From Aureococcus anophagefferens (lineage: Eukaryota > Sar > Pelagophyceae > Pelagomonadales > Pelagomonadaceae): a stretch of DNA of 64,000 nt. The stretch's first letter is position 1, and the number at the start of each line of letters is the position of its first letter. The stretch is from positions 1,298,744 to 1,362,743 of the forward strand of contig NW_008705566.1 of NCBI RefSeq assembly GCF_000186865.1, written 5' to 3'. Of this stretch, positions 1-64,000 are shown in pieces. Below the pieces are notes generated by a model. The model worked only from the letters and a program-made list of their open reading frames with translations. It made no database searches and was not told the origin of the DNA. Position numbers and translations under genes: made by a program.

Positions 1-3000
1 CGATGTGGTCCGGTTCGATGTCGCCCGGCGCCGCCGCGGGGCCCGGCGCCTCGTCGCCGGCGGCGGCGTCCCCGAGGTCCCGCTTCGAGCCGACCTCCAT
101 GGCGACGCGCTTCGCCTCGCGCCGGAGCTCCTCGTTGCGCTTCTGCTCCGACTGGAAGTCGCTCCGACTCACGAGCTCGTCGGCCCGCATGCCGGACGCG
201 ATGGCCTGCTCGAGGGCCACCTCCCGCGCGACGAGCTCCGCCGCGTCGTTGGCCGCGGCGCCGAAGTCGCGGAGGAGCGCGCCCGTGCCCATCTCGCCCA
301 ACAGCTTCAGCTTCCGGAGCCGCGGCTCCAGCGCGCGCATGGGCTCGGACGCGACGGACGCCTTCGTCGCGCCCGTCGTCGCCGCATAAACGGCAAAAGA
401 GCAGCCGTCGGCGTGCGTCGCGCGGATCGCGATCGCGTGCTTGCCGGACCCGTAGCGGTCGTCCTCGGGCGCGACGACGACGCGCTTCTCCTGGCCCAGG
501 GACGTGTCCTGCCAGTCCGCGTCGCTCGCCGACGGGATCCGCCCCCGCGACACCAGCAGGTCGGCGTCGCCCTGAAGCAGACGAGCATGACCGTGAGGAT
601 GCAGTTCGGCGTGTCGAGGTCGACGTTGAANNNNNNNNNNNNNNNNNNNNNNNNNNNNNNNNNNNNNNNNNNNNNNNNNNCTCGGGCGTGTACAGTCGCT
701 CACGGCGTCGTAGAACGCCTGGGGCCCGCCGCCCGCGGCCTCGCGGAAGCACCGGAGCACGGCCTCGGGCAGCCGGTCGTCCTCGAGGGACGTCTCGTCG
801 AAGCCCCCGGCGCCCGCGTCGTCCTGCTTCGCGCGCATGGCCGCGACGGCGGACCCGACGGGCGCCGCGGGCTGCTTCGTGGACCGCAGGTCCTCCGCGA
901 AGGGGTCGTAGCGCAAATCCGCGGAGAAGGCCATGGAGCAGCCGAAGAGGGGGCGGTCGCCGTCGTCGTCGTCGTCGGCCTGCGCCGGCTCCTGGGACGC
1001 CGCACCGGACGACGTCGCGCTCATCATCGAACTAAGGTCGCCCATCTTCCTCGCGGTCGCCGCGGCCTCGGCCTCGAGCTTCGCGGCCTCCTCCTCGGCC
1101 TGCTTCGCCGCGGCGACGGTCGCGCGCCGCTGGGCGACCTTGCCCAACAACTTGTCCTTGAAGGCGATCGACGCGCGCTTCTGCTTGGCGACGCGGAACA
1201 GGCCCGCGTTCGTCGGCCGCACCTTGAGCGTGTTCGTGATCATCGTGGACCGCTCGTTCTCCTCCTTCATGCGGCCCTCGGCGTCGAGGCGCTCGCGCAG
1301 CGCCTCCTCCTTGGCCTTGCGCTTGCGCTCCTCCTCGGCCTCGACGGCGAGGCGCTGGCGCTCGTACTCCTCCTCGGCCTGCATCTGGTAGCACTCCTCG
1401 TATTCCCGTTCGCGCTCCGCGCGCTCGAACTCCTCGCGCTCGCGCTCCTGCTTCTCGCGCTCCAGCGCCTCCTGGGCCGCGCGGGCCTTCTCGCGCTCCT
1501 CCTCCCGCAGGAACTCGCCCTCCTCCTCCGCCTCCTCCATCAACCGGTTCTCCTCGGCCTCGCGCGCGATCTCCGCGTCCTTGATGTCCTGGAGCCGCTT
1601 CCGCTCGGCCGCCGCGCGCTCCTCGCGGAGCTGCTCGCGCATCATGTGGCCCAGCCGCTCCTCCTGGTACATGGCCTGGCGCTCGCCCTCCTGGCGCTTC
1701 CGCGCCTCGCGCTCCGCCTGCTTCCGGGCCTCCTTCTCCGCGGCCGCGACCTCCTTGAGGCGCTTCTTCTCCGCGTCGGCGGCGGCGCGCTCCTCCTCGG
1801 CCTGGCGCCGCTTCGCCTCGGCCTTCTCGCGCGCCTCGGCCTGCTTCGCGGCCTCGAGGTCCTTGAGCCGCCGCTCCTGCTCGGCCTTGAGCCGCGCGGC
1901 CTCCTCCTCCTCGGCCTTCTTCTTCGCCGCGGCCTCGTCCATGGCCGCCTTCTCCTCGGCGCGCTTCTTGGCTTCCTCCGCGGCCTTGGCCTGGGCCTCT
2001 TCTTCCTGGCGCCGCCGTTCCAGCTCCTCCTCGTGGCGCCGCATGGCCTCCTCCTGGCGCCGCTTGGCTTCCTCCTCGAGGAGGCGCCGCTGCTCCGCGG
2101 CCTTGTCGACCTTCTTCGGCTTCTCCTTGGGCGCGACGGCCTTGGAGTGGGTCTTCGCGAGGCGCTTCGCGTCGGCCTCGTCCTGCGCCGCGTCGATGTC
2201 GCGCTGGAGCTGCTCGGCCTCGTCGAGGCTCAGGTAGCGCACGGGGCTGAACGCGCGGCCGAAGGAGTCGTACTGGCCCGTCATGGACTGGACGCGGAGC
2301 ACGTCGAGCGACGTCTTGAGGAGCGGGCTCGCGCCGCGCGCGAGCGCGCGCGCGGCCGCGGCGCGCGCGTCGGCCTTGGTCGCGCGCGTCTGCTTCGTGA
2401 CCTGGGGCGCGAAGAAGGGGTCGCCCTGGTAGGCGAAGGTGCCCCGCACCTGGGGCGGCCGCGGCGGCTTGCCGGGGCCCGACGCCGCGAGGCGCGTGAG
2501 GATCGTGCCGCCCTTTTTGGCTGGGAGCGCCGCGTCCGCGTACGTGAGCGCCAGCGTCGCGTGCGACGCCGCGGCGCGCGCGTGCGTGAGGGCCTCGGCG
2601 GCGTGGTGCCGCGCGAGGCCGTCGAGCATGAGCTGCGCCGCGGCCTGGGCGCCCGCGGCCGTGAAGCTGCGGGGCAGCGTCTGGATCGTCGAGTGGACGT
2701 CGACGGACTCGTCCCTAAAGTCGTCGCGGGACGCGGACGACTGGAGCGACCGCGAGAAGGACGCCGCGGGCCGGAAGGCCTCCGGCGGCTCCGGGGCGAC
2801 GTCGACGTGGCTCGACACGTCGTCCTGGACGAGCGCGACGCCGGACGCGCGCGTCGACGTCGACTTCTCGCGGAGCGACGCGCGCCGCTCCTCGCTGATG
2901 GACCGGTCCGGCCGGTCCTCGCGCTCGTCGTGGGCCGTCGCCGCGCGGCTCGCGCCCTCCGTGTCCCCGAAGACGTCGCGCTCGCGGTCGCGCGCCGCGT

Positions 3001-6000
3001 CCGGCGGCCGCGCGATCGTGAGCGTGCCCGGGTGCAGGTCCGGCACGCGGTCGAGGTCGCCCATGTCGAGCTGGCCCGGGAAGGCGAGGGCCAACAAGCT
3101 CGGCTTGACCTCCACGGGCTCGAGCACGGGCCGCCCGGGCCCCGGCGCGTCCTCGCGCTTGTCCTTCTCCTCGACCTTGGGCAGCTCCTTCCGGTCGACG
3201 TGCATGACGAACGCGCGGAGCGCGGCGCCCACCTCGTCGTCGATGCCGATGAGCTGGTCGATGGCGATGGCGTAGAGCTCCTCTAAGAGGGGCAGCCGCC
3301 GGTGGAGCGTCGCCTCGGTCCAGAGCATGGCCCAGAAGTCGATGTAGGCCACCTGCTGGTCGTACATGTCGCGGTAGAACACGAGGAGATGCTGGAGCCC
3401 CCGCTCGTTCTCCGCCAGGAGGGACTCGTCCCGGGGCAGCTCCGACGGCGGCGTCCAGGGCCCCCAGCCGCCGTCGTCGCCGCCCTTGGCCTTGAGGCCC
3501 ACGCGCATCGCGCGGCAGAACGCCGCGCCGGAGATCGCGCCTGGGCAGCACGAGGGTGATTCAACGTCGCTTCAACGTGAGTGTTCCGCGCGCCCGCGTT
3601 CCGGAAAAAGCATCCACGCTTCGAGACCGTTCCAAGAGATGATCGCTCGTCCAAAGATCACCCGAAACGAGTGGAAAACGGCCGAGATATGAGGCTTTGA
3701 AGTTGGGAATGTCGCTCTCCTGTCCTGCCCTGGATCGCGCCCGACCGCGCGGGGTCCGCGGCCACGAAGCGGAGCAGCAGCCGCTTCAGCTCCTTCAGGC
3801 TCTCGGGCCAGGCCGCGTCCTTGTCGCCGCGGCTGCCCCGCTTCGACGGCTTGCCCTTGCCGCTGCCCGCGGTCGAGAGCACGCGGTCGGGCCGCTCCAA
3901 AGCGAAGAGCTTCGCCTGCGCGGCGCGCGTGACCTCGTCCGCGGCGACGACGCGCGTCGTCAGCAGTTCCGCGAAGGCCTCGGCGTCGACGTGCTCGTCC
4001 CAGTGGCCCAGGGGCGACTCGTCGAGGCCCGGCACGTTCGCCAGCGCCTCGACGACCGTGCTCGCGACGCTCGGCGACGGCGCGAGCTGGCGCACGCACG
4101 ACGCCGCGGCGCGCCGCGACACGGAGAGGTGCCGCAGCGCGTCGCCGCTCACGGTGGCGCGGCCCGTCGCCGTCGTGCGGAAGTGGGCGCCGCCGCCGAA
4201 GAGCGACCCCTCGGCGCCGACCGTCGACCGGAGGCCCCGGCCGCCGCCCGCGTCCATGGGCGCGTCGCGGAAGAGGCACCCCCGGTCCCGGAGCCAGGCG
4301 AGCGTGTCGACGTAGGTCCGCGCCGAGTTGATGGGCAGGGCCCGCCAGTCGGCCCGGGGCGCGCTCTGGTGGCTGTCGTTGTCGCCGAGCGACGCGCGCC
4401 CGTCCTCGAACATCTCCACGAGCGCGGGCTTGACGTCGATGAAGCGGCTCAACGCGCCCAGGACCGGCGCCTCCGTGCCGTGGGCGAACAAAGCGTCGAG
4501 CAGCGCGACGATGTGGGCCTCCGCGATCTGCCGCGGGCCGAAGCGCTGGCGGAAGAGCAGGTACGTCGCCTCGGCCAGGCCCCGCGGGGGCCGCTTCGTC
4601 GCCGCGGCCGACGCGAGCTCCTCGGCGTAGCCCTCGAAGACTCGTCTTGCCTCGCGCACGGCCGTGCGGCCGTTCATGACCGGCGGCTGGGGCGCGTCGC
4701 CGTCCTGCTCGAAGCCCGAGCCGCTCGGGTTCGGGTTGCCCGTCGCGAGGCAGTCGCGCGCCGTCTGCATGAGGGGGTCGACGAAGAGGTGCTCGAAGGG
4801 CTCGGGCACGTTCTGCGGGAGCCTCGGCATGCGCCGCGCGGCCGGGAACGCGTCGTCGCGCGACCCGCGCGACGACCGGCCGTTCGGCGACTGCGGCGTG
4901 CCTAGCCGCGCCCGCGCGTCGCCCATCGGCGGCGGCGTCTCCATGCGGTAGTTGTCCCGCGACGTCAGCAGGCGCGCGCGCCGCGCCTCCGCGCAGTTGG
5001 GCCCCTCGAGCGGCGCGACGGACGCCGCGAGGTCCACCCGGACGAGCGCGGGCTCGCCGACCTGGGCAGCAAAAGGGTGATTCAACGTCGCTTCAACGTG
5101 AGTGTTCCGCGCGCGCGCGTTCCGGAACAAGCATCCACGCTTCGAGACCGTTCCGAGAGATGATCGCTCGTCCAGAAATCAGCCGAAACGAGTGGAAAAC
5201 GGCCGAGAAAGGAGCCTTTGAAGTTGGGAATTTCGCTCTCTTTTGCTGCCCTGTCGCCGACGTCGCCGTAGACGAGGCGCTTCCGCTCCCGCGACATGAG
5301 GCGGTAGGCCTTGGCCGGGCCGTCGCGGCTCGGCTCGCGCCGCACCCAGCCGCCGCCGCCGCGGCTCAGCGTCCGCGACACGTTCAGGCCGCCCTCGCGC
5401 GGCGGCGCGGCGCCGACGACGCCGCAGAGCTTCTCCGCGACGAGGCAGAGCTCGTCGAAGGTCACCTTCGCGCCCCGGCGCTTGTAGTTCTTGCGCCGCT
5501 CGAGGCGGATCTCGCGCAGGTTCCGGAGCTCGTCGATGGACACGACGTCGAAGTCGTCGTCGTCCTCCTCGTCGCCCATGGACGCGGCGGCCTCCTCGTC
5601 GGCCTCCCGGAAGATCGTGGTCTTCAGGCACGCCTCGAGGACGTGCGCGTCCGTGATCGGGAGGCCGTCGGGCCCCTTCCACCAGTTCTTGAGCACCATG
5701 GGCAGCGCGGCGCCGGGCAGGAAGCCCTTGCCGAGGTCGCGCTGCTTGAACGCGACGACGAGGTCCGGGTAGGCCGCGAGCTGCGTCGACGTGGGGAGCG
5801 CCTCGAGCTCCGGCGCGGGCGGCGCGGGCCCGCTCTGGGTGATGAGGGCCTCCGCGGCCAGCTGCGCGTCGTCGGACGCGTCGGCCTTGCTTCCGGCCGC
5901 GGCCGCGACGTCCTCGTCGGCCGTCGCCGGCCGCGAGCCCATGGCCGGCAGGTTCTCGCGGCGCTCGCGCGACGCCGGCAGCGCCGGCGCGAAGGCCGCG

Positions 6001-8791
6001 GTCTGCTCGAGGAGCTTCGCGGAGATGTCCTGGATCGTGTCGGGCGCTTCCGCGAAGAGGTACTCGCCCGGGCCGGGCCTGGGCAGCACAAGAGAGATTC
6101 AACGTCGCTTCAACGTGAGTGTTCCGCGCGCGCGCGTTCCGGAAAAAGCATCAATGCTTCGAGACCGTGCCGAGAGATGATCGCTCGTCCAAAAATCAGC
6201 CAAAGCGAGTGGAACACGGCCGAGATAGGAGCCTTTGAAGTTGGGAATGTCGCTCTCTTGTGCTGCCCCGGGCCGGGCTTCTCCGTCGCGAGGCTCGAGC
6301 CGCCCGTCGCCGACGACTCGTCGGCCGTCGTCGGCTGGCGGTCGAAGGCGAGATTCCAGACGCCCTGGCTCAGCGAGTCGCGGCGCGGCGGCGCGGAGCC
6401 GGGCGTGACGACGGATTCGCGCCGCGACCGCTCGACCTCGCGCTCCGTGCGCCAGGGCGACTGGACGCGGCTGTGGTCGCCGGACGCGTAGGGGTCCGGC
6501 GACGCGAGCCAGGACGACGCCGACGGCGTCCGACCGCGCGGCGGCGGCGGCGGCTGCGGCGTCCGCGCGCGCAGGTTCCCGCCCAGGAACGAGCTCCGCG
6601 CGATCTCCGACTGGCGCGGCAGCGCGCCCGACGACACGAGGTCGCCCAGCGCCGCCGCGGACGCGAAGGCCTGGGCCGCCGACGGCGCCTGGAGGGACAC
6701 GGTCGCGAAGGACAGCGACGCGGAGTGGTCGTCGACGGACGCGGCCGAGCCCGCGGAGCCCGCGACGCCCGCGACGCCGGCCGCCGGCGGCCGCGGGTCG
6801 GCCGCGAGCTGGGGCGTCGACGCCGCCGTGCCGCTGATCGTCGACGACTGGGCCAAAGACACGCGCGACACGCGGTGGCTCCGCTCGTTGAGCAGCGACG
6901 GGCCCTCGACTGCGGCCGCGTCGCCGCGGAGCGACACGCGCGACACGTGCGCGCCGTCGGCGACGATGGCGTCCAGGGCGCCGCGCCGGCGCACGAGCAC
7001 GGCGCTGTAGATCGGGTGGCCCAGCGCGACGCACTTCAGCAGCTCGAGGCCCGCGTCGTCCGCGGGCCGCGCGCGCCAGAGCGCGACGGACCGGTCGAGC
7101 GACGCGCTCAGCAGCACGCCCTGGCCCGGGAAGGCGTCCAGCGCCGTGACCTCGTGGAGGTGGCCGCTGCGGTGCACGGACCGCTCGACCTCGCGGCTCG
7201 GCTCCGCCTCGCCGGCCGCGTCGCGCGCGTCGAGCGGCCACGCCTCCAGCAAGCCGCTCGAGAAGCCCGCGACGACGAGGGCCGCGCCGCCGCGGTGCTC
7301 GTCCACGACGTCGCCCGGCGGCGGCGTCGCGACGGCGAGCGCCGTCACGGCGCCGCCGACGATGAAGTAGCCCACGGTGACCAGCCCCCGCCCGCCGTGG
7401 ACGAGGCGCCACAGCTTCACGACGCCGTCGGCCGCCGCCGACGCGACCAGCGCGCCGAGGCGCCGCCCCAGCGGCTTCAGCGCCGTCTTCTCCGCCGGGT
7501 GCGCCGCGACGGCCGACAACGCGCCGGCCGCGAGCGCGACGACGGCGCCCGTGTGCGCGTCCGTCGACCACAGGCACTTGGCGCCCCCCCGGTGCGGCGG
7601 CCGCAGCGTCCACAACCTCAGGCCGCCCTCGGCGTCGCCGACGCAGACGAGGGTCTCGGGCCGCGGCAGCGCGCAGAGGCACGTCACGGGCGCGCCGCCG
7701 CCGCCCGGGGCCGCGCCCGGGGGCCCGTCCGCGGCGCCGACGCCGCGCCGCGGCGGGCCGAGCGCGACGACCGTGGACCCGCCGAGCGCGGGCGTCGCCG
7801 CGCGCCGCTTCGCGCGCGCCGCGTCCGCCGCGCGGCAGCCCAGCTCCAGCAGCGCGGCCTTCCAGTCGGGCGCGACGACCTCCAGGACGCCGTCGGACCG
7901 GCCGACGACCACCGACGCGGACGCGGGCATCCACCCGAGCGCGACGCGCTCCGTCGCCGTCGCGTGGCGCCCGAGGCCCACGAGCGGCGCGCGCCCCCGC
8001 GCGATGCGCTTCGCCGGCGGCCGCCGGTCGCCCGACTTGAGGGTCGACGCGGCGACGGTCGCGACGGGCAAGGGGGGTTCGGGGGGCGGGCTCCGGTGGA
8101 AGACGCCCGCGCCGGATACCGCGAGCGCCTCGACGTGGCCCCCGTCCGTCAGGGCGAGCACGCAGTGCTCGCTCGGGTCACCGAGCGCCGCCGCCTCGCC
8201 GGCCTTCTCCTCCCAGTCCACGAGCGCGCCGCGCCGCAGCTGGAGCAGGCGGTCCGCGCACGTCGCGACGCGCCACTCCGGGGCCAGGATCTCGTAGAGC
8301 GTCACGAGGCCGCCGGACGTCGCGGCGAGGAGGAGCCGCCGCGCGATGGACTCGGCGCCCATGCCGAGCTCGAGGAGCTCGAGGCGCATGGGCGTGGCCT
8401 TGATCGTCGCCTGGACCTGTGCCGAAACCAACCACTGGTTTGGGTGGTCCTGACCAAACTTGAGAATTCTCTAGCTCGGTCAAATCAAAGTCGATTCGGC
8501 TGATTTTTGGACGGATCGATCGCTCTCGTCGAGTTCTCGAAGCCCAGCCGAAGAGCTTGTGTCAAAACATTCGAATACGCTCACATTGAAGTCGGGTTGA
8601 AGATTTGGTTTCGGCACAGGCCTGGACCCACGACGTGTACGCGTCGCCCTCGGCGGGCTCGAACTCCTCGGCGACGCCGTGCGCGCTGAGCTCGCGGACC
8701 TTGAGCCGGTCGCTCCGGCTCCCGGCGCTCGCGACGTCCCCCCGCGACCCCGCGTCGCCGGACGCCTGCGACCGCTCCTCGGCCTCGGCCT

Positions 8792-8823
<32 letters not shown>

Positions 8824-10055
8824 ACGAGCCAGTGGCGCACGCGCCGCGCGGACCCGCCGCAGGTGAAGAGCTCCATGGGGCCGCCGTCGTCGCCCAAGGA
8901 TCGCACGGCGCGGATCTCGAAGACGCCGCCCGACTCGTCCGGGAGGCTCACGCCGTCGTCGTCGTCGTCGTCGTCGTCGCCGGAGCCCGCGGCCGACTGC
9001 GACCTGTCCTCCTTGTCCTTCTGCTTGTCGTCGTCGTCGTCGTCCTCCTCCAACTCGCTCTCCTCGTCGCTGCTCTCCTCGTCGCTGCTCGAGTCGTCGT
9101 CGTCGGACTCGGGCTCGAGCACGTGCGCGTCGATCGTGCAGCACAGCTCGGGCGCGGACCCCGCGGCCGCGGACCCGAAACCGTCGAAGAGCTGGATGCC
9201 CCAGATCGCGACGACGCCGTCGTCGAAGCCCACGGCGATGCGCCCCGCGTCCAGCGTCTGGAGGCACGTGATGCTCGGCGCCTCGTCGTCGTCGTCGCCG
9301 TCGTCCGCGGGCGGCGTCGCCTCCCAGCAGAGCACGAGCCGCGGCGCGACGCCGCCCGGCGGCGGCGAAATCTCCGGCGAGCCCGGCCGCGAGGCGACGG
9401 TCAGCGCCGTCGAGTCCGAGGGCGACGGGAAGAGGCGCCAGACCCAGACCGTGCCGTCGATGGCGCCGATCAGGAGGCCGCCGTCGCCGGACGACACGTG
9501 CAGCGTCGAGATCGCGCCGCGCGGCTGGTGCTCGTTGAGCGACGCGACGGGCGACACGATGAGCGCGAGGTCGTCCTTCGGCGGCTCCGCCTCGCCGCGG
9601 CGGCTCCCGCCGCCCGGCGAGCTCGGCGCCGCCGACAGCTGCCAGAGCCGCAGCTGGCCCTCGGAGCCGGACGTCACCAGGACTCCCGAAGACGGGTGGA
9701 GCACCGCGGCCGCGACCGCGCCGTCGTGGGGCCGCCAGCGCAAGAGCGGCGCGAGGGACGCGTGCAAAATCTGCACGGCGCAGGCGTCCGGGTGGTCCGC
9801 GGGCTGGTCGTCGTAGACGACGATGTAGACGTCGTGGATCGCGTGGTGCAGCAGGATCATCGGCGACGGGCTCTCGGGGTCGAGCCAGAGCACGCTCAGC
9901 TCCTTGCGCGTGCTGAAGAGCCGCAGCGCCTGCTCGTCGGCCGTCAGCAGGTGCTGCCGCGACGCGTTGTAGGCCATGGTCAGGATGGGCAGCACGCTGC
10001 CGCGCAGCTGGTGCCGCCGCAGCAGCGTCTCGTGCGCGAGCTGGAGGGGCGCCAT
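1..10055 (-). CDS. giant WD40-repeat / coiled-coil protein, partial, interrupted by four introners
   Basis: Exons read 8628-10055, 6279-8416, 5262-6078, 3741-5061 and 3540 down to the window edge. Every junction restores the frame once an introner is removed, giving at least about 3080 residues with the C-terminus missing. The start (MAPLQLAHETLL) has a good context, AAACACCATGG. Residues 1-330 and about 490-1050 hold WD40 strands ending in LRLWQLS, VWVWRLF, LRLWTLRPP, VKLWRLVHG and ALWRARP, so probably two propellers. Residues about 340-460 are an Asp/Glu/Ser-rich linker. A helical middle follows, then a long Lys/Glu/Arg/Ala coiled coil (bases about 1040-2240). A beta-rich segment with GDADLLVSRG, resembling pre-peptidase C-terminal domains, is encoded at about 500-575. 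Such architecture suits a ciliary, trafficking or scaffold protein, but I recognise no specific family. There are no introns other than the introners. The frame appears to slip by one base near 574, next to the assembly gap. Confidence 0.8.
631..680. other. assembly gap (50 N)
   Basis: Fifty N bases lie inside the last readable exon of the giant WD40/coiled-coil gene. The true gap length is unknown, so the frame across it cannot be trusted. Confidence 0.99.
3541..3732 (-). mobile_element. introner element, family 1, copy 1
   Basis: This 192-bp element lies in the sense orientation of the minus-strand gene. The ends are CTGGGCAGCACGAG and CTCCTGTCCTGCCCTG, an imperfect terminal inverted repeat. 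The 8-bp target duplication GATCGCGC lies at 3533-3540 and 3733-3740. On the coding strand the intron runs from the duplicated target (GCGCGATC, a GC donor) to the element's terminal CCCAG, so 3541-3740 (200 bp) is removed and the codon GGC is rebuilt. Confidence 0.93.
5062..5253 (-). mobile_element. introner element, family 1, copy 2
   Basis: This 192-bp element has ends CTGGGCAGCAAAAG and CTTTTGCTGCCCTG. The target duplication TCGCCGAC lies at 5054-5061 and 5254-5261. On the coding strand the intron is 5062-5261 and starts with GTCGGCGA. It is the only family-1 copy here whose target supplies a canonical GT donor. By hand alignment it is about 96% identical to the copy at 60350. Confidence 0.94.
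6079..6270 (-). mobile_element. introner element, family 1, copy 3
   Basis: This 192-bp element has ends CTGGGCAGCACAAGAG and CTCTTGTGCTGCCCCG. The outermost coding-strand 5' bases are CGGGGC rather than CAGGGC. The target duplication GGCCGGGC lies at 6071-6078 and 6271-6278. The intron is 6079-6278 with a GC donor (GCCCGGCC) and a CCCAG acceptor. Splicing joins GAG AA to G CCC GGC in frame. Confidence 0.93.
8417..8619 (-). mobile_element. introner element, family 2 (CTGTGCC ends)
   Basis: This 203-bp element has a perfect 15-bp terminal inverted repeat, CTGTGCCGAAACCAA at the left and its complement at the right. The target duplication GCCTGGAC lies at 8409-8416 and 8620-8627. On the coding strand the intron is 8417-8627, from GTCCAGGC to GGCACAG (GT-AG), joining TGG to GTC CAG GCG in frame and fusing two WD40 reading frames. 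The interior shares TTCGGCTGATTTTTGGACG and other stretches with family 1, but that core lies antisense to the host gene. Confidence 0.9.
8791..9110. repeat. TCG/GTC trinucleotide tracts encoding poly-Asp/Ser acidic linker
   Basis: Pure runs occur at 8791-8817 and about 8955-8979, with interrupted runs to about 9110. On the coding (minus) strand they are GAC/GAG codons, giving runs of Asp and Asp/Glu/Ser in the WD40 protein. Such tracts can change length by replication slippage. Confidence 0.85.
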
Positions 10056-10408
10056 GGTGTTTTTGCGTCTGGGGCTGCCCGGATGCGAGGGGCGGCGTCG
10101 CACCGCGGTCCGCGCCGCGCCGCGACGCGCGACGGTCGCGCTGCGCCGCGCCCCGGGCCGGCGCGAGGCGCCGCACCTTCACAGCCGATCGACAACGCCC
10201 TCGAGATGTTGAGGTAAACACCGGCCCGAAGCGCGGACATTAACATCGTGTTGACGATAGGCTTTGAAGAAGCTGTCGATGAGCTGTCCGCCGATCTAGA
10301 CGTCAAACCAGCGCAGCCAACGCGTCCGCGGTCGAGCGAGCTCGGCAGCGCGTCCAGCGCGTCCGCGGTCGACCTAGCCACGCAGCACATCCCAGCACAT
10401 CCGCGACC
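10056..10408. promoter_or_regulatory. divergent intergenic region between WD40 gene and SpoIIAA-like gene
   Basis: This 353-bp stretch without a supported gene must hold both promoters. The only structure I see is a direct repeat, GCGTCCGCGGTCGA, at about 10323 and 10360, plus a doubled CAGCACATCC just before the plus-strand start. No TATA-like element is convincing. Confidence 0.4.
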
Positions 10409-10978
10409 ATGCGGTTCGCACCGCTGCTCCTCGCCTTTGGCGTCGCCGGCGCCATGGAGCGCCTCCGGCAGCCGTTCGGCGCCCTGCGCGACCGGTTCGA
10501 CGCGACGCAGCCGCCCGACTGGCTCGCCGCCCTGCGGCCGAAGCCCCTGCGGCCGAGCTTCATCGACGACGAGTGGTCGGACCGGCGCGGCGCCTGCGCG
10601 ATCCGCTTCGCGCACGCGGAGCGCGCGCCGCAGCTCGTCATCCGCCTCGAGGGCGTCGGGAGCCGCGACGTCGCGACGCGCGCCATCGACGAGCTGAGCG
10701 CGGCCTTCGTGCGGTCGGGCGCGCGGAACCAGTCCGTGACGACCTTCGTCGACATGACGCACGCCAAGTCGTGTTCGCGCGGCGGCCTCCGCCGGTGCCT
10801 CCGCTTCGCGAACGAGCACGGCGCCGCGCTCGACAAGGTCGCTGTCGTCGCGAGCGGCTTCTCGCTCCACTACGTCCGCCTCGTCGTCCGCGTCGCGCGC
10901 TTCCGCAACATCCGCGTCTTCGGCTCCAGCGACGACGCCGAGGAGTGGCTCCTCGCGGACGCGCGGCGAGCGACCTAA
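10409..10978 (+). CDS. signal-peptide SpoIIAA/STAS-like domain protein
   Basis: 189 residues. The N-terminus (MRFAPLLLAFGVAGAME) looks like a signal or targeting peptide. The remainder alternates predicted strands and helices, with VTTFVDMTHAKSCS, VAVVASGF and a terminal SSDDAEEWLL. This recalls the SpoIIAA-like (STAS-fold) family, whose C-terminus often reads like FxxxxxAxxWL; that match is by pattern only. The organelle is uncertain. The gene converges with the next one, with only 21 bp between their stop codons, so the 3' UTRs must overlap. Confidence 0.6.
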   Translation: MRFAPLLLAFGVAGAMERLRQPFGALRDRFDATQPPDWLAALRPKPLRPSFIDDEWSDRRGACAIRFAHAERAPQLVIRLEGVGSRDVATRAIDELSAAFVRSGARNQSVTTFVDMTHAKSCSRGGLRRCLRFANEHGAALDKVAVVASGFSLHYVRLVVRVARFRNIRVFGSSDDAEEWLLADARRAT

Positions 10979-10999
10979 ATTCCGCCGAGAAGAAACGTG

Positions 11000-12598
11000 T
11001 TAGAGCTGGACCGCGAGGATGACGAAGGGCGGGAAGCTCGTCGCCGCGGGCGCGAGCGCCGTCGCCGGGTCGAGGTAGGCGCGCTCCGTGAGGACCGCGT
11101 AGGCGCCGTCGACGGGCGCGTCGGGCGCCGCGCAGGGCCAGGGCCGGCCCGTCGCGTCCTCGAGGCCCGCCGGGCAGCCGTGCGTCGCGACCGTGGCGAT
11201 GGCCACCGTGTTCTGCACCGGCGCGCCGACGTGGGGCTGGGGCAGGCCCGGCGCGCGCCACCAGACCGTCGTGGCCTTGTTCTCGTAGTAGTCCTTCGAC
11301 GGCTTCCCGGGCGGGATCTGCGAGAACATGAGGCTGTGGAGCGTCGCGGCGCCGACGGGCACGACGTCGAGGGCCACGGCGACGAAGAGGCGGCCCGGCG
11401 CGCCGACGAAGGGCGCCCAGGCGCGCCGGCGGCGGCCCGCGTCCGGGTCCAAACCGTCGCCGACGCCGCCGGGCGGGACCATGGCCGTGATCGTGCTGTC
11501 GGAGCTCGTCATCGCGCAAGCGCTCGGCAGCAGGGGCACGTCCGGCGGCGCGAAGGCCGCGTAGGGGCGGTAGGTCGCCGCCTCCGTCGCGCAGCGCCGG
11601 TTGCTGTACTCGTAGCGCGTCCCCGCCCACCGCGCGAGCACCGTCGCGTTGCGGGCCTCGAAGAAGCGCGCGACGGCGTCCGCGGCGGAGGCCACGGCGG
11701 TCTCCAGCAGCGGGTAGCCCGGCGGCGGCGACCGGTGCGTCGGCGGCTGCGCGTCGGCGACGGCGTCGAAGGGCGACGACGCGGCGACGTCGTCGGGCGA
11801 AGCGACCAGGAACGCGCGCTGGTGCGCGGCCAGGTACGTCGACAAGGCGTCGCCTCCCGCGTCGTCGCTCGCCGTCGACACGCGGAAGAGCACGCGGAGC
11901 CAGTCCGCGGAGAGGAGGCCGCGGAGCGCCGCGCCGGGCGCGCGCCACGCGACCGCGTCCGCCGGCAATGCGGCGGTCGCTCGCACCTGGATCTCGAAGC
12001 CGAGCGCGCCCGCGGCGTCCGTCACCGCCGCGGCGACGCGCGCCGCCGCCGCCGCGTCCGGCGACGCCACGTAGAGGAACGTCGCGTTCCAGGGTTTGAT
12101 TTCGTTCTGTTTTTCGAGCTCGAGGTGGTTGAGCGACGGCCCGAGTTGCGCGCCCGGCGCGGACCGCGTCGACGGCTGGACCCAGACGTAGGGCGCGACG
12201 GACGCGTAGCTCACGCCGCCGCCCGGCGGCGTGCAGCCCAGCAGGAAGACGACGTCGCCGCGGCCCATGACGAAGAGGCCCCGCAATAAACGCGCGCCGA
12301 CGCGCGGCAGGCGCCCGAACCACGCGGGCACGTTGCGCCGGAAGTGCTGCAGCGCGCCGTAGTTCGTCGCGTGCTGGCCCGAGCTGATGGCGCCGCGCTG
12401 CGCGAACTGCAGGCGGCCCTCGTCGGCGCGCCAGCCCAGGGCTTCGATGGCTCGCTCCGCCGCGAGGGACCGCTGGGCGAGCGTGCTCGTGCCGCAGGCG
12501 AAGTCGGCCGGAGGCCGGTGGCTCGAGACATCCGGCTCGAGGAGGAGCGGTGCCAAGAGCGCTACTGCGGCTGCTGCGACGGCGACTGCGCGTAGCAT
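11000..12598 (-). CDS. secreted or membrane-anchored protein of unknown function
   Basis: 532 residues from MLRAVAVAAAAVALLAPL, a clear N-terminal hydrophobic signal peptide or anchor; an in-frame upstream ATG at 12631 is less likely because it would bury this signal. The body has few charged clusters, several cysteines and probable N-glycosylation sites (for example NATFLY, NATVLA), consistent with passage through the ER. No transmembrane segment beyond the first is evident. I do not recognise the family. It is intronless and converges with the SpoIIAA-like gene. Confidence 0.65.
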   Translation of the reverse strand: MLRAVAVAAAAVALLAPLLLEPDVSSHRPPADFACGTSTLAQRSLAAERAIEALGWRADEGRLQFAQRGAISSGQHATNYGALQHFRRNVPAWFGRLPRVGARLLRGLFVMGRGDVVFLLGCTPPGGGVSYASVAPYVWVQPSTRSAPGAQLGPSLNHLELEKQNEIKPWNATFLYVASPDAAAAARVAAAVTDAAGALGFEIQVRATAALPADAVAWRAPGAALRGLLSADWLRVLFRVSTASDDAGGDALSTYLAAHQRAFLVASPDDVAASSPFDAVADAQPPTHRSPPPGYPLLETAVASAADAVARFFEARNATVLARWAGTRYEYSNRRCATEAATYRPYAAFAPPDVPLLPSACAMTSSDSTITAMVPPGGVGDGLDPDAGRRRRAWAPFVGAPGRLFVAVALDVVPVGAATLHSLMFSQIPPGKPSKDYYENKATTVWWRAPGLPQPHVGAPVQNTVAIATVATHGCPAGLEDATGRPWPCAAPDAPVDGAYAVLTERAYLDPATALAPAATSFPPFVILAVQL

Positions 12599-12797
12599 TG
12601 TTGTGCGATGCCGCACTGATGCCCCAGCCAATCCGCTCGCAGCTCAGTTCAGCGATTTGTGGCAATGATGCGAAGCACTGGAAAACATATCAGCCCGCTC
12701 CCAGCAAAAACTGGTTGGCAATCGCGGCGCCTGGCCACGCTTGCTCGGTTGTTGGACACCGCCCGTGGCTGCGGGGCCGGTCGCCCGCGCCGCGGAC

Positions 12798-13640
12798 ATG
12801 GTTGCGAGTTCGTCGAACGACGAGCAGGCGCTCAAGTTCTACACGGCATGTTTCGATGGTAATTTGGAGGAGGTGCAGCGCATCGTCAAGGAGACGCCGA
12901 ACCTGGACCTGAATCGCGTCATCCACGGCGGGACGGCGTTCGCCGCCGCCGTGCAGAACTCGCATCTCGATGTCCCCCGCCCGCGTCCGCCCGTTTTTCT
13001 TTTTCCACAAATATTTTCCGCGGCGCCGCAGGTCGTCAAGTACCTGGCGTCGCTCGGCGCGGACATGGAGATCCCGATCCACGACGGCGCGACGCCGATC
13101 TTCATCGCCTGCTACCGGGGGAACATGGACATCGTGCGCTTCCTCTGCTCGCAGATGGTGAACCTGGAGCGGCCGAACGCGAACGGCAACACGCCGTTCG
13201 CGATCGCCGCGCAGCATCGACGGCTCGACATCGCGGAGGCGCTGCTCCAGCACGGCGTCAACATCGCGCCCGTGAACAAGAAGGGCTCGACGCCCTTCTT
13301 CTTCGCCTGCCAGGAGGGGAACCTCGACGTCGTCAAGTTCCTGGTCCGCAACGGCGCGGAGACGAACACGGGCAAGAACGGCATCTCGCCCTTCCACATG
13401 GCCTGCTACCGGGGCCACCTGGACGTCGTGACCTACCTCGTCGTCGAGGTCGAACTCGACTCGCGCGCCGTGGACGGCAGCGGCCGCACGCCCCTCGAGG
13501 TCGCGCGCCGCGCGGGCAAAGAAGACGTCATCAACTTCCTCGAGCAGATCGACGCCGAAAAGGACAAGGGCGTCGACCCCCTCCCCCTCTGCGCGGGGCC
13601 CAACGGCTCCTGCAGCGAGACGGGCTGCGCCATCTCCTAG
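12798..13640 (+). CDS. ankyrin-repeat protein with C-terminal CaaX prenylation motif
   Basis: Exons 12798-12971 and 13032-13640, 260 residues. The 60-bp intron (GTCCCCCGCC to CGCCGCAG) is a multiple of three and has no stop, so retention would insert 20 residues; splicing restores a clean repeat (NSHLD to VVKYLASLGADM). About six ankyrin repeats follow, with motifs such as GATPIFIACYRGN, GNTPFAIAAQHRR and GSTPFFFACQEGN. The protein ends CSETGCAIS; CAIS is a good farnesyltransferase substrate motif, suggesting membrane attachment, and a farnesyltransferase beta gene lies at 44202-45557. MVASSSND was chosen over an upstream non-ATG extension because of its context GCGGACATGG. Confidence 0.85.
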   Translation: MVASSSNDEQALKFYTACFDGNLEEVQRIVKETPNLDLNRVIHGGTAFAAAVQNSHLDVPRPRPPVFLFPQIFSAAPQVVKYLASLGADMEIPIHDGATPIFIACYRGNMDIVRFLCSQMVNLERPNANGNTPFAIAAQHRRLDIAEALLQHGVNIAPVNKKGSTPFFFACQEGNLDVVKFLVRNGAETNTGKNGISPFHMACYRGHLDVVTYLVVEVELDSRAVDGSGRTPLEVARRAGKEDVINFLEQIDAEKDKGVDPLPLCAGPNGSCSETGCAIS

Positions 13641-13879
13641 GCGCCACCGCCGGCGCGCGGCCGCCGCGCCGCGCCCCGGGATCGTCCGCTCAAACCAGCT
13701 GCCCATCGCGCGGCGCGTCCGGGGGCGCGCTTAAACCGCCCTTTTTCCTCAACCCTTCTTTGACGACTGCGCTTTCTTCTTATTCGACGTCCGCTTCGCT
13801 TCGTTTGTGACAGGTTTTTTTCAGCTGTCGGAGTCTATGTTTACCTTCAATTACCACAAAATTGAATTGGGCGAGGCGA

Positions 13880-14920
13880 ATGGCATCTCCAAAAGAGGCC
13901 ATGGTTTCGTCGTGGGCCGACACCCTCGCGGCTCGCTTCGCGTCGCTGCGCGGGCCGGACCCGGCCTACGCGCCCGGCGCGCACTACATGGAGCGCTACG
14001 ACATGGCGTCCTTCGGCGGGCGCCTCCTCTTTTTCCTCGACATCACGTCCCCCGACCACCTCTTCTTCGGCGCGGCGGACCTCGACGACGCGCGCGCGAC
14101 GCTGCGCGAGGGCGCGCCGAAGCACGGCGACGCCGACCTCTGGCGCGCGGCGCGCGCGCTGCACGCGAAGACGACGGCCGACGGCGCGCCGATCCCCGAG
14201 CCGTGCCGCGTCGGCGGCTGGGCGTGCTTCGGGTCCGTGCCCGTGTCGGCGCTGATCCTCACGGCCAAGTACGCGCCGACGTCGCTGCCCCTCTTCGCCG
14301 CGGGCCACTGGCTGAACCAGAGCCACCTCGCGAGCGTCTCGTACTTTAACCGGCCGCCGGGCAAGCCCGCGCCGCTCTGGCGCCTGGGGACCGCGTACTG
14401 CGCGGCCATCGGCAGCGCCATCGGCGTCTTCCTGGCGTGGAAGCGCGTCGTCGTGCGCTTCCCCGCGCTGGCGGGCCTGGGCATCTTCGCGCCGTACCCC
14501 GCGGCCGCGGGCGCGAACATGGTCAACACCGTCGTCATGCGGTTCCAGGAGCTCGAGGACGGCGTCGAGGTCTTCGACGACCGGGGGACCGTCGTCGGCG
14601 TGTCCCACGTCGCGGCCCGGAGCGCCGTCTTCGACACGTGCGTGACGCGGCTCGCGCTGCCCGCGGGCAACTTCATCCTCACGCCGCTCGCGTACCTCGC
14701 GCTCGAGCGGGGCACGCCGCTCGGCCGCGCCGTGGCGCGGCGGCCCTGGCTCGCGCTGCCGACACAGCTCGCGACGACCGTGGCCTGCTTCGCGCTCTGC
14801 GTCCCGGGGTCCCTCGCGCTCTACCCGCCCGTCGTCGCCGTGCCCGCCGCGGACCTCGAGCCCCACATCGCATCGAACTTCCCGGACGGGACGATTCTGC
14901 GGTATAACAAGGGGATGTGA
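13880..14920 (+). CDS. sideroflexin (mitochondrial amino-acid carrier family)
   Basis: 346 residues. The conserved sideroflexin core is visible: LFFLDITSPDHLFF near the N-terminus, HWLNQSH, then NMVNTVVMRFQELEDGVEVF with DDRGTVVGVSHVAARSAV, then GNFILTPLAYLALE and two hydrophobic C-terminal segments. The length fits the family (about 320-350). Known members sit in the mitochondrial inner membrane; animal SFXN1 transports serine into mitochondria for one-carbon metabolism. The substrate here is inferred from the family only. Start options are the ATGs at 13880 and 13901. Intronless; 14 bp separate its stop from that of the convergent dynein-stalk gene. Confidence 0.88.
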   Translation: MASPKEAMVSSWADTLAARFASLRGPDPAYAPGAHYMERYDMASFGGRLLFFLDITSPDHLFFGAADLDDARATLREGAPKHGDADLWRAARALHAKTTADGAPIPEPCRVGGWACFGSVPVSALILTAKYAPTSLPLFAAGHWLNQSHLASVSYFNRPPGKPAPLWRLGTAYCAAIGSAIGVFLAWKRVVVRFPALAGLGIFAPYPAAAGANMVNTVVMRFQELEDGVEVFDDRGTVVGVSHVAARSAVFDTCVTRLALPAGNFILTPLAYLALERGTPLGRAVARRPWLALPTQLATTVACFALCVPGSLALYPPVVAVPAADLEPHIASNFPDGTILRYNKGM

Positions 14921-14934
14921 TGCTCTCGGGGTTT

Positions 14935-15381
14935 TTACGATCCGACGCGGTCGCGGCCGTACTCGTAGACCGCGCGGACGAACGCCGCCATGCCGGCGAC
15001 GGCCTTGGAGATTTTGCGCGTCCGGTCGTCGGAGAACTCGCCGACGAGCGGCCGCAGCGTCCTCACCATCGTCGCGTCGATGGTGGACGGATCGAACTCC
15101 TTGAGCATCCGGAGGAAATGCTGGTGCCCGAGCATCTTCTTCGCGGCGCGCCACGAGTCCGCGTCGCGCTCGCGGAAGACGATGAGCACCGCCCGTAGCA
15201 CGTCCTTGACGAGCTGCGGCGGCGCGGCGAAGGATTTTAGTTCGGTGCAGTCTCCTTTTTTTACTGTGTTTAGAATCTCGTAGGCGGACGACGACGCCGT
15301 CTCCCAGTCGTCGAGCTCCTTCTCGATAATGGCGCCCGTCTCCTCGCCCAGCGCCCGCAGCGCCTCTGCCGTCAGCGCCAT
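14935..15381 (-). CDS. stand-alone dynein heavy-chain stalk/microtubule-binding-region protein
   Basis: 148 residues, start MALTAEALRALGEE. The sequence matches the coiled-coil stalk and microtubule-binding part of dynein heavy chains: LKSFAAPPQLVKDVLRAVLI, DSWRAAKKMLGHQHFLRMLK, EFDPSTIDATMV and the helix ISKAVAGMAAFVRAVYEY. Nothing of the motor (AAA modules, tail) is encoded nearby; a sideroflexin lies downstream and a TPR gene upstream. It is therefore either a domesticated stalk-only protein or a fragment kept as an intact reading frame. Microtubule binding is a family inference. Confidence 0.75.
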   Translation of the reverse strand: MALTAEALRALGEETGAIIEKELDDWETASSSAYEILNTVKKGDCTELKSFAAPPQLVKDVLRAVLIVFRERDADSWRAAKKMLGHQHFLRMLKEFDPSTIDATMVRTLRPLVGEFSDDRTRKISKAVAGMAAFVRAVYEYGRDRVGS

Positions 15382-15592
15382 GTGTAGCAGCCCGGTGTGT
15401 GGCGCTGCCTCGGTACTAGCCCAGTGTGTGGGCTGCCTCCAAAAACTAACGAAGCATTGCGTTTCGCAGAGCAAGAGGCACCATCGGCTCCTTTCCCCCA
15501 CGCATCGAGCGCGCTAGACGCCGCCTGGGGCATCTCGGGGCAGCCCCGCGGCGCGCGCGCGCGGGCCCGCCGCCGCCCGCGCACCCACCGCC

Positions 15593-16411
15593 ATGTCGGG
15601 CGAGGGCATCAAGATCTACCTGTCGGAGAACTACACGGACGACCTGACGGACAACAAGATCGCGCTGCCCTGCATGGGCGTCTGCAACTGCTGGCGCGAC
15701 CGGGGCACGCAGAAGACGCAGTGCTGCAACTACAGCCCGCGCTGGCGGCCGCGCTACTGGCTCGCGACGCGCACGCCCCTGGGGCCGGAGCGCGAGGTGA
15801 CGAGCCCGCGGAGCGAGCTGCCCGTGCTCACGGAGGCGGCGGCCGGCGGCGCGGCGCGGACGCAGACGGCGGGCGAGCGGCTGCGGGGCCCCGAGTCGCT
15901 GAGCCGCGAGAGCATGCGGTCCCTCGGCGGCGACGACCTGCGGCGGCTCCTCGCGCGCTACACGGACATGGCCGAGCGCGAGCGCATCGTCGGCGCGGAG
16001 CGGCCCGAGACGCTCGTGCGCCGCGCGACGCTGCTCAGCGCCGCGGGCGAGCACGAGCGCGCGCGGGCCGACGCGTCGCGGGCCTGCGAGCTCGCGCCGA
16101 CGTCCGCCGTCGCCCACTACCGCCGCGGCGTCGCCGAGTTCGAGCTCGGCAACTTCGAGGCCGCCGTCGGCGCGTTCGTGCTCGGCCTCCGGTCGTCGCC
16201 GGCGTCGACGGACCTGCTCCGCGCGCGCGAGGCGGCCATGACGTCGCTCCGCGCGCGGCCCCTGCGCCTCCACGCGCTCTCGCGCACGGAGCGCCGCGCG
16301 GAGGCCGAGCGCGACGCGGACATCGAGGCGCACGCCGCCGCGGAGCGCGAGCGCCTCAAGCTCGTCAACTCGCGGCGCAAGGGCGTCTTCCTGACGCCGT
16401 CGGGCATGTAA
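15593..16411 (+). CDS. tetratricopeptide-repeat protein
   Basis: 272 residues, ATG in context CCGCCATGTC. The N-terminal 70 residues contain a cysteine cluster (LPCMGVCNCWRDRGTQKTQC) that I do not recognise. Residues about 120-220 form two or three TPR-like helix pairs, for example RRATLLSAAGEHERARADAS and VAHYRRGVAEFELGNFEAAV. The C-terminal tail is basic and helical. TPRs usually mediate protein contacts; no partner is indicated. The stop codon is only 8 bp from the stop of the next gene on the other strand. Confidence 0.75.
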   Translation: MSGEGIKIYLSENYTDDLTDNKIALPCMGVCNCWRDRGTQKTQCCNYSPRWRPRYWLATRTPLGPEREVTSPRSELPVLTEAAAGGAARTQTAGERLRGPESLSRESMRSLGGDDLRRLLARYTDMAERERIVGAERPETLVRRATLLSAAGEHERARADASRACELAPTSAVAHYRRGVAEFELGNFEAAVGAFVLGLRSSPASTDLLRAREAAMTSLRARPLRLHALSRTERRAEAERDADIEAHAAAERERLKLVNSRRKGVFLTPSGM

Positions 16412-16419
16412 CGGGCGCG

Positions 16420-17381
16420 TTAGGAGGACCCCTTCGTGAAGATCTCCGCCGCCCCGTAGGCCGCGACGCCCTGGCAGAAGATGCCCGTCGTCGCGGCGAG
16501 GCAGAAGACGGACGCCGGGTGGTCGAAGGGGCAAAAAAGACTGGCGATCCACGCGAGCCAGTAGTGGTGGAACTCCCAGCTGTCGCCGTTCGCGACGAGG
16601 ACCTACCAAGTGCGACGGGGTCGGATTTCTTCACATCTTCAGGCGAAATTCACGCGAAAAAACACTCCTGTCGCTCGACGCTGACGAGGACCCAGGAGTA
16701 GGCCACGTAGAGGACGACGAGCGCGATCCGCGGCGCGAGGTAGGGGACGACGCCGCCGTGCCGGCGCGCGAGCCAGATCTGGAACGCGAACGCCGCGAGC
16801 ACGATGGCGCCGAGGATGACGAGCAGCGCCACGAAGGACGCGTCGTAGGACCCGTCTTCCGAGATCGACGTGCGCAGCGACGAGATGTCGGACACGATGG
16901 AGAACAGCACGCCGACGCCGAGCGCGACGCCGAGGAACGCCGCGCAGTTCGCCGGCTTCCCGAAGAGCCGCCCCGCGCGCCGGGGCGTCAACGCGTGGGC
17001 GAAGACCGCCGCGCCCGACGCGTACAGGCACAGGTGGTTCAGCGCCGTGAGGCTCCAGCGCGCGTTCTTCCAGCCCTTGTGCCCGTCGTAGGGCAGGCCG
17101 CACGCGACCGCGACGCGCTGGCACGCGAAGAGGAACGTGTTCGCCGCGAGCCAGACGCCGAGCCGGCCGATCATCTTGTTCGCCTCCATGGCGTCGTGCT
17201 TCTCCGCGTCGGCGACCCAGCACAGGCCGAAGCAGCGGCAGAGAGCGCCGCAGGAGAAGGAGCACAGCTCGTCCTCGCGCTCGTCGGTCGCCGAGTTGTC
17301 CGTGAACGCGCTCCGCGCATCCTCGAGCAGCGGGGTCTCGGTCGACAGCCGCGGGTTCAGCTCCGTCCGCCGCGCGGCCAT
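16420..17381 (-). CDS. multi-pass membrane protein, unknown
   Basis: Exons 16686-17381 and 16420-16602, 292 residues. The 83-bp GT-AG intron (GTCAGCG to CTTGGTAG) was inferred because reading through stops soon after VERQECFFA, while splicing continues in phase as VLVANGDSWEFHHYWLAW. A soluble, cysteine-bearing N-terminus (LCSFSCGALCRCFGLCW) precedes about six hydrophobic helices, including FLGVALGVGVLFSIVSDISS and LLVILGAIVLAAFAFQIWLA. No family recognised. Its promoter shares the 75 bp to the divergent next gene. Confidence 0.75.
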
Positions 17382-17456
17382 GTGACCTGGAGGGGCTGCT
17401 TAGTCGCGTTCTTGAAGAGGAGTTTCCCCAAAAAAAAAAATCGCTGAGGCGAAAGC

Positions 17457-18683
17457 ATGGCCGAGATGGCAGCCGCATCGGAGGCCGCCGCGCCCGCGGT
17501 GGACGACGACGACGCCTTGACCGTGGCGGACGACGAGCGCGCCGCGGAGAGGCGCGCCATCGACGCCTTCGCGGCCGTGCTGTCGTCCTGCGACGGCTTC
17601 GCCCTCGAGGGCCTCGACGACGACGGCCTGAAGCGCATGAAGCGCGGCAAGATGCTGCACGGCGTCATCGCGTTGAAATTCCCGGCGACGAAGCGCGAGG
17701 ACCTGCGCACGATGGCGCGCGAGTGGGTGCGGGGCATGCTCGAGACGACGTACCCGCTCGAGAAGCGCGCGTCGCGATCGCGGTTCGCGGGGCCTGGCGA
17801 CGGCGCGGTCGCGCGGGACCTCGCGGCCTGCTACGACGCCGCCGCGGCCTGGGCCGGGCGCCACCTCGTGCCCGCCCTCGGCGTCCCCACGGCGCCGGGG
17901 CCCGGCCCGCGCGGCGGCGAGCCCGCGGCCGCCGGCGGCGGCGCCGTCGACGAGCGCGAGGCGAAGAAGCTGCTGGAGGCCGCGCTCGCGGACGGCTCGG
18001 CGACCTTCGACGAGGTCGTCGGCGAGGCGCCGGCGCCCGAGTCCGGCGCGCTCACGGTGGACCTCTGGGAGAGCCTCAACTGGCGCCGCGGCGCTTTACG
18101 GTACTACGTCGCGACGGTAAGGTGCGGCCTCGGCCCCAAGGACGCGTCGCCGGCGCCCGAGGCGTTGGCCGCGCTCGCGCGGGACCTCGCGCCGGAGCTC
18201 GAGGCCGGCGTCGCGGCGCTCTGCGCCATGCTCGACGCGCGCGGCGGCGACGCGTTCGCCGGGTCCGTGCCGAAGGCGCGCGCGCGGAGCGCCGTCGACT
18301 TCGGCGTCTACGGCACGACGCACCTCCTGGGCCTCGCCTACGCCGGCGAGCTCTGCTACGTGCGGTCCCTCGCCGGCGGCGAGGGCGCGGCCGCGTGGCG
18401 CGACCGCGCGCTCAAGCTCGTCCACCGCTACGTCTTCGTCGTCGAGGTCCTCATGGAGGGCTGCGGCTGGTCCGTGGACCGGCCCAAGGAGCTCATCGGC
18501 CTCCTCGGCGGCGAGGAAGCCCTCGACGCCGTGCTCCGACACGAGTGGGCCGACGCGCCGGCGAAGGTCGCGCCGGAGCTCCGGCGCCTCGCGCTCCGCG
18601 CGGCGCCCGGCGAGCCCGGCGCCGACGCCGCGCCGCCGGAGCCCAAGAAGAAGGGCAAGAAGGGCAAGAAGGGGCGGGGGTAA
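17457..18683 (+). CDS. helical protein of unknown function with Lys-rich tail
   Basis: 408 residues, ATG after a poly-A stretch. An acidic, Ala-rich N-terminus leads into a largely helical body with WESLNWRRGALRYYVATV and VYGTTHLLGLAYAGELCYVR, and a C-terminal tail of KKKGKKGKKG. Tryptophan and tyrosine conservation suggests a folded domain, but I cannot assign it. The lysine tail could bind nucleic acid or acidic membranes. Intronless. Confidence 0.7.
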   Translation: MAEMAAASEAAAPAVDDDDALTVADDERAAERRAIDAFAAVLSSCDGFALEGLDDDGLKRMKRGKMLHGVIALKFPATKREDLRTMAREWVRGMLETTYPLEKRASRSRFAGPGDGAVARDLAACYDAAAAWAGRHLVPALGVPTAPGPGPRGGEPAAAGGGAVDEREAKKLLEAALADGSATFDEVVGEAPAPESGALTVDLWESLNWRRGALRYYVATVRCGLGPKDASPAPEALAALARDLAPELEAGVAALCAMLDARGGDAFAGSVPKARARSAVDFGVYGTTHLLGLAYAGELCYVRSLAGGEGAAAWRDRALKLVHRYVFVVEVLMEGCGWSVDRPKELIGLLGGEEALDAVLRHEWADAPAKVAPELRRLALRAAPGEPGADAAPPEPKKKGKKGKKGRG

Positions 18684-18819
18684 ACCGGGCGTATTTTTTA
18701 CCGTCGCGAGGGCAAGCAGGGCGAGCACTGCTGAGGGGCGGGGGCTACTAGAAGAGGTGTTTTTTAAGAACGCCGTGGCGGCTTCACCGTCGCTTCAAAT
18801 CGACTCAAATTATTTCGCG

Positions 18820-21307
18820 ATGGCAGCCCTGTCAGTGCGCGCGTGGTGGCTTTTGCTGGCGGTAGCCGTCGCGGACGGCAATAGCCAGCAACGGAAGCGG
18901 CTGCCGAAGAACGCGACGCGCGGCGGCCCGCGGCACGTGCTGCCCTTTTGCAGCGTGGGCCGCGGGCGGAGCAGCGCCATGGTGCGGTCGCTGCCGCGCC
19001 TGAGCCTCGACGCCGCCGGCAAGCCGACGCTCCGGGGCGCGACCTGCAAGGGGAACATGGGCACGTACCACCAGACGTGCTGCGCCGCGGACGCCGCGGG
19101 CTTCAACGGCACGCGCGCGGGCAAGCGCGGCGGCGACGTGCGCCTGAGCTACGGGCTCAACGGCACGGTCTGCATGCCGACGCTCGTCATCTTCGGCGCC
19201 CAGAAGTCCGGGTCCACGGCCCTCGCGGGCTACCTCGCGACCGGCCCCGACGTGCGCTTCGCCCGCCGCAAGGAGGTGCACTACTTCGACTCGCCGCAGC
19301 GGAACTGCCGGGGCACCGCGAGCTACCTCCGGGGCTTCGCGGGCGACGCCGCCTCGACGGTCCCGGACCGCGCGCCGGACTTCGTCACGGCGGAGGCGAC
19401 GCCGTTCTACCTGGCGAGCCCCCACGCGGGCTACAACATGGCGAGGCAGCTGCCGTCGCGGAGCCGGCTCGTCGCGGTGCTCCGCGAGCCCGCCGCGCGC
19501 GCGTACAGCGAGTTCGAGATGGAGTACCGGCGCATCCAGCTCCAGCGCGGCTTTCTGATGGACGCCTACGCCCACACGACGGACATGCTCGTCTGCGTCG
19601 CCCAGGAGCTCCGCGGCCGGAGCCAGGGCAGGACAAGAGAGCGAAATTCCCAACTTCAAAGGCTCATATCTCGGCCGTTTTCCACTCGTTTCGGCTGATT
19701 TTTGGACGAGCGATCATCTATCGGAACGGCTTCGAAGCGTGGATGCTTTTCCGGAACGCGCGCGCGCGAAACACTCACGTTGAAGCGACGTTGAATCTCT
19801 CTTGTCCTGCCCAGGCCGGAGCCTCGGCGACTGCCTCGCGACGCGCAACGCGAGCGCGCTCCGCGCGGACGGCCGCTTCGGCATGCTTCGAATGAAGTTC
19901 CAGGCGGCCATGGCCGTCCGGCCCAACGAGACCCACGTCGCCTGCGTCGACGACGAGGCCTGGAACGGCGCGGGCGAGGGCCGCGCGTTCCGCGGGTGCC
20001 GGGAGGTCGCGGCGGACCCGGACGCGTTCTGCGCGGCGCGCGGCGCGGACGGCGTCGCCGCCGCCGACGCCTGCCTGGCGACCTGCGGCGCCTGCGGCGA
20101 CCCGGACGCGGCGACGGAGGACGACGAGCCGTCCGGGCGGGGGGCGGACCTCGCGGCCGTCGGCGCGTTCGCGTCGTTCCTCCTCGAGTGCTTCGCGCCG
20201 CTGAGCCGCGGCGCGAACCTCGTCTACCACGCCCGGTCGCCCGCCTGCGCGCCGGAGGGCGCGCCGCGGAACCTGCGGGCGGGCCTGGCGCTCATCGCGC
20301 CGCGCCTGCTCTTCTGCGCGGCGCGCGCGGCGCCGGAGACGCGCGCGGCGTTCGTGGCGCACTTCGAGGCGTGCATCGACAGCGAGCCCGCCGCGTCCAA
20401 GGTCCTGCTCCAGGCCAGCGACGCCGACGCCTGGGCCGCCTTCACGGACCTCGTGAAGCGCCGCTTCTTCGGCGCGCCGGACCTCGCGAAACCGCCGCGC
20501 GCCGCGGACGCGCCGAGGCCGCCGCCGCCGCCGCTCGCCGCGCTCGTCATCCACTGCTTCCCGCCGCCGCCGGCGGCGAGGCGCGCCAGGCTCGACCCGA
20601 GGCAGCGCGTCGTGCTCACGTCCAAGTGCCTGCCGCCCCTCGAGCGCCTGCCCCCAAAGGACGCGATGTTTCACGAGGCCGCGGCGCTCCAGAAGTGCGC
20701 CAAGGAGACGCTCGGCTCCTACACGGCCGTGGCCAAGAGCAACGCCGCGGCCCACGCCTTCGTCGAGGACTGCATCGGCGAGGGCAAGATCAACGGCGGC
20801 ATCCAGTCCATGTACGTCTACCGCTCCCTCTACTCGACGCAGCTCCGCGCGAACTTCCTCCACCACGGCGTCCCGCCCGAGTCCATCCTCGTGCTGGACC
20901 AGGCCGAGCTCCGGCACCGGCCCAAGGACGCCCTCAGGAAGGTCCACAAGCACGTCGGCCTGCCGTCCTTCGCCTACGCGCCCGAGCTCCTCGCGCCGGG
21001 CTCGCCGCTCCTCGCCAAGTCCATCGCCGAGACCTTCGACCACTTCGACGAGTCCATCGGCTGGAGCCTCGACGGCGAGAAGTCCTACGACACGCCCATC
21101 CCCGAGCGCCTCAACGCGGGGCTCATCGTCTTCTTCCAGGCCCACAACGCGGACCTCTTCGACCTGCTCCAGGTACCGCCCTTCGACGGCTGGTCCCTCG
21201 TCGGCTCCCACAAGGACCTCATCGCCAAGCACAGCGGCAGCCAGAACCAGCCCACGGCCGACGCGCCCTACGCCGGCCGCGACCCCTACGGCGCCGGCGG
21301 CCCGTAA
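18820..21307 (+). CDS. secretory-pathway sulfotransferase with cysteine-rich insertion
   Basis: Exons 18820-19615 and 19815-21307, 762 residues; the intron is an introner. The signal peptide or anchor is MAALSVRAWWLLLAVAVADG. The PAPS 5'-phosphosulfate loop is visible as IFGAQKSGSTALAGYL (about residue 125) and the 3'-phosphate motif as VLREPAARAYSEFEMEYR. The C-terminal half of the fold reappears after about 330 residues as SMYVYRSLYSTQLRANFL and SILVLDQAEL. Between them lies a six-cysteine module ending DACLATCGACG that resembles a ShK-type domain, plus a long Ala/Pro-rich region. It probably sulfates glycans or proteins in the Golgi lumen; the acceptor is unknown. The start was chosen because it opens the signal peptide. 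Confidence 0.85.
19624..19814 (+). mobile_element. introner element, family 1, copy 4
   Basis: This 191-bp element has ends CAGGGCAGGACAAGAG and CTCTTGTCCTGCCCAG. The target duplication GCCGGAGC lies at 19616-19623 and 19815-19822. The intron is 19616-19814, with a GC donor from the target and the AG from the element end. It restores the frame as GAG CTC CGC GGC CGG AGC CTC. Confidence 0.94.
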
Positions 21308-21319
21308 AAACACAGTCAA

Positions 21320-22489
21320 CTAGGAGAGGAACGCGTCGTCCGGCGGCGCGCGCGACAGGCACGCCGCGAGCGCGGCGTCCCTCCGGCCGCCGTCGAGGGG
21401 CGCGGACGCGCCGACGTTCGCGACGCAGGCGGCGCCGCAGGCGCAGCCCAGGCAGAGCGCGTAGCGCAGGCTCCTCTGCTCGAGGCCCGCGACGAAGCCG
21501 GCCGCGAACGCGTCGCCCGCGCCAGTGGGGTCCGCGACGGCGACGTCGGCGCGCGGCGAGCGCGCGACGACGATCGCGCCGTCGGCCCGCGGTACGACGG
21601 CGAGCGCGCCGCGCGGGCCGAGCGTGACGACGCAGCAGCGCGCGGCTTTCAGGTCCAGGAGCGCGCGCGCGTCGGCCTCCGCGCCGCCCGCGGACGGCGC
21701 GCGCCGCGCCGCGACGACGGCCCGGGCCTCGTCCTCCGAGAGGATGAGGTAGTCGGGCCCGTCGTCGCCGGCGAGCTCCGCCGTGCCGATGCCGTCCCAC
21801 GCGCCCGTCGCGTCGTGCTGCGCGCCGAGCGACGTCGCGGCGCCCGCGGCGCGCGCGGACCGGAACAGCGCCGCCGCGCCGCCGCGGAGCGCCGTGCAGT
21901 TGTAGTAGCCCGCGAGGTGGACGTGGCCCCCGTCCCGGGCGCGCGCCACGGCTTTTTCGGCCCCCAGGTCCGCCGCCGTCGCGACGTCGACGACGCCCCG
22001 GTGCGTCGCGAAGCCCCGGTCCTCGCCGCTGAGCACGACGCACGCGCCCGTGCCGCCCGGGAGGCCCGCCGCCGCGAAGAGCGCGACGCCGCGGCTCCGC
22101 GCGGACCGCGCGAGGAAGGCGCCGAACTCGTCGTCGGCGAGCGCCGTGTGCAGCGCGACGCCGCCCGCGACGCCCGCGAGGTGCACGGCCGTGTTCAGCG
22201 CGGAGCCGCCCGCCTGCATCGTGATCGGCGTCGGCGCGAGCACGTCCGCGTTCCACCGCGGCAGCTCCGCGAGGCCGCAGACGAGCACGTCGACGAAGGC
22301 GTCGCCGAGGACGACGATGCCGCCGCCGGCGTCGTCCGAGCTGCGCGTGCGCTTCCTCGAGCCGTCGGCGTCTTCCTCGAGGCTGCGCTTCTTCGTGCCC
22401 GGTTTCGGCCGCCGCCGCCGGTACAGGACGTACAGCGCGACGCCGGCGCCGGCGCACACGGCTGCGACGACGCTGCCTGGACGCACCAT
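21320..22489 (-). CDS. membrane-anchored pfkB/ribokinase-family sugar or nucleoside kinase
   Basis: 389 residues. Residues 4-23 (PGSVVAAVCAGAGVALYVLY) form a transmembrane anchor followed by a stop-transfer RRRRPKPGTKKR. The pfkB fold follows, with GDAFVDVLVCG, the substrate-side GGSALNTAVHLAGVAGG, and the ATP/anion-hole signature DPTGAGDAFAAGFVAGL containing the catalytic Asp. Family members phosphorylate ribose, adenosine, fructose and related substrates; the substrate here cannot be told. A membrane anchor is unusual for the family, most members being soluble. Stops 12 bp from the sulfotransferase gene. Confidence 0.85.
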   Translation of the reverse strand: MVRPGSVVAAVCAGAGVALYVLYRRRRPKPGTKKRSLEEDADGSRKRTRSSDDAGGGIVVLGDAFVDVLVCGLAELPRWNADVLAPTPITMQAGGSALNTAVHLAGVAGGVALHTALADDEFGAFLARSARSRGVALFAAAGLPGGTGACVVLSGEDRGFATHRGVVDVATAADLGAEKAVARARDGGHVHLAGYYNCTALRGGAAALFRSARAAGAATSLGAQHDATGAWDGIGTAELAGDDGPDYLILSEDEARAVVAARRAPSAGGAEADARALLDLKAARCCVVTLGPRGALAVVPRADGAIVVARSPRADVAVADPTGAGDAFAAGFVAGLEQRSLRYALCLGCACGAACVANVGASAPLDGGRRDAALAACLSRAPPDDAFLS

Positions 22490-23024
22490 ATTCGAGAGAT
22501 GGATTTGCTTCTAGCGTGAAAGTTAGATTAAGAGCAAGCTAAGCGGGGCAAAATTAAACCGACCATTCCGGCGCCGTAAACACGCGCGGCAGGCCGCCGG
22601 CGGACAGCTCGGGCGGCGGAGACAACTGACAAAAATCGGCGCGTCCAAAACGGACATCGTTGGACCGCTGCGTCTATGCGCGCGCTCACGGCGCCGGAGC
22701 CATAGCTGTGAGATGGGTTAGATTAAGAGAATTACGAAAACTCTTCGGATTTGAGCTTTTCTAACGAAGCTGAGTCGAAGATATTTTGAAAATTTCAGCG
22801 CATATGACGCGCGCGCGCGCGGCGGTAGAGGTGTCAGGAGGCATGCGCCGGCCAAAGCCGTGTTCTCTTAATCTGACCATTCTCTTAATTTAACTCTCAC
22901 TCTAGCGGTGGCCGATGCGCAGGTTAGCTTCAGCTGGTGCATCACGATCATCACGACGGCATCTCGGGCCCGCGCGGCATGGGGGCTGCTTCGAGCTAGT
23001 CGACTTCCGCTCGCCGCCGCCGCC
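22490..23024. other. intergenic region between pfkB kinase and TPR-glycosyltransferase, mostly MITE-like repeat
   Basis: The 535 bp between the divergent genes are AT-richer than their surroundings. Most of the region (22511-22905) is the nested inverted repeat listed separately. The rest holds the 5' UTR of the plus-strand gene. Confidence 0.6.
22511..22905. repeat. nested inverted repeat, MITE-like element
   Basis: Outer arms of 24 bp (22511-22534, CTAGCGTGAAAGTTAGATTA..., and 22882-22905) are inverted with three mismatches. Inner arms of 16 bp (22716-22731, GGTTAGATTAAGAGAA, and 22863-22878) are inverted with one mismatch. Outer and inner arms share the core TTAGATTAAGAG. No coding capacity is present. 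This suggests a short non-autonomous DNA transposon inserted into, or duplicated within, another copy. No clear target duplication beyond a possible CTAG or CTAGCG. Confidence 0.6.
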
Positions 23025-25447
23025 ATGGAGGTCATGTGCTTGGCGGAGTTCGGCGAAGGCGGCAGCCTGCCGCTGCGGCTGAAGCTCACGGACAAGCAGA
23101 CGCGTAGCAAGACGTGCGGCGACGTCCTGGAGGTCCTGCGGCAGCAGGCGGAGAAGCGGCGGCCCGGCGGCTTCCCGGCCGGCGCGGCCCTCGTGCTCTG
23201 CCGCCAGACGGCGCGCGGCGCCGTCCCCTGCGACCCGGCGGCGGCAGTCGCCGACGCCCTCCGCGCGGGCGACGTGCTGCGCCTCGCGCTCGCGTCGAAG
23301 CCGCCGCGGCCGCCGAGGGACGCGGAAGCAAAGCCGCGCGCCGCGGGCGGCGGGGCCAACGGCAACAAGAAGAAGCTGGGCAGCCCGCGACCGCCGAAGC
23401 CCAAGGTCGACGTGGCCTACGAGCCGCCGCCCGCGCCGGCGTCGCGGAGCCCGCTCGCGCGCGACTGGGACGAGTTCGGCCCGCCCGCGGCGCTCGAGCG
23501 CGAGAGTGCGGCGACGACGGCCTGGGCGCACTTCGGCGGCGCGGCGGCGGCGGCGGCGGCCGCGGCGACGACGGCGCCCGCCGCGGCGCCGGCGTCCTTC
23601 GCCGTGGAGCCGCACCGCGCGGCGGGCAACGGCCACTTCGCCGCGAAACGCTTCGGGGACGCGCGCGGCGCGTACGACCGCGCGCTCGAGGCCGCGGCCG
23701 ACGACGCGGCGCGCGCGGCCGTGCTCTCGAACCGCGCGGCCGCGTCGCTGGAGCTCGGCGACTTCGCCGCGGCCGTCAACGACTGCACGGCCGCGCTCGC
23801 TCTCGCGGGCGACGCCACGACGGGCGAGGCGCGGCGCCTCGCGGACAAGGCGCGCTACCGCCGCGCGCTGGGCTCGCTGGCGCTCGGCGACCTGGCCTCG
23901 GCGAAGCGCGACCACGGCGACCTCGGACCCGGCCGGCCCAGGTGGGCCGCGGTCGCGCGGCGCGCGGACGAGCTCGAGGCCGGCGCGGCCGCGCGCCGCG
24001 GCGCGACGGCCGCGGAGGCGAACGCGCGAAAGGCGCGGACGCGGACCGTCGCCGCGACGACGGACTGCCGCGTGAGCTGCATCGCGCCGACGACGACGGA
24101 GCGCCACGCCTTCCACGGCGCCGCGCTCTACGCGAGCTTCGCCGCGCAGACGCACGACAACCGCGAGCTCGTCGTCGTCGACACGGGCCCGGCGCCGTCG
24201 CCCTTCTTCACGACGCCCGGCTCGCCGGGCAAAGAGGACAACCGCGTGATCTACACCCACGCCGTCCACCACGCGACCATCGGCGGCAAGCGCAACGTCG
24301 CGCTCCGGTTGGCGACCGGCGACGTCGTCGCGCACTTCGACGACGACGACGTCTACGCGCCGACCTACCTCGCGACCATGCTCGGCGCCATGGCGGCGCA
24401 GGACGCCAAGTTCGTCAAGCTCAGCGCCTGGTTCGTCCACGACATGGGCTCGGGCGCCTGGGGCCATTTTGATATCGACGGCTTCGACGCGCGGACCGAG
24501 CTCGGCGCGAGGCTCCGCCTGCACCCGAACCTCGCGAAGCTGTCGAGCCAGTTTTTGTTGACCTACGGCTTCAGCTTCGTCTACGAGAAGTCCCTGTTCC
24601 CCGCGTTCACCTTCGTCGACACGAACTGGGGCGAGGACCAGGCGATCCTCGCCGAGCTGAACCGCGTCGGCGTGCCGGTCGCGTTCCACGCGGACCGCGA
24701 GGGCATCTGCATCCACAACCAGCACGGCGAGAACTGCAGCCGGAGCTTCTGCCACACGGCCGTGGACGTGGCCGCGTTCACGCGGGCGGGGTCGCCGCTG
24801 AAGCGCGGCGTCGACGAGGCGATCCCGCTGATCCGCGACACGCTCTACCGCGGCCGCAACGCGGTCCAGCCCATCCGCCAGCGGTCCGACGCACCGTGCG
24901 TGTCCCATCTCGAGGGCGGGCTCTTCATCTGGGAGACGCAGCTCGCGCTCGTCGCCGGCGGCCGCGACCCGGCGGCGGACGACAGGGCAGCAAAAGAGAG
25001 CGACATTCCCAACTTCAAAGGCTCCTATCTCGGCCATTTTCCACTCGTTTCGGCTGATTTTTGGACGAGCGATCATCTCTCGGAACGGTCTCGAAGCGTG
25101 GATGCTTTTTCCGGAACGCGCGCGCGCGGAACACTCATGTTGAAGCGAACTTGAATCACCCTTTTGCTGCCCAGGCGGACGACGCGCCCGTCCGCGAGAC
25201 GTTCCGCGCGTTCGAGACCTGGATCTACAGCGGCAACGGCTTCTCCCAGGAGCGCTACGCCAAGCTCAAGCTCGAGCGCCCGGACCCGCCGGACCGCCTC
25301 GTCGACGGCGACGACGACGCCGGCGTCGAGGCCGCCGTCGGCCACGGCCTCGAGCAACTCCGCGCGCGCGAGGGCCTCGACCACGCGCCGGGCGCCATCG
25401 TCAACCCGGACGCGTACCGCGACGGCGGCATCGCGAACCCGAACTAA
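23025..25447 (+). CDS. ubiquitin-like/TPR/GT-A glycosyltransferase fusion
   Basis: Exons 23025-24974 and 25175-25447, 740 residues; the intron is an introner. ATG in context GCCGCCGCCATGG. Residues 1-90 look like a ubiquitin-like fold (LPLRLKLTDKQTRSKTCGDV to LRAGDVLRLAL). After a Pro/Ala linker, residues about 200-320 are TPRs (HRAAGNGHFAAKRFGDARGA, VLSNRAAASLELGDFAAAVN). From about 350 a family-2-like GT-A domain follows: RVSCIAPTTTERHAF, GKRNVALRLATGDVVAHFDD with a DDDD metal site, and NWGEDQAILAEL, a likely acceptor/catalytic ED. No signal peptide is seen, so the enzyme may be cytosolic. Donor and acceptor unknown. The fusion order is unusual. Confidence 0.82.
24983..25174 (+). mobile_element. 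introner element, family 1, copy 5
   Basis: This 192-bp element has ends CAGGGCAGCAAAAGAG and CCCTTTTGCTGCCCAG. The target duplication GCGGACGA lies at 24975-24982 and 25175-25182. The intron 24975-25174 (200 bp) has a GC donor from the target and AG from the element. Splicing restores GCG GCG GAC GAC GCG CCC in frame. Confidence 0.95.
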
Positions 25448-25706
25448 CGAGACAGCCGGGTGGGTGTCGGCAGGCGGCCTTCGAAACCGGCGCGCTGAGG
25501 GAGACGTCGTACGGAAAGCGCCAGTGGATGCGAGCTTGAACATACGCTAGGCGAAACGTACTCCTAGTCGCCCGCGCGCGACGCATGGCTGCGTGAATTC
25601 GATGAAGCGCATGATCCTTTAAAGTCCGAAACTTTGAATATAGACGCTTAAAAACAACCCATTGCAACCCCAACCAACCACTGAACGCAACCCCGCGCCC
25701 CCTCCC

Positions 25707-28700
25707 ATGGCGGAGCAGCTCCGCTACACGAGCAAGCCGCTCTACCTCCTCACGCGCGCGGACCAGCCCTTCACGGGCACGGAGAACCCCTTGCGCATCG
25801 AGCGCCTCCCCCGGGCGAATGAGATCGAGGAGCACGAGGCGACGAACGGCGCCGCCGACGCGCCGGCGGCGCCCGCGCCCGCGGTGTCCGCCGGCGACGT
25901 CGCGGTCCTCGAGAAAGCGCAGCTCGCGGAGCTTCGAAGACAACACGAGGCGCTGTCCCAACCCTTGGTCGGGTCGCCCCCCGCGGCGCCGAAGCCGCCG
26001 AGCCACGGGCCGAGCTGGTACGCGTTCTGCCCCGACGACGAGGTCCTGGACCACGCGTCGTACCTCGCGCCGTTCAAGGCCATCGGCAAGTGCCGCGAGT
26101 CGCGCGCACTCGAGCGCGAGGAGCGCAAGCGGCGCGTGGACCACGAGGAGTGGCGGCGGCGCAAGCAGGGCCGCTTCGGCCGCGAGCTCGTCGCGCGGCG
26201 CGACGACGTCATGAAGGCGGGCCGCGCGCGGCGCGCCGAGGCCGCGCGGCGCGCGCGCGGCTGCAAGGCGAAGCTCGAGCTCGACACGCACCGCATCGAG
26301 GTCGAGGAGTCGCGGACCGCGCGGCGGCGGCTCCAGGCGCTCCGCGCCAACGACATGGCCGCCTACACGCAGCTCGTCGAGGAGACGAAGAACAAGCGGC
26401 TCAAGTACCTGCTCGAGCAGACGGACTCGTACATCCGGAACATCACGGACCAGGTGGGCCTGCTGCGGGACGCGGAGGTCGACGCGGAGGCGCGCAAGGC
26501 GGCGAAGGAGGCCAAGGAGTCCGGCGAGGCGGTCCGCGCGGCGACGCGGCCCGCGGAGAAGCCCCGGGACGAGTCGTACGCGCTCGACGCGGACGAGCAG
26601 CGGCGGAACGCGACGGCGGAGTACTACAAGACGACGCACGCGACGTCCGAGGAGGTGCGCCAGCCGAAGATGCTCGTGGGGGGGCAGCTCAAGGAGTACC
26701 AGCTCGCGGGGCTCACGTGGATGGTGAGCCTCTACAACAACCGGCTCAACGGCATCCTCGCGGACGAGATGGGCCTCGGCAAGACGATCCAGTCCATCGC
26801 GCTCTTGGCGCACCTGCTGGAGAAGGGCAACCCGGGCCCGTTCCTCGTCGTGGCGCCCCTGTCGACCCTGTCGAACTGGAGCCACGAGTTCGCCAAGTGG
26901 GCGCCGGGCATGACCGTGCTCACGTACAAGGGCCCGCCGGCGGCGCGCAAGGAGGCGCAGCGCGAGCTCGCGGCGCTCGGCGAGGCGACGACCAAGGGCG
27001 GCCGGCGGCGCCGGCCCGCCCCGGGCGAGGGCCGCCAGGGCTCGCGCCAGCTCAACGTGCTGCTGACGACCTACGAGTACGTCATGCGCGACCGCGCCGT
27101 GCTCCGGCGCGTCGAGTGGGAGTACATCGTCGTCGACGAGGGCCACCGCATGAAGAACGCGAACTCCAAGTTCGCGCAGACGCTCGGCAACCTCTACAGC
27201 GCGAAGCGGCGCCTGCTGCTGACGGGCACGCCGTTGCAGAACTCGCTGCCCGAGCTCTGGGCGCTGTTGAATTTCCTCCTGCCGTCGATCTTCTCGTCCG
27301 TCGACACGTTCGAGGGCTGGTTCAACAAGCCCTTCTCCCAGTTCTCCGGCGCGCCCCAGGCGAACGTCGACAAGGAGGAGTCCTGCGCCCTGGCCCACGA
27401 GGAGCGCATGCTCGTCATCCACCGCCTCCACGAGGTGCTCCGGCCCTTCGTGCTGCGGCGCGTCAAGTCCGCCGTGCTCGGCCAACTACCCGAAAAGGTC
27501 GAGAAGGTGCTGCGCTGCGACCTCACGGCCTGGCAGAAGGTCGTCTACGAGCAGATCCGGTCGTCGGGCGCCGCCGCCGTCGAGGCCAACGGGTCCGCGG
27601 TCCAGGCCGCGGACGACGCGGCGTCGCCCGCCGCGGCCGACAAACCCGGCCGCGGCCGGCCGAAGAAGAAGCGCGACGACGCGGCGTCGCCGGGCGGCCG
27701 CGGGTCGCCGCCGCCCGTGGCCCGGGGCCTGAACAACGTGCTCATGCAGCTGCGCAAGTGCTGCAACCACCCCTTCCTCTTCCGCACGGACGCGTGGCGC
27801 GTCGACGAGTCGCTCGTGCGGTCGTCGGGCAAGTTCCTGCTTTTGGACTCCATGCTGCCCAAGCTCAAGGCCGCGGGCCACCGCGTGCTGCTCTTCAGCC
27901 AGATGACGGCGCTGATGGACCTGCTCGAGGACTTCTTCGCCCTGCGGGACTACGACTACCTGCGGCTCGACGGGTCGACGGCCGCGGACGAGCGCGAGCG
28001 CCGCATGGCGCGGTTCAACGACCCGTCGAGCCCGGCCTTCGTCTTCCTGCTGTCGACGCGCGCGGGGGGGCTGGGCCTGAACCTGGCGTCGGCGGACACG
28101 GTCGTCATCTTCGACAGCGACTGGAACCCCATGATGGACGCGCAGGCGCAGGACCGCGCGCACCGCATCGGCCAGAAGAACGACGTCCGCGTCTTCCGGT
28201 TGATCTCCACGTCGCCCGTCGAGGAGCGCATCCTCCAGCGCGCGACGGACAAGCTCAACATGAACAACCTGATCGTCGAGGCGGGCAAGTTCAGTCGCGA
28301 CTCCAAGGCCGACGAGCGCAAGGCCATGGTCGAGGAGCTCCTCCGCGAGTACGACCCGTCCGGCGACCGCGGCGGCGACGGCGACGGCGACGACGACGGT
28401 GCCAAGGAGCACGACAGCCTCGCCGAGACCATGGCCATCGACGACGGCGAGTACGAGCTCTACGCCGCCGTCGACGCGCGCCGCGCCGCGGCCGGCGCGG
28501 CGCTGCCCGCGATGCGCGACGACGAGGTGCCCCCGTGGGTCCGCGCGGGCGCGAACAGCGCCGCGGAGGGCGCCGCGCTGGACGAGGCCCGCGACGCCAG
28601 GGCCGCCAAGGCCGCCGAGGAGGAGGAGGCCGGCGGCCGCCGCGCGAAGAAGAAGCAGGACTACACGCAGATCTCCGACCGCGCGTTCATGAAGCTCATC

Positions 28701-28796
28701 GGCGGGCCCGAGGAGAAGCCGCCGCTCTACAAGGCCATCGGGCCGAACAAGGGCGAACTCAAGGTCAAGCTCAAGTGCAAGCGGAAGCGCGGCTAG
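25707..28796 (+). CDS. SNF2-family chromatin-remodelling ATPase (SWI/SNF BRM/STH1 type)
   Basis: 1029 residues from MAEQLRYTSK. A helical basic HSA-type region (EEWRRRKQGRFGRELVARRD onward, residues about 150-260) binds actin-related proteins in known members. The ATPase shows NGILADEMGLGKTIQSIALL (Walker A), VVDEGHRMKN (DEGH), LLLTGTPLQNSLPELW, STRAGGLGLNLASADTV and AQDRAHRIGQ (motif VI). A Lys-rich loop (GRGRPKKKRDD) is inserted before the second RecA lobe. The tail resembles a SnAC region (EELLREYDPSG onward), but no bromodomain is present, unlike animal and yeast BRM/SNF2. ATP-driven nucleosome remodelling in the nucleus is a family inference. Intronless. Confidence 0.92.
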   Translation: MAEQLRYTSKPLYLLTRADQPFTGTENPLRIERLPRANEIEEHEATNGAADAPAAPAPAVSAGDVAVLEKAQLAELRRQHEALSQPLVGSPPAAPKPPSHGPSWYAFCPDDEVLDHASYLAPFKAIGKCRESRALEREERKRRVDHEEWRRRKQGRFGRELVARRDDVMKAGRARRAEAARRARGCKAKLELDTHRIEVEESRTARRRLQALRANDMAAYTQLVEETKNKRLKYLLEQTDSYIRNITDQVGLLRDAEVDAEARKAAKEAKESGEAVRAATRPAEKPRDESYALDADEQRRNATAEYYKTTHATSEEVRQPKMLVGGQLKEYQLAGLTWMVSLYNNRLNGILADEMGLGKTIQSIALLAHLLEKGNPGPFLVVAPLSTLSNWSHEFAKWAPGMTVLTYKGPPAARKEAQRELAALGEATTKGGRRRRPAPGEGRQGSRQLNVLLTTYEYVMRDRAVLRRVEWEYIVVDEGHRMKNANSKFAQTLGNLYSAKRRLLLTGTPLQNSLPELWALLNFLLPSIFSSVDTFEGWFNKPFSQFSGAPQANVDKEESCALAHEERMLVIHRLHEVLRPFVLRRVKSAVLGQLPEKVEKVLRCDLTAWQKVVYEQIRSSGAAAVEANGSAVQAADDAASPAAADKPGRGRPKKKRDDAASPGGRGSPPPVARGLNNVLMQLRKCCNHPFLFRTDAWRVDESLVRSSGKFLLLDSMLPKLKAAGHRVLLFSQMTALMDLLEDFFALRDYDYLRLDGSTAADERERRMARFNDPSSPAFVFLLSTRAGGLGLNLASADTVVIFDSDWNPMMDAQAQDRAHRIGQKNDVRVFRLISTSPVEERILQRATDKLNMNNLIVEAGKFSRDSKADERKAMVEELLREYDPSGDRGGDGDGDDDGAKEHDSLAETMAIDDGEYELYAAVDARRAAAGAALPAMRDDEVPPWVRAGANSAAEGAALDEARDARAAKAAEEEEAGGRRAKKKQDYTQISDRAFMKLIGGPEEKPPLYKAIGPNKGELKVKLKCKRKRG

Positions 28797-28814
28797 TAGA
28801 CCGGTACTCTAATA

Positions 28815-29968
28815 CTAAGTGTCTATAGATGGCGGCACCCAGTAGACGAGCGCGTTCTTCCCGTCGAAGCCGTCGAGCGTCACCGTCCGCGTCGCCGGGT
28901 CCTTCGCGGCGAGGTGCGCGACGAGGTCCTCGTGCGTGGACACGTGCCGCCGCCGCGGGAAGAGGTCCGCGTAGACCTACCGAAGGGTCTCAGGCGATCT
29001 TTGCCGGCCGCGGGACGCCGGCGGCGCGCGCAGCACGGCACGACGAAGCACGGGACGCGCCGCCGCAGCGCGAAGTCGACGATGGGCTCGGCAGCGGCGT
29101 CCGGGTGCATGCCGACGATGCACGACGCGTTGGCGAGCGCGTCGCGGCACGCCTCGACCGTGCGCAGCTCCGCGACGCCGGCGGCGTCGACGTCGGCGGC
29201 CGCGGCGTCCCGCGCGACGAGGCCCCGGGCCGTCCACGCGGTGCCCAGCGACCGAGCGCGCTGCGCCGCGAGCTCGGACGCGGCCTCGGGCGTCCTCCGG
29301 CACCACGGCGGCAGGCCAAAGTCGTCGCCGTCGCCGAGGTCGCCGTCGTCGAGGGGCTCCCAGCGCGCCGCGATGTGGCTGAGCTCCGCGTACTCCGCCG
29401 CCAGCGCGGCGTCGTCGCCCGCGCGGACCGCGTCGACGACCGCGGCGCTCGCCCAGGCCGCAGACCGCGCCGTCGTGTAGCGGCCCTCGCGCAGCTTACG
29501 CGCGTACTGGTCGACGCGCGGCGCCCGCGGGTCCACGCATGTCGCCGGGACGCCGTTGAGGCGCGCGAACTGGAGGCTCAGCTCCCCCTTCCCGCCCGCG
29601 ACGTCGACGACGCCCGAGCCCGACCGCAGCGCGTCGACGCCGAGCGTCTCGACGACGAAGCGCCGCAGCGACGACGCCTTGGACGCGTTCGACGCGCGCA
29701 GCTTCTCGCGCCGACCCCGGCGCCGCGCGGGCGGCGGGGCCGCCAGGCGCGCCGCGGGGTCGTGGGCGAAGGCGCAGGCCGGCCCCATGAGGCAGTGGCC
29801 CTTGCGCACCCAGTGGCGGCACGGCGCGGGGCTGCCCGGGCTTACCGTCGCAGCGGGGCTGCCCGCCTCATGAAGCATCGTCGTCGCATCGTCGACGCGC
29901 GCAGTCGCAGCCATCGTCTCCATCACAAGTTCGCAGGCCATGCTGTCGACGCGCGCAGTTGCAGCCAT
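28815..29968 (-). CDS. CCCH zinc-finger / methyltransferase-like protein
   Basis: Exons 29030-29968 and 28815-28976, 366 residues. The 53-bp intron uses a GC donor (GCGCGCCGCC) and ends CTTCGGTAG, joining VVPCC to VYADLFPRRRHV; without it the frame runs into low-complexity Arg/Ser sequence. A CCCH finger of type C-x8-C-x5-C-x3-H is present (CRHWVRKGHCLMGPACAFAH). A Rossmann glycine motif follows (GVVDVAGGKGELSLQFARL), as in SAM-dependent methyltransferases. The C-terminus has LDGFDGKNALVYW. The substrate is unknown, possibly RNA given the finger. The N-terminus holds a doubled MAATARVD; the start among five early ATGs is uncertain. Confidence 0.78.
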
Positions 29969-30072
29969 CACGAGTTCGCAACCCTACGGCGTCACCATGC
30001 TCTCATTATTATCACTTATTATCGCAGGTAAACATCGCGTGATTGAACATCGATGACGATGGAGAGCTTCAC

Positions 30073-31597
30073 ATGATGCATCGCATCGTCGCGCTCATCG
30101 TCGCGACGAGGCTCGCGCGCGTGCGCACCGTCACTTGGAGCCGCTCGGGCTGGAAGAACTGCAACAACTGGGTGTCCAAGGACCCGGAGCGCCGGTGCGC
30201 CAAGGAGTCGGACGACGGCATCCCGGCGCAGCGCGTCTGCCCCCAGTGCCGCAACGAGACGCTGCCGCCGCGGCCGACGCCGCCGCCGCGGCCCCGGCCC
30301 ACGCCGGCGCCCGTGGTGCCGCCGCCCGTCCTCTCCCCGGGCGCGCCGCCGCCGTGCGCGGTCGACGAGCGCGACCGCGGCTGCGCGTTCGAGTGGGTGC
30401 CGCTGGAGACGCGCGAGGAGTGGGACCTGTCGCGCCGCCGGCGTCCGACGGCGCGATGTCACAATCCACGCGACCGACGTCAGGTACTGGCCCAACGAGG
30501 ACGACCGCTGCCACATGCTCGCGCGGAACGAGTCGGAGCAGCGGCGCTGCGGCGCGCACCCGTCGGTCATCCGGGGCTACGCCTGCAGCATGGACGAGGC
30601 GGGGCTCTACTTCCCCTTCCGGCGGCGCCTGGGCCTGCGGACGCGGCCGAAGCGGCTGCCGGCGAACCGGAGCGTGCAGAGCGAGCTCGGCGCGCGGCTC
30701 GGCGACCGCGCGCTGCTCTACCTCGGCGACTCCGTGAGCAACGAGATGAAGACGCTGCTCCTCGACCGGAACGAGGACCTCAAGCGCCTCGCCCCCGGCG
30801 GCGGCTTCCTGAACTTCCGGCGGACGGACGCGGACGCGCTCTTCGGCCAGGTCGCCTACGCGGCCGAGGCGGACCGCGACCTCGGCGCCTACGAGCGGAA
30901 GATGGTCGAGTTCCTCGACGAGAGCTACCGCGACGTCGTCTACATCTTCAACGTCGGCCTCCACGAGGAGTCGCAGCCCGAGCTCTACGCGCGGACGCTC
31001 CGCGGCCTCTTCCCCGTCGTCGACCGCCTCGGCGGCGCCGTCTACGCCAGGGGCGCGCGGCTCGTGCCCATCTTCCTCGACTCGTCGATCCAGCACTTCT
31101 ACTCGGTCAACGGCGGCTACACGTCGCCGCGCCTCGCCTTCGAGCGCCTCGCGGACTACGAGGGCTGCGACCGCGGCCTCGACCGCGCGGTGCCCTCCCT
31201 CGCGCGGCCGGGCAACCGCAAGTTCTCCTACCGCTGCGCGCCGAGCCACATGCGCGCCGAGTACGCCGGCTGCCAGACCTTCGGGGGCAGCCGCGTGAAC
31301 AAGATCGCGCGCGTCGAGTGGGAGCGGGGCAACTACACGAACATCCGCTTCCTGCCCTTTGGCGCGGCGACGGACGCGCTCTGGGACGCGCACATCGGCA
31401 TGTGGCTTCGCCCGCGTCCCTTTTCCGGAGGAAACGCGACGACCCCGACCCGCAGGTCGAAGCAGGACTGCACGCACTTCTGCTTCTTCCCGGCCCTCGC
31501 GGAACTGTGGTCCTACCTCGTCCTGAAGGCGCTCGACGCCGTCGACTCGGGCGACGCCGCGGCGGTCCGCGCGTTCGACGCGTGGGACTGGCGTTAA
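30073..31597 (+). CDS. PC-esterase / trichome-birefringence-like (TBL) family protein
   Basis: Exons 30073-30431 and 30484-31597, 490 residues. The 52-bp intron (GCGCCGCCGG to GACGTCAG) has a GC donor in the model that keeps frame (EEWDLS to YWPNEDDRC); a second GC donor at 30441 is also in phase. A short signal peptide (MMHRIVALIVATRLARV) precedes a Cys-rich segment and a proline stretch. The esterase core has the SGNH nucleophile block LLYLGDSVSNEM and the C-terminal Asp/His block DCTHFCFFPALAELW, typical of TBL polysaccharide O-acetyltransferases and esterases. Probably modifies cell-surface glycans in the secretory pathway. Confidence 0.8.
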
Positions 31598-31611
31598 ACA
31601 AGGGGGGGCGC

Positions 31612-33640
31612 CTAGGCCCAGGCGCAGTCGGCCGCGGACGGCGTCGCGAGCCCCGTGTAGTTGCAGGCCTGGGCCGTGACCGCGGAGAGCTCGAAGCCGT
31701 CGACGTAGAAGGCGTTGCCCGTGACGGCGAGCCGCGCGGCCGTCGCGGGCGGGAAGTCGTTGTTCTCCGCGACCATGAAGTTGTACGAAAAAACCAGGGG
31801 CACGCCCCGGTCGTTGGCGGAACAGCCAAAGTCATTCGCCTGCTTGGCCTCGAAGCCCGACCCGTGGAGGTCGACGTAGATCTCCGCGAACGCGAAGCGG
31901 TCCGCCGCCGTCGACGGCGCGCCGTTTCCGCAGCCGAGGTCGTAGGTCGCGACGGCCTCGTGGGCGACGAAGCCCGTCCAGACGCCCGCGAGGCCGCCGT
32001 CCTGGCACGCGCCGACCTCGATGAGGTCCGAGAAGACCGCGCCCGCGGCGTCGACCGCGACCCACGAGCTCAGCGGCACGACCTCGAAGGCCGTGCACGC
32101 GAGGCCCGGCGCGCCGTCGGGCACGTGGAAGAAGTCGGGCCAGCAGACGCTCGCCGACGCCGACGCGGACCCGGACGCGCAGGGCGTCTTCGCGTCGTGG
32201 TCGTAGCCCGTCTCCGCGCGGAGCGTCAGCGTCGCGGACACGGGCGGGTCCGTCGAGTAGACCAGGGGCGCCGTCGTCACGTCGCCGACGAGGTAGGCCG
32301 GCCGCCCCGCCGCGTCGACGCAGCCGCCGTAGGCGCCGCTGTCGGGCACGTCGGCCGTGATGACGTCGTCGTCGGCGACGCCCGACGCGATCATCGCCGC
32401 CGTCGTCGGGCCGAGGAACGCCGCGGCGACCTTCTCGTAGTTGGCCGCGCCCGCGACCCACGTCGCGCAGGCCGCGTCGCAGCCGGACGCGGACGCGACG
32501 GCGTGCGCCGCGCCGCCCGGGTCCGCGACGGTCCGATCCGCGGCGCGCGCGGTCGACGCGTCGCGCGCGACGTAGCGGTCCAGGACGTAGGACAGGCGGT
32601 CGTGGCGCGCGACGCCGGACCGGCAGAAGTCGGACCACTCGAGCGCCCGCAGGGTCTCCACCTCCACGAAGACGTCCAACGCCTTCGCGCCGGTCTTCGT
32701 GCCGATCGCGGCGCCGTCGCCGTAGTGGTAGCCCCGGACGCCGTCGAGCGCCTCGAGCTCCGACGCCAGTTTCGTCGCGCGCGCGACGTAGGACGCCCGG
32801 TCGTGCGTCGCGTTGAAGCCCCGGCAGACGGGCTTATCCCGCGCGACGCCGCGGCCCGCGCCGTCGAAGTAGTGCGCGTGGAGCGTCGTGATCGCGACGT
32901 CGTCGTCGTCGTAGCGCGCGAGGTGGAGCACCTCCTCCGCGCCCTCCTGCTTGCGCATGACGTTGAGCGTGTAGTTGGCGCCGTCGCTCGCCGTGCCGTT
33001 GAACTGGCAGCGCGTGTGGCGCGTCTGGAGGATCGTCTCGTTCGTCGCCTCGTCGAAGGACAGGAAGGACAGCGGCGGCGCGCCGCCGGCGGCCGCGACG
33101 GCGTCGTAGCCCGGCAAGGCCGCGACGGCCGCGAGCGCCGCCGCGTGGCCCGCGGCGCCCGTGCCGAAGCGCTTCTCGAAGGCGTAGAGCCAGCACGACG
33201 CGTCGCGGACGGTCTTCCGGAGCTCCTTGGCCTGCTTGTAGGCCTACGAAACGGGGGTTGTGTGTCCCGGCGCGAAAAAGCATGGCTCGACGCCGGTGGA
33301 GGCCGCCTCGTGCGCCGTGTCCTCGTGCAGGATCACCGTGTCCGGGTTCGAGTCCTTGCCGACGTTGCCGCGGCCGTCGGCGGCGTAGACCGTGACGTAG
33401 GTGATGAAGCTCACGACGAGGAGCAACGCGAGGCCGAAGACGATGGTGAGCTTGGGCTTCGACGGCATGGACTCCCACTTGTCGTTGGCCTCCACCACCT
33501 TCTCTTTCAGGGACGCCTACGACCGATGGGGATGCGACGCGCGTGCGTGGACAGCGGCTCACCCGCTTCCTCGGGGCCAGCGTCTTCACCGTCGCGGGCG
33601 CCGCCGCCGCGCCGGTCATGGACGTTTCCAGGGCTGCCAT
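31612..33640 (-). CDS. type II membrane protein with large cysteine-bearing ectodomain, unknown
   Basis: Exons 33563-33640, 33292-33516 and 31612-33243, 644 residues. Introns of 46 and 48 bp (GTGAGCC to GGTCGTAG; GTCGAGCC to TTTCGTAG) keep phase 0. After about 45 cytoplasmic residues one transmembrane segment follows (LTIVFGLALLLVVSFITYVT), then a roughly 570-residue ectodomain with scattered cysteines and probable N-glycosylation sites (NETILQ, NGTASD, NYTLNV). FELSAVTAQACNYTG is near the C-terminus. No family recognised. Stop codon 14 bp from the convergent TBL-like gene. Confidence 0.75.
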
Positions 33641-33809
33641 TGCTTCCGATCGAGCACGCGGGAACGGCGGGGCAGCTTCAGTTAAATAAACTTCAGGGCA
33701 AGACTGATTGTTGAGGCCATTGTTCACCGCAGAGCCGACGTCAATAAGGCGATCACTGCCGCCGCACCGTCACCTGAGGCGCGCACTTACCCTCTAAAAC
33801 GTCGACACC

Positions 33810-34420
33810 ATGGGCGGAGGCAACGCGCAGAAGTCCGCCGCGGCGCGGCTAAAGAACCTCAAGGATAAGGTGCGAGTTCGCCCGCGCCGCGCGCGCCGCC
33901 GACGCCGCGCGCGCGCCGCAGGGCCCGACGGACGAGGAGCGCGCCGCGTCCAAGGCCAAGTCCGAGAAGGACAAGGCTGGCTATAAATGCGCCATCTGCC
34001 TGCAGACCTTCATGATCTCGACGAAGCCGTCCGGGCTCTTCCTGCACGTCAAGAGCAAGCACGACAAGGAGGTCGCGACGCCCGAGAAGTGCTTCCCGGC
34101 CCTCAAGGGCTTCGACCCGGCGAACCCGGACGTGGCGCGCCGGCGTCCCGCGTTAGGTCCGCGCGCCGCGCGCGCGCGCGTTCGACCGGCGGCGGCCGGG
34201 CTCGGCGCGCCGCGCGCGCGCGACGAGCGCGCCCGAGCTCGCCTCGAGCCGCCGCGCGCCTCGACCGTCCCGCCTCGAAACTGGTTCTCGTTCGTAGGGC
34301 AAAGCCGCCGCCGCGACCGGCGCCGCGCCCGTGAAGAAGAAGAAGGCCGCGAAGAAGGAGGACAACCTCGCGGACCTCCTCTCCGCGGGCCTCAACGTCG
34401 GCGGCAAGAAGAAGAAGTAG
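33810..34420 (+). CDS. small C2H2-type zinc-finger protein (At2g23090/ZNF706-like)
   Basis: Exons 33810-33869, 33922-34131 and 34298-34420, 130 residues. The start is MGGGNAQKSAAARLKNLKDK, a basic 4F5-like N-terminus. The finger YKCAICLQTFMISTK...LFLHVKSKH has CxxC and HxxxxxH ligands in the spacing of the small At2g23090/ZNF706 proteins. A Lys-rich tail ends KKKK. The second intron may instead use the GC at 34135, adding one Val. Function in this family is poorly known; nucleic-acid or stress roles have been suggested. First exon is only 20 codons. Confidence 0.8.
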
Positions 34421-34596
34421 GGAGTCCGGTAATTCGATCTCGTGTGGATGTCTGGGATGCTTCTCTCCGGGGGGAGGTCGTCGCGCCGCTCGCGGACGAA
34501 GAACTGCGGTCGCTTAAAAAAGGGCAACACGACGGCACGATGCCGCAGTAAAACACGACCGGGTGCGATAGCTATAGGCTGCCCTTTTCTGAACCC

Positions 34597-35557
34597 ATGA
34601 GCTCCATGCTGTTCGAGCAGCTCGGGGGGCAGGGCCAGCTCGGGTCCATGCTCTTCGACGACGCCATGGTCATGGACGGGAACCAGGCGGCACCAGGCGG
34701 CATGATGTGCAGCACGGACACGGCGGCGTCGACGCTCGGCACCGCCTGCGGCTACCCCGAGTCGAACCTCGAAGCCTGGCTCAACCCGCCGCCGACGGCC
34801 TTCGCCTTCTCGCCCAAGTCGACGATCTGCGTACCCTACACCCGCGTCCGACGGAAACATCGCCGGCGCGACCGACGGTTCCCTCGCGCGCGCAGGTCAA
34901 GCTTGCGAAATGCGAGGCCGACGGCGTCTTCTCCGCGGCCAACGAGGGCCCCTTCGCTGGCAAGGCCGCCAACCACATCCCGACGATCCACTGCGACGGC
35001 ACGGCCGTGACCATCAAGGTGCCGGGCTCCGAGGACGAAGTCTCGCGCGCGCCCGCGCCGGACGAAACCGCCGGGTCGTCGGGACCGCGCGTGGCGACGT
35101 GCCCGATCGATGATCGAGCGGGCCGTCGGGACCGCGCGTGGCGTCGTGCCCGATCGATGATCGAGCGGGCCGACCCCTCGCGTGAGGGGAGGAGGAGGCG
35201 CGCGTGGCGTGCTCGCCCCGCCCCCCGAAACGGTGGGGGGACACGCTCCCGAAACCGCCGATCGACGACGACGCGGGGCGAGCCTAGGGCGGATCGAGGG
35301 CACGGCGACGGTGGAGCGCTGCCTCTCCGCAGGTACGTCTACGCCAAGAGGGAGGGCGCCGTCATTTTTTACAAGGAGATCAAAGCCGGCGAGGTGCGCG
35401 GCCCGTGTCCTCCGCCCCGCGCGCGCCGACGCCGACGCGCGCGCGCCCGCAGGAGGCGACGATCACGTTCACGGCGCGCAAGGGCGACTACATCACCGCC
35501 TTTGCCGCGTTCGCGACGGCCGGCGTCTGGTCCTCGGAGAAGACGCTCGTCGCATGA
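34597..35557 (+). CDS. superoxide-reductase (desulfoferrodoxin)-like protein lacking metal ligands
   Basis: Exons 34597-34830, 34896-35044, 35333-35393 and 35453-35557, 182 residues. The second intron uses a GC donor (GCGCGCGCCC), needed to reach SYVYAKREGAVI in phase. The C-terminal domain follows the superoxide-reductase pattern: ANHIPTIHCDGTAVTIKVPG, then EATITFTARKGDYITAFAAF and AGVWSS. The His-Pro-Met block and the C-terminal CNxHGxW of true enzymes are absent (FATAGVW instead), so the iron centre should not form. The N-terminal 78 residues are Met/Gly-rich and unknown. A further exon at 35640 onward (YKDKLYGTCG) is possible. Fold assignment rests on pattern alone. Confidence 0.55.
35078..35171. 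repeat. 47-bp tandem duplication inside an intron
   Basis: Two copies of a 47-bp unit, starting GTCGGGACCGCGCGTGGCG and ending GATCGAGCGGGCC, lie at 35078-35124 and 35125-35171 with a single difference (GAC/GTC). They enlarge the second intron of the superoxide-reductase-like gene to 288 bp, far longer than the usual 45-85 bp here. Confidence 0.9.
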
Positions 35558-35710
35558 GAAGGCGCTCGTCGCGCGAGCGGCGTCCCGCCCCGGGCGCCGC
35601 GGCCTCGCCGCGCGCGGTCCCTCCCGCCCTCCCCACTAGTACAAAGACAAGCTCTACGGCACTTGCGGAGCTGCACGGAGCGCGTCGCGCTCGCGACGGT
35701 CCGTGTCGCC

Positions 35711-36230
35711 TCAGAGCGACTGGCGCTGGTTGATGCGCTCGATGAACATGCGGCCCGGCGGCAGCACCGTGAACTCCTTCTGGTTCGCCTTGAAGATCTT
35801 CGCCTCCGTGGGCGAGAAGTTCGCGAGCTTGTAGACGTCGCCGATGGAGCCGTAGGGGCCGTGCGACGCGATCTTGCCCGCCACTGACGGGTACATGCCC
35901 GCGAACTGCTTGTACTCGGTGACCGTCGCGCTGTTGACGTCGAGCTCTGCGGGACGGGGGGGCGGGGTTTCGGGACGCGGCGACGGCGCGCGGGGACGCG
36001 GCGCGCGCGCTGCCGGGCATGACCATCTGCTGCGGCTGCGGCGCGTCGACCGCGTTGCGATCCGCGCCGACGCCGGTGGACTCGACGTCGTAGTCGTAGG
36101 CGGCGCGCGCGTCGCGCGTGCGCAGGAACTCGCCGGTGGTCACGGCGACGCCGACGCGGGCCGCGACGCCGCGGCGCGTCATCGAGAGGGCGCCGGCGCC
36201 GGAGACCAGCAAAGCGAGGAAGGCGCGCAT
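35711..36230 (-). CDS. psbU: PsbU, 12-kDa extrinsic protein of photosystem II
   Basis: Exons 36014-36230 and 35711-35946, 150 residues. The 67-bp intron has a GC donor (GCAGCGCGCG) and a CCCGCAG acceptor, rebuilding GAG. The mature part reads LDVNSATVTEYKQFAGMYPS then VAGKIASHGPYGSIGDVYKL, the helix-hairpin-helix pair of PsbU, which shields the Mn cluster on the thylakoid lumen side. The N-terminus has a signal peptide (MRAFLALLVSGAGALS) and a second RR-containing lumenal signal, fitting import across secondary-plastid membranes and the thylakoid. Nuclear psbU indicates a red-lineage plastid. Confidence 0.9.
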
Positions 36231-36810
36231 CGTGGTGGTTTCGGACCTGGGTTATTGTTCTTTTGCGGCGCTTTAGGTGATAGAGAGCACCGCTGCAGAC
36301 GCTGGAGCCGCGCGGCGGCGGTGGAGGCGGCGCTGAGGTACGAGAACTCGAGCTCTCGATGTGGAAACTTGTTCAAGTTCTCAAGTGGATCGCGCGCCAG
36401 GGACGTCGGCACGCCTAGTACCGGCTCCCTTTTAGATCCCCGCGACGCGTTGCGACCTCGTGCCGTCGGGGCCGCGGCGCGCGGCTATCTTGGATGGTAG
36501 CATTTCCCAGCAGCTTGAACCCGGGCCATCTACCAATGTCACGGTCCGACAGAGTCTACATGGCCGCATAAAAGCTAGGTGAGGAGCTCCCGCCAGCGGA
36601 AGACGCGTCGGAAAGTAACCACCCGATCAGCGCAGCCATGTACGCACGTTTTGACGCCTGAATCACCGTGAATCACGTCGGCATTGGCAAGGTAAACGTA
36701 GGGTCAACGACTTCAACCTGTTCCTGTGGCATCCACGAGTTCGGAGCAAAACACGATCTTGATTGTGACGTCCCTGGCGCCGATTGCTTCGGCAGGTGAT
36801 TCCGTCAAAC
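36231..36810. other. 580-bp region without an intact gene
   Basis: Between psbU and the repetitive plastid protein. It holds the two promoters and a remnant of a PAP/fibrillin 3' end (36430-36493). No tRNA, satellite or other structure was recognised. Confidence 0.5.
36430..36493 (-). pseudogene. remnant of PAP/fibrillin gene 3' end
   Basis: From TTTTAGATCCCC to GCCGTCGGG, 36 of 41 bases match 39937 onward, the 3' end of the fibrillin-like gene, including its stop codon. Translated, the fragment ends KIAARRGPDGTRSQRVAGI against QIVARRAPDGARPQRVKGI. Upstream similarity ends abruptly, so this looks like a broken duplicate, although a terminal exon of an unseen gene cannot be excluded. Confidence 0.6.
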
Positions 36811-39800
36811 ATGGTCGGCACGCGGCTCTGCGCGCTCGCCACGGCCGCCGCCGCCTTCAAGACCCCTACGGTGGAGCTCAAGACGACGGCCCTGCGCGCG
36901 ACGTGGCTCGAGGAGCTGAACCAAGAAGCCGTAAAGGCGGGGCCGGCCGGCGCCCCCGTCGCGGCGAACTACGACGATTCCGAGCGCAACGACGTGGAGG
37001 GCGCGGCGCAGGCGGCGCTCGCCGCGCTCCGGTCCGGCGGCCGCAGCATCAGCCAGGCGGCGGAAGAGGCCGCGTGGGAGGCCGCGTGGATCGCCGCGTC
37101 GATCGCGAACCTCGAGCGGCTCAAGCACAATCAGGACGCGGCGGCCCACGTGGCCGTCGACGCCAAGGCGGCCCAGCAGGCGTTGGCCAGCATGGAGCAG
37201 GAGCGCAACGCCAAGGCCGCCCCGGCCAAGGGCAACATGGACCACTTCGCGTCGACGGCGGGCTCGTTCAAGGGCAAGGACCGCGACTTCAAGGCCATGG
37301 GCGCCGCGTCCGGGCCCGACTGGCTCGCGGGCTCCGCCTTCGCCACGGCGACTCCTGCCGCCCCGGCCAAGGCCACACCCTCCGGCAACATGGACCACTT
37401 CGCGTCGACGGCGGGCTCGTTCAAGGGCAAGGACCGCGACTTCAAGGCCGCGGGCGCCGCGTCCGTGCCCGACTGGCTCTCCGGCTCCGCCGCTCCCGCC
37501 GCTGCCCCCGCGGCCGCGGCCGCCCCGGCCAAGGCCGCCAGCGGCAACATGGACCACTTCGCGTCCACCGCGGGCTCGTTCAAGGGCAAGGACCGCGACT
37601 TCAAGGCCATGGGCGCCGCGTCCGTGCCCGACTGGCTCTCCGGCTCCGCCGCCCCCGCGGCCGCCCCCGCGGCCGCGGCCGCCCCGGCCAAGGCCGCCGC
37701 CTCCGGCAACATGGACCACTTCGCGTCGACGGCGGGCGCGTTCAAGGGCAAGGACCGCGACTTCAAGGCCGCGGGCGCCTCGTCCGTGCCCGACTGGCTC
37801 TCCGGCTCCGCCGCTCCGGCGTCCCCCGCGGCCCCGGCGGGCCCCGTCGCCACGGCCGTCCCCGCCGAAGCCGTCGCCGGCGGTTCGTTGACGGCCTCGA
37901 TGGACGCCATGGCTTCCGCTGCCGCCGCGAGCGCTTCCTCCTCCGCGGGCGCCGCTTCCGACTCGCTGACGGCCTCGATGGACGCCATGGCTTCCGCTGC
38001 CGCCGCGAGCGCTTCCTCCTCCTCCGCGCCCGCCGCGTCCGACTCGCTGACGGCCTCGATGGATGCCATGGCTTCCGCTGCCGCCGCGAGCGCTTCCTCA
38101 TCCTCCGCGGGCGCCGCGTCCGACTCGCTGACGGCCTCGATGGACGCCATGGCTCGCGCTGCCGCCGGGAGCGCTTCCTCCTCCTCCGCGGGCTCCTCGT
38201 CTGTGCCCGACTGGCTCTCCAACTCCGCCGCCCCCGCGGCCGCCCCCGCCAAGGCCGCCGCCTCCGGCAACATGGACCACTTCGCCTCGATGGGGGCGCA
38301 AGCGTTCAAGGGCAAGGAGCGCGACTTCAAGGCAATGAGCGCCTCGTCCGGCCCCGACTGGCTCACGGGCTCCGCCTTCGCCGCGGCGTCCCCCGTCGCC
38401 CCGGCCGCGGCGTCCCCCGTCGCCCCGGCCGCCCCGGCCAAGCCCGTCGCCGACGCCATGGCGGAGGCCGCGCTCGAGGTGAAGGCCACGGCGGAAGCGG
38501 TGACCGCGGAAATGTCTGCGCACGAGGCCAAGGCTGCGGCGGTTCTGAAGACCGCGGCGGAACGCCAGCGGCGCGTTCGCGTCGCGCGGCTCCGCCCGAA
38601 GCTGGCCAAGGCTGCGGCGGACGCCAAAATTGAAGCGAACGCCAAGGCTGCGGGCTTCGCGTCCGCGGAGGAGCAAGAAGCGGCCGCGGAAAAGGCTGCG
38701 CACGACGCGAAGCACGCGGCGGTTCTGAAGACCGCGGCGGACCGCCAGCAGCGCATTCGGGCTCGCGAGGAGAAGGCCGCGGCGATCAAGGCTGAAGCGG
38801 ACGCGAAGGCTTTGGCGGCCGCGAAGGCTGCGGGCTTCGCGTCCGCGGAGGAGCAAGAAGCGGCCGCGGAAAAGGCTGCGCACGACGCGAAGCACGCGGC
38901 GGTTCTGAAGTCCGCCGCGGACCGCCAGCGGCGCATTCGCGTCGCGCGTCTCCGCCCGATTGTGGCCAAGGCTGAAGCGGACGCGAAGGCTCTGGCGGCC
39001 GCGAAGGCTGCGGGCTTCGCGTCCGCGGAGGAGCAAGAAGCGGCCGCGGAAAAGGCTGCGCACGACGCGAAGCACGCGGCGGTTCTGAAGTCCGTGGCGG
39101 ACCGCCAGGAGCGCATTCGGGCTCGGGAGGAGAAGGCTGCGGCGAAGTTGCCTTCGGCGGAGGCGCAGGCTGCGGCTGAGGCGGAAGAGGCGGCCGCGGA
39201 AAAGGCTGCGCACGAGGCGAAGCACGCGGCGGTTCTGAAATCCGCGGCGGACCGCCAGCGGCGCATCGCGTCGCGCGGCGGGAAGGCCGCGGCGGAAGCG
39301 GAGGCCGCCCCCGCCGAAGCCGTCGCGGGCGGCTCGTCCGCGCCGTCGTGGCTCACCGCGAAGGACGACGCGGCGCCGCAGGCGTCCCCCGTCGCGCCGG
39401 CCGTCCCCGTCGAAGCCGTCGCCCCGGCGGCCGTCCCCGTCGAAGCCGTCGCCGGCGGCTCGCTGGTGAGCTCGATGGACGCCATGGCTCGCGCTGCCGC
39501 CGCCTCGACCGTCCCCGCCGAGGCCGTCGCCGGCGGCTCGCTCTTGGCCTCGATGGACGCCATGGCTCTCGCCGCCGCCGGGGGCGCCTCCTCCCCCGTC
39601 ACCCCGGACGTCAGCGGGGCCGTCGCCGGCGACTCGCTGCTGGCCTCGATGGACGCCATGGCTCGCGCCGCCGCCGGAGGCGCTTCCTCCTCCTCCGCGC
39701 CCGCCGAGGCCGACTCGCTGCTGGCCTCGATGGACGCTCGCGTCGCCGCCGGGGGCGCTTCCTCCTCCTCCGCGGGCGCCTCGTCCGCGCCGGCCTCGCC

Positions 39801-39912
39801 GTCGCCCGCGAAGCCGCTCGCTCCCTTCCCCTCCCAGCGGAGCGGCCTCGACGTGCTCCGCTTCTCGGTGCTCGCCGCCTTCGGGTTGCTGACCGGAAGT
39901 TACGTCCTGTAA
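36811..39912 (+). CDS. plastid-targeted repetitive scaffold-like protein with PDWL motifs
   Basis: 1033 residues, intronless. The N-terminus (MVGTRLCALATAAAAFKTPT) looks like a heterokont bipartite plastid signal with an AAA|F cleavage motif. Five repeats start GNMDHFAS and carry FKGKDRDFKA and PDWLSGSA, at residues about 141, 192, 245, 299 and 486, joined by Ala/Pro linkers. Residues about 359-470 and 884-994 hold blocks of the type SLTASMDAMA followed by Ser/Ala runs. Residues about 570-830 contain four charged helical repeats of about 60 residues (GFASAEEQEAAAEKAAHD, KHAAVLKTAADRQ), likely coiled coil. The C-terminus (VLRFSVLAAFGLLTGSYVL) is hydrophobic. Multivalent short motifs in disordered linkers suggest a scaffold or condensate protein of the plastid. 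No homologous family recognised. Confidence 0.8.
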   Translation: MVGTRLCALATAAAAFKTPTVELKTTALRATWLEELNQEAVKAGPAGAPVAANYDDSERNDVEGAAQAALAALRSGGRSISQAAEEAAWEAAWIAASIANLERLKHNQDAAAHVAVDAKAAQQALASMEQERNAKAAPAKGNMDHFASTAGSFKGKDRDFKAMGAASGPDWLAGSAFATATPAAPAKATPSGNMDHFASTAGSFKGKDRDFKAAGAASVPDWLSGSAAPAAAPAAAAAPAKAASGNMDHFASTAGSFKGKDRDFKAMGAASVPDWLSGSAAPAAAPAAAAAPAKAAASGNMDHFASTAGAFKGKDRDFKAAGASSVPDWLSGSAAPASPAAPAGPVATAVPAEAVAGGSLTASMDAMASAAAASASSSAGAASDSLTASMDAMASAAAASASSSSAPAASDSLTASMDAMASAAAASASSSSAGAASDSLTASMDAMARAAAGSASSSSAGSSSVPDWLSNSAAPAAAPAKAAASGNMDHFASMGAQAFKGKERDFKAMSASSGPDWLTGSAFAAASPVAPAAASPVAPAAPAKPVADAMAEAALEVKATAEAVTAEMSAHEAKAAAVLKTAAERQRRVRVARLRPKLAKAAADAKIEANAKAAGFASAEEQEAAAEKAAHDAKHAAVLKTAADRQQRIRAREEKAAAIKAEADAKALAAAKAAGFASAEEQEAAAEKAAHDAKHAAVLKSAADRQRRIRVARLRPIVAKAEADAKALAAAKAAGFASAEEQEAAAEKAAHDAKHAAVLKSVADRQERIRAREEKAAAKLPSAEAQAAAEAEEAAAEKAAHEAKHAAVLKSAADRQRRIASRGGKAAAEAEAAPAEAVAGGSSAPSWLTAKDDAAPQASPVAPAVPVEAVAPAAVPVEAVAGGSLVSSMDAMARAAAASTVPAEAVAGGSLLASMDAMALAAAGGASSPVTPDVSGAVAGDSLLASMDAMARAAAGGASSSSAPAEADSLLASMDARVAAGGASSSSAGASSAPASPSPAKPLAPFPSQRSGLDVLRFSVLAAFGLLTGSYVL
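37231..38380 (+). repeat. five in-frame direct repeats (GNMDHFAS unit) in plastid protein
   Basis: Units begin at 37231, 37384, 37543, 37705 and 38266. Each starts GGCAACATGGACCACTTCGC and continues nearly identically through the FKGKDRDFKA codons. Spacing is 51, 53 and 54 codons, then 187 codons where a serine-rich block intervenes. High nucleotide identity implies recent expansion or homogenisation. Confidence 0.9.
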
Positions 39913-39937
39913 GATACTTGCAAGAGACCGCCCTCTT

Positions 39938-40708
39938 TTAGATCCCCTTGACGCGCTGCGGCCTCGCGCCGTCGGGAGCCCTCCGCGCGACGATCTGCGA
40001 GTCGAACGCGGTGAACCGGAAGGCGACCATGTCGTCCTGGAAGTAGTCCACGGGGAACCGCGCGATGCCCTCGAAGAACGACAGGCGCCCGACGTCGCGG
40101 ATGAGCTTGTCGATGACGTTCGACTCCTCGTCCGAGGGCGAGGCGCGCGGCTCCGCCGTGTCGCCCGCGACCCAAAAGTCGTCGAAAATCAGGTCGACCT
40201 CGCCCACCTTGTTCGGCACGGGCAGCATGTAGCCGGACGCCGAGACCCAGCCCTTGAGCGGGCCGACGGCGACGTGGACGTCGCTCACGATGCCGCCGTC
40301 CGCGTCGATGCCGTAGAACGGCCGCACCCGCAACCCCGTGGACGCGACCTTTTCGAAGTGCTCGATGCGCGCCTCCCAGAGGCCCTTCCAGCCCTGCGTC
40401 GACCGCGTGGCCGCGAGCGCCGCGGTGTCCGGCGGCGCGCTCTGCACGATGGGCCGCATCTCGCAGGCGCCGGCGCCGCGATCCCACGCGGCGACGAGCG
40501 GCGACGAGGTCGACAGCGCGGCCGCGGGGGCTGCCAGCGCTGCGGCAAGAGGCAAGGTTTTCGCTACGGTGATGAGTGGCGACTTCGGCGCCACGAGTGC
40601 GGTCGCTTGAGCTGCGATGAGCGCATAGCACAGTGGCGACTTCGGCGCCACGAGCGCGGTCGCTTGAGCTGCGATGAGCGCAAAACACAGGCGCTTCGGA
40701 CGTGCCAT
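39938..40708 (-). CDS. PAP/fibrillin-like thylakoid protein with duplicated targeting segment
   Basis: 256 residues from MARPKRLCFALIAAQATALV. The segment ALIAAQATALVAPKSPL occurs twice in tandem, then a third hydrophobic stretch (LPLAAALAAPAAALS) resembles a thylakoid-lumen signal. The body has GWKGLWEARIEHFEKVASTG, GVGPLKGWV-like and VDLIFDDFWVAG strands, and SFFEGIARFPVDYF, matching the lipocalin-like plastid lipid-associated (fibrillin) family. Those proteins bind lipids or quinones in plastids. The gene is 25 bp from the convergent repetitive plastid gene. Confidence 0.75.
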   Translation of the reverse strand: MARPKRLCFALIAAQATALVAPKSPLCYALIAAQATALVAPKSPLITVAKTLPLAAALAAPAAALSTSSPLVAAWDRGAGACEMRPIVQSAPPDTAALAATRSTQGWKGLWEARIEHFEKVASTGLRVRPFYGIDADGGIVSDVHVAVGPLKGWVSASGYMLPVPNKVGEVDLIFDDFWVAGDTAEPRASPSDEESNVIDKLIRDVGRLSFFEGIARFPVDYFQDDMVAFRFTAFDSQIVARRAPDGARPQRVKGI

Positions 40709-40814
40709 TGCGATGAGGTGGCTGAAAAAGTCGATCTTGCCACTCGTTGCCTTTGCCACAAGACCGATCGCGATGTGCGCCTAAAAAGCCAGTTTGCCCT
40801 GTGCACCCAGACCA

Positions 40815-42227
40815 ATGAAGCAGTGGCAGGGTGCGGCGGTCATCTTCGTCGTCGTCGTCGTCGTGACGATCCAGCAGACGCACCTGCTCAACAGCCAGCA
40901 CGCGCAGCCGCGCCTGGAGACGCACCACTCGCTGGGGCAGCTCGACGCCGCGTCGCGCGCGGAGGTCGCCGCGGTGCTCGAGGAGCTCGACGCGGCGCGC
41001 GCGCAGCTCGAGGGCGCGACGCGCGCGCTGCGCGCGGAGCAGGAGCTCGCGTCCGCCGCGCGCGCGACGTCGGCGGCCGGCGAGGCCGCGGACGTGCGAC
41101 GCGCGCGGGACCGCCTCGAGGCGGACGTCGCGGCCTTCGAGCGCGAGCGGCGCGCCGCGGCGGCGTCCGCGGCGGCGAACGCGACGGCGGCGGCCGCCGC
41201 GGCGCACCTGCGCTGCGACGAGGCCGCCGCGCGCGCGGCGGCCGCGGCCGCGGCGGCCGCGGAGCGGCGGCGACAACCGAGGCCGGTCGCGGCGGCGGCC
41301 GGCGCCCCGCTGTTCCTCGGCATCCTCATGCACGTGGACCGCGGCGCGCAGAACTACCTGCGGCGCGCGCTCAAGTCGCTGGACCGCGAGCTCGGCGCGC
41401 CGGGCGCCGCCGTCGGCGCGGCGGCGAAAATCCTCGTCGCGGACGCGACCGCGGGCGCCGAGGGCCGGGCCTTCGCCGAGGCGCGGTCGGCGCACGGCGG
41501 CGCCCTCTTCGACTTTTACCGCCTCGCCGCGGGCCGGCGGCGCCTGCTCGCCGGCGGCCCAAAGGTCGCGAAGCAGTCGCGCGACGTCGTCGCCGCCGCG
41601 ACCCACGCGCTGCGAACCTACGACTTCCGCTACGCCGTGCTCCTCGAGGACGACTGGGTCGCGTGCCACGGCCTGCTCGCGGCGCTGGTCGCCGCCGTCG
41701 CCCGCGCCGACGCCGTCCACGGGGCCTTTGGCGCGCTGCGCGTGTCCTACGGCCTCAACGGCATCGTCGTCCCAAAGGCCGAGCTCGCGGCCCTCGCGGC
41801 GCACGTCGGGGCCCGCGCGGGCGCCAAGCCGCCGGACCTGGCGTTCACGGAGTGGGCGCTGGCGGCGCCCAAGCCCCTCGTCGCCTACCGCCACAACCTC
41901 TTCGTCCACGTCGGCGCGGCGTCGTCCATCGGCAACGCGGGAAGTCGGTGGAACACGGCGTGCTTCGAGCTCCTCTTCGACTGGCTCCAGGTCGACGGCG
42001 AGGTCTTCGACGTCCACAAATGCGCCCACGACGTCGTCTCGCCCTGCGGGCCGCCGCCGCGGCGCCTGCCGCACCCGAAGCGCCAGGACAAGAAGTTCGG
42101 CTGCGACGTCGCCCTGATGGACCTCCCCGTGAACCTCATCAGCGACCGCGTCCTCCAGTGCGTCCGGCCGGCGGTCAAGGGCAAGGCGCTCGCCCTGCTC
42201 CCGGCGTCGGCGGACAGTAAGGATTAG
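40815..42227 (+). CDS. type II Golgi-type glycosyltransferase with coiled-coil stem
   Basis: 470 residues from MKQWQGAAVIFVVVVVVTIQ, a short cytoplasmic tail and transmembrane anchor. Residues 40-150 are a Glu/Arg/Ala coiled coil, typical of a Golgi stem. The catalytic GT-A domain begins near LFLGILMHVDRGAQNYLRRA. It has a metal-binding acidic motif in YAVLLEDDWVACH and a C-terminal cysteine-bearing region (HDVVSPCGPPP). It resembles N-acetylglucosaminyltransferase-like enzymes in layout, but donor and acceptor cannot be given. Starts 106 bp from the divergent fibrillin gene; intronless. Confidence 0.75.
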   Translation: MKQWQGAAVIFVVVVVVTIQQTHLLNSQHAQPRLETHHSLGQLDAASRAEVAAVLEELDAARAQLEGATRALRAEQELASAARATSAAGEAADVRRARDRLEADVAAFERERRAAAASAAANATAAAAAAHLRCDEAAARAAAAAAAAAERRRQPRPVAAAAGAPLFLGILMHVDRGAQNYLRRALKSLDRELGAPGAAVGAAAKILVADATAGAEGRAFAEARSAHGGALFDFYRLAAGRRRLLAGGPKVAKQSRDVVAAATHALRTYDFRYAVLLEDDWVACHGLLAALVAAVARADAVHGAFGALRVSYGLNGIVVPKAELAALAAHVGARAGAKPPDLAFTEWALAAPKPLVAYRHNLFVHVGAASSIGNAGSRWNTACFELLFDWLQVDGEVFDVHKCAHDVVSPCGPPPRRLPHPKRQDKKFGCDVALMDLPVNLISDRVLQCVRPAVKGKALALLPASADSKD

Positions 42228-42288
42228 GGGAACTTCCAGGGTGGTGCCGAAGCACTCTCTCACAAACAACGGGCCGAGCAGCGTCTGC

Positions 42289-43074
42289 TCAGATGCCACG
42301 GGGGCCTCGGTAGCGGCCAATATCGCGTCCCGCATCGAAGCCATCCTGCAAAGCCTTGTCCCTCATTTGCTCCCAAAGAGCTTGATTCTCGGCCTTTTGC
42401 TGGTCTGCGGTCTTCCGGGGCAGCGCCGCGGCGACGGCGGCGAGGGTCGGCGGCGCCGCGGGCGAGCCCGGCGCGGCGCCGTCGGGCTTCGGGCCGAGGA
42501 TGGAGTCGAGGACCTGCTCCGGCGAGGTCCAGGCCGCGCGCGGGTCGTCGGCGGAGACGAAGCGCCGGGCGAGGGTCATGATCGGCGCGCCGTCGCGGCG
42601 CTCGAGCGCGCCGTACGCGACGTACTTGCCCTTCGTCGTGAGGCCGACGCCGGCCGCGGCCATGCCGCGCGTGCCCCAGAAGTGCGTCTCGCCGCGGTCG
42701 TCCATGTCGCGATCGGACAGCGCGCCGTCGACGCCAAAGCAGCCGTCGACGATCTGCTGGTCGCCGAAGAACTCCAGGTTGAGCATCTGGTCGTCGCCGC
42801 CCGGCTCGTTCATGTGCCAGCACTCGAGCACCTCGTAGAGGTCCTCCTCGACCGAGTCCGTGCGGAACTCGAAGGTGTTCTTCGAGCGGTCGAAGGCCTC
42901 GTCGGCCGGCGGCGTCGAGTCCGGCGCCTCGACGTAGGTGCCCTGCCAGGCGAAGAGGGGCGCGACGTCCTCGTCCTCGACGTCGATCTCGCCGCGCCAC
43001 CAGGACAGGCCCTTGCGCCAGTCCTCCTCCGGCGGGTCCTCCCGCTCCTTGCGCTTGCCCGCGAGCGCGGCCAT
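42289..43074 (-). CDS. acidic/aromatic protein of unknown function
   Basis: 261 residues from MAALAGKRKERED, in good context (CGATGGCC); an in-frame ATG at 43155 would add 27 residues. The core has EEDWRKGLSWWRGEIDVEDE, APLFAWQGTYVEA and FWGTRGMAAAGVGLTTKG, which look like a compact beta-rich fold. The tail is Ala/Pro-rich and ends with a helix. No family recognised. Converges with the glycosyltransferase gene (61 bp). Confidence 0.65.
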   Translation of the reverse strand: MAALAGKRKEREDPPEEDWRKGLSWWRGEIDVEDEDVAPLFAWQGTYVEAPDSTPPADEAFDRSKNTFEFRTDSVEEDLYEVLECWHMNEPGGDDQMLNLEFFGDQQIVDGCFGVDGALSDRDMDDRGETHFWGTRGMAAAGVGLTTKGKYVAYGALERRDGAPIMTLARRFVSADDPRAAWTSPEQVLDSILGPKPDGAAPGSPAAPPTLAAVAAALPRKTADQQKAENQALWEQMRDKALQDGFDAGRDIGRYRGPRGI

Positions 43075-43200
43075 CGAATTCGCTGCGAGATTTGCACGGA
43101 GAGGGTGTCGAGGCTCGGCCCACCTCGCTCGACCCAGATGCTCGACCCGCGGCATCATTACCTAGGTAGGGTAAGTTTCCCAAACATTGCAGTCTCAAAC

Positions 43201-43308
43201 GATGGCAGATCTTGATCCGTAATTTGGGCGGCCACCGCAACGATGGCAGATCCGTAATTTGGGCGGCCACCGCAACGATGGCAGATCCGTAATTTGGGCA
43301 GCCGCCGC
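43201..43308. repeat. three tandem 35-bp units in the divergent promoter
   Basis: Units beginning GATGGCAGATCCGTAATTTG lie at 43201-43241 (with an extra 6 bp), 43242-43276 and 43277-43308 (partial). They end immediately before the ATG of the SGNH gene, so they form its 5' leader or proximal promoter. Confidence 0.9.
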
Positions 43309-44205
43309 ATGCACCTAGCCTCGCTCGCATTCTTACTCACGAGCTGCCTCGGCAGCCAGTACCGGCGCGAGGACCTGCCGCCGTCGTCCGACCTCGCGGC
43401 ACTCAAAAACACGCTCCTAGAAGCGCTCGCACCACCGGTCGACATCATCTGGATCGGCGACAGCACGACGCTGGGACAGATGGAGCTGCTCTGCGACATC
43501 CTGACGGACCGCGTCGACGACCCGTCGTCGGGCGACTGCGAGGGCGGCGGCGTCCGCGTCGTCACCGGAGAGAACTTCGGCGGCGCGCAACGGGCGTGGC
43601 GCATGACCGCCGAGAGCGCGACCGCCTACCTCGACGCCGCGGGCGGCGCCGCCGACGCGCGGCGGATCGTCTATTTCGGGTCGACGCTCCTGCCCGCGAT
43701 GCAGCTCCTGCCGTCGCGGGCCTACGGCGGGTGGCCGGAGCTCAACGTGACGCGGGGCCTCGGCGACGTCGCCGCCGCCGTCCGCTCGAGGCGCGCCTGC
43801 CCCGTGTTCCACACGGTGAACTGGATCTGCGACGCCGCCTTCGTCGACCGCTACGCGCGCGTCGTGCGGTCCGCGACGTCCTACGCGGCCTTCTCTCCCG
43901 GGGGACGCAACAAGCGATCGCTCTACTTGTACTTCGAATCGACGTGCGCGGCGACGCTCGGGCCGGAGCGGGGAAGCGAGGTGCCGCTCTGCGCGCGGCT
44001 ATCGCTCACGTCCTGGGGCTCCGACTTCGCCGCGTCCCTCGAGCGGGCCGCGCTCCGCGCCGCGCGCGGCGTCCCCGTCGTCGACGCGCACGCGATCACG
44101 CGGCGCGCGTGCAACGCGACGAAGGACGGGCGCCACTACACGCCGCGCCTCCCGGCCATGCTCGCCGCGTTCGCCCGCGCCGTCGCGTCGTGTCCACCCA
44201 CTTAG
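43309..44205 (+). CDS. secreted SGNH/PC-esterase-like protein
   Basis: 298 residues. The signal peptide is MHLASLAFLLTSCLGSQ; longer forms have no ATG. The SGNH nucleophile block is VDIIWIGDSTTLGQMELL and the terminal block DGRHYTPRLPAML supplies Asp/His. NVTRGLGDVAAAV and FHTVNWICDAAF lie between. A relative of the TBL-like gene at 30073, probably an esterase or acyltransferase on surface glycans. The stop codon overlaps the stop codon of the farnesyltransferase gene on the other strand by two bases (TTAG). Confidence 0.72.
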   Translation: MHLASLAFLLTSCLGSQYRREDLPPSSDLAALKNTLLEALAPPVDIIWIGDSTTLGQMELLCDILTDRVDDPSSGDCEGGGVRVVTGENFGGAQRAWRMTAESATAYLDAAGGAADARRIVYFGSTLLPAMQLLPSRAYGGWPELNVTRGLGDVAAAVRSRRACPVFHTVNWICDAAFVDRYARVVRSATSYAAFSPGGRNKRSLYLYFESTCAATLGPERGSEVPLCARLSLTSWGSDFAASLERAALRAARGVPVVDAHAITRRACNATKDGRHYTPRLPAMLAAFARAVASCPPT

Positions 44206-45557
44206 GCGCTCGTGAGCTCGGCGTGGGTGTGGGGGAGGCCGGCGAAGAAGGCCGCGGCGCGGGCGACCTTGTCCACGCGAACGTTGAAGACCGGGTGCGT
44301 CTCGTGGAGGAGGTTGCCCGGGTCGCCGTAGACGACAGTGGACGCGTCGTCGCCGTAGAGGCGCTGGCTCGCGGCGAGGCCCGAGAGGCAGTAGCACGTG
44401 TGGTAGTAGTCGCGGTTCTTGCCCGGCTTGTCGCGGAGGCCGCCCTCGGGGTACACCTGCGCGCAGAGGAGGATGTAGCGCTGGAGCGCGCGCTCGTCGC
44501 CGAGCGTCGGGCCCCGGCAACCGTCGAGGTCCAGGTCCAGGTCGAGGTCCAAATCGTCCGCGGGCGGCGGCGGCGCGGGCGGCGGCGCGCGGCCCCCGGG
44601 CCGCCAGACGAGGCCCGGCGGCGCCTCGTCGCTCCGCGTGTGGCCCCTGCGCACGTGCGCGACGAGCGCGAGCGTGCCGCCCTGCCAGAAGCTGTAGCAG
44701 CCGTCCACCAGCTTGTTCGTGCGGCCCTGGAAGCCGCCCTCGACGCGGGTCTGGCGCCGCGCGAGCCACCGCTCCAGCGCGTCGAGGTCGACGGCGTCCG
44801 TCGCGTTCAGGATCACGAGCGCGGCCAGCGCGCAGAAGACGTAGCCGCCGTGGGCCTCGACGCCGGGCTCGCCGCCGAAGCCGCCCTCGTAGGTCTGGCA
44901 GCGCAGCGCGTAGGCCGCCGCGCCCTCGGCGAGCTCCGGCGTCAGCACGTTGAACAGCGCGGCGACGGCCAGCGCCGTGTACGTGCCCCGCACGTCGACC
45001 TCGCCGTCGTCGTGCATGCGGAAGCCGCCGCTCGGGTCCTTCATGGACAGGAGGAAGGCGTACAACCCTTTCCGGTCCACGGACTCGTACGCGCGCCGCG
45101 TGCCGAGCACGGCGATCGCGAGCGACGCCGCGTAGGTCGGCGCGCAGTGCGCGAGCTGCTGCGGCCCGCCGCCGTAGCCGCCCGTCGGGCTCCGGCACTT
45201 GGCCAGCGTCGCGACGCAGTCGTCGATCTTCTCCTCCGGCAGCGCGTCGAGCAGGTCCATGCCGTGTAAAATCCAGTAGCAGAGCCACGGCCGCGACGCG
45301 TCCAACGCGACGTAGGACCCGCCGAGGCCCCCGAGGCCCTTCATGAGGTAGGCGACGTGGCGCTCGCGCATGAGCCGCGGCCGCCGCCGGTCGTCGAGCA
45401 TGCCCGCCGACTCCATGCGCGCCGCCTGCTCGTCGCTGATGCCCTCGAAGTCCATGAGGTACTTGGCGCAGGCGACCTCGCACTCCTCCTGCTCGTAGAG
45501 CGTCAACGACTCGCGCAGGAGCTCGTTCCTGCGGACGCGTTCTTCTTGGGTCGCCAT
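44202..45557 (-). CDS. FNTB: protein farnesyltransferase subunit beta
   Basis: 451 residues from MATQEERVRRNEL; intronless. It shows the prenyltransferase alpha-alpha barrel with ALDASRPWLCYWILHGMDLL typical of FTase beta, the glycine-rich repeats (SPTGGYGGGPQQLAHCAPTY, CQTYEGGFGGEPGVEAHGGY), the zinc ligands Asp and Cys in NKLVDGCYSFWQGG and the zinc His in DYYHTCYCLSGLA. With the alpha subunit (not in the window) it attaches farnesyl to CaaX cysteines. An Asp/Leu repeat (DLDLDLDLDLDG) lies in a surface insertion. The ankyrin protein at 12798 ends in a CaaX box. Confidence 0.94.
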   Translation of the reverse strand: MATQEERVRRNELLRESLTLYEQEECEVACAKYLMDFEGISDEQAARMESAGMLDDRRRPRLMRERHVAYLMKGLGGLGGSYVALDASRPWLCYWILHGMDLLDALPEEKIDDCVATLAKCRSPTGGYGGGPQQLAHCAPTYAASLAIAVLGTRRAYESVDRKGLYAFLLSMKDPSGGFRMHDDGEVDVRGTYTALAVAALFNVLTPELAEGAAAYALRCQTYEGGFGGEPGVEAHGGYVFCALAALVILNATDAVDLDALERWLARRQTRVEGGFQGRTNKLVDGCYSFWQGGTLALVAHVRRGHTRSDEAPPGLVWRPGGRAPPPAPPPPADDLDLDLDLDLDGCRGPTLGDERALQRYILLCAQVYPEGGLRDKPGKNRDYYHTCYCLSGLAASQRLYGDDASTVVYGDPGNLLHETHPVFNVRVDKVARAAAFFAGLPHTHAELTSA

Positions 45558-45662
45558 ATCGATGCGCTCGAGGGCGCCGGCGGCTCTTCGCCGGCCCCAG
45601 ATCCAAGCCTGTGGCAAGCAAACGAGCTGGATACGGCCTGCTCGGTGAATTTCACGTTTGAT

Positions 45663-45688
45663 CAAGGGGATACTTGAAGATCCCCTTG
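45663..45688. promoter_or_regulatory. perfect 9-bp palindrome in divergent promoter
   Basis: CAAGGGGAT and ATCCCCTTG are separated by 8 bp, flanked by a direct TTTGAT. The site lies in the 171 bp between the divergent farnesyltransferase beta and SAM-domain genes. A dimeric factor site or hairpin is possible. Confidence 0.4.
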
Positions 45689-45728
45689 GTTTGATTAACA
45701 CGGCAGCAGCCCGGCGATTTTTCAAGCT

Positions 45729-46409
45729 ATGGCCGCGCTGCTCGGGCTACGTGGCGCGGTCGCGCCGACGCACACGGTCATCCTCGCGCTGGACACGGAC
45801 GACGTCATCTGCCAGCCCCTTCCCAGCGACGTCGACGACACCGAGAGCGAGGCGCTCCCGGCGCGCGTGACGCCGGACAAGAGCCCGCCGTCGGCGCCGG
45901 CGCGCGTGACGCCGGAGTGCGACGCGCGGGACCAGGTCGAGGTCGGCCGCGCGGCAGCGCGGGACCAGATCGAGGTCGTCGTCGTCGGGTCCGGGGCGCA
46001 AACCCCCGTCGAGTTCGCGACGTCCGGGTGCCTGCTCGACGCGCTCGGCGACCGGCGCGCGGTGCCCAGGCCCAATGCGCGGCGGCCGCGGCCGAGCCTC
46101 GACGTCCCGTCGACGCTCGACTACGAGCGCGTCGTGCTGAAGAATACGTCGGATCGGCCCGCGACGGCGCACCGGAACCGCCTCGCGAGCCGGACGCGGT
46201 CCGTCGACGGCGCGCGCGCGGCCGACGGCGCGCCCGCGGAGCAGCTCGTGCGCTTCCTCCAGGCCCGGGGCCTCGGCCAGTACGCGCCGGCCCTCGCCGG
46301 GCTCGGCGCGCGCAAGGTCGCGGACCTCGCGCTCCTGAGCGACGACGACCTCGACGAGATCGGCGTGCCGCCCGACGAGCGCATCAGCCTCCGCGTCTCC
46401 GTCGGGTAG
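45729..46409 (+). CDS. SAM-domain protein
   Basis: 226 residues. The C-terminal 65 residues form a sterile-alpha-motif domain: EQLVRFLQARGLGQYAPALA, ARKVADLALLSDDDLDEIGV and PDERISLRVSV, matching the five-helix pattern with the usual LLxLTxEDLxxLGI-like helix. The rest is low-complexity; it contains two copies of ARVTP followed by acidic residues. SAM domains mediate homo- or hetero-oligomerisation; no partner is suggested. Intronless. Confidence 0.75.
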   Translation: MAALLGLRGAVAPTHTVILALDTDDVICQPLPSDVDDTESEALPARVTPDKSPPSAPARVTPECDARDQVEVGRAAARDQIEVVVVGSGAQTPVEFATSGCLLDALGDRRAVPRPNARRPRPSLDVPSTLDYERVVLKNTSDRPATAHRNRLASRTRSVDGARAADGAPAEQLVRFLQARGLGQYAPALAGLGARKVADLALLSDDDLDEIGVPPDERISLRVSVG

Positions 46410-46591
46410 GGCTCCAGGCGTGCGACGTAAGCGGCCTTCTGTACATTCACTTAAGCGCGATCGGATAGGTCACTGATGAACTGCACGTTTGCCACTTGGA
46501 TATCGATGACACTGGATAATATTATCCTTATGATGTCAAGCTAGAGCTCGGCTGCCCGACGGACTGCGCACGCTGCCCGACGAGCCGCACC

Positions 46592-47974
46592 ATGGTGACC
46601 GCGTCGGGCGAGGTGCCGCCGCCGCTGCTCTTCTTCACGTGCCTCGTGTGCACGGGCGTGATGGCGAATTTTACGCTTTTAGTGCCCGTGTCCACCTACT
46701 ACAGCGCGACGCTGCTGGAGAGCGGCGTCATCGTGTCGAGCTACGCGGGCGGCGCCATCGTCTCGCTCTACTTCTGGTCCACCTACGACCGCCGCGCCGT
46801 GCGACCGGCCTACGTGCTGCAGGCCTGCCTCATGTGCGCGGGCAACGGCCTCTTCGCGATCGTCGCCGCCGCGGGGCTGTCCCGCGAGGCGACGTTCTAC
46901 GGTCTCCTACTCGCGCGCTTCGTCGTGGGGCTCGAGGCGGGCTGCATGTACAACGCGAACCTGGCGCTCGTGGGCTACTCGTCGGCGGAGCACCGCGTCA
47001 GGTACCTGGCCATGTACCAGTCGTTCGTGGGCCTCGGCCTCGTGCTCGGGCCCGCGGTCTCGAGCTCGTGCCTCGCCGTGGCGCAGGGCGTCGGGTCGGT
47101 CGTGCTCGAGGAGTCGCTCTCGGCGGCCGTCATGGCCGCCTGGGGGCTCGTCGTCCTCGCGCTCGTGGCGACGCGCCTCCCGGGCGACGCGGACCTCGAG
47201 CGCGAGTACGGCCGCGTCGCCGTGAGCGGCCTCGACGACGTCGCCGCCGCCAAGGCGATCTCGCGCGCGGACCGCGGCCTCCTCAGCGTGCGCCAGGAGC
47301 TGCTCCTGGAGATCTTCCTCGGCAACCTGCTCCGCATCTACCAGCGCCTCGGCTGGGAGGTCGGCGCGGTCGTCGTCCTCGCCGCGAACTACGACTGGGG
47401 CTACGTCGCGGCGGGCTACGCGCTCTCGTCCTTCGGGTTCTTCCAGGCGCTGGGGCAGTACGTCTTCAGCCGCTACTGCAAGGCGAGCCACCCCGTCCGC
47501 GCGCTCCACGTCCTCGAGCTCCTGGAGGCCGCGAGCATCGCCGCCATGTTCACGAAGAGCAACGCGAAGGTCGGGACGGCCCTCGACGCGTCGCTCTGCG
47601 CCGTCTTCCTCGCCGCGTCGCTGCTCTTCTACGTCACGAACTGCCTCACGTCCGCGCCCTTCAACGCGCTCGTCCTCGAGCGCGCCGTCGGCATCGACAA
47701 GGAGGACATGATGCGCGCGTCGCAGTACGGCATCTTCGTCGCGCTCGGCCTCGCGCCAATCGTCGTCCGCGGCGCCATGGACTACCTCGCGTCGGCCAAG
47801 GACCACCAGGACACGCTCGCGGGCATCCTCCTCGTCGGCTGGGGCTTCCAGACGCTCGTGAACAGCGTCCTCACGGGCCGGCGCGGCGCGCCGCCGAAGG
47901 CGGAACCCGACGACGGCGCCCGCCCAGACGGCGAGGGCGCGCCCCTCGTCGCCAAGGGGGGCGGCGCGGTGTAA
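46592..47974 (+). CDS. major facilitator superfamily transporter
   Basis: 460 residues, ATG in context CGCACCATGG. About twelve hydrophobic helices. The first half includes YFWSTYDRRAVRPAYVLQAC (loop 2-3 with RR) and LLARFVVGLEAGCMYNANLA. A charged central loop (PGDADLEREYGRV) separates it from the second half. The C-terminal tail is hydrophilic. It recalls the SPX-MFS/MFSD8-type branch but without an SPX domain. Substrate and membrane unknown. Intronless; 182 bp of intergenic sequence precede it. Confidence 0.8.
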   Translation: MVTASGEVPPPLLFFTCLVCTGVMANFTLLVPVSTYYSATLLESGVIVSSYAGGAIVSLYFWSTYDRRAVRPAYVLQACLMCAGNGLFAIVAAAGLSREATFYGLLLARFVVGLEAGCMYNANLALVGYSSAEHRVRYLAMYQSFVGLGLVLGPAVSSSCLAVAQGVGSVVLEESLSAAVMAAWGLVVLALVATRLPGDADLEREYGRVAVSGLDDVAAAKAISRADRGLLSVRQELLLEIFLGNLLRIYQRLGWEVGAVVVLAANYDWGYVAAGYALSSFGFFQALGQYVFSRYCKASHPVRALHVLELLEAASIAAMFTKSNAKVGTALDASLCAVFLAASLLFYVTNCLTSAPFNALVLERAVGIDKEDMMRASQYGIFVALGLAPIVVRGAMDYLASAKDHQDTLAGILLVGWGFQTLVNSVLTGRRGAPPKAEPDDGARPDGEGAPLVAKGGGAV

Positions 47975-48206
47975 GAGGGCGGTCGACGACGGCGTCGTTG
48001 ACGGGTCCGGCGGCGTCGATGGTGATGGCATCGCGTCCGAGTCGGCGTCCCGCGGCCGCCTGCGCGGCGGCCGCAGCGCGTCGCCTCACCGCCCCCGCGG
48101 CCGGGGGGTCCCCGGACCCCGCCGTCGAAACACGACTCACAGACGAGGCTGGTGCGATCGGCGCGGGCAGCGTGAGTAGTGGCCGCCCTAAGCGCACGAC
48201 ACCACC

Positions 48207-50120
48207 ATGTCGAAGCTCGGCGTCTTCGGCTCGGCCCAGGCGACGAGCGACCGCTACCGGCGGCGGCTTTTGGCGGCGGCGGGCCTGAGCAACAACCTGC
48301 TCTTCAGCAACCTGAACACGACGATCACGATCAAGAGCTCGCCGCCGAAGACGGCGCGCGTGACGAGCCAGCTGGGCATCATCAGCGGGAACCTGACGAA
48401 GCGCAACGAGCAGCACTCGTGGCAGCGGCGCTTCTGCGTGCTCGCGCCGCAGAGCCTGCTCTACTACTTCGAGGACGCCGAGGGCGACACGCCGCGGGGC
48501 ATCATCGACCTGGAGTACTACACGGACATCAGCGCCGAGCCGAACAACGTCGTGCGCCTCGCGACGCCGGCCCACGCCGGGCCCCAGCGCACCTTCTACT
48601 TCCAGGCCGACTCCGAGGAGGACATGAACGCGTGGCTCTCGGCGCTCGTCCGCGAGCGCTACTTCGTGCTGCGCGACGAGCGCGACGCGTACCAGGAGCT
48701 CCAGCACGACTTCCAGGCGCAGACGGCGCACATGACGCAGATCATGGGCAAGAGCTCCGAGGACGCGGAGCAGGCCGCGGCGGACTTTGAGCGGACCGCG
48801 CGCGAGGAGTCGGAGCTCGTGGACCAGCTCCAGGCGCTGTTAGCCGACGTCGCGGACCACGCGCCGCCCGAGGCGCCGGCGCCCGACGACGACGCCCCCG
48901 GGGGGTCGCCCGGCGGCCGGAGCTCGGGCCTCGCGGCCGCCGCGGAGCGCCGCGCGTCGCTCGCGCGCCTCGAGGCCGCGGGCGTCGCGCTCGCGACGCG
49001 GGTCGCGTCCCTCGAGGCGACGCTCCTCGAGAGCGAGTCCGGCGCCGCGCGCGAGGCCCAGGAGCTGCGGGAGCACGGCTTCGAGGTCGCGGAGCTCGAG
49101 GCGGAGCTCGCGCGCGAGGAGGCGCTGCTCCGCGACGAGGCGGAGAAGAAGGCCGCGATCCTCGCCGACTGCGACCAGCTCGACCGCGAGGTCGACGAGG
49201 CGCGCATGAACCTGGGCATCATCGCCAAGACGCGCGCGGCCGCGGACGCGCGCGTCGCGGAGTTGAACGACCAGAAGAAGCTCCTCGTGCGCGAGGTCAA
49301 GAACGCGCGCAAGGCCTTCGCCGAGGCGCGCGCGAAGAACTCGGAGCTGTTGAAGCAGGCCATGGACGAGAGCGCCTTCTCCATGTCCGCGTCCGAGGAC
49401 CTCGCCGACGCGGGCGACGACGACGCCTCCGCGGCCGACGCGCCGAGCCCGACGGCCGCGGCGTCCGAGCCGGCGCCCAAGCCCTACCCCTTCGACGCCT
49501 CCGCCGCCGGCGGGCCCAAGGACAAGGCCTCGAGGTCCTTCGCGGCCGCCTTCAAGTCCTTCGTCGCGGACGCGAGCCCGAAAACGGGCAAGAAGGGCAC
49601 GATCGCCAAGGACGCGCAGCTCAGCTCCGACGACGAGGACGCCGCGGCCGAGCCCGCGGCCGACGTTTCGCCGGCGCCGGCGCCCGACGCGCCGGACTTC
49701 GTGCTCCGGTGCCGCCGCTGCAAGGGCACCGTCGAGGGCCCGCGGAACTCGACGTGCACGTGCGCCGTGCCCCTCGTCGGCGACGACCCCAAGGCGCCCT
49801 CGGTGAAGGACGCCGCCGACGCCGCGCGCCTCGAGGCCCAGCGCGTCTGGAAGTCCTTCTCGGGCATGTCCGCGAAGTCGTTCTTCGGGTCGTCGTCGCC
49901 CAAGGGCCCCGCGAAGGTGCCCGCGCCGCCGCCGCCGCCCGAGGAGACCAAGGTCGAGGCGCCGCCGCCGGCGCCCGAGCCGCCGGCGCTCCCCGAGGAG
50001 GAGTTCGTCTTCACGCCGCTCAAGTACCACGGCGACGACGACCTCCCCACGATCGCCAAGGACCCGCCGGACCAGGTCGAGCTCGAGGCCGACGACGCGC
50101 CGGACCTGACGAGCCTCTAG
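48207..50120 (+). CDS. PH-domain / coiled-coil / zinc-ribbon protein
   Basis: 637 residues, MSKLGVFGSAQ. Residues about 50-150 form a pleckstrin-homology domain: SGNLTKRNEQHSWQRRFCVL, SLLYYFEDAEGD and the C-terminal helix EEDMNAWLSALV with its Trp. Residues about 160-390 are a long coiled coil. A small zinc-binding motif is in LRCRRCKGTVEGP...CTC. The rest is Pro/Ala/Asp-rich. Likely a membrane- or phosphoinositide-associated scaffold. Intronless. Confidence 0.82.
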   Translation: MSKLGVFGSAQATSDRYRRRLLAAAGLSNNLLFSNLNTTITIKSSPPKTARVTSQLGIISGNLTKRNEQHSWQRRFCVLAPQSLLYYFEDAEGDTPRGIIDLEYYTDISAEPNNVVRLATPAHAGPQRTFYFQADSEEDMNAWLSALVRERYFVLRDERDAYQELQHDFQAQTAHMTQIMGKSSEDAEQAAADFERTAREESELVDQLQALLADVADHAPPEAPAPDDDAPGGSPGGRSSGLAAAAERRASLARLEAAGVALATRVASLEATLLESESGAAREAQELREHGFEVAELEAELAREEALLRDEAEKKAAILADCDQLDREVDEARMNLGIIAKTRAAADARVAELNDQKKLLVREVKNARKAFAEARAKNSELLKQAMDESAFSMSASEDLADAGDDDASAADAPSPTAAASEPAPKPYPFDASAAGGPKDKASRSFAAAFKSFVADASPKTGKKGTIAKDAQLSSDDEDAAAEPAADVSPAPAPDAPDFVLRCRRCKGTVEGPRNSTCTCAVPLVGDDPKAPSVKDAADAARLEAQRVWKSFSGMSAKSFFGSSSPKGPAKVPAPPPPPEETKVEAPPPAPEPPALPEEEFVFTPLKYHGDDDLPTIAKDPPDQVELEADDAPDLTSL

Positions 50121-50142
50121 GGGGCAGTTTTTACACGTGATG

Positions 50143-50584
50143 TTACACGAAGAACATGGCCCAGCCGCGCGGCGGGGCCAGGAACGCGCCGTCGGGGTGC
50201 GGGTCCCAGACGTCGACGAACGCCTCGTCGCGGTAGCGCGCGACGACCTGCGACGTGTGGTGGCGTGCGCGGACGACGTGTGGGACGCCGGCGGCGCGCG
50301 ACGTGGCCAAAGTCGCCGCGCGGCGATGTGCCGCGCAGGATGCACAGCCGTCCGTCGTGCGCGTCGAGCGCGTCGCTCGGCAGCGCGACCTTGACCGGTC
50401 GCCGGCCGTCGTGCTCCCGCAAGTAGGCCGCTATGGCCTTCTCGTAGCCTTCCGGCGCTTTCACGAAGTTGGGCGTCTCCGACAACGTCTTTCCCAGCAG
50501 CGAGCAGACGCAGGCCTGCAGGGCGTTGCCATTGGCAGGCGTCGTGTCGTCCTGCTGCACGCGCGCTGGCAGGTCGTCGTTCAT
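50143..50584 (-). CDS. small papain-like-fold protein (possible cysteine peptidase relative)
   Basis: Exons 50303-50584 and 50143-50247, 128 residues. The 55-bp intron GTCGCGCGCC to ACGTCGCAG joins GDFGH to VVVARYRDEAFVDV. The pattern ALQACVCSLLGKTLSETPNF, then HVVVARYRD and VDVWDPHPDG, resembles small bacterial and phage proteins with CxRACVASLLxxxxxxVPxF...HAVV...HDPHP, thought to have a papain-like fold with Cys, His and Asp. Activity is unproven. 22 bp separate its stop from the PH-domain gene. Confidence 0.65.
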
Positions 50585-50778
50585 GGCGTCGATCAATGCT
50601 GCAGCGCGCGTCTAGGAGGCTTGTGCACGCTGCGCGGGTGCTCTGATCGGGCCTATCGCGGCGCTGCCACAAGGCCCACCATCGTCTCCACACCTCGCTC
50701 CGCCGCGGCGCGCCGACGGCCGAGCCGCCGAGCGCGTCGTCCGGCACCGCGCACCGCGTCGTCCGGCACCGCGCGGCC

Positions 50779-51735
50779 ATGGCGGACCTCGCGGAGAAGC
50801 TCGCGACGTACGCGGAGCAGCTCGCGCAGGTCGAGCAGCTCCTCCAGGCGGACCCGAGCAACGACCAGTTCCTGAAGCTGCGCACGGACCTGCTCGAGGT
50901 GACGAAGCTCACGGAGGACCTGCTCAAGTACAAGCACGAGCAGAGCGAGTCCCAGCAGCCGAGCGGCGACGCGGGCGAGGCCGAGGGCGCGGCCGTCGAC
51001 GTGAGCCCGTTCCAGGTGGGCATGCGGTGCGAGGGCAAGTTCGACGACGGGACGAAGACGAGCTGGTACCCCGCGGTGATCACGGCGGTGTCGCCCGACT
51101 CCTACACGCTGGTCTACATCGGCTTCGGGAACACGGAGGCCGTCGGGCCCGAGTCCATCCGGCCGCTCATCTGCGAGAGCCCCCTCGACCCTTCTCAGAT
51201 CGACGTCGGCTTCGAGTGCGTCGGCCGCTACAGCGGCGACGGCAAGTACTACGAGGTCGTCGTCGAGGCGATCACGGACTTCGGGTACAAGGTCCAGTTC
51301 CAGGAGTACGGCAACAGCGAGGAGCTGCCCCTCGAGTACCTCCGGCCCAAGGACGCGGACGGCGGGCGCCTCGACGCGAACGAACTCTACCGCGAGGCCG
51401 ACGGGTCCTGGCGCATCCCGGACCACCTGCGCGTGTCCCACACGGACAGCGAGCAGGAGCGGCTCCGGAAGCGGCGCAAGGTCAAGGCGCTCAAGCAGAA
51501 GGACAAGCAGCGCGAGAAGGACGAGGTCCGCGACGGGCAGAAGAACTCGTGGCTCGCGTTCCAGAGCAAGGGCGCGAAGCGCAAGGTCGCGGGCTCCATG
51601 AAGGGCGCGCGCAAGGGCTCCATCTTCGCGAGCCCGGACACCGTCGACGGCCGCGTCGGCGTCACGGGCTCCGGCGCGGAGATGACGGAGTTCGGCGAGC
51701 GCAAGAAGTACAAGATCGCGCCGCCCCTGCCCTAG
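50779..51735 (+). CDS. SMNDC1: SMNDC1 / SPF30-type Tudor splicing factor
   Basis: 318 residues, ATG in GCGGCCATGG. An N-terminal coiled coil (ADLAEKLATYAEQLAQVEQL) is followed by a Tudor domain FQVGMRCEGKFDDGTKTSWYP with VYIGFGNTEAV, then a second Tudor-like IDVGFECVGRYSGDGKYYEV with FQEYGNSEELPLEYL. The tail has NSWLAFQSKGAKRK and GSIFASPDTVDGRVGV, diagnostic of SMNDC1/SPF30, which binds dimethyl-arginine on Sm proteins and helps tri-snRNP join the spliceosome. The second Tudor copy is a difference from the single Tudor of the human protein. Intronless. Confidence 0.88.
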   Translation: MADLAEKLATYAEQLAQVEQLLQADPSNDQFLKLRTDLLEVTKLTEDLLKYKHEQSESQQPSGDAGEAEGAAVDVSPFQVGMRCEGKFDDGTKTSWYPAVITAVSPDSYTLVYIGFGNTEAVGPESIRPLICESPLDPSQIDVGFECVGRYSGDGKYYEVVVEAITDFGYKVQFQEYGNSEELPLEYLRPKDADGGRLDANELYREADGSWRIPDHLRVSHTDSEQERLRKRRKVKALKQKDKQREKDEVRDGQKNSWLAFQSKGAKRKVAGSMKGARKGSIFASPDTVDGRVGVTGSGAEMTEFGERKKYKIAPPLP

Positions 51736-51748
51736 GACCGGGGCTAAC

Positions 51749-53782
51749 TTACTGGAGCTTCGCCGCGAGGAGGGCCGCGTGCTCGCGGACGACCCACGAG
51801 TTGAGCTGGGACAGGAGCGACACCTCGGCGACGGACAGGTCCAGGTGCGTGATCGTCGGGAACTGGGGGAAGTTCGGCATGTCGTCGGCGATGGCCGCCT
51901 TGGTCTTGTCGGGGAGCGCGTCGACCCACTTCCGCGGCAGGTCCAGGTACACGAAGGTCAGATCCACGACGCGGCCCGCCTCGATGCCGAAGAGCTCGTT
52001 CGCGACCGTCGTCACGTTCACGGACGCGACGGCGCCGGAGCCGGTCGCGTTCGCCGCCTGGAGCGCGGCCACGAGGCGCGGCAGGCCCTCGGCGTCGAAG
52101 ACGTGGTTGTTGGCGACGTTGCACTCGACGTCGGCGCTGACGACCCGGCCGAACATGGCGGGGATGTAGAGGTCGACGAGGTCCGCCGTCGCCTACCGTC
52201 AATTCGCGTTTTCTCCCGCATAAAAACTCGCGCCGCGGGGACGCCGCCGGTCGCGTTCACCGCGTAGGGGTCCCAGGCGTCCGCGGGCGCGAGCGGGTCC
52301 TCGCAGGCGTCGAAGACGACGATGCGGTCGAGCCCCCGCTGGAGCAGGTGGAGGATGCCGAAGTTGTCGAGGTCGCCGCCGTCGCCCACGGCGAAGAAGT
52401 CCGGCGGGTCGTCGGGATCGACGCCCTCCGCGGGCGCCCAGAGGCGGAACGTCGGCACGAGCGAGAGCAGGCCGCTCCCGGCGTCGCCGTCGTCGTCGTC
52501 GCCGCCGAGGCGCCGCCGCGCCTCGAGCACCTCCGGCAGGTGCGTGAGGAGCGCCGCGGGCGCCATCGACGCGATGCCGACGGCGTTGTTGAGACTAAAG
52601 AGGCGCTTCGCGAGCGCGACGGCCGTCCCGTCGTCGCCGGCGGCGACGGGCGCGCTCCCGAAGGCCCAGGACTCGACGTAGCCGCCGACGGCGTAGGTGC
52701 CGTTGTCGCTCCAGGGCCAGTGCTTCGCGTAGGGCACGTCGACGACGCCGGATCCCGTGCCCACGTACTCGGGCCCCATCGCCAGCGGCAGGTACGTGTT
52801 GTTCGCCAACGGGATGAGCGCCTCGGGCCCCTCGATGGCGCCGACGAAGACGACGTCGGGCGCGGCGCCGTCCCGCGGCGCGAGCGGCGCGCGCGAGAGC
52901 GCGCCGAAGACCGCCGCGTTGCGCGCCGCGGCCGCGTCCGCGGCCGCGCGCGTCGCGAAGAAGGGCTGGTCCACGCCGATGCCTGTGATAATCAAGGTAT
53001 GGATTTCTTCGGGATCGTACTAGTCGCACCCGTCGGCTTGAGGAACGTCTGGTAGATGGCGTCGCGCCAGATGTGGTCCCAGGGCTTGCTGTCGTAGAGC
53101 GCGCGCTCCGCGAGGAGCTCGACGCACTTGGTGATGATCGCCGCCGGCAGCTCCGCGAACGAGCCGGCCGCGGACGTCACCGCCGCCACCGTCAGATTCT
53201 CCGGCGGGACGTAGGCCCCGACGAGCGCGTCGTCGCTCGCGTTCGTCGGCGCGTAGAGGTACCTAGGCGCGCGCGCCTCGAAGCCCGCCGCGCTCGGGGA
53301 CGCCGGAGCACTCGCGGCCCGAGGAACCACGCGCTGCCGGAGACGCTCGTCACGACGAGGTCCTCGCTCCAGAGGCCGAGGTCCCGGAGCGCGCGGACCC
53401 AGCCCATGGCGCACGTGAAGGCGCGGGACCCGCCGCCCGAGAAGCCCACGCCCACGGCCTTGGCTTTCGGCTTCGGCAGCGCGGCCGCGGAGCGCGCCGT
53501 CGCCGTCGACCCGTCGCAACTCGACGCCGCGAGGTCCTTGACGTCGTCCATGTCGCAGGACGACAGGCTGCCCTTGGCGACGCAGCAGGGCGCGCTGCAG
53601 TTGTTGAGCCCGACGGGGCGGCAGCCCCGGGACCCCGGCGCCGCGCACCACTCGCAAATATGGAGGCTCAGATCCGTGTGCGCCACGCATGCCCAGGGGT
53701 CCGAGATGTCCGTGCAGGGCAGGTCGATGATATTGGCCGAGCCCGCGGCGAGCGCCAGCGCGAGCCCCATCAGAACCGCCAT
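51749..53782 (-). CDS. secreted cPLA2/patatin-like lysophospholipase
   Basis: Exons 53319-53782, 53030-53262, 52261-52982 and 51749-52192, 620 residues. Introns of 56 (GC donor), 47 and 68 bp. Signal peptide MAVLMGLALALAAGS, then a six-to-eight-cysteine module (CEWCAAPGSRGC, NNCSAPCCV). The lipase core has the oxyanion loop VGFSGGGSRAFTCAMGW, the nucleophile serine in TSVSGSAWF and the catalytic aspartate in FAVGDGGDLDNFGILHLLQR, as in group IV phospholipases. Acts on phospholipids or lysophospholipids outside the cytosol (inference). The third intron could use a GC donor 6 bp downstream. Stop is 13 bp from SMNDC1. Confidence 0.82.
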
Positions 53783-53917
53783 CGTCACGACTCAATAACG
53801 ACCGCATTGAACAGAAGTTGCAGCGGCGCGTGCAGCGCGCGTGGTGCAGCGACAAATTCGAAAGATAAATAAAAACAAGGTTGCGAGGCCCCGCCCGGCG
53901 CCCCTACGGCCGCGGGT

Positions 53918-56164
53918 TCACGCGAGGTCGGCCGCCTTCGCGGGCGCCGGGAGCGACGCCTCGGGCACCTCGCCGAGGACCTCGGCCAGGTGGGTGAAGT
54001 AGGGCCCGTCGTCCTTCTTCGTGATGTCGAAGACGGGGGCCTTCTTGTCGATGGTGATGGCCTCGTCCTCGTCGGCGATCTTGTCGACGATCTTCGACTT
54101 GATGAAGTCCTGGCGCAGGACCTGGAGCGCGACGTCCGGCTCGTCGTCGTTCGCGATGATCTGGCCGAGGATGAGCCCCAGCGCGAAGAAGGCGACGATG
54201 AGCATGAAGATGTTCGCGCGGTTCGACGGCCCGTAGCCCTGGGCGTTCGTGAAGAGCGGCGGCAGGAAGACGAAGATCGCCGCGTTCGAGAGCACGGCCG
54301 CAAAGTTGATGAACGTGTAGATGGAGTCGAAGACGCCGATGTCCTGGGCGCCCCGGGGCTCGATGCGCCGGAAGCCCGTGAGGTACTTGTAGCCGTTGAG
54401 GCGCAGCGTGACCATGTTCGACAGGAAGCCGATGAAGGCCGTCGCGGGCGCGGCGAGCGAGAAGAGCGCGATGTAGCCGTACTGGACCGTCGCGATCATG
54501 TAGTTCTCGATCATGTCGAGGGTCTCGTCGTACTCGACGAGCATGTACTCCCACTCGGCCTTGGTCATGGCCTCGTCCATGCCGCCCTCGTTGTACTCGT
54601 TGAACTTGATCTGCAGGATCGGCAGCACGAACGACACGCCCGCGGAGACGACGAGGTTCGCCGCGAAGATGATGTAGAGGTTGAAGAGCAGGTCCCAGAG
54701 GCAGTTGTTCTCGAGGCAGGCCCAGTTCGAGCCGAAGCCGTCGGGCGGGCTGACGTGCGACTGCACGAAGACCGTGAAGAAGAGCGAGCCGTAGGCGTTG
54801 ATGAAGTTGAAGCAGAAGAGCTTGAGCGTGAGCTTGTCGGCGAACTCCGTCTCCGTGCGCCAGTTCTCCGCCTCCGTGAGCTTCACGGCGATGTCCTTGA
54901 AGACGAAGGTGAAGACCTGGATGCCGATCGCGTTCGCGAGCGTCGCCGGCATCGAGCTGTACGTCCGCGTGAAGTGGCCCTGCTTCTTGAAGACGACCAT
55001 GAGGAGCATGAAGCCCAGGTTCAACAGGATCATGCCGAGCGTCGCCAGCACGCCCTTGGCGACGGCCGGCGCGCGCTCCTTGGGCAGAAAGTAGACGGCC
55101 GGCTTGCCGTCGATGGGCGACTTGACGATGTGGCCCTGGTACTGGGGCCGCTCCGGCTCCTCCTCCTCGAACTCCGTCATGCCCCACTTGAGCGCGTAGG
55201 TCTGCTCCGTCTTGCGCCAGCCGTCGTGGTACGCCGCGAGCCACACGAAGAGCGCGACGCCGAAGATCGCGCGGCAGTAGGCCGCGGGCTTCGAGTCGAA
55301 GCCGATGACCTGGATGATCGTCGTCGCGACGAGGCCCAGGGCCCCGAGCCAGGCCGTGTACGTCGTCGCGTGGCCCAGGGACGCCATGTAGAGCGCGGCC
55401 TGCTCGCCGAAGTAGTCCTTGTACTCGTCGAAGGGCATCTGGCTCACGGGCGCCGCCCAGGGGTAGGTCATCCACTTGTGGTAGAGGGCCGTGCGCTCGA
55501 TGGGGTCGTGGAGGCACATGAAGGCGAGCATCTTGCCGTCGTTGATCTCCTTGCCGACGGAGATCTCGCAGCCGCCGAAGCGGTGGAGCGTCTGGATGAT
55601 GTCCGTGACGAGCTTGATGCGCTGCATGGACCGGAAGGGCGACGTCGCGTTCGCCGGGTGCGAGTAGAGCGGCAGGAGGCTCGGGTGCCGGTCGTACTTG
55701 CAGTAGATGTGCTGCGACGGCGCGAAGCGCGACACCGCCTGGCCGTCGCAGTCCGTGCCGATGTCGATGGGCGCGATCTGGAGCTCGGGGAAGCCCGCGG
55801 CTAGGGCCTTCTCGAGCTTGGACGGGTCCATGAGCATGGGCACGTCGCGGACGTCCGCCTGGCCCTCGAGGCGGTCCTCGGGACTCCGGATCTTCACGTA
55901 GATCTCGTCCCCCTGGATGCTATAGTAGCTCTTGTACTGGAGGCCCGCGGACGCCAGCTTCTCGATGGTCGCCTCGAAGAACTTGCGGTTCGCGTTCTCG
56001 ACGTCCTCCTCCTTCGACTCCTCGTCCGACGGCGTCACGGGCAGCACCATGACGACATCCCAGTCGCCCTCGGTGCCGATGGACGTCTTGAGGTCGCTGC
56101 CGTAGGACGTCAGGCCCTCGCCGATCTTCGCCGGATCGCCGACGAGGCCCTTGAGCAGGTCCAT
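53918..56164 (-). CDS. anoctamin (TMEM16-family) membrane protein
   Basis: 748 residues, intronless. The cytosolic N-domain (DWDVVMVLPVTPSDEESKEE) is followed by HDPIERTALYHKWMTYPWAA, near the usual start of the membrane part, and about ten hydrophobic helices. The helix-6/7 region reads AEWEYMLVEYDETLDMIENY then TVQYGYIALFSLAAPATAFI, the TMEM16 hallmark. In helix 8 the usual NxxExRxDxxK is NMVTLRLNGYK, so the Glu and Asp calcium ligands are Thr and Asn. Family members are Ca-activated lipid scramblases or chloride channels; calcium gating may be altered here. It lies in tandem with the lipase gene (135 bp). Confidence 0.88.
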   Translation of the reverse strand: MDLLKGLVGDPAKIGEGLTSYGSDLKTSIGTEGDWDVVMVLPVTPSDEESKEEDVENANRKFFEATIEKLASAGLQYKSYYSIQGDEIYVKIRSPEDRLEGQADVRDVPMLMDPSKLEKALAAGFPELQIAPIDIGTDCDGQAVSRFAPSQHIYCKYDRHPSLLPLYSHPANATSPFRSMQRIKLVTDIIQTLHRFGGCEISVGKEINDGKMLAFMCLHDPIERTALYHKWMTYPWAAPVSQMPFDEYKDYFGEQAALYMASLGHATTYTAWLGALGLVATTIIQVIGFDSKPAAYCRAIFGVALFVWLAAYHDGWRKTEQTYALKWGMTEFEEEEPERPQYQGHIVKSPIDGKPAVYFLPKERAPAVAKGVLATLGMILLNLGFMLLMVVFKKQGHFTRTYSSMPATLANAIGIQVFTFVFKDIAVKLTEAENWRTETEFADKLTLKLFCFNFINAYGSLFFTVFVQSHVSPPDGFGSNWACLENNCLWDLLFNLYIIFAANLVVSAGVSFVLPILQIKFNEYNEGGMDEAMTKAEWEYMLVEYDETLDMIENYMIATVQYGYIALFSLAAPATAFIGFLSNMVTLRLNGYKYLTGFRRIEPRGAQDIGVFDSIYTFINFAAVLSNAAIFVFLPPLFTNAQGYGPSNRANIFMLIVAFFALGLILGQIIANDDEPDVALQVLRQDFIKSKIVDKIADEDEAITIDKKAPVFDITKKDDGPYFTHLAEVLGEVPEASLPAPAKAADLA

Positions 56165-56274
56165 GGTCGTCGACGATCAAAATCAGGCCTCCATCGTGTC
56201 ACAGGCAACAATGGAGGCCAGGGAACTCTTCCAGAAACCACAACATTGATGTTCAACAACAGGGCTGGCCCGAC

Positions 56275-56372
56275 GATGGGCGCCTGCGCTGGTCCCTAAA
56301 ACCACGCGCGACTAGGTCCGCAGGGGCTGCTTGAATGATGGGCGCCTGCGCTGGTCCCTAAAACCACGCGCG
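56275..56372. repeat. 36-bp direct repeat in divergent promoter
   Basis: GATGGGCGCCTGCGCTGGTC and the following 16 bases occur at 56275-56310 and again at 56337-56372, a 62-bp duplication step. It lies between the divergent anoctamin and renalase genes, ending 20 bp before the renalase ATG. Confidence 0.92.
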
Positions 56373-56392
56373 CCTGACGCGAAACGTTCGCG

Positions 56393-58453
56393 ATGGAGAT
56401 CCTGGTCGTCGGCGCCGGCCTCTCCGGCTCCCTCGCCGCGTTCTTCCTGCGCGAAGCGCTGCCCGACGCAAAAGTCCACGTGTGGGACGGCGCGCGCGGC
56501 GTCGGCGGCCGGCTCGCCACGGCCCGCTTCGGGGACGATGAGCTGAGGGCCAACATGGGCGCCCAGGAGCTGCACTACACCGAGGACGGCGGCGCGGGCG
56601 AGATCGCCGCGCGCGCGCTCCTCGAGGCCGGCGTCGCGTCGCGCGAGGGTCCGGGCGTGCTCTTCCCGGCGGGCGACTCGAACGCGGTCTGCCGCCGCCT
56701 CGTCGAGGCCGCGGAGCTCCGCTTCGGGACTCGCGTGAAAGAGGTCCGCGCCGCGGACGGCGGCTTCGTCGCGGCGGCCTTTGGCGGCGCGCCGCGGCGC
56801 TTCGACGGCGTCGTCTTCGCCGGTTCCGTCGCGGAGCTCGCGACGACGCACGGCTCCATCGACGCGTTGGTGCGCCCCTTCCGCGGCGACTTGCGCACGG
56901 TGCGCTACACGCGCCAGGCCTGCGCGGCGCTGGCCTTCGGCCGGAGCGTGCGCCGCCACTTCGGCGGCGGCGCGCGGACGCTGCGTGGCGCGGGCGCCGT
57001 CGAGCGGCTCGTGCTCCAGGAAAACGACGCCGTCGTCGTCGCCGTGTCGACGACGGCCTACGGCGCGTCGATCACCGGCCTGCGGGCGACGCACCGGCCG
57101 ACGCCGAAGGACCTCGCGGTGAAGGAGCAGGTCCTCAAGGCGATGACTGAAGCGGCGGCGACATCGCTCGGCGGCGAAGCGCCGGTCGCGTCAAAACTGA
57201 ACTACTGGAAGTTCTCGCGCTGCGTGTGTGGGTTGGACAGGCAGTTCCTCGAGCTGTGCCCGGGCTTCTGCGTCGTCGGCGACTATTTCGCGGGCGGCTC
57301 GACGCTCGGCGGCTGCGCGGCGAGCGCGCGAGCGGCCGTCGCGGCGCTCGCGCGCGCGCTCGCGGTCCCGTCGCCGCCGCCCGCGCCGCGCCGCCGCCGC
57401 CGCGTGCTCGTCTGCGGCGCGGGCGCGACGGGCGCGCTCGTGTCGCGCGGCTGCCGCGAGTTCGCCGACGTCGAGGTCTGGGAGGGCGCGCGCGGCTGCG
57501 GCGGGCGCATGTCGACGACGCGCTGGGCGCCCGACGGCGGCGACGAGATCCGCGCGAACGTCGGCGCGCAGCTGCTCCACGCGGCGTCGCCCGAGGCCGT
57601 ATCGTTGTTGAAGGACGCCGGCGCCGCGGGCGAAGGCGGCGTCTTCGAGCCGCCGGCGCTCGGCGCGGCCTCCGTCGTGAAGCGCCTCCTCGGCGGCGTC
57701 GCCTGCCGCTTCTCGACGCGCCTCGGCGAGCTCGCGCCGCGGGCCGGCGGCTGGCTCGCGACGCCGCGGGGCGGCGCCGCCGCCGAGGTTTTTGATGCTG
57801 TTGTTTTAGCCATGCCGCCCTCGGACGCTTTACGCGTCCGCGGCGTCCCCAGACTCGATTTTCCTCTCAAATGGCGCTCCTGCTTCGCCCTGTCGCTCTG
57901 GTGGGCCGATTCCACGGCGGCGGCGGCCTTCGCCGACGCGCTCCACGGCCGATCGTCGCGCGACGTCGCCCGCGCGCGGCGCCAGAAAAACGCGGCGGGC
58001 GTCGCCGTCACGATCCACTCGACGCCCGAGTTCTGGGGGCGGTTCGCTCGCACGAACGCGGGCGGCGGCCGCGGCGGCGGCGCCCAGGCCGGCGGCGGGC
58101 GGTCGTCGGGGAAAGGCGTGGCGGGCGGCGGCCGCGAGGCCGTCCAAAGGGCGCTCAGGCTCGCGGCCGAGGCTCTCGCGGGGCCGTGTCCGGCGCCGGA
58201 TCACGTCAAGTTGCTCAACTGGCGGACGGGCCAGGTGTGCGAGTGCGACGGGGCGCTCTCCCACGACCTCGGCGGCGGCCTGTTCCTCTGCGGCGACTGG
58301 GCCGCCGGCGCGTCGTCGTTCGAGGCGTGCGTCCGCTCCGCGCGCGCGGCCGCGGCGGCCGTTCGCGGGCGCTTCGAGGACGGCGAGGTCGAGCCGCCGA
58401 AGCGGAAGAAGCAGCGGCGGAGAAGGGGGCGGAAAGGGGGGCGGGGGACTTAG
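56393..58453 (+). CDS. tandem renalase-like FAD oxidoreductase (two domains fused)
   Basis: 686 residues, intronless. Domain 1 begins MEILVVGAGLSGSLAAFFLR (FAD GxGxxG) with HVWDGARGVGGRLATARFGD, and ends ELCPGFCVVGDYFAGGSTLG. Domain 2 begins RVLVCGAGATGALVSRGC with VEVWEGARGCGGRMSTTRW, and ends GGGLFLCGDWAAGASSFEAC. Both have the RMSTR-like motif after the Rossmann fold found in renalases, which oxidise mis-reduced NAD(P)H isomers. Typical renalases are about 340 residues with one domain, so this is a head-to-tail fusion or duplication. In domain 2 the Rossmann loop reads GAGATG. A Lys/Arg tail (RKKQRRRRGRK) may be nuclear-directing. Confidence 0.85.
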   Translation: MEILVVGAGLSGSLAAFFLREALPDAKVHVWDGARGVGGRLATARFGDDELRANMGAQELHYTEDGGAGEIAARALLEAGVASREGPGVLFPAGDSNAVCRRLVEAAELRFGTRVKEVRAADGGFVAAAFGGAPRRFDGVVFAGSVAELATTHGSIDALVRPFRGDLRTVRYTRQACAALAFGRSVRRHFGGGARTLRGAGAVERLVLQENDAVVVAVSTTAYGASITGLRATHRPTPKDLAVKEQVLKAMTEAAATSLGGEAPVASKLNYWKFSRCVCGLDRQFLELCPGFCVVGDYFAGGSTLGGCAASARAAVAALARALAVPSPPPAPRRRRRVLVCGAGATGALVSRGCREFADVEVWEGARGCGGRMSTTRWAPDGGDEIRANVGAQLLHAASPEAVSLLKDAGAAGEGGVFEPPALGAASVVKRLLGGVACRFSTRLGELAPRAGGWLATPRGGAAAEVFDAVVLAMPPSDALRVRGVPRLDFPLKWRSCFALSLWWADSTAAAAFADALHGRSSRDVARARRQKNAAGVAVTIHSTPEFWGRFARTNAGGGRGGGAQAGGGRSSGKGVAGGGREAVQRALRLAAEALAGPCPAPDHVKLLNWRTGQVCECDGALSHDLGGGLFLCGDWAAGASSFEACVRSARAAAAAVRGRFEDGEVEPPKRKKQRRRRGRKGGRGT

Positions 58454-58546
58454 CACTTCCACCGAAGAACTTACTACCTTTTTCTGTTCGCCCGGGGTTT
58501 CTGGTTGCCGCGTGCGCGACGAGGGAGAGGGACGCCCGGCGGCGGT

Positions 58547-59509
58547 CTACGCGGCGACGCGGCGGCGGAGCTCGCCGCGCGAGTTCACGCGGCGGAGCTC
58601 GCCGCGCGAGTTCGAGCGGCGCATCTTGCCCGCCGAGTTGGACCGCGCGAGGCCCGAGCGGCTGTTCGAGCGGCGGAGCGCGGGCTTGAGGTTCGATTTG
58701 AGGATGCCCGGCTGCTCGTACTTGACCGTCGAGAGCTTCTCCCACTCCTCGACCTTCTGGTCGTGCGCCAGAGCCGCGTAGATGTCGCCCTGCTGCGAGC
58801 CGCCGGCGTGGTAGCCGACGACGTAGACCAAGGGGAAGAGGCAGATGAGGGCGTAGAGGGCCGGCGACGGCGCGCGGGCCGCGAGGAAGGCGCAGGCGTC
58901 GGCCCAGCCCGGGTGCGTCGCGACCGCGGAGAACGCCGCGGCGCCGACGGCGACGAGGAGCGCGTTCTCCGCGCGGGCGAGGAGGCCGGGGCCCCGCTTC
59001 CGGGGCATCTTGAACGTGCCGTTGAGGTAGAGGCTGTGGCCGTCGCCGCGCGCGGCCTCGAGGGAGACGAGGTCCTTGGGCAGCTCCCGCTTGACGCGCT
59101 GGCACGTCGGGGAGACGAGGACGTCGCCGAGCGAGACGCGGCGGCGGCGCTCCTCCTCGGCGATGCTTGTCACGTAGGCGATGGTGTTCTCGTAGTCGTC
59201 GAGGGCCTCCTGGTAGGTCTCGCCGCCGTCGGAGACGTCCTCGTCGACGAGGCCCATGCCGAGCGTCTCGTCGTCGGCGGCGTCCGCGGGCGCGGCCAGG
59301 CCGACGGCGGCGATGCTCGCCGCGGCGATGACGCAGATCCCGGAGAAGAGGTACGAGAGGTCGGCGTGCGAGATGAGGGCCTTGGTCAGCAGCACGGACG
59401 ACGGCGCGAGGCAGAGGCCCCAGGGGAGCTGGTGCTTGTTCGAAGTCGCCGCGGCGGGCGTTTCGATCAAAGAATGCTCGAGCATGTCGAGGGTGGGTCC
59501 CACTAGCAT
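58547..59509 (-). CDS. membrane protein with C-terminal SNSR phospho-type repeats
   Basis: 320 residues; ATG at 59509, alternative at 59485. Hydrophobic segments lie at residues about 35-75 (LCLAPSSVLLTKALI, YLFSGICVIAAASIAAVGLA), 185-205 (NALLVAVGAAAFSAVA) and 215-240 (ALYALICLFPLVYVVGYHAG). The tail holds RRSNSRSGLARSNSAG, MRRSNSRGELRRVNSRGELR: four R-x-N/S-S-R units, good basophilic-kinase or 14-3-3 type sites. Three or four transmembrane helices; family unknown. Confidence 0.7.
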   Translation of the reverse strand: MLVGPTLDMLEHSLIETPAAATSNKHQLPWGLCLAPSSVLLTKALISHADLSYLFSGICVIAAASIAAVGLAAPADAADDETLGMGLVDEDVSDGGETYQEALDDYENTIAYVTSIAEEERRRRVSLGDVLVSPTCQRVKRELPKDLVSLEAARGDGHSLYLNGTFKMPRKRGPGLLARAENALLVAVGAAAFSAVATHPGWADACAFLAARAPSPALYALICLFPLVYVVGYHAGGSQQGDIYAALAHDQKVEEWEKLSTVKYEQPGILKSNLKPALRRSNSRSGLARSNSAGKMRRSNSRGELRRVNSRGELRRRVAA

Positions 59510-59730
59510 CGTTTGGGCGTGTTTTGGAGTCGATTGATGGGGTGTACGGTGCGTCGGGCGCAGCTGTTCTGACGTCTGGCTCCAATCTCGAGCGCGTCAA
59601 AGCTTCGGGCCGCGCTGGCCGAGCCGCAGATGTCTTCAATGCTGACATGGCGGGCGACGACACCGTGTGACAGACGATGTTCAAGGAGGACTTCACAGAG
59701 GACGCCTCAGAGGCTTGCGGGCGCCGCTTA

Positions 59731-60992
59731 TCACTCCTCCGCCTCTTCGATCCCCGCCTCGGCGATGCGCCCCTCCTCGGCCTTGGCCGCGTCCGTGGGC
59801 TCCGGCGGCGCCTCGCGCGCGGCCTCGGCGAGCGCGTGCTTGACGGCCTCCGGGTGGTGCCGCGTGCGGCCGTCGCCGAGGAACTCGATGGGCTGGGCGC
59901 CCTCCTCGCGGAAGACCGCCGCGGCGGCGCCCGTGAGGTAGTCGAGCACGGACCCCTCGAGTAAAATCTCCGGCCTGCTCGCGTCGCGCGCGTTCGCGGC
60001 CACATCGAGCACGGAGCCGTCGCCGAAGACCAAAACGCGCGCGGGGCTCACGTCCACGAACCCCTTCTGCCAGGCCGGCGCCAGGTCCGGCCGGCCGGCG
60101 CCGTGCTCGAGGCGCAACGCCGTCTCCGCCGCCGGCGCGCCGCGGCCGAGCGCCTCCAGCAGCGCCGGGTCCCTCCGGAGCGCGGCCGCGAGGCGCGACG
60201 CGGCGTCCGGCGCGTCGCGGCCCTCGGGCCGGAAGCGTTTCTCGTAGAGGGCCAGCTCCAGGAGCCGCGTCCGCGCCCAGTCCGCCACCGACGGCTCGTC
60301 GACGTCGCAGTGGGCGACGACGTCGCAGTCGACCCAGCACGCGAACGGCCTGGGCAGCAAAAGGGTGATTCAACGTCGCTTCAACGTGAGTGTTCCGCGC
60401 GCGCGCGTTCCAGAAAAAGCATCCATGCTTCGAGACCGTTCCGAGAGATGATCGCTCGTCCAAAAATCAGCCGAAACGAGTGGAAATCGGCCGAGATATG
60501 AGCCTTTGAAGTTGGGAATTTCGCTCTCTTTTGCTGCCCTGCGAAGGGCGTCTCGATCAGGTACCGCCCGCCCGACGGTTGCCCGCCCTCGACGCGCCCG
60601 ACGGGCGCGCCCTCGGGCAGCGCGGCGACGGCGACCTCGGCGTCGACGGTCGCGTAGAGGCCCGCGGCCTCCGCGGCCACGCGCGCGAAGACGCGGCGCG
60701 GCGGCGGCGGCGGCTCCGGCACGATGACGAGCTGGCGGTGCTTGAGCTTGCGCGTCTCCTCGTCGAGCTCGGGCTCGTCGGCCCAGGCGCTCTGCATCCA
60801 CGTCGACGCCGGGGCGGCTCGCTGCGACCGCTGCGCCGCGAAGCTGTGGAAGCTCGACGTCTTCCGCGCCGCGGGCAGCTTCGCCAGCGCCGTCGAGGCG
60901 GCCGGCGGCGCGGCGGGCTTCTGCGGGGCGTCGACCGCCTCGGTCTCGAGCGCCTCGGGCCGCTGCGTGGACACGAAGTCGCGGAAGGACAT
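59731..60992 (-). CDS. unknown protein split by an introner
   Basis: Exons 60550-60992 and 59731-60349, 353 residues. Start MSFRDFVSTQRPEAL; the upstream in-frame codon is GTG and not used. Removing the introner joins GRYLIET to PFACWVDCDVVAHCDVDEPS in frame. The body is mixed alpha/beta with LQARKTSS-like and VLVFGDGSVLDVAAN segments; the tail is acidic helix. I do not recognise the family. Confidence 0.75.
60350..60541 (-). mobile_element. introner element, family 1, copy 6
   Basis: This 192-bp element has ends CTGGGCAGCAAAAG and CTTTTGCTGCCCTG. The target duplication is CGAACGGC (60342-60349) and CGAAGGGC (60542-60549), 7 of 8 matching; the mismatch falls at a synonymous proline third position. 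The intron is 60350-60549, with GC donor GCCCTTCG and CCCAG acceptor. Differs from the copy at 5062 at about 7 of 192 positions by hand count. Confidence 0.93.
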
Positions 60993-61892
60993 GGCGCCGA
61001 CGACCGAGGCCACTCACCTTCGAGCCGGGGGGTTGGCGTTCCCACACCGGCCCCTTCCTTCCGACCCAAAGATCGCGCGTGCACTCGGATCGGAGGTGTG
61101 GCGGCGGTACACTCGCGCCAAGCCTGGCACCGACCGCCACGCCGAGAGCACGCCGGGATTGGCGCAAGGCAGTAGCATCCTGAGTCGCCTCATTCAGACG
61201 ACACTCAACGGACTCTCCGTGGACCGGGGGAGGTTGAGAACGAAGGCACCCGCACCCGACGGGCAGGACGTCCGGCTCGACTAGGCCGATTCAACCTCAG
61301 GACCACAAGTGGCTAGCCGAGGGCACCGCCGAAGAGGACACCCGTAGTCAGCGGGACCGAAGAGAGCAAAGACGCCGACGCCGACGGAACCGCACAGAGC
61401 GCCACGCTACGAGGAGACGCTGCAGAATGCAGAGAAACGAATGGACACGGGCACATCGAAGCCCGCACACCGAAGCCACCGAGGGCGCCGACCCCACCAG
61501 CTCCCTCCGAGACTCACGTCGAAGGCATCCGAACGAAGCGAGCGCGCGCGGCAGCCCCCCGGGCCCATGGGCGACGTCGCGCCGATGGCCAAGCCCTGCA
61601 AGTCCTCGCGCTCGGCGCCCCGCTGCCCAATCGACGCGCGCAGCGGGGTGCTCCGCCCCGGGCGCCCACCGGAGCCGACGCGGCGGGCCCCACCACCGGC
61701 CGCTGCGCGAAACCACCTCCGCGCACCCCGGAGGACCGCCCCATAAGCTTCGGCGTTATCATGTTGAGTTGTTTTAATGTTGATGAGTGCAGGTTCGCGC
61801 GGTGCAAAAGACGGCTTGAGCGCTCACCGGTTGAGTCGTTCAAAGCAGCGCTGCCGCTGTGAGACGCCGCGTCGCCTTGGGCCACGACGACG
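60993..61892. other. about 900 bp without a supported gene
   Basis: Between two divergent genes. Frames in both strands are short and lack the strong third-position GC bias of neighbouring genes. No tRNA, introner or inverted repeat was recognised. It is far longer than the usual divergent promoter here (75-350 bp) and could hold an untranslated RNA, an old insertion or a distal exon. Confidence 0.4.
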
Positions 61893-64000
61893 ATGATGGA
61901 CGCGGGCCTCGCCCACAAGAAGGCGGGCAACGCGCGCTTCGCGAAGAAGGCCTACGCCGAGGCCATCGAGAACTACGACCTCGCGGCCGCGGACTTTGAG
62001 GCCTGCGGCGCGTCGGCCGCCGGCGAGGCGTCGAAGACCTACGCCAACGCCAGCGAGTGCCGCCTGCGGCTCGGCGACTTCGCGCTCGCGGAGAGCGCGG
62101 CGTCGCGCGCGCTCGAGCTCGACGGCGCGAACACGAAGGCGCGGTTCCGCCGCGGCCGCGCGCGCCTCGAGCTCGGCGACTACGAGGGCGCGATGGCGGA
62201 CCTGGGCGCCGTCGTCGACGCCGGCGGCGGCGACGAGGCCGAGGCCCTCTTCCGCGAGGCCATGTCGAAGCAGCGCCTCGCGACGTTCTCGCTCGCGCTG
62301 CGCGGCGAGGGCTCGGGCGACGACGCGCTGGGGCCGCGCGACTTCTTCGAGGGCCTCGACGGCGACGGCGCCCTCGCGCGCGTCGTCGACGCCTACCGCG
62401 TGGGCGCCCTCGACGACGGCCGGGCGCCGGACGACGCCGCGGGCCTCGACCGCTACCTCGCGGACGCCGAGCGCGGCGGCTGCGTGCCCGCGGGGTGGGA
62501 CGCCGACGGCGCGGCGCGCGCGCGCGCGCACGCGGCGACGGCGGCGTCCTGGCGCGGCCTCGACCCGTCGAGCGCGACGATCCGCGGCTTCCAGGACGTC
62601 TACGTGTCCGCGGGGCGGCCCCTCGAGCTCTTCCGCGTCCGCGCGCTCGCCGACGCCGTCCGCGAGCGGAACGAGGGCCCCGCGCCACGCGCCGCCCCGC
62701 CGCCGGCGCCGCCGCGCGTCGACGCCAAGGCCGCGGCCTTTGAGGAGGCGTTTGGGAAACCATCGCCCTACGCGCGCCTCGACGTCGAAAAAGCGCTCGC
62801 CGGCGGGACCGCGGCCGCCGTCGCCAAGGCGCTCGTCGCGGGCGACTTTGGCACCCACGGCCTCGACGCCGACGTTTACGCCGCGGGCGTCGCGGCCCTC
62901 GCGAGCGAGACGGACCGGACCGCCGCGCTCGCGCTCGCGGCCTTCGACCTGCTCGACGGCCGCGACGGCGCGGCGCCCCAACGGCGCCTCGCGCTCGCGG
63001 TCCTGAGCGGCCGCGAGGCGGCGGTGGACGACGACGAGGAGCAGCCCGCGGCCTGGCGCGCGGGCGTCGGCAGCGAGCTCATGGCCGGCGCGTGGGCCAT
63101 CGTGGAGTCCGCGCGCGCGGCCATGGGCTTCGTCGGCAGCCCCGGCGGCGCGGCGAAAATCCTCAGGGAGGCGCCCTGCTTCCGCGCCGCGGCGACGGCC
63201 GAGGCCTGGGACCCGACGGGCGCCTTCTTCGCGGCGGCCGCGCGCCTCGCGCTGACGGCCGGCGCGGACGCGCTGCGGCGCGGCGACGCGGCCGCCGCGG
63301 CCGAGGTCACGGCGGGCGCGCACGCGCTCTGGTCCCGCCTCTGCGCGGGCGTCGCGGGGCCGGACCGCGCGCCCCTCGTGGCCCTGTCCCTGCTGCGCGC
63401 GCGCGCGGCGGAGCAGCTCGGCGACTTCGCGGCCGCGCGGCGGCTCGTCGGCGCGAACGTCGGCGGCGCGCTGCACCACGTCGCGCTCGAGCGCGGCTTC
63501 CTCGAGAGCGAGAACGCGTCGCTCGACATGGGCGAGGCCGAGGCGGCCGAGGTGCTGCAACGCGTCGCGAAGCGGCGGGGGCCCTTCCCCGAGCGCGACG
63601 TGGCGCCCGAGACCGACGGCTGGCGGAGCTTCGACGCGTCGCCGGGCCGCGACGTCGACAACTTCCTCCTCGCCGACGAGGAGCTCACGCTCGTGCTGTG
63701 GGAGCGGCGCCTCCGCGCGAGCGGCGCGACGCGGCTCCGGATCGTCGCGCGCGGCGCCGCGCCCTGCGACGTGCTCCGGGGTTTGGACGCGGCGCTGCCC
63801 GGGCTGGAGGCGCTGCGGGTGGACGCGACGGCCGGCGGCGCGCTCCACCTCGCGCCGTTGCTGGACATGTCGAAGCTCGAGGACCTCGAGGTCCTCGGGC
63901 GGGCCTGGGTCGGCCCGCTGCCGCCGGGGCTGCGGCGCCTCGCGGTGCCGGCGCCCGCGGACGCGCGCGGCCTCGAGGCCGTCGAGGCGCTCGAGCGCCT
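61893..64000 (+). CDS. TPR-domain protein, partial (runs off right edge)
   Basis: At least 702 residues with no stop before the edge. Start MMDAGLAHKKAGNARFAKKA. Residues 1-115 form three TPRs (AYAEAIENYDLAAADFEACG, ASECRLRLGDFALAESAASR, ARFRRGRARLELGDYEGAMA) of the HOP/UNC45/FKBP type. The middle is helical with no clear domain. The visible C-terminal part has leucine-rich strands (LPGLEALRVDATAGGALHLA, SKLEDLEVLGRAWVGPLPPG), suggesting LRRs. The TPR start resembles Hsp90 co-chaperones, but no enzymatic domain is seen. Intronless so far. Confidence 0.8.
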   Translation, partial: MMDAGLAHKKAGNARFAKKAYAEAIENYDLAAADFEACGASAAGEASKTYANASECRLRLGDFALAESAASRALELDGANTKARFRRGRARLELGDYEGAMADLGAVVDAGGGDEAEALFREAMSKQRLATFSLALRGEGSGDDALGPRDFFEGLDGDGALARVVDAYRVGALDDGRAPDDAAGLDRYLADAERGGCVPAGWDADGAARARAHAATAASWRGLDPSSATIRGFQDVYVSAGRPLELFRVRALADAVRERNEGPAPRAAPPPAPPRVDAKAAAFEEAFGKPSPYARLDVEKALAGGTAAAVAKALVAGDFGTHGLDADVYAAGVAALASETDRTAALALAAFDLLDGRDGAAPQRRLALAVLSGREAAVDDDEEQPAAWRAGVGSELMAGAWAIVESARAAMGFVGSPGGAAKILREAPCFRAAATAEAWDPTGAFFAAAARLALTAGADALRRGDAAAAAEVTAGAHALWSRLCAGVAGPDRAPLVALSLLRARAAEQLGDFAAARRLVGANVGGALHHVALERGFLESENASLDMGEAEAAEVLQRVAKRRGPFPERDVAPETDGWRSFDASPGRDVDNFLLADEELTLVLWERRLRASGATRLRIVARGAAPCDVLRGLDAALPGLEALRVDATAGGALHLAPLLDMSKLEDLEVLGRAWVGPLPPGLRRLAVPAPADARGLEAVEALER

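What the first reader, a model, noticed from the sequence alone, without database searches (positions are those of the whole stretch)
36811..39912. Plastid-targeted multivalent repeat protein, a candidate pyrenoid or thylakoid scaffold
A bipartite plastid-type N-terminus, five GNMDHFAS-FKGKDRDFKA-PDWL repeats spaced about 50 residues apart in Ala/Pro linkers, seven [D/S]WL motifs in all, a charged coiled coil and a C-terminal hydrophobic tail. This layout (short sticky motif with Lys/Arg and Trp repeated along a disordered chain) parallels Rubisco linker proteins such as EPYC1 and PYCO1, which are unrelated in sequence to each other. Pelagophytes have pyrenoids, so an analogous linker is expected but I know of none described. 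Function is inference.
Basis: inference. Interest (0 to 1): 0.8.

Follow-up and report, generated by a model that had tools for sequence, protein, structure and literature searches.

The report
Plastid multi-sticker scaffold protein, Aureococcus
A brown-tide alga carries a family of probably chloroplast-bound proteins built from repeated sticky motifs, which may glue together the carbon-fixing compartment of the cell, although binding to its key enzyme has not been shown.

Summary
All 9 relatives of the first search are named Aureococcus anophagefferens.

The protein is one of at least 18 ORFs in this genome that share modules; 13 share the presequence by eye. One paralog has 15 stickers; one ORF joins modules to a methyltransferase. 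Two divergent environmental relatives keep presequence and sticker (P0034: 77% identical in the sticker, 38% outside).

Plastid import is well supported. A multivalent scaffold is the best reading. A Rubisco/pyrenoid role is plausible but untested. Against it: pI about 6, a membrane-like tail, no predicted sticker fold, no PYCO1 motif, sticker likeness between paralogs that extends to silent sites, and only 1 true linker among 13 architecture hits in Chlorella. I read this copy as a possible matrix-to-membrane tether; the paralog at C9:788-791 kb is the better linker candidate.

The parts
36811..39912 (+). Single open frame, 1033 aa, whole protein
   Evidence: frame supported by codon-position GC and by paralogs with a similar start
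36811..36858 (+). Signal-peptide-like segment ending in AAF (residues 1-16)
   Evidence: same layout in LHC controls of the same genome
36859..36900 (+). Transit-peptide-like segment (about residues 17-30), with TTALR near its end
   Evidence: an ALR-type ending recurs in the family and in one LHC control (L084)
37057..37125 (+). AAWEAAW helical module (residues 83-105), shared across much of the family
   Evidence: alignment; helix 82-136, block pLDDT 61-78; amplified in a paralog
37231..37326 (+). Sticker 1, GNMDHFAS..FKGKDRDFK..PDWL
37384..37479 (+). Sticker 2
37543..37638 (+). Sticker 3
37705..37800 (+). Sticker 4
37882..38148 (+). Four SMDA repeats (period about 81 nt)
38194..38217 (+). 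Lone WL box (SSSVPDWL)
38266..38364 (+). Sticker 5, diverged (FKGKERDFK)
38485..39294 (+). Five charged Ala-rich repeats of mostly 60 residues (coil-like), related to a stretch of the paralog at C6:1394-1395 kb
   Evidence: (family D5)
39334..39354 (+). Lone WL box (SSAPSWL)
39457..39738 (+). Second set of four SMDA repeats
39853..39909 (+). C-terminal hydrophobic segment VLRFSVLAAFGLLTGSYVL, possible membrane anchor
   Evidence: KD 1.68; only this locus at E<=0.1

Best explanation
The gene encodes a nuclear-encoded protein that is imported into the plastid stroma and works as a multivalent scaffold. Its short stickers (MDHFAS...FKGK...P[DE]WL), strung on Ala/Pro linkers, bind a repeated surface on an abundant partner. 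The charged repeats act as a spacer, and the hydrophobic C-terminus ties the network to a plastid membrane. The most likely partner is Form ID Rubisco, so the family would build and anchor the pyrenoid matrix. In this reading paralogs without a tail (above all C9:788-791 kb, 15 stickers) are the linkers and the window copy is a matrix-to-thylakoid tether. Shown by tools: the repeats, the family, the shared presequence layout and the recurring sticker core. Inferred: import into the stroma (about 0.9), scaffold action (about 0.7), Rubisco/pyrenoid as the site (about 0.4), membrane tether role of this copy (about 0.3).
For: Presequence: 13 of 18 family ORFs read by eye have a short hydrophobic start ending in [AQ][AG]F with a Pro soon after. 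A hand-made rule passes 11 of these 18, 7 of 9 LHC controls and 4 of 363 window frames, this gene included. The conserved F at the cleavage site is the published mark of heterokont plastid import (PMC2567999, passages). Multivalency: 5 stickers here, 15 and 8 in paralogs at 49-55 residue spacing, within the 20-120 residues given for Rubisco cross-linking (PMC11570498, section 6). Recurrence: of 52 distinct MDHF-type units in the window gene and 7 paralogs, 47 have the F-x-G-K core, 42 P[DES]W[LM] and 41 both. Of two divergent environmental relatives, P0034 matches window sticker 1 in 23 of 30 positions against 59 of 154 aligned positions outside the stickers. Disorder: block pLDDT 40-47 for residues 141-230. 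Family modules also sit on other proteins, for example before a methyltransferase domain, which recalls the sticker variants in other Chlamydomonas pyrenoid proteins (PMC10288592 discussion). A. anophagefferens has a pyrenoid (PMC10720644 figure legend).
Against: pI 6.06 and NCPR -0.009 for the window protein, whereas PYCO1 has pI 10.03. Stickers have no predicted structure, whereas FLIPPer looks for repeating structured elements. The hydrophobic tail is atypical of a soluble linker. Architecture alone is a poor predictor: 13 FLIPPer hits in Chlorella, 1 true linker. Within the window gene four equal-length stickers give pN/pS 0.82 (6 pairs; the fifth copy was left out by length). Between genes sticker pN/pS is 0.17-0.69, much as in linkers (0.38-0.74), and stickers are also more alike than linkers at silent sites (for example pS 0.11 against 0.26, window versus C9_790), so likeness between paralogs may partly be DNA-level homogenisation. 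No expression, localisation or binding data. One paralog is strongly acidic (pI 4.84). The methyltransferase ORF fails the presequence rule.
Confidence: 0.4

Rival explanations
1. A plastid scaffold of another kind: the family clusters plastid enzymes or organises thylakoids, plastoglobules or nucleoids, and Rubisco is not the partner.
For: Modules occur beside domains that are not carbon-fixation enzymes: a Methyltransf_11 domain and a weak thioesterase-like C-terminus (below the Pfam cut-off); neither of these two ORFs passes my presequence rule. The window copy has a membrane-like tail. Charge varies widely in the family, pI 4.05 to 11.4.
Against: Sticker number, spacing and low pLDDT fit a linker. 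The organism has a pyrenoid, and my searches listed no Rubisco linker for pelagophytes.
Confidence: 0.35
2. A lineage-specific, fast-evolving low-complexity protein in which the tandem copies spread by unequal crossing-over and gene conversion, with little specific function beyond filling or crowding.
For: Copies in one gene are recent: pS 0.05 between four window stickers, pN/pS 0.82; between genes stickers are alike at silent sites too. Family loci lie in clusters on C6, C9, C15 and C21.
Against: A divergent environmental relative keeps 23 of 30 sticker residues but 59 of 154 residues outside; the sticker core recurs in 41 of 52 units over diverged paralogs; the presequence layout is kept in 13 of 18 ORFs.
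Confidence: 0.15
3. A secreted, Ala/Pro-rich glycocalyx or cell-coat protein (arabinogalactan-like), the N-terminus being a plain signal peptide.
For: Ala/Pro-rich linkers; A. anophagefferens has an exopolysaccharide layer of little-known content (PMC10720644 passage). Some database entries of the family are named procollagen-proline 4-dioxygenase, though no such domain was found in them.
Against: The AAF..P and acid-poor segment resembles LHC presequences of the same genome. One ORF joins family modules to a methyltransferase domain.
Confidence: 0.07

Closest known systems
PYCO1 of Phaeodactylum tricornutum (Rubisco linker of a red-type pyrenoid)
   Same: Plastid presequence, mostly disordered, tandem repeats with Trp-bearing short motifs, lineage-restricted (PMC10288592, results and discussion sections).
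   Different: No KWSP or GTGYNP in any of the 18 family ORFs; pI 6.06 against 10.03; only 2 Tyr in the mature part; extra charged repeats and a hydrophobic tail. A faint likeness between its large-subunit motifs (AAEWGSMNQ, ASEWASMNT) and the family's PEWLSGS/TPEWMSQ is a lead only; the pattern EW[GA]SMN itself is absent.
EPYC1 (Chlamydomonas) and CsLinker (Chlorella)
   Same: Multivalent disordered repeat protein with spaced stickers, 20-120 residues apart (PMC11570498, section 6).
   Different: EPYC1 stickers are helical (PMC10288592 discussion) and CsLinker is a structural analogue; the window's stickers are not predicted to fold. Neither protein appeared among the relatives found; neither was compared directly.
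Chlamydomonas proteins that join the pyrenoid matrix to membranes or starch (RBMP1/2, MITH1, SAGA1/2)
   Same: Possible combination of matrix-binding motifs with a membrane-facing part (named in PMC13159521 passages).
   Different: No sequence comparison was made; the tail here is a single short C-terminal segment.
PPAP28 of Amorphochlora (candidate species-specific pyrenoid linker)
   Same: A lineage-restricted candidate without homologs elsewhere (PMC13159521 passage).

Membership tests
Rubisco linker (EPYC1/PYCO1/CsLinker functional class) | Plastid targeting | tested here: met
   sequence-based only, no trained predictor
Rubisco linker (EPYC1/PYCO1/CsLinker functional class) | Three or more repeats spaced 20-120 residues | tested here: met
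   spacing 51/53/54 for four stickers, the fifth 187 further on
Rubisco linker (EPYC1/PYCO1/CsLinker functional class) | Largely disordered chain | tested here: inconclusive
   126 of 230 modelled residues below pLDDT 50; the remaining 803 residues were not modelled and include charged repeats that may be helical
Rubisco linker (EPYC1/PYCO1/CsLinker functional class) | Repeats contain structured (helical) elements | tested here: not met
   no secondary structure in the 52-residue sticker model, only 3-residue helices in the larger one; both models are of low confidence
Rubisco linker (EPYC1/PYCO1/CsLinker functional class) | Basic protein (PYCO1 pI 10.03) | tested here: not met
   window pI 6.06; basic among paralogs are C9_790 (9.06), C6_54 (9.53), C6_1278 (11.41), C6_1395 (10.43)
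Rubisco linker (EPYC1/PYCO1/CsLinker functional class) | Binds Rubisco and phase-separates with it | not testable with these tools
   needs protein
PYCO1 family by sequence | KWSP and GTGYNP motifs | tested here: not met
   0 of 18 family ORFs
Heterokont plastid-imported protein | Signal peptide, conserved F at cleavage site, acid-poor transit peptide | tested here: met
   definition from PMC2567999 passages
Pyrenoid membrane tether | Membrane segment plus Rubisco-binding motif | tested here: inconclusive
   19-residue hydrophobic C-terminus, KD 1.68; binding motif unproven

The most novel reading that the evidence does not exclude
Pelagophytes organise a plastid condensate, most likely the pyrenoid, with a modular sticker code. 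At least 18 ORFs share a small set of modules (AAW helix, YVPPLGG box, MDHFAS-FKGK-WL sticker, RR-AWL box) in different copy numbers, on linkers, a membrane tether and enzymes, whereas the linkers that I read about (PYCO1 with a short isoform, CsLinker, EPYC1) are reported as single proteins.
Probability: 0.25. Interest if true: 0.85.

Novelty: new variant of a known kind. Interest (0 to 1): 0.62.

Why it matters
Pyrenoid linkers share so little sequence between lineages that each lineage's must be found anew (PMC11570498 section 6), and my open-access searches listed none for pelagophytes. Pelagophytes include brown-tide algae, and Pelagomonas, called among the most numerous eukaryotes (start of abstract of PMC13284251 in the listing); that paper does not mention a pyrenoid. 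A defined gene family with a 30-residue sticker makes the question directly testable with one peptide-binding assay. If enzymes carry the same modules, the set would also show how clients are addressed to a plastid condensate.

Tried and rejected
No family was found for the window protein in Pfam, the PDB or NCBIfam; a 51-residue sticker query gave one chance-level PDB match (E 3.1). Scans of viral contigs and of prokaryote genomes with a family alignment confirmed no relative (261 and 301 pattern matches, none confirmed). A pN/pS test on stickers gave no clear sign of protein-level selection and is reported as evidence against. Rubisco large subunit was searched in the assembly and not found, as expected if it is plastid-encoded, so the sticker could not be compared with its partner. 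An antisense ORF of 842 aa (37131-39659) was rejected: its codon-position GC pattern (0.64/0.72/0.90) differs from that of the sense frame, and paralogs support the sense frame. A query with a WGNSVVPRNEP box found it only at two family loci, C15 and C21, and led no further. A direct PYCO1 homolog was rejected on motifs.
Full report
OBSERVATION. The window is C6:1298744-1362743 of a 49.05-Mb, 86-contig assembly. All 9 proteins of the first relative search are named Aureococcus anophagefferens, and 75 matches to the LHC family fit a phototroph. The ORF 36811-39912 encodes 1033 aa. It carries five stickers at residues 141, 192, 245, 299 and 486, seven [D/S]WL motifs, eight SMDA repeats, five AAVLK-bearing charged repeats and a hydrophobic last 19 residues. 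The repeats are far beyond chance: the longest exact repeated peptide is 42 aa, against at most 10 in 200 shuffles.

FAMILY. A two-sticker query matched 57 places in the genome at E<=0.001. They fall on this gene, a cluster at C9:788-795 kb, and C9:1490 kb, C4:2245 kb, C6:49-55 kb, C6:1279-1282 kb and C6:1391-1394 kb. An N-terminal query gave 27 matches at E<=0.01 and added C15, C21, C1, C7, C28, C8 and C9:787 kb. From these I set out 18 ORFs; some are cut by the fetched stretch, and two lack a visible presequence start (C9_1491, C6_54). A further copy at C9:792-793 kb holds unknown bases and was left out of the 18. Shared modules are the AAWEAAW helix, a YVPPLGG box (21 matches at E<=1, the last, C1:2292 kb at E 0.1, outside the family), the MDHFAS-FKGK-WL sticker and an RR-AWL box (33 matches at E<=1, the last, on C2 with a stop, likely chance). 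Not every ORF has every module. Copy numbers vary: by one pattern C9_790 has 15 full stickers, C9_795 has 8, and C9_1491 and C4 have 3 each. The ORF at C9:779-787 kb has 25 AAW motifs, with eleven successive spacings of 60 residues. The charged repeats of the window protein match only C6:1394-1395 kb at E<=1, and its tail no other locus at E<=0.1.

TARGETING. Of the 18 ORFs, 13 by eye begin with a short hydrophobic segment ending in AAF or QGF, followed by a Pro-bearing, acid-poor stretch that often ends in ALR. Ten of 12 LHC upstream stretches show the same layout, with F in six, W in one and L in three; the other two have no visible start. A hand-made rule passes 11 of 18 family ORFs, 7 of 9 LHC N-termini and 4 of 363 window frames, this gene included. 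The seven ORFs that fail are C9_1491 and C6_54 (no visible start), C15_4815p and C21_2383 (alike by eye), and the methyltransferase, C28 and C8 ORFs. The conserved F is the published mark of heterokont plastid import (PMC2567999, passages). I take import into the plastid as likely, about 0.9, for the window protein.

CONSERVATION. A third protein search with an alignment of ten paralogs found 27 proteins, 20 from ENA or JGI sets; I read 18 of them. Most look like near copies of A. anophagefferens genes. P0033 and P0034 are divergent: 43% identical to window residues 1-230. They keep presequence, AAW helix, YVPPLGG box and sticker. P0034 matches window sticker 1 in 23 of 30 positions, and 59 of 154 aligned positions outside the stickers. 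Their species is unknown. Among 52 distinct MDHF-type units of the window gene and 7 paralogs, 47 have the F-x-G-K core, 42 P[DES]W[LM] and 41 both. On 33 selected rows eight positions are invariant, a figure that leans high because 12 diverged units were left out. Against a simple reading of selection, stickers between genes show pN/pS 0.17-0.69, much like linkers (0.38-0.74), and low silent divergence (pS 0.06-0.16, linkers 0.08-0.45), which points to homogenisation or recent exchange between the genes. No relatives were confirmed in viral or prokaryote contigs.

STRUCTURE. AlphaFold2 on residues 1-230 (20-row alignment) has mean pLDDT 53.6. Its better part is the helices 56-75 and 82-136 (ten-residue means 54-78); residues 141-230 stay at 40-47. 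A sticker alone with 33 rows gives pLDDT 61 and no secondary structure. Both models are weak.

FUNCTION. What it works like: a multivalent scaffold. The organism has a pyrenoid (figure legend in PMC10720644), other pelagophytes have pyrenoids (PMC12168098 passages), and the spacing suits Rubisco cross-linking (PMC11570498 section 6). Whether it is a Rubisco linker: two usual features were tested and not met by this copy, basic charge and structured repeats, and binding could not be tested. The base rate is sobering, one true linker among 13 candidates in Chlorella. The tail makes a tether role more natural for this copy than a soluble linker role; a coding end in a further exon cannot be excluded, as no transcript was seen. 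The better linker candidate is C9_790 (15 stickers, pI about 9.1). PYCO1's large-subunit motifs (AAEWGSMNQ, ASEWASMNT) loosely resemble PEWLSGS and TPEWMSQ of the family; this is a few residues and not a test.

NOVELTY. Open-access searches aimed at a pelagophyte linker or scaffold gave 0, 21, 0, 6, 0 and 36 papers (30 shown). By title and abstract start none of those shown reports one; of these I opened passages of three (PMC10720644, PMC12168098, PMC13284251). Searches on FLIPPer, PYCO1 and linkers since 2024 gave 1, 4 and 14 papers (12 shown). Most subscription papers are not held. The kind (lineage-specific plastid repeat scaffold) is known; a multi-gene modular set would be a new variant.

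Noticed in passing
L033:1432-2751 (C1:226.8 kb): AAW-helix and YVPP-like modules before a Methyltransf_11 domain (E 1.4e-19); the N-terminus is presequence-like but fails the rule. Nine of the 27 proteins are listed with methyltransferase domains.
   Followed up: partly
L026:779-7690 (-) (C6:1389-1396 kb): A 2304-aa paralog, pI 10.4, with 24 YG dipeptides, many in SYGQ-like low-complexity stretches, besides five MDHF-type motifs; by eye these resemble prion-like domains.
   Followed up: partly
L088 (C9:779-787 kb): A 2596-aa acidic paralog (pI 4.84) with 25 AAW motifs, part of them in a 60-residue array, a possible counterpart of the basic paralogs.
   Followed up: partly
L045/L046 (C28:303-305 kb): A 1121-aa open frame with PPLGG-like and RR-AWL repeats and a weak thioesterase-like C-terminus (4HBT_2, E 6.8e-4, below cut-off).
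   Followed up: partly
36424-36490 and 39930-39996: A 67-nt direct repeat (79% identical) flanks the gene on both sides, perhaps the trace of a duplication of a neighbouring minus-strand gene end.
   Followed up: no
44205-45725 (-), 46592-47971 (+), 48207-50117 (+): Neighbouring genes: a prenyltransferase alpha-alpha toroid protein (E 1.4e-103), an MFS transporter and a PH-domain protein.
   Followed up: no
P0002-P0010 (other A. anophagefferens records): Database entries of this family are named procollagen-proline 4-dioxygenase, ATPase or ubiquitin binding protein and seem to contain frame slips in the repeats (by eye). No dioxygenase or ATPase domain was found in them; two have an N-terminal Thioredoxin_7 match, perhaps fused gene models.
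   Followed up: partly
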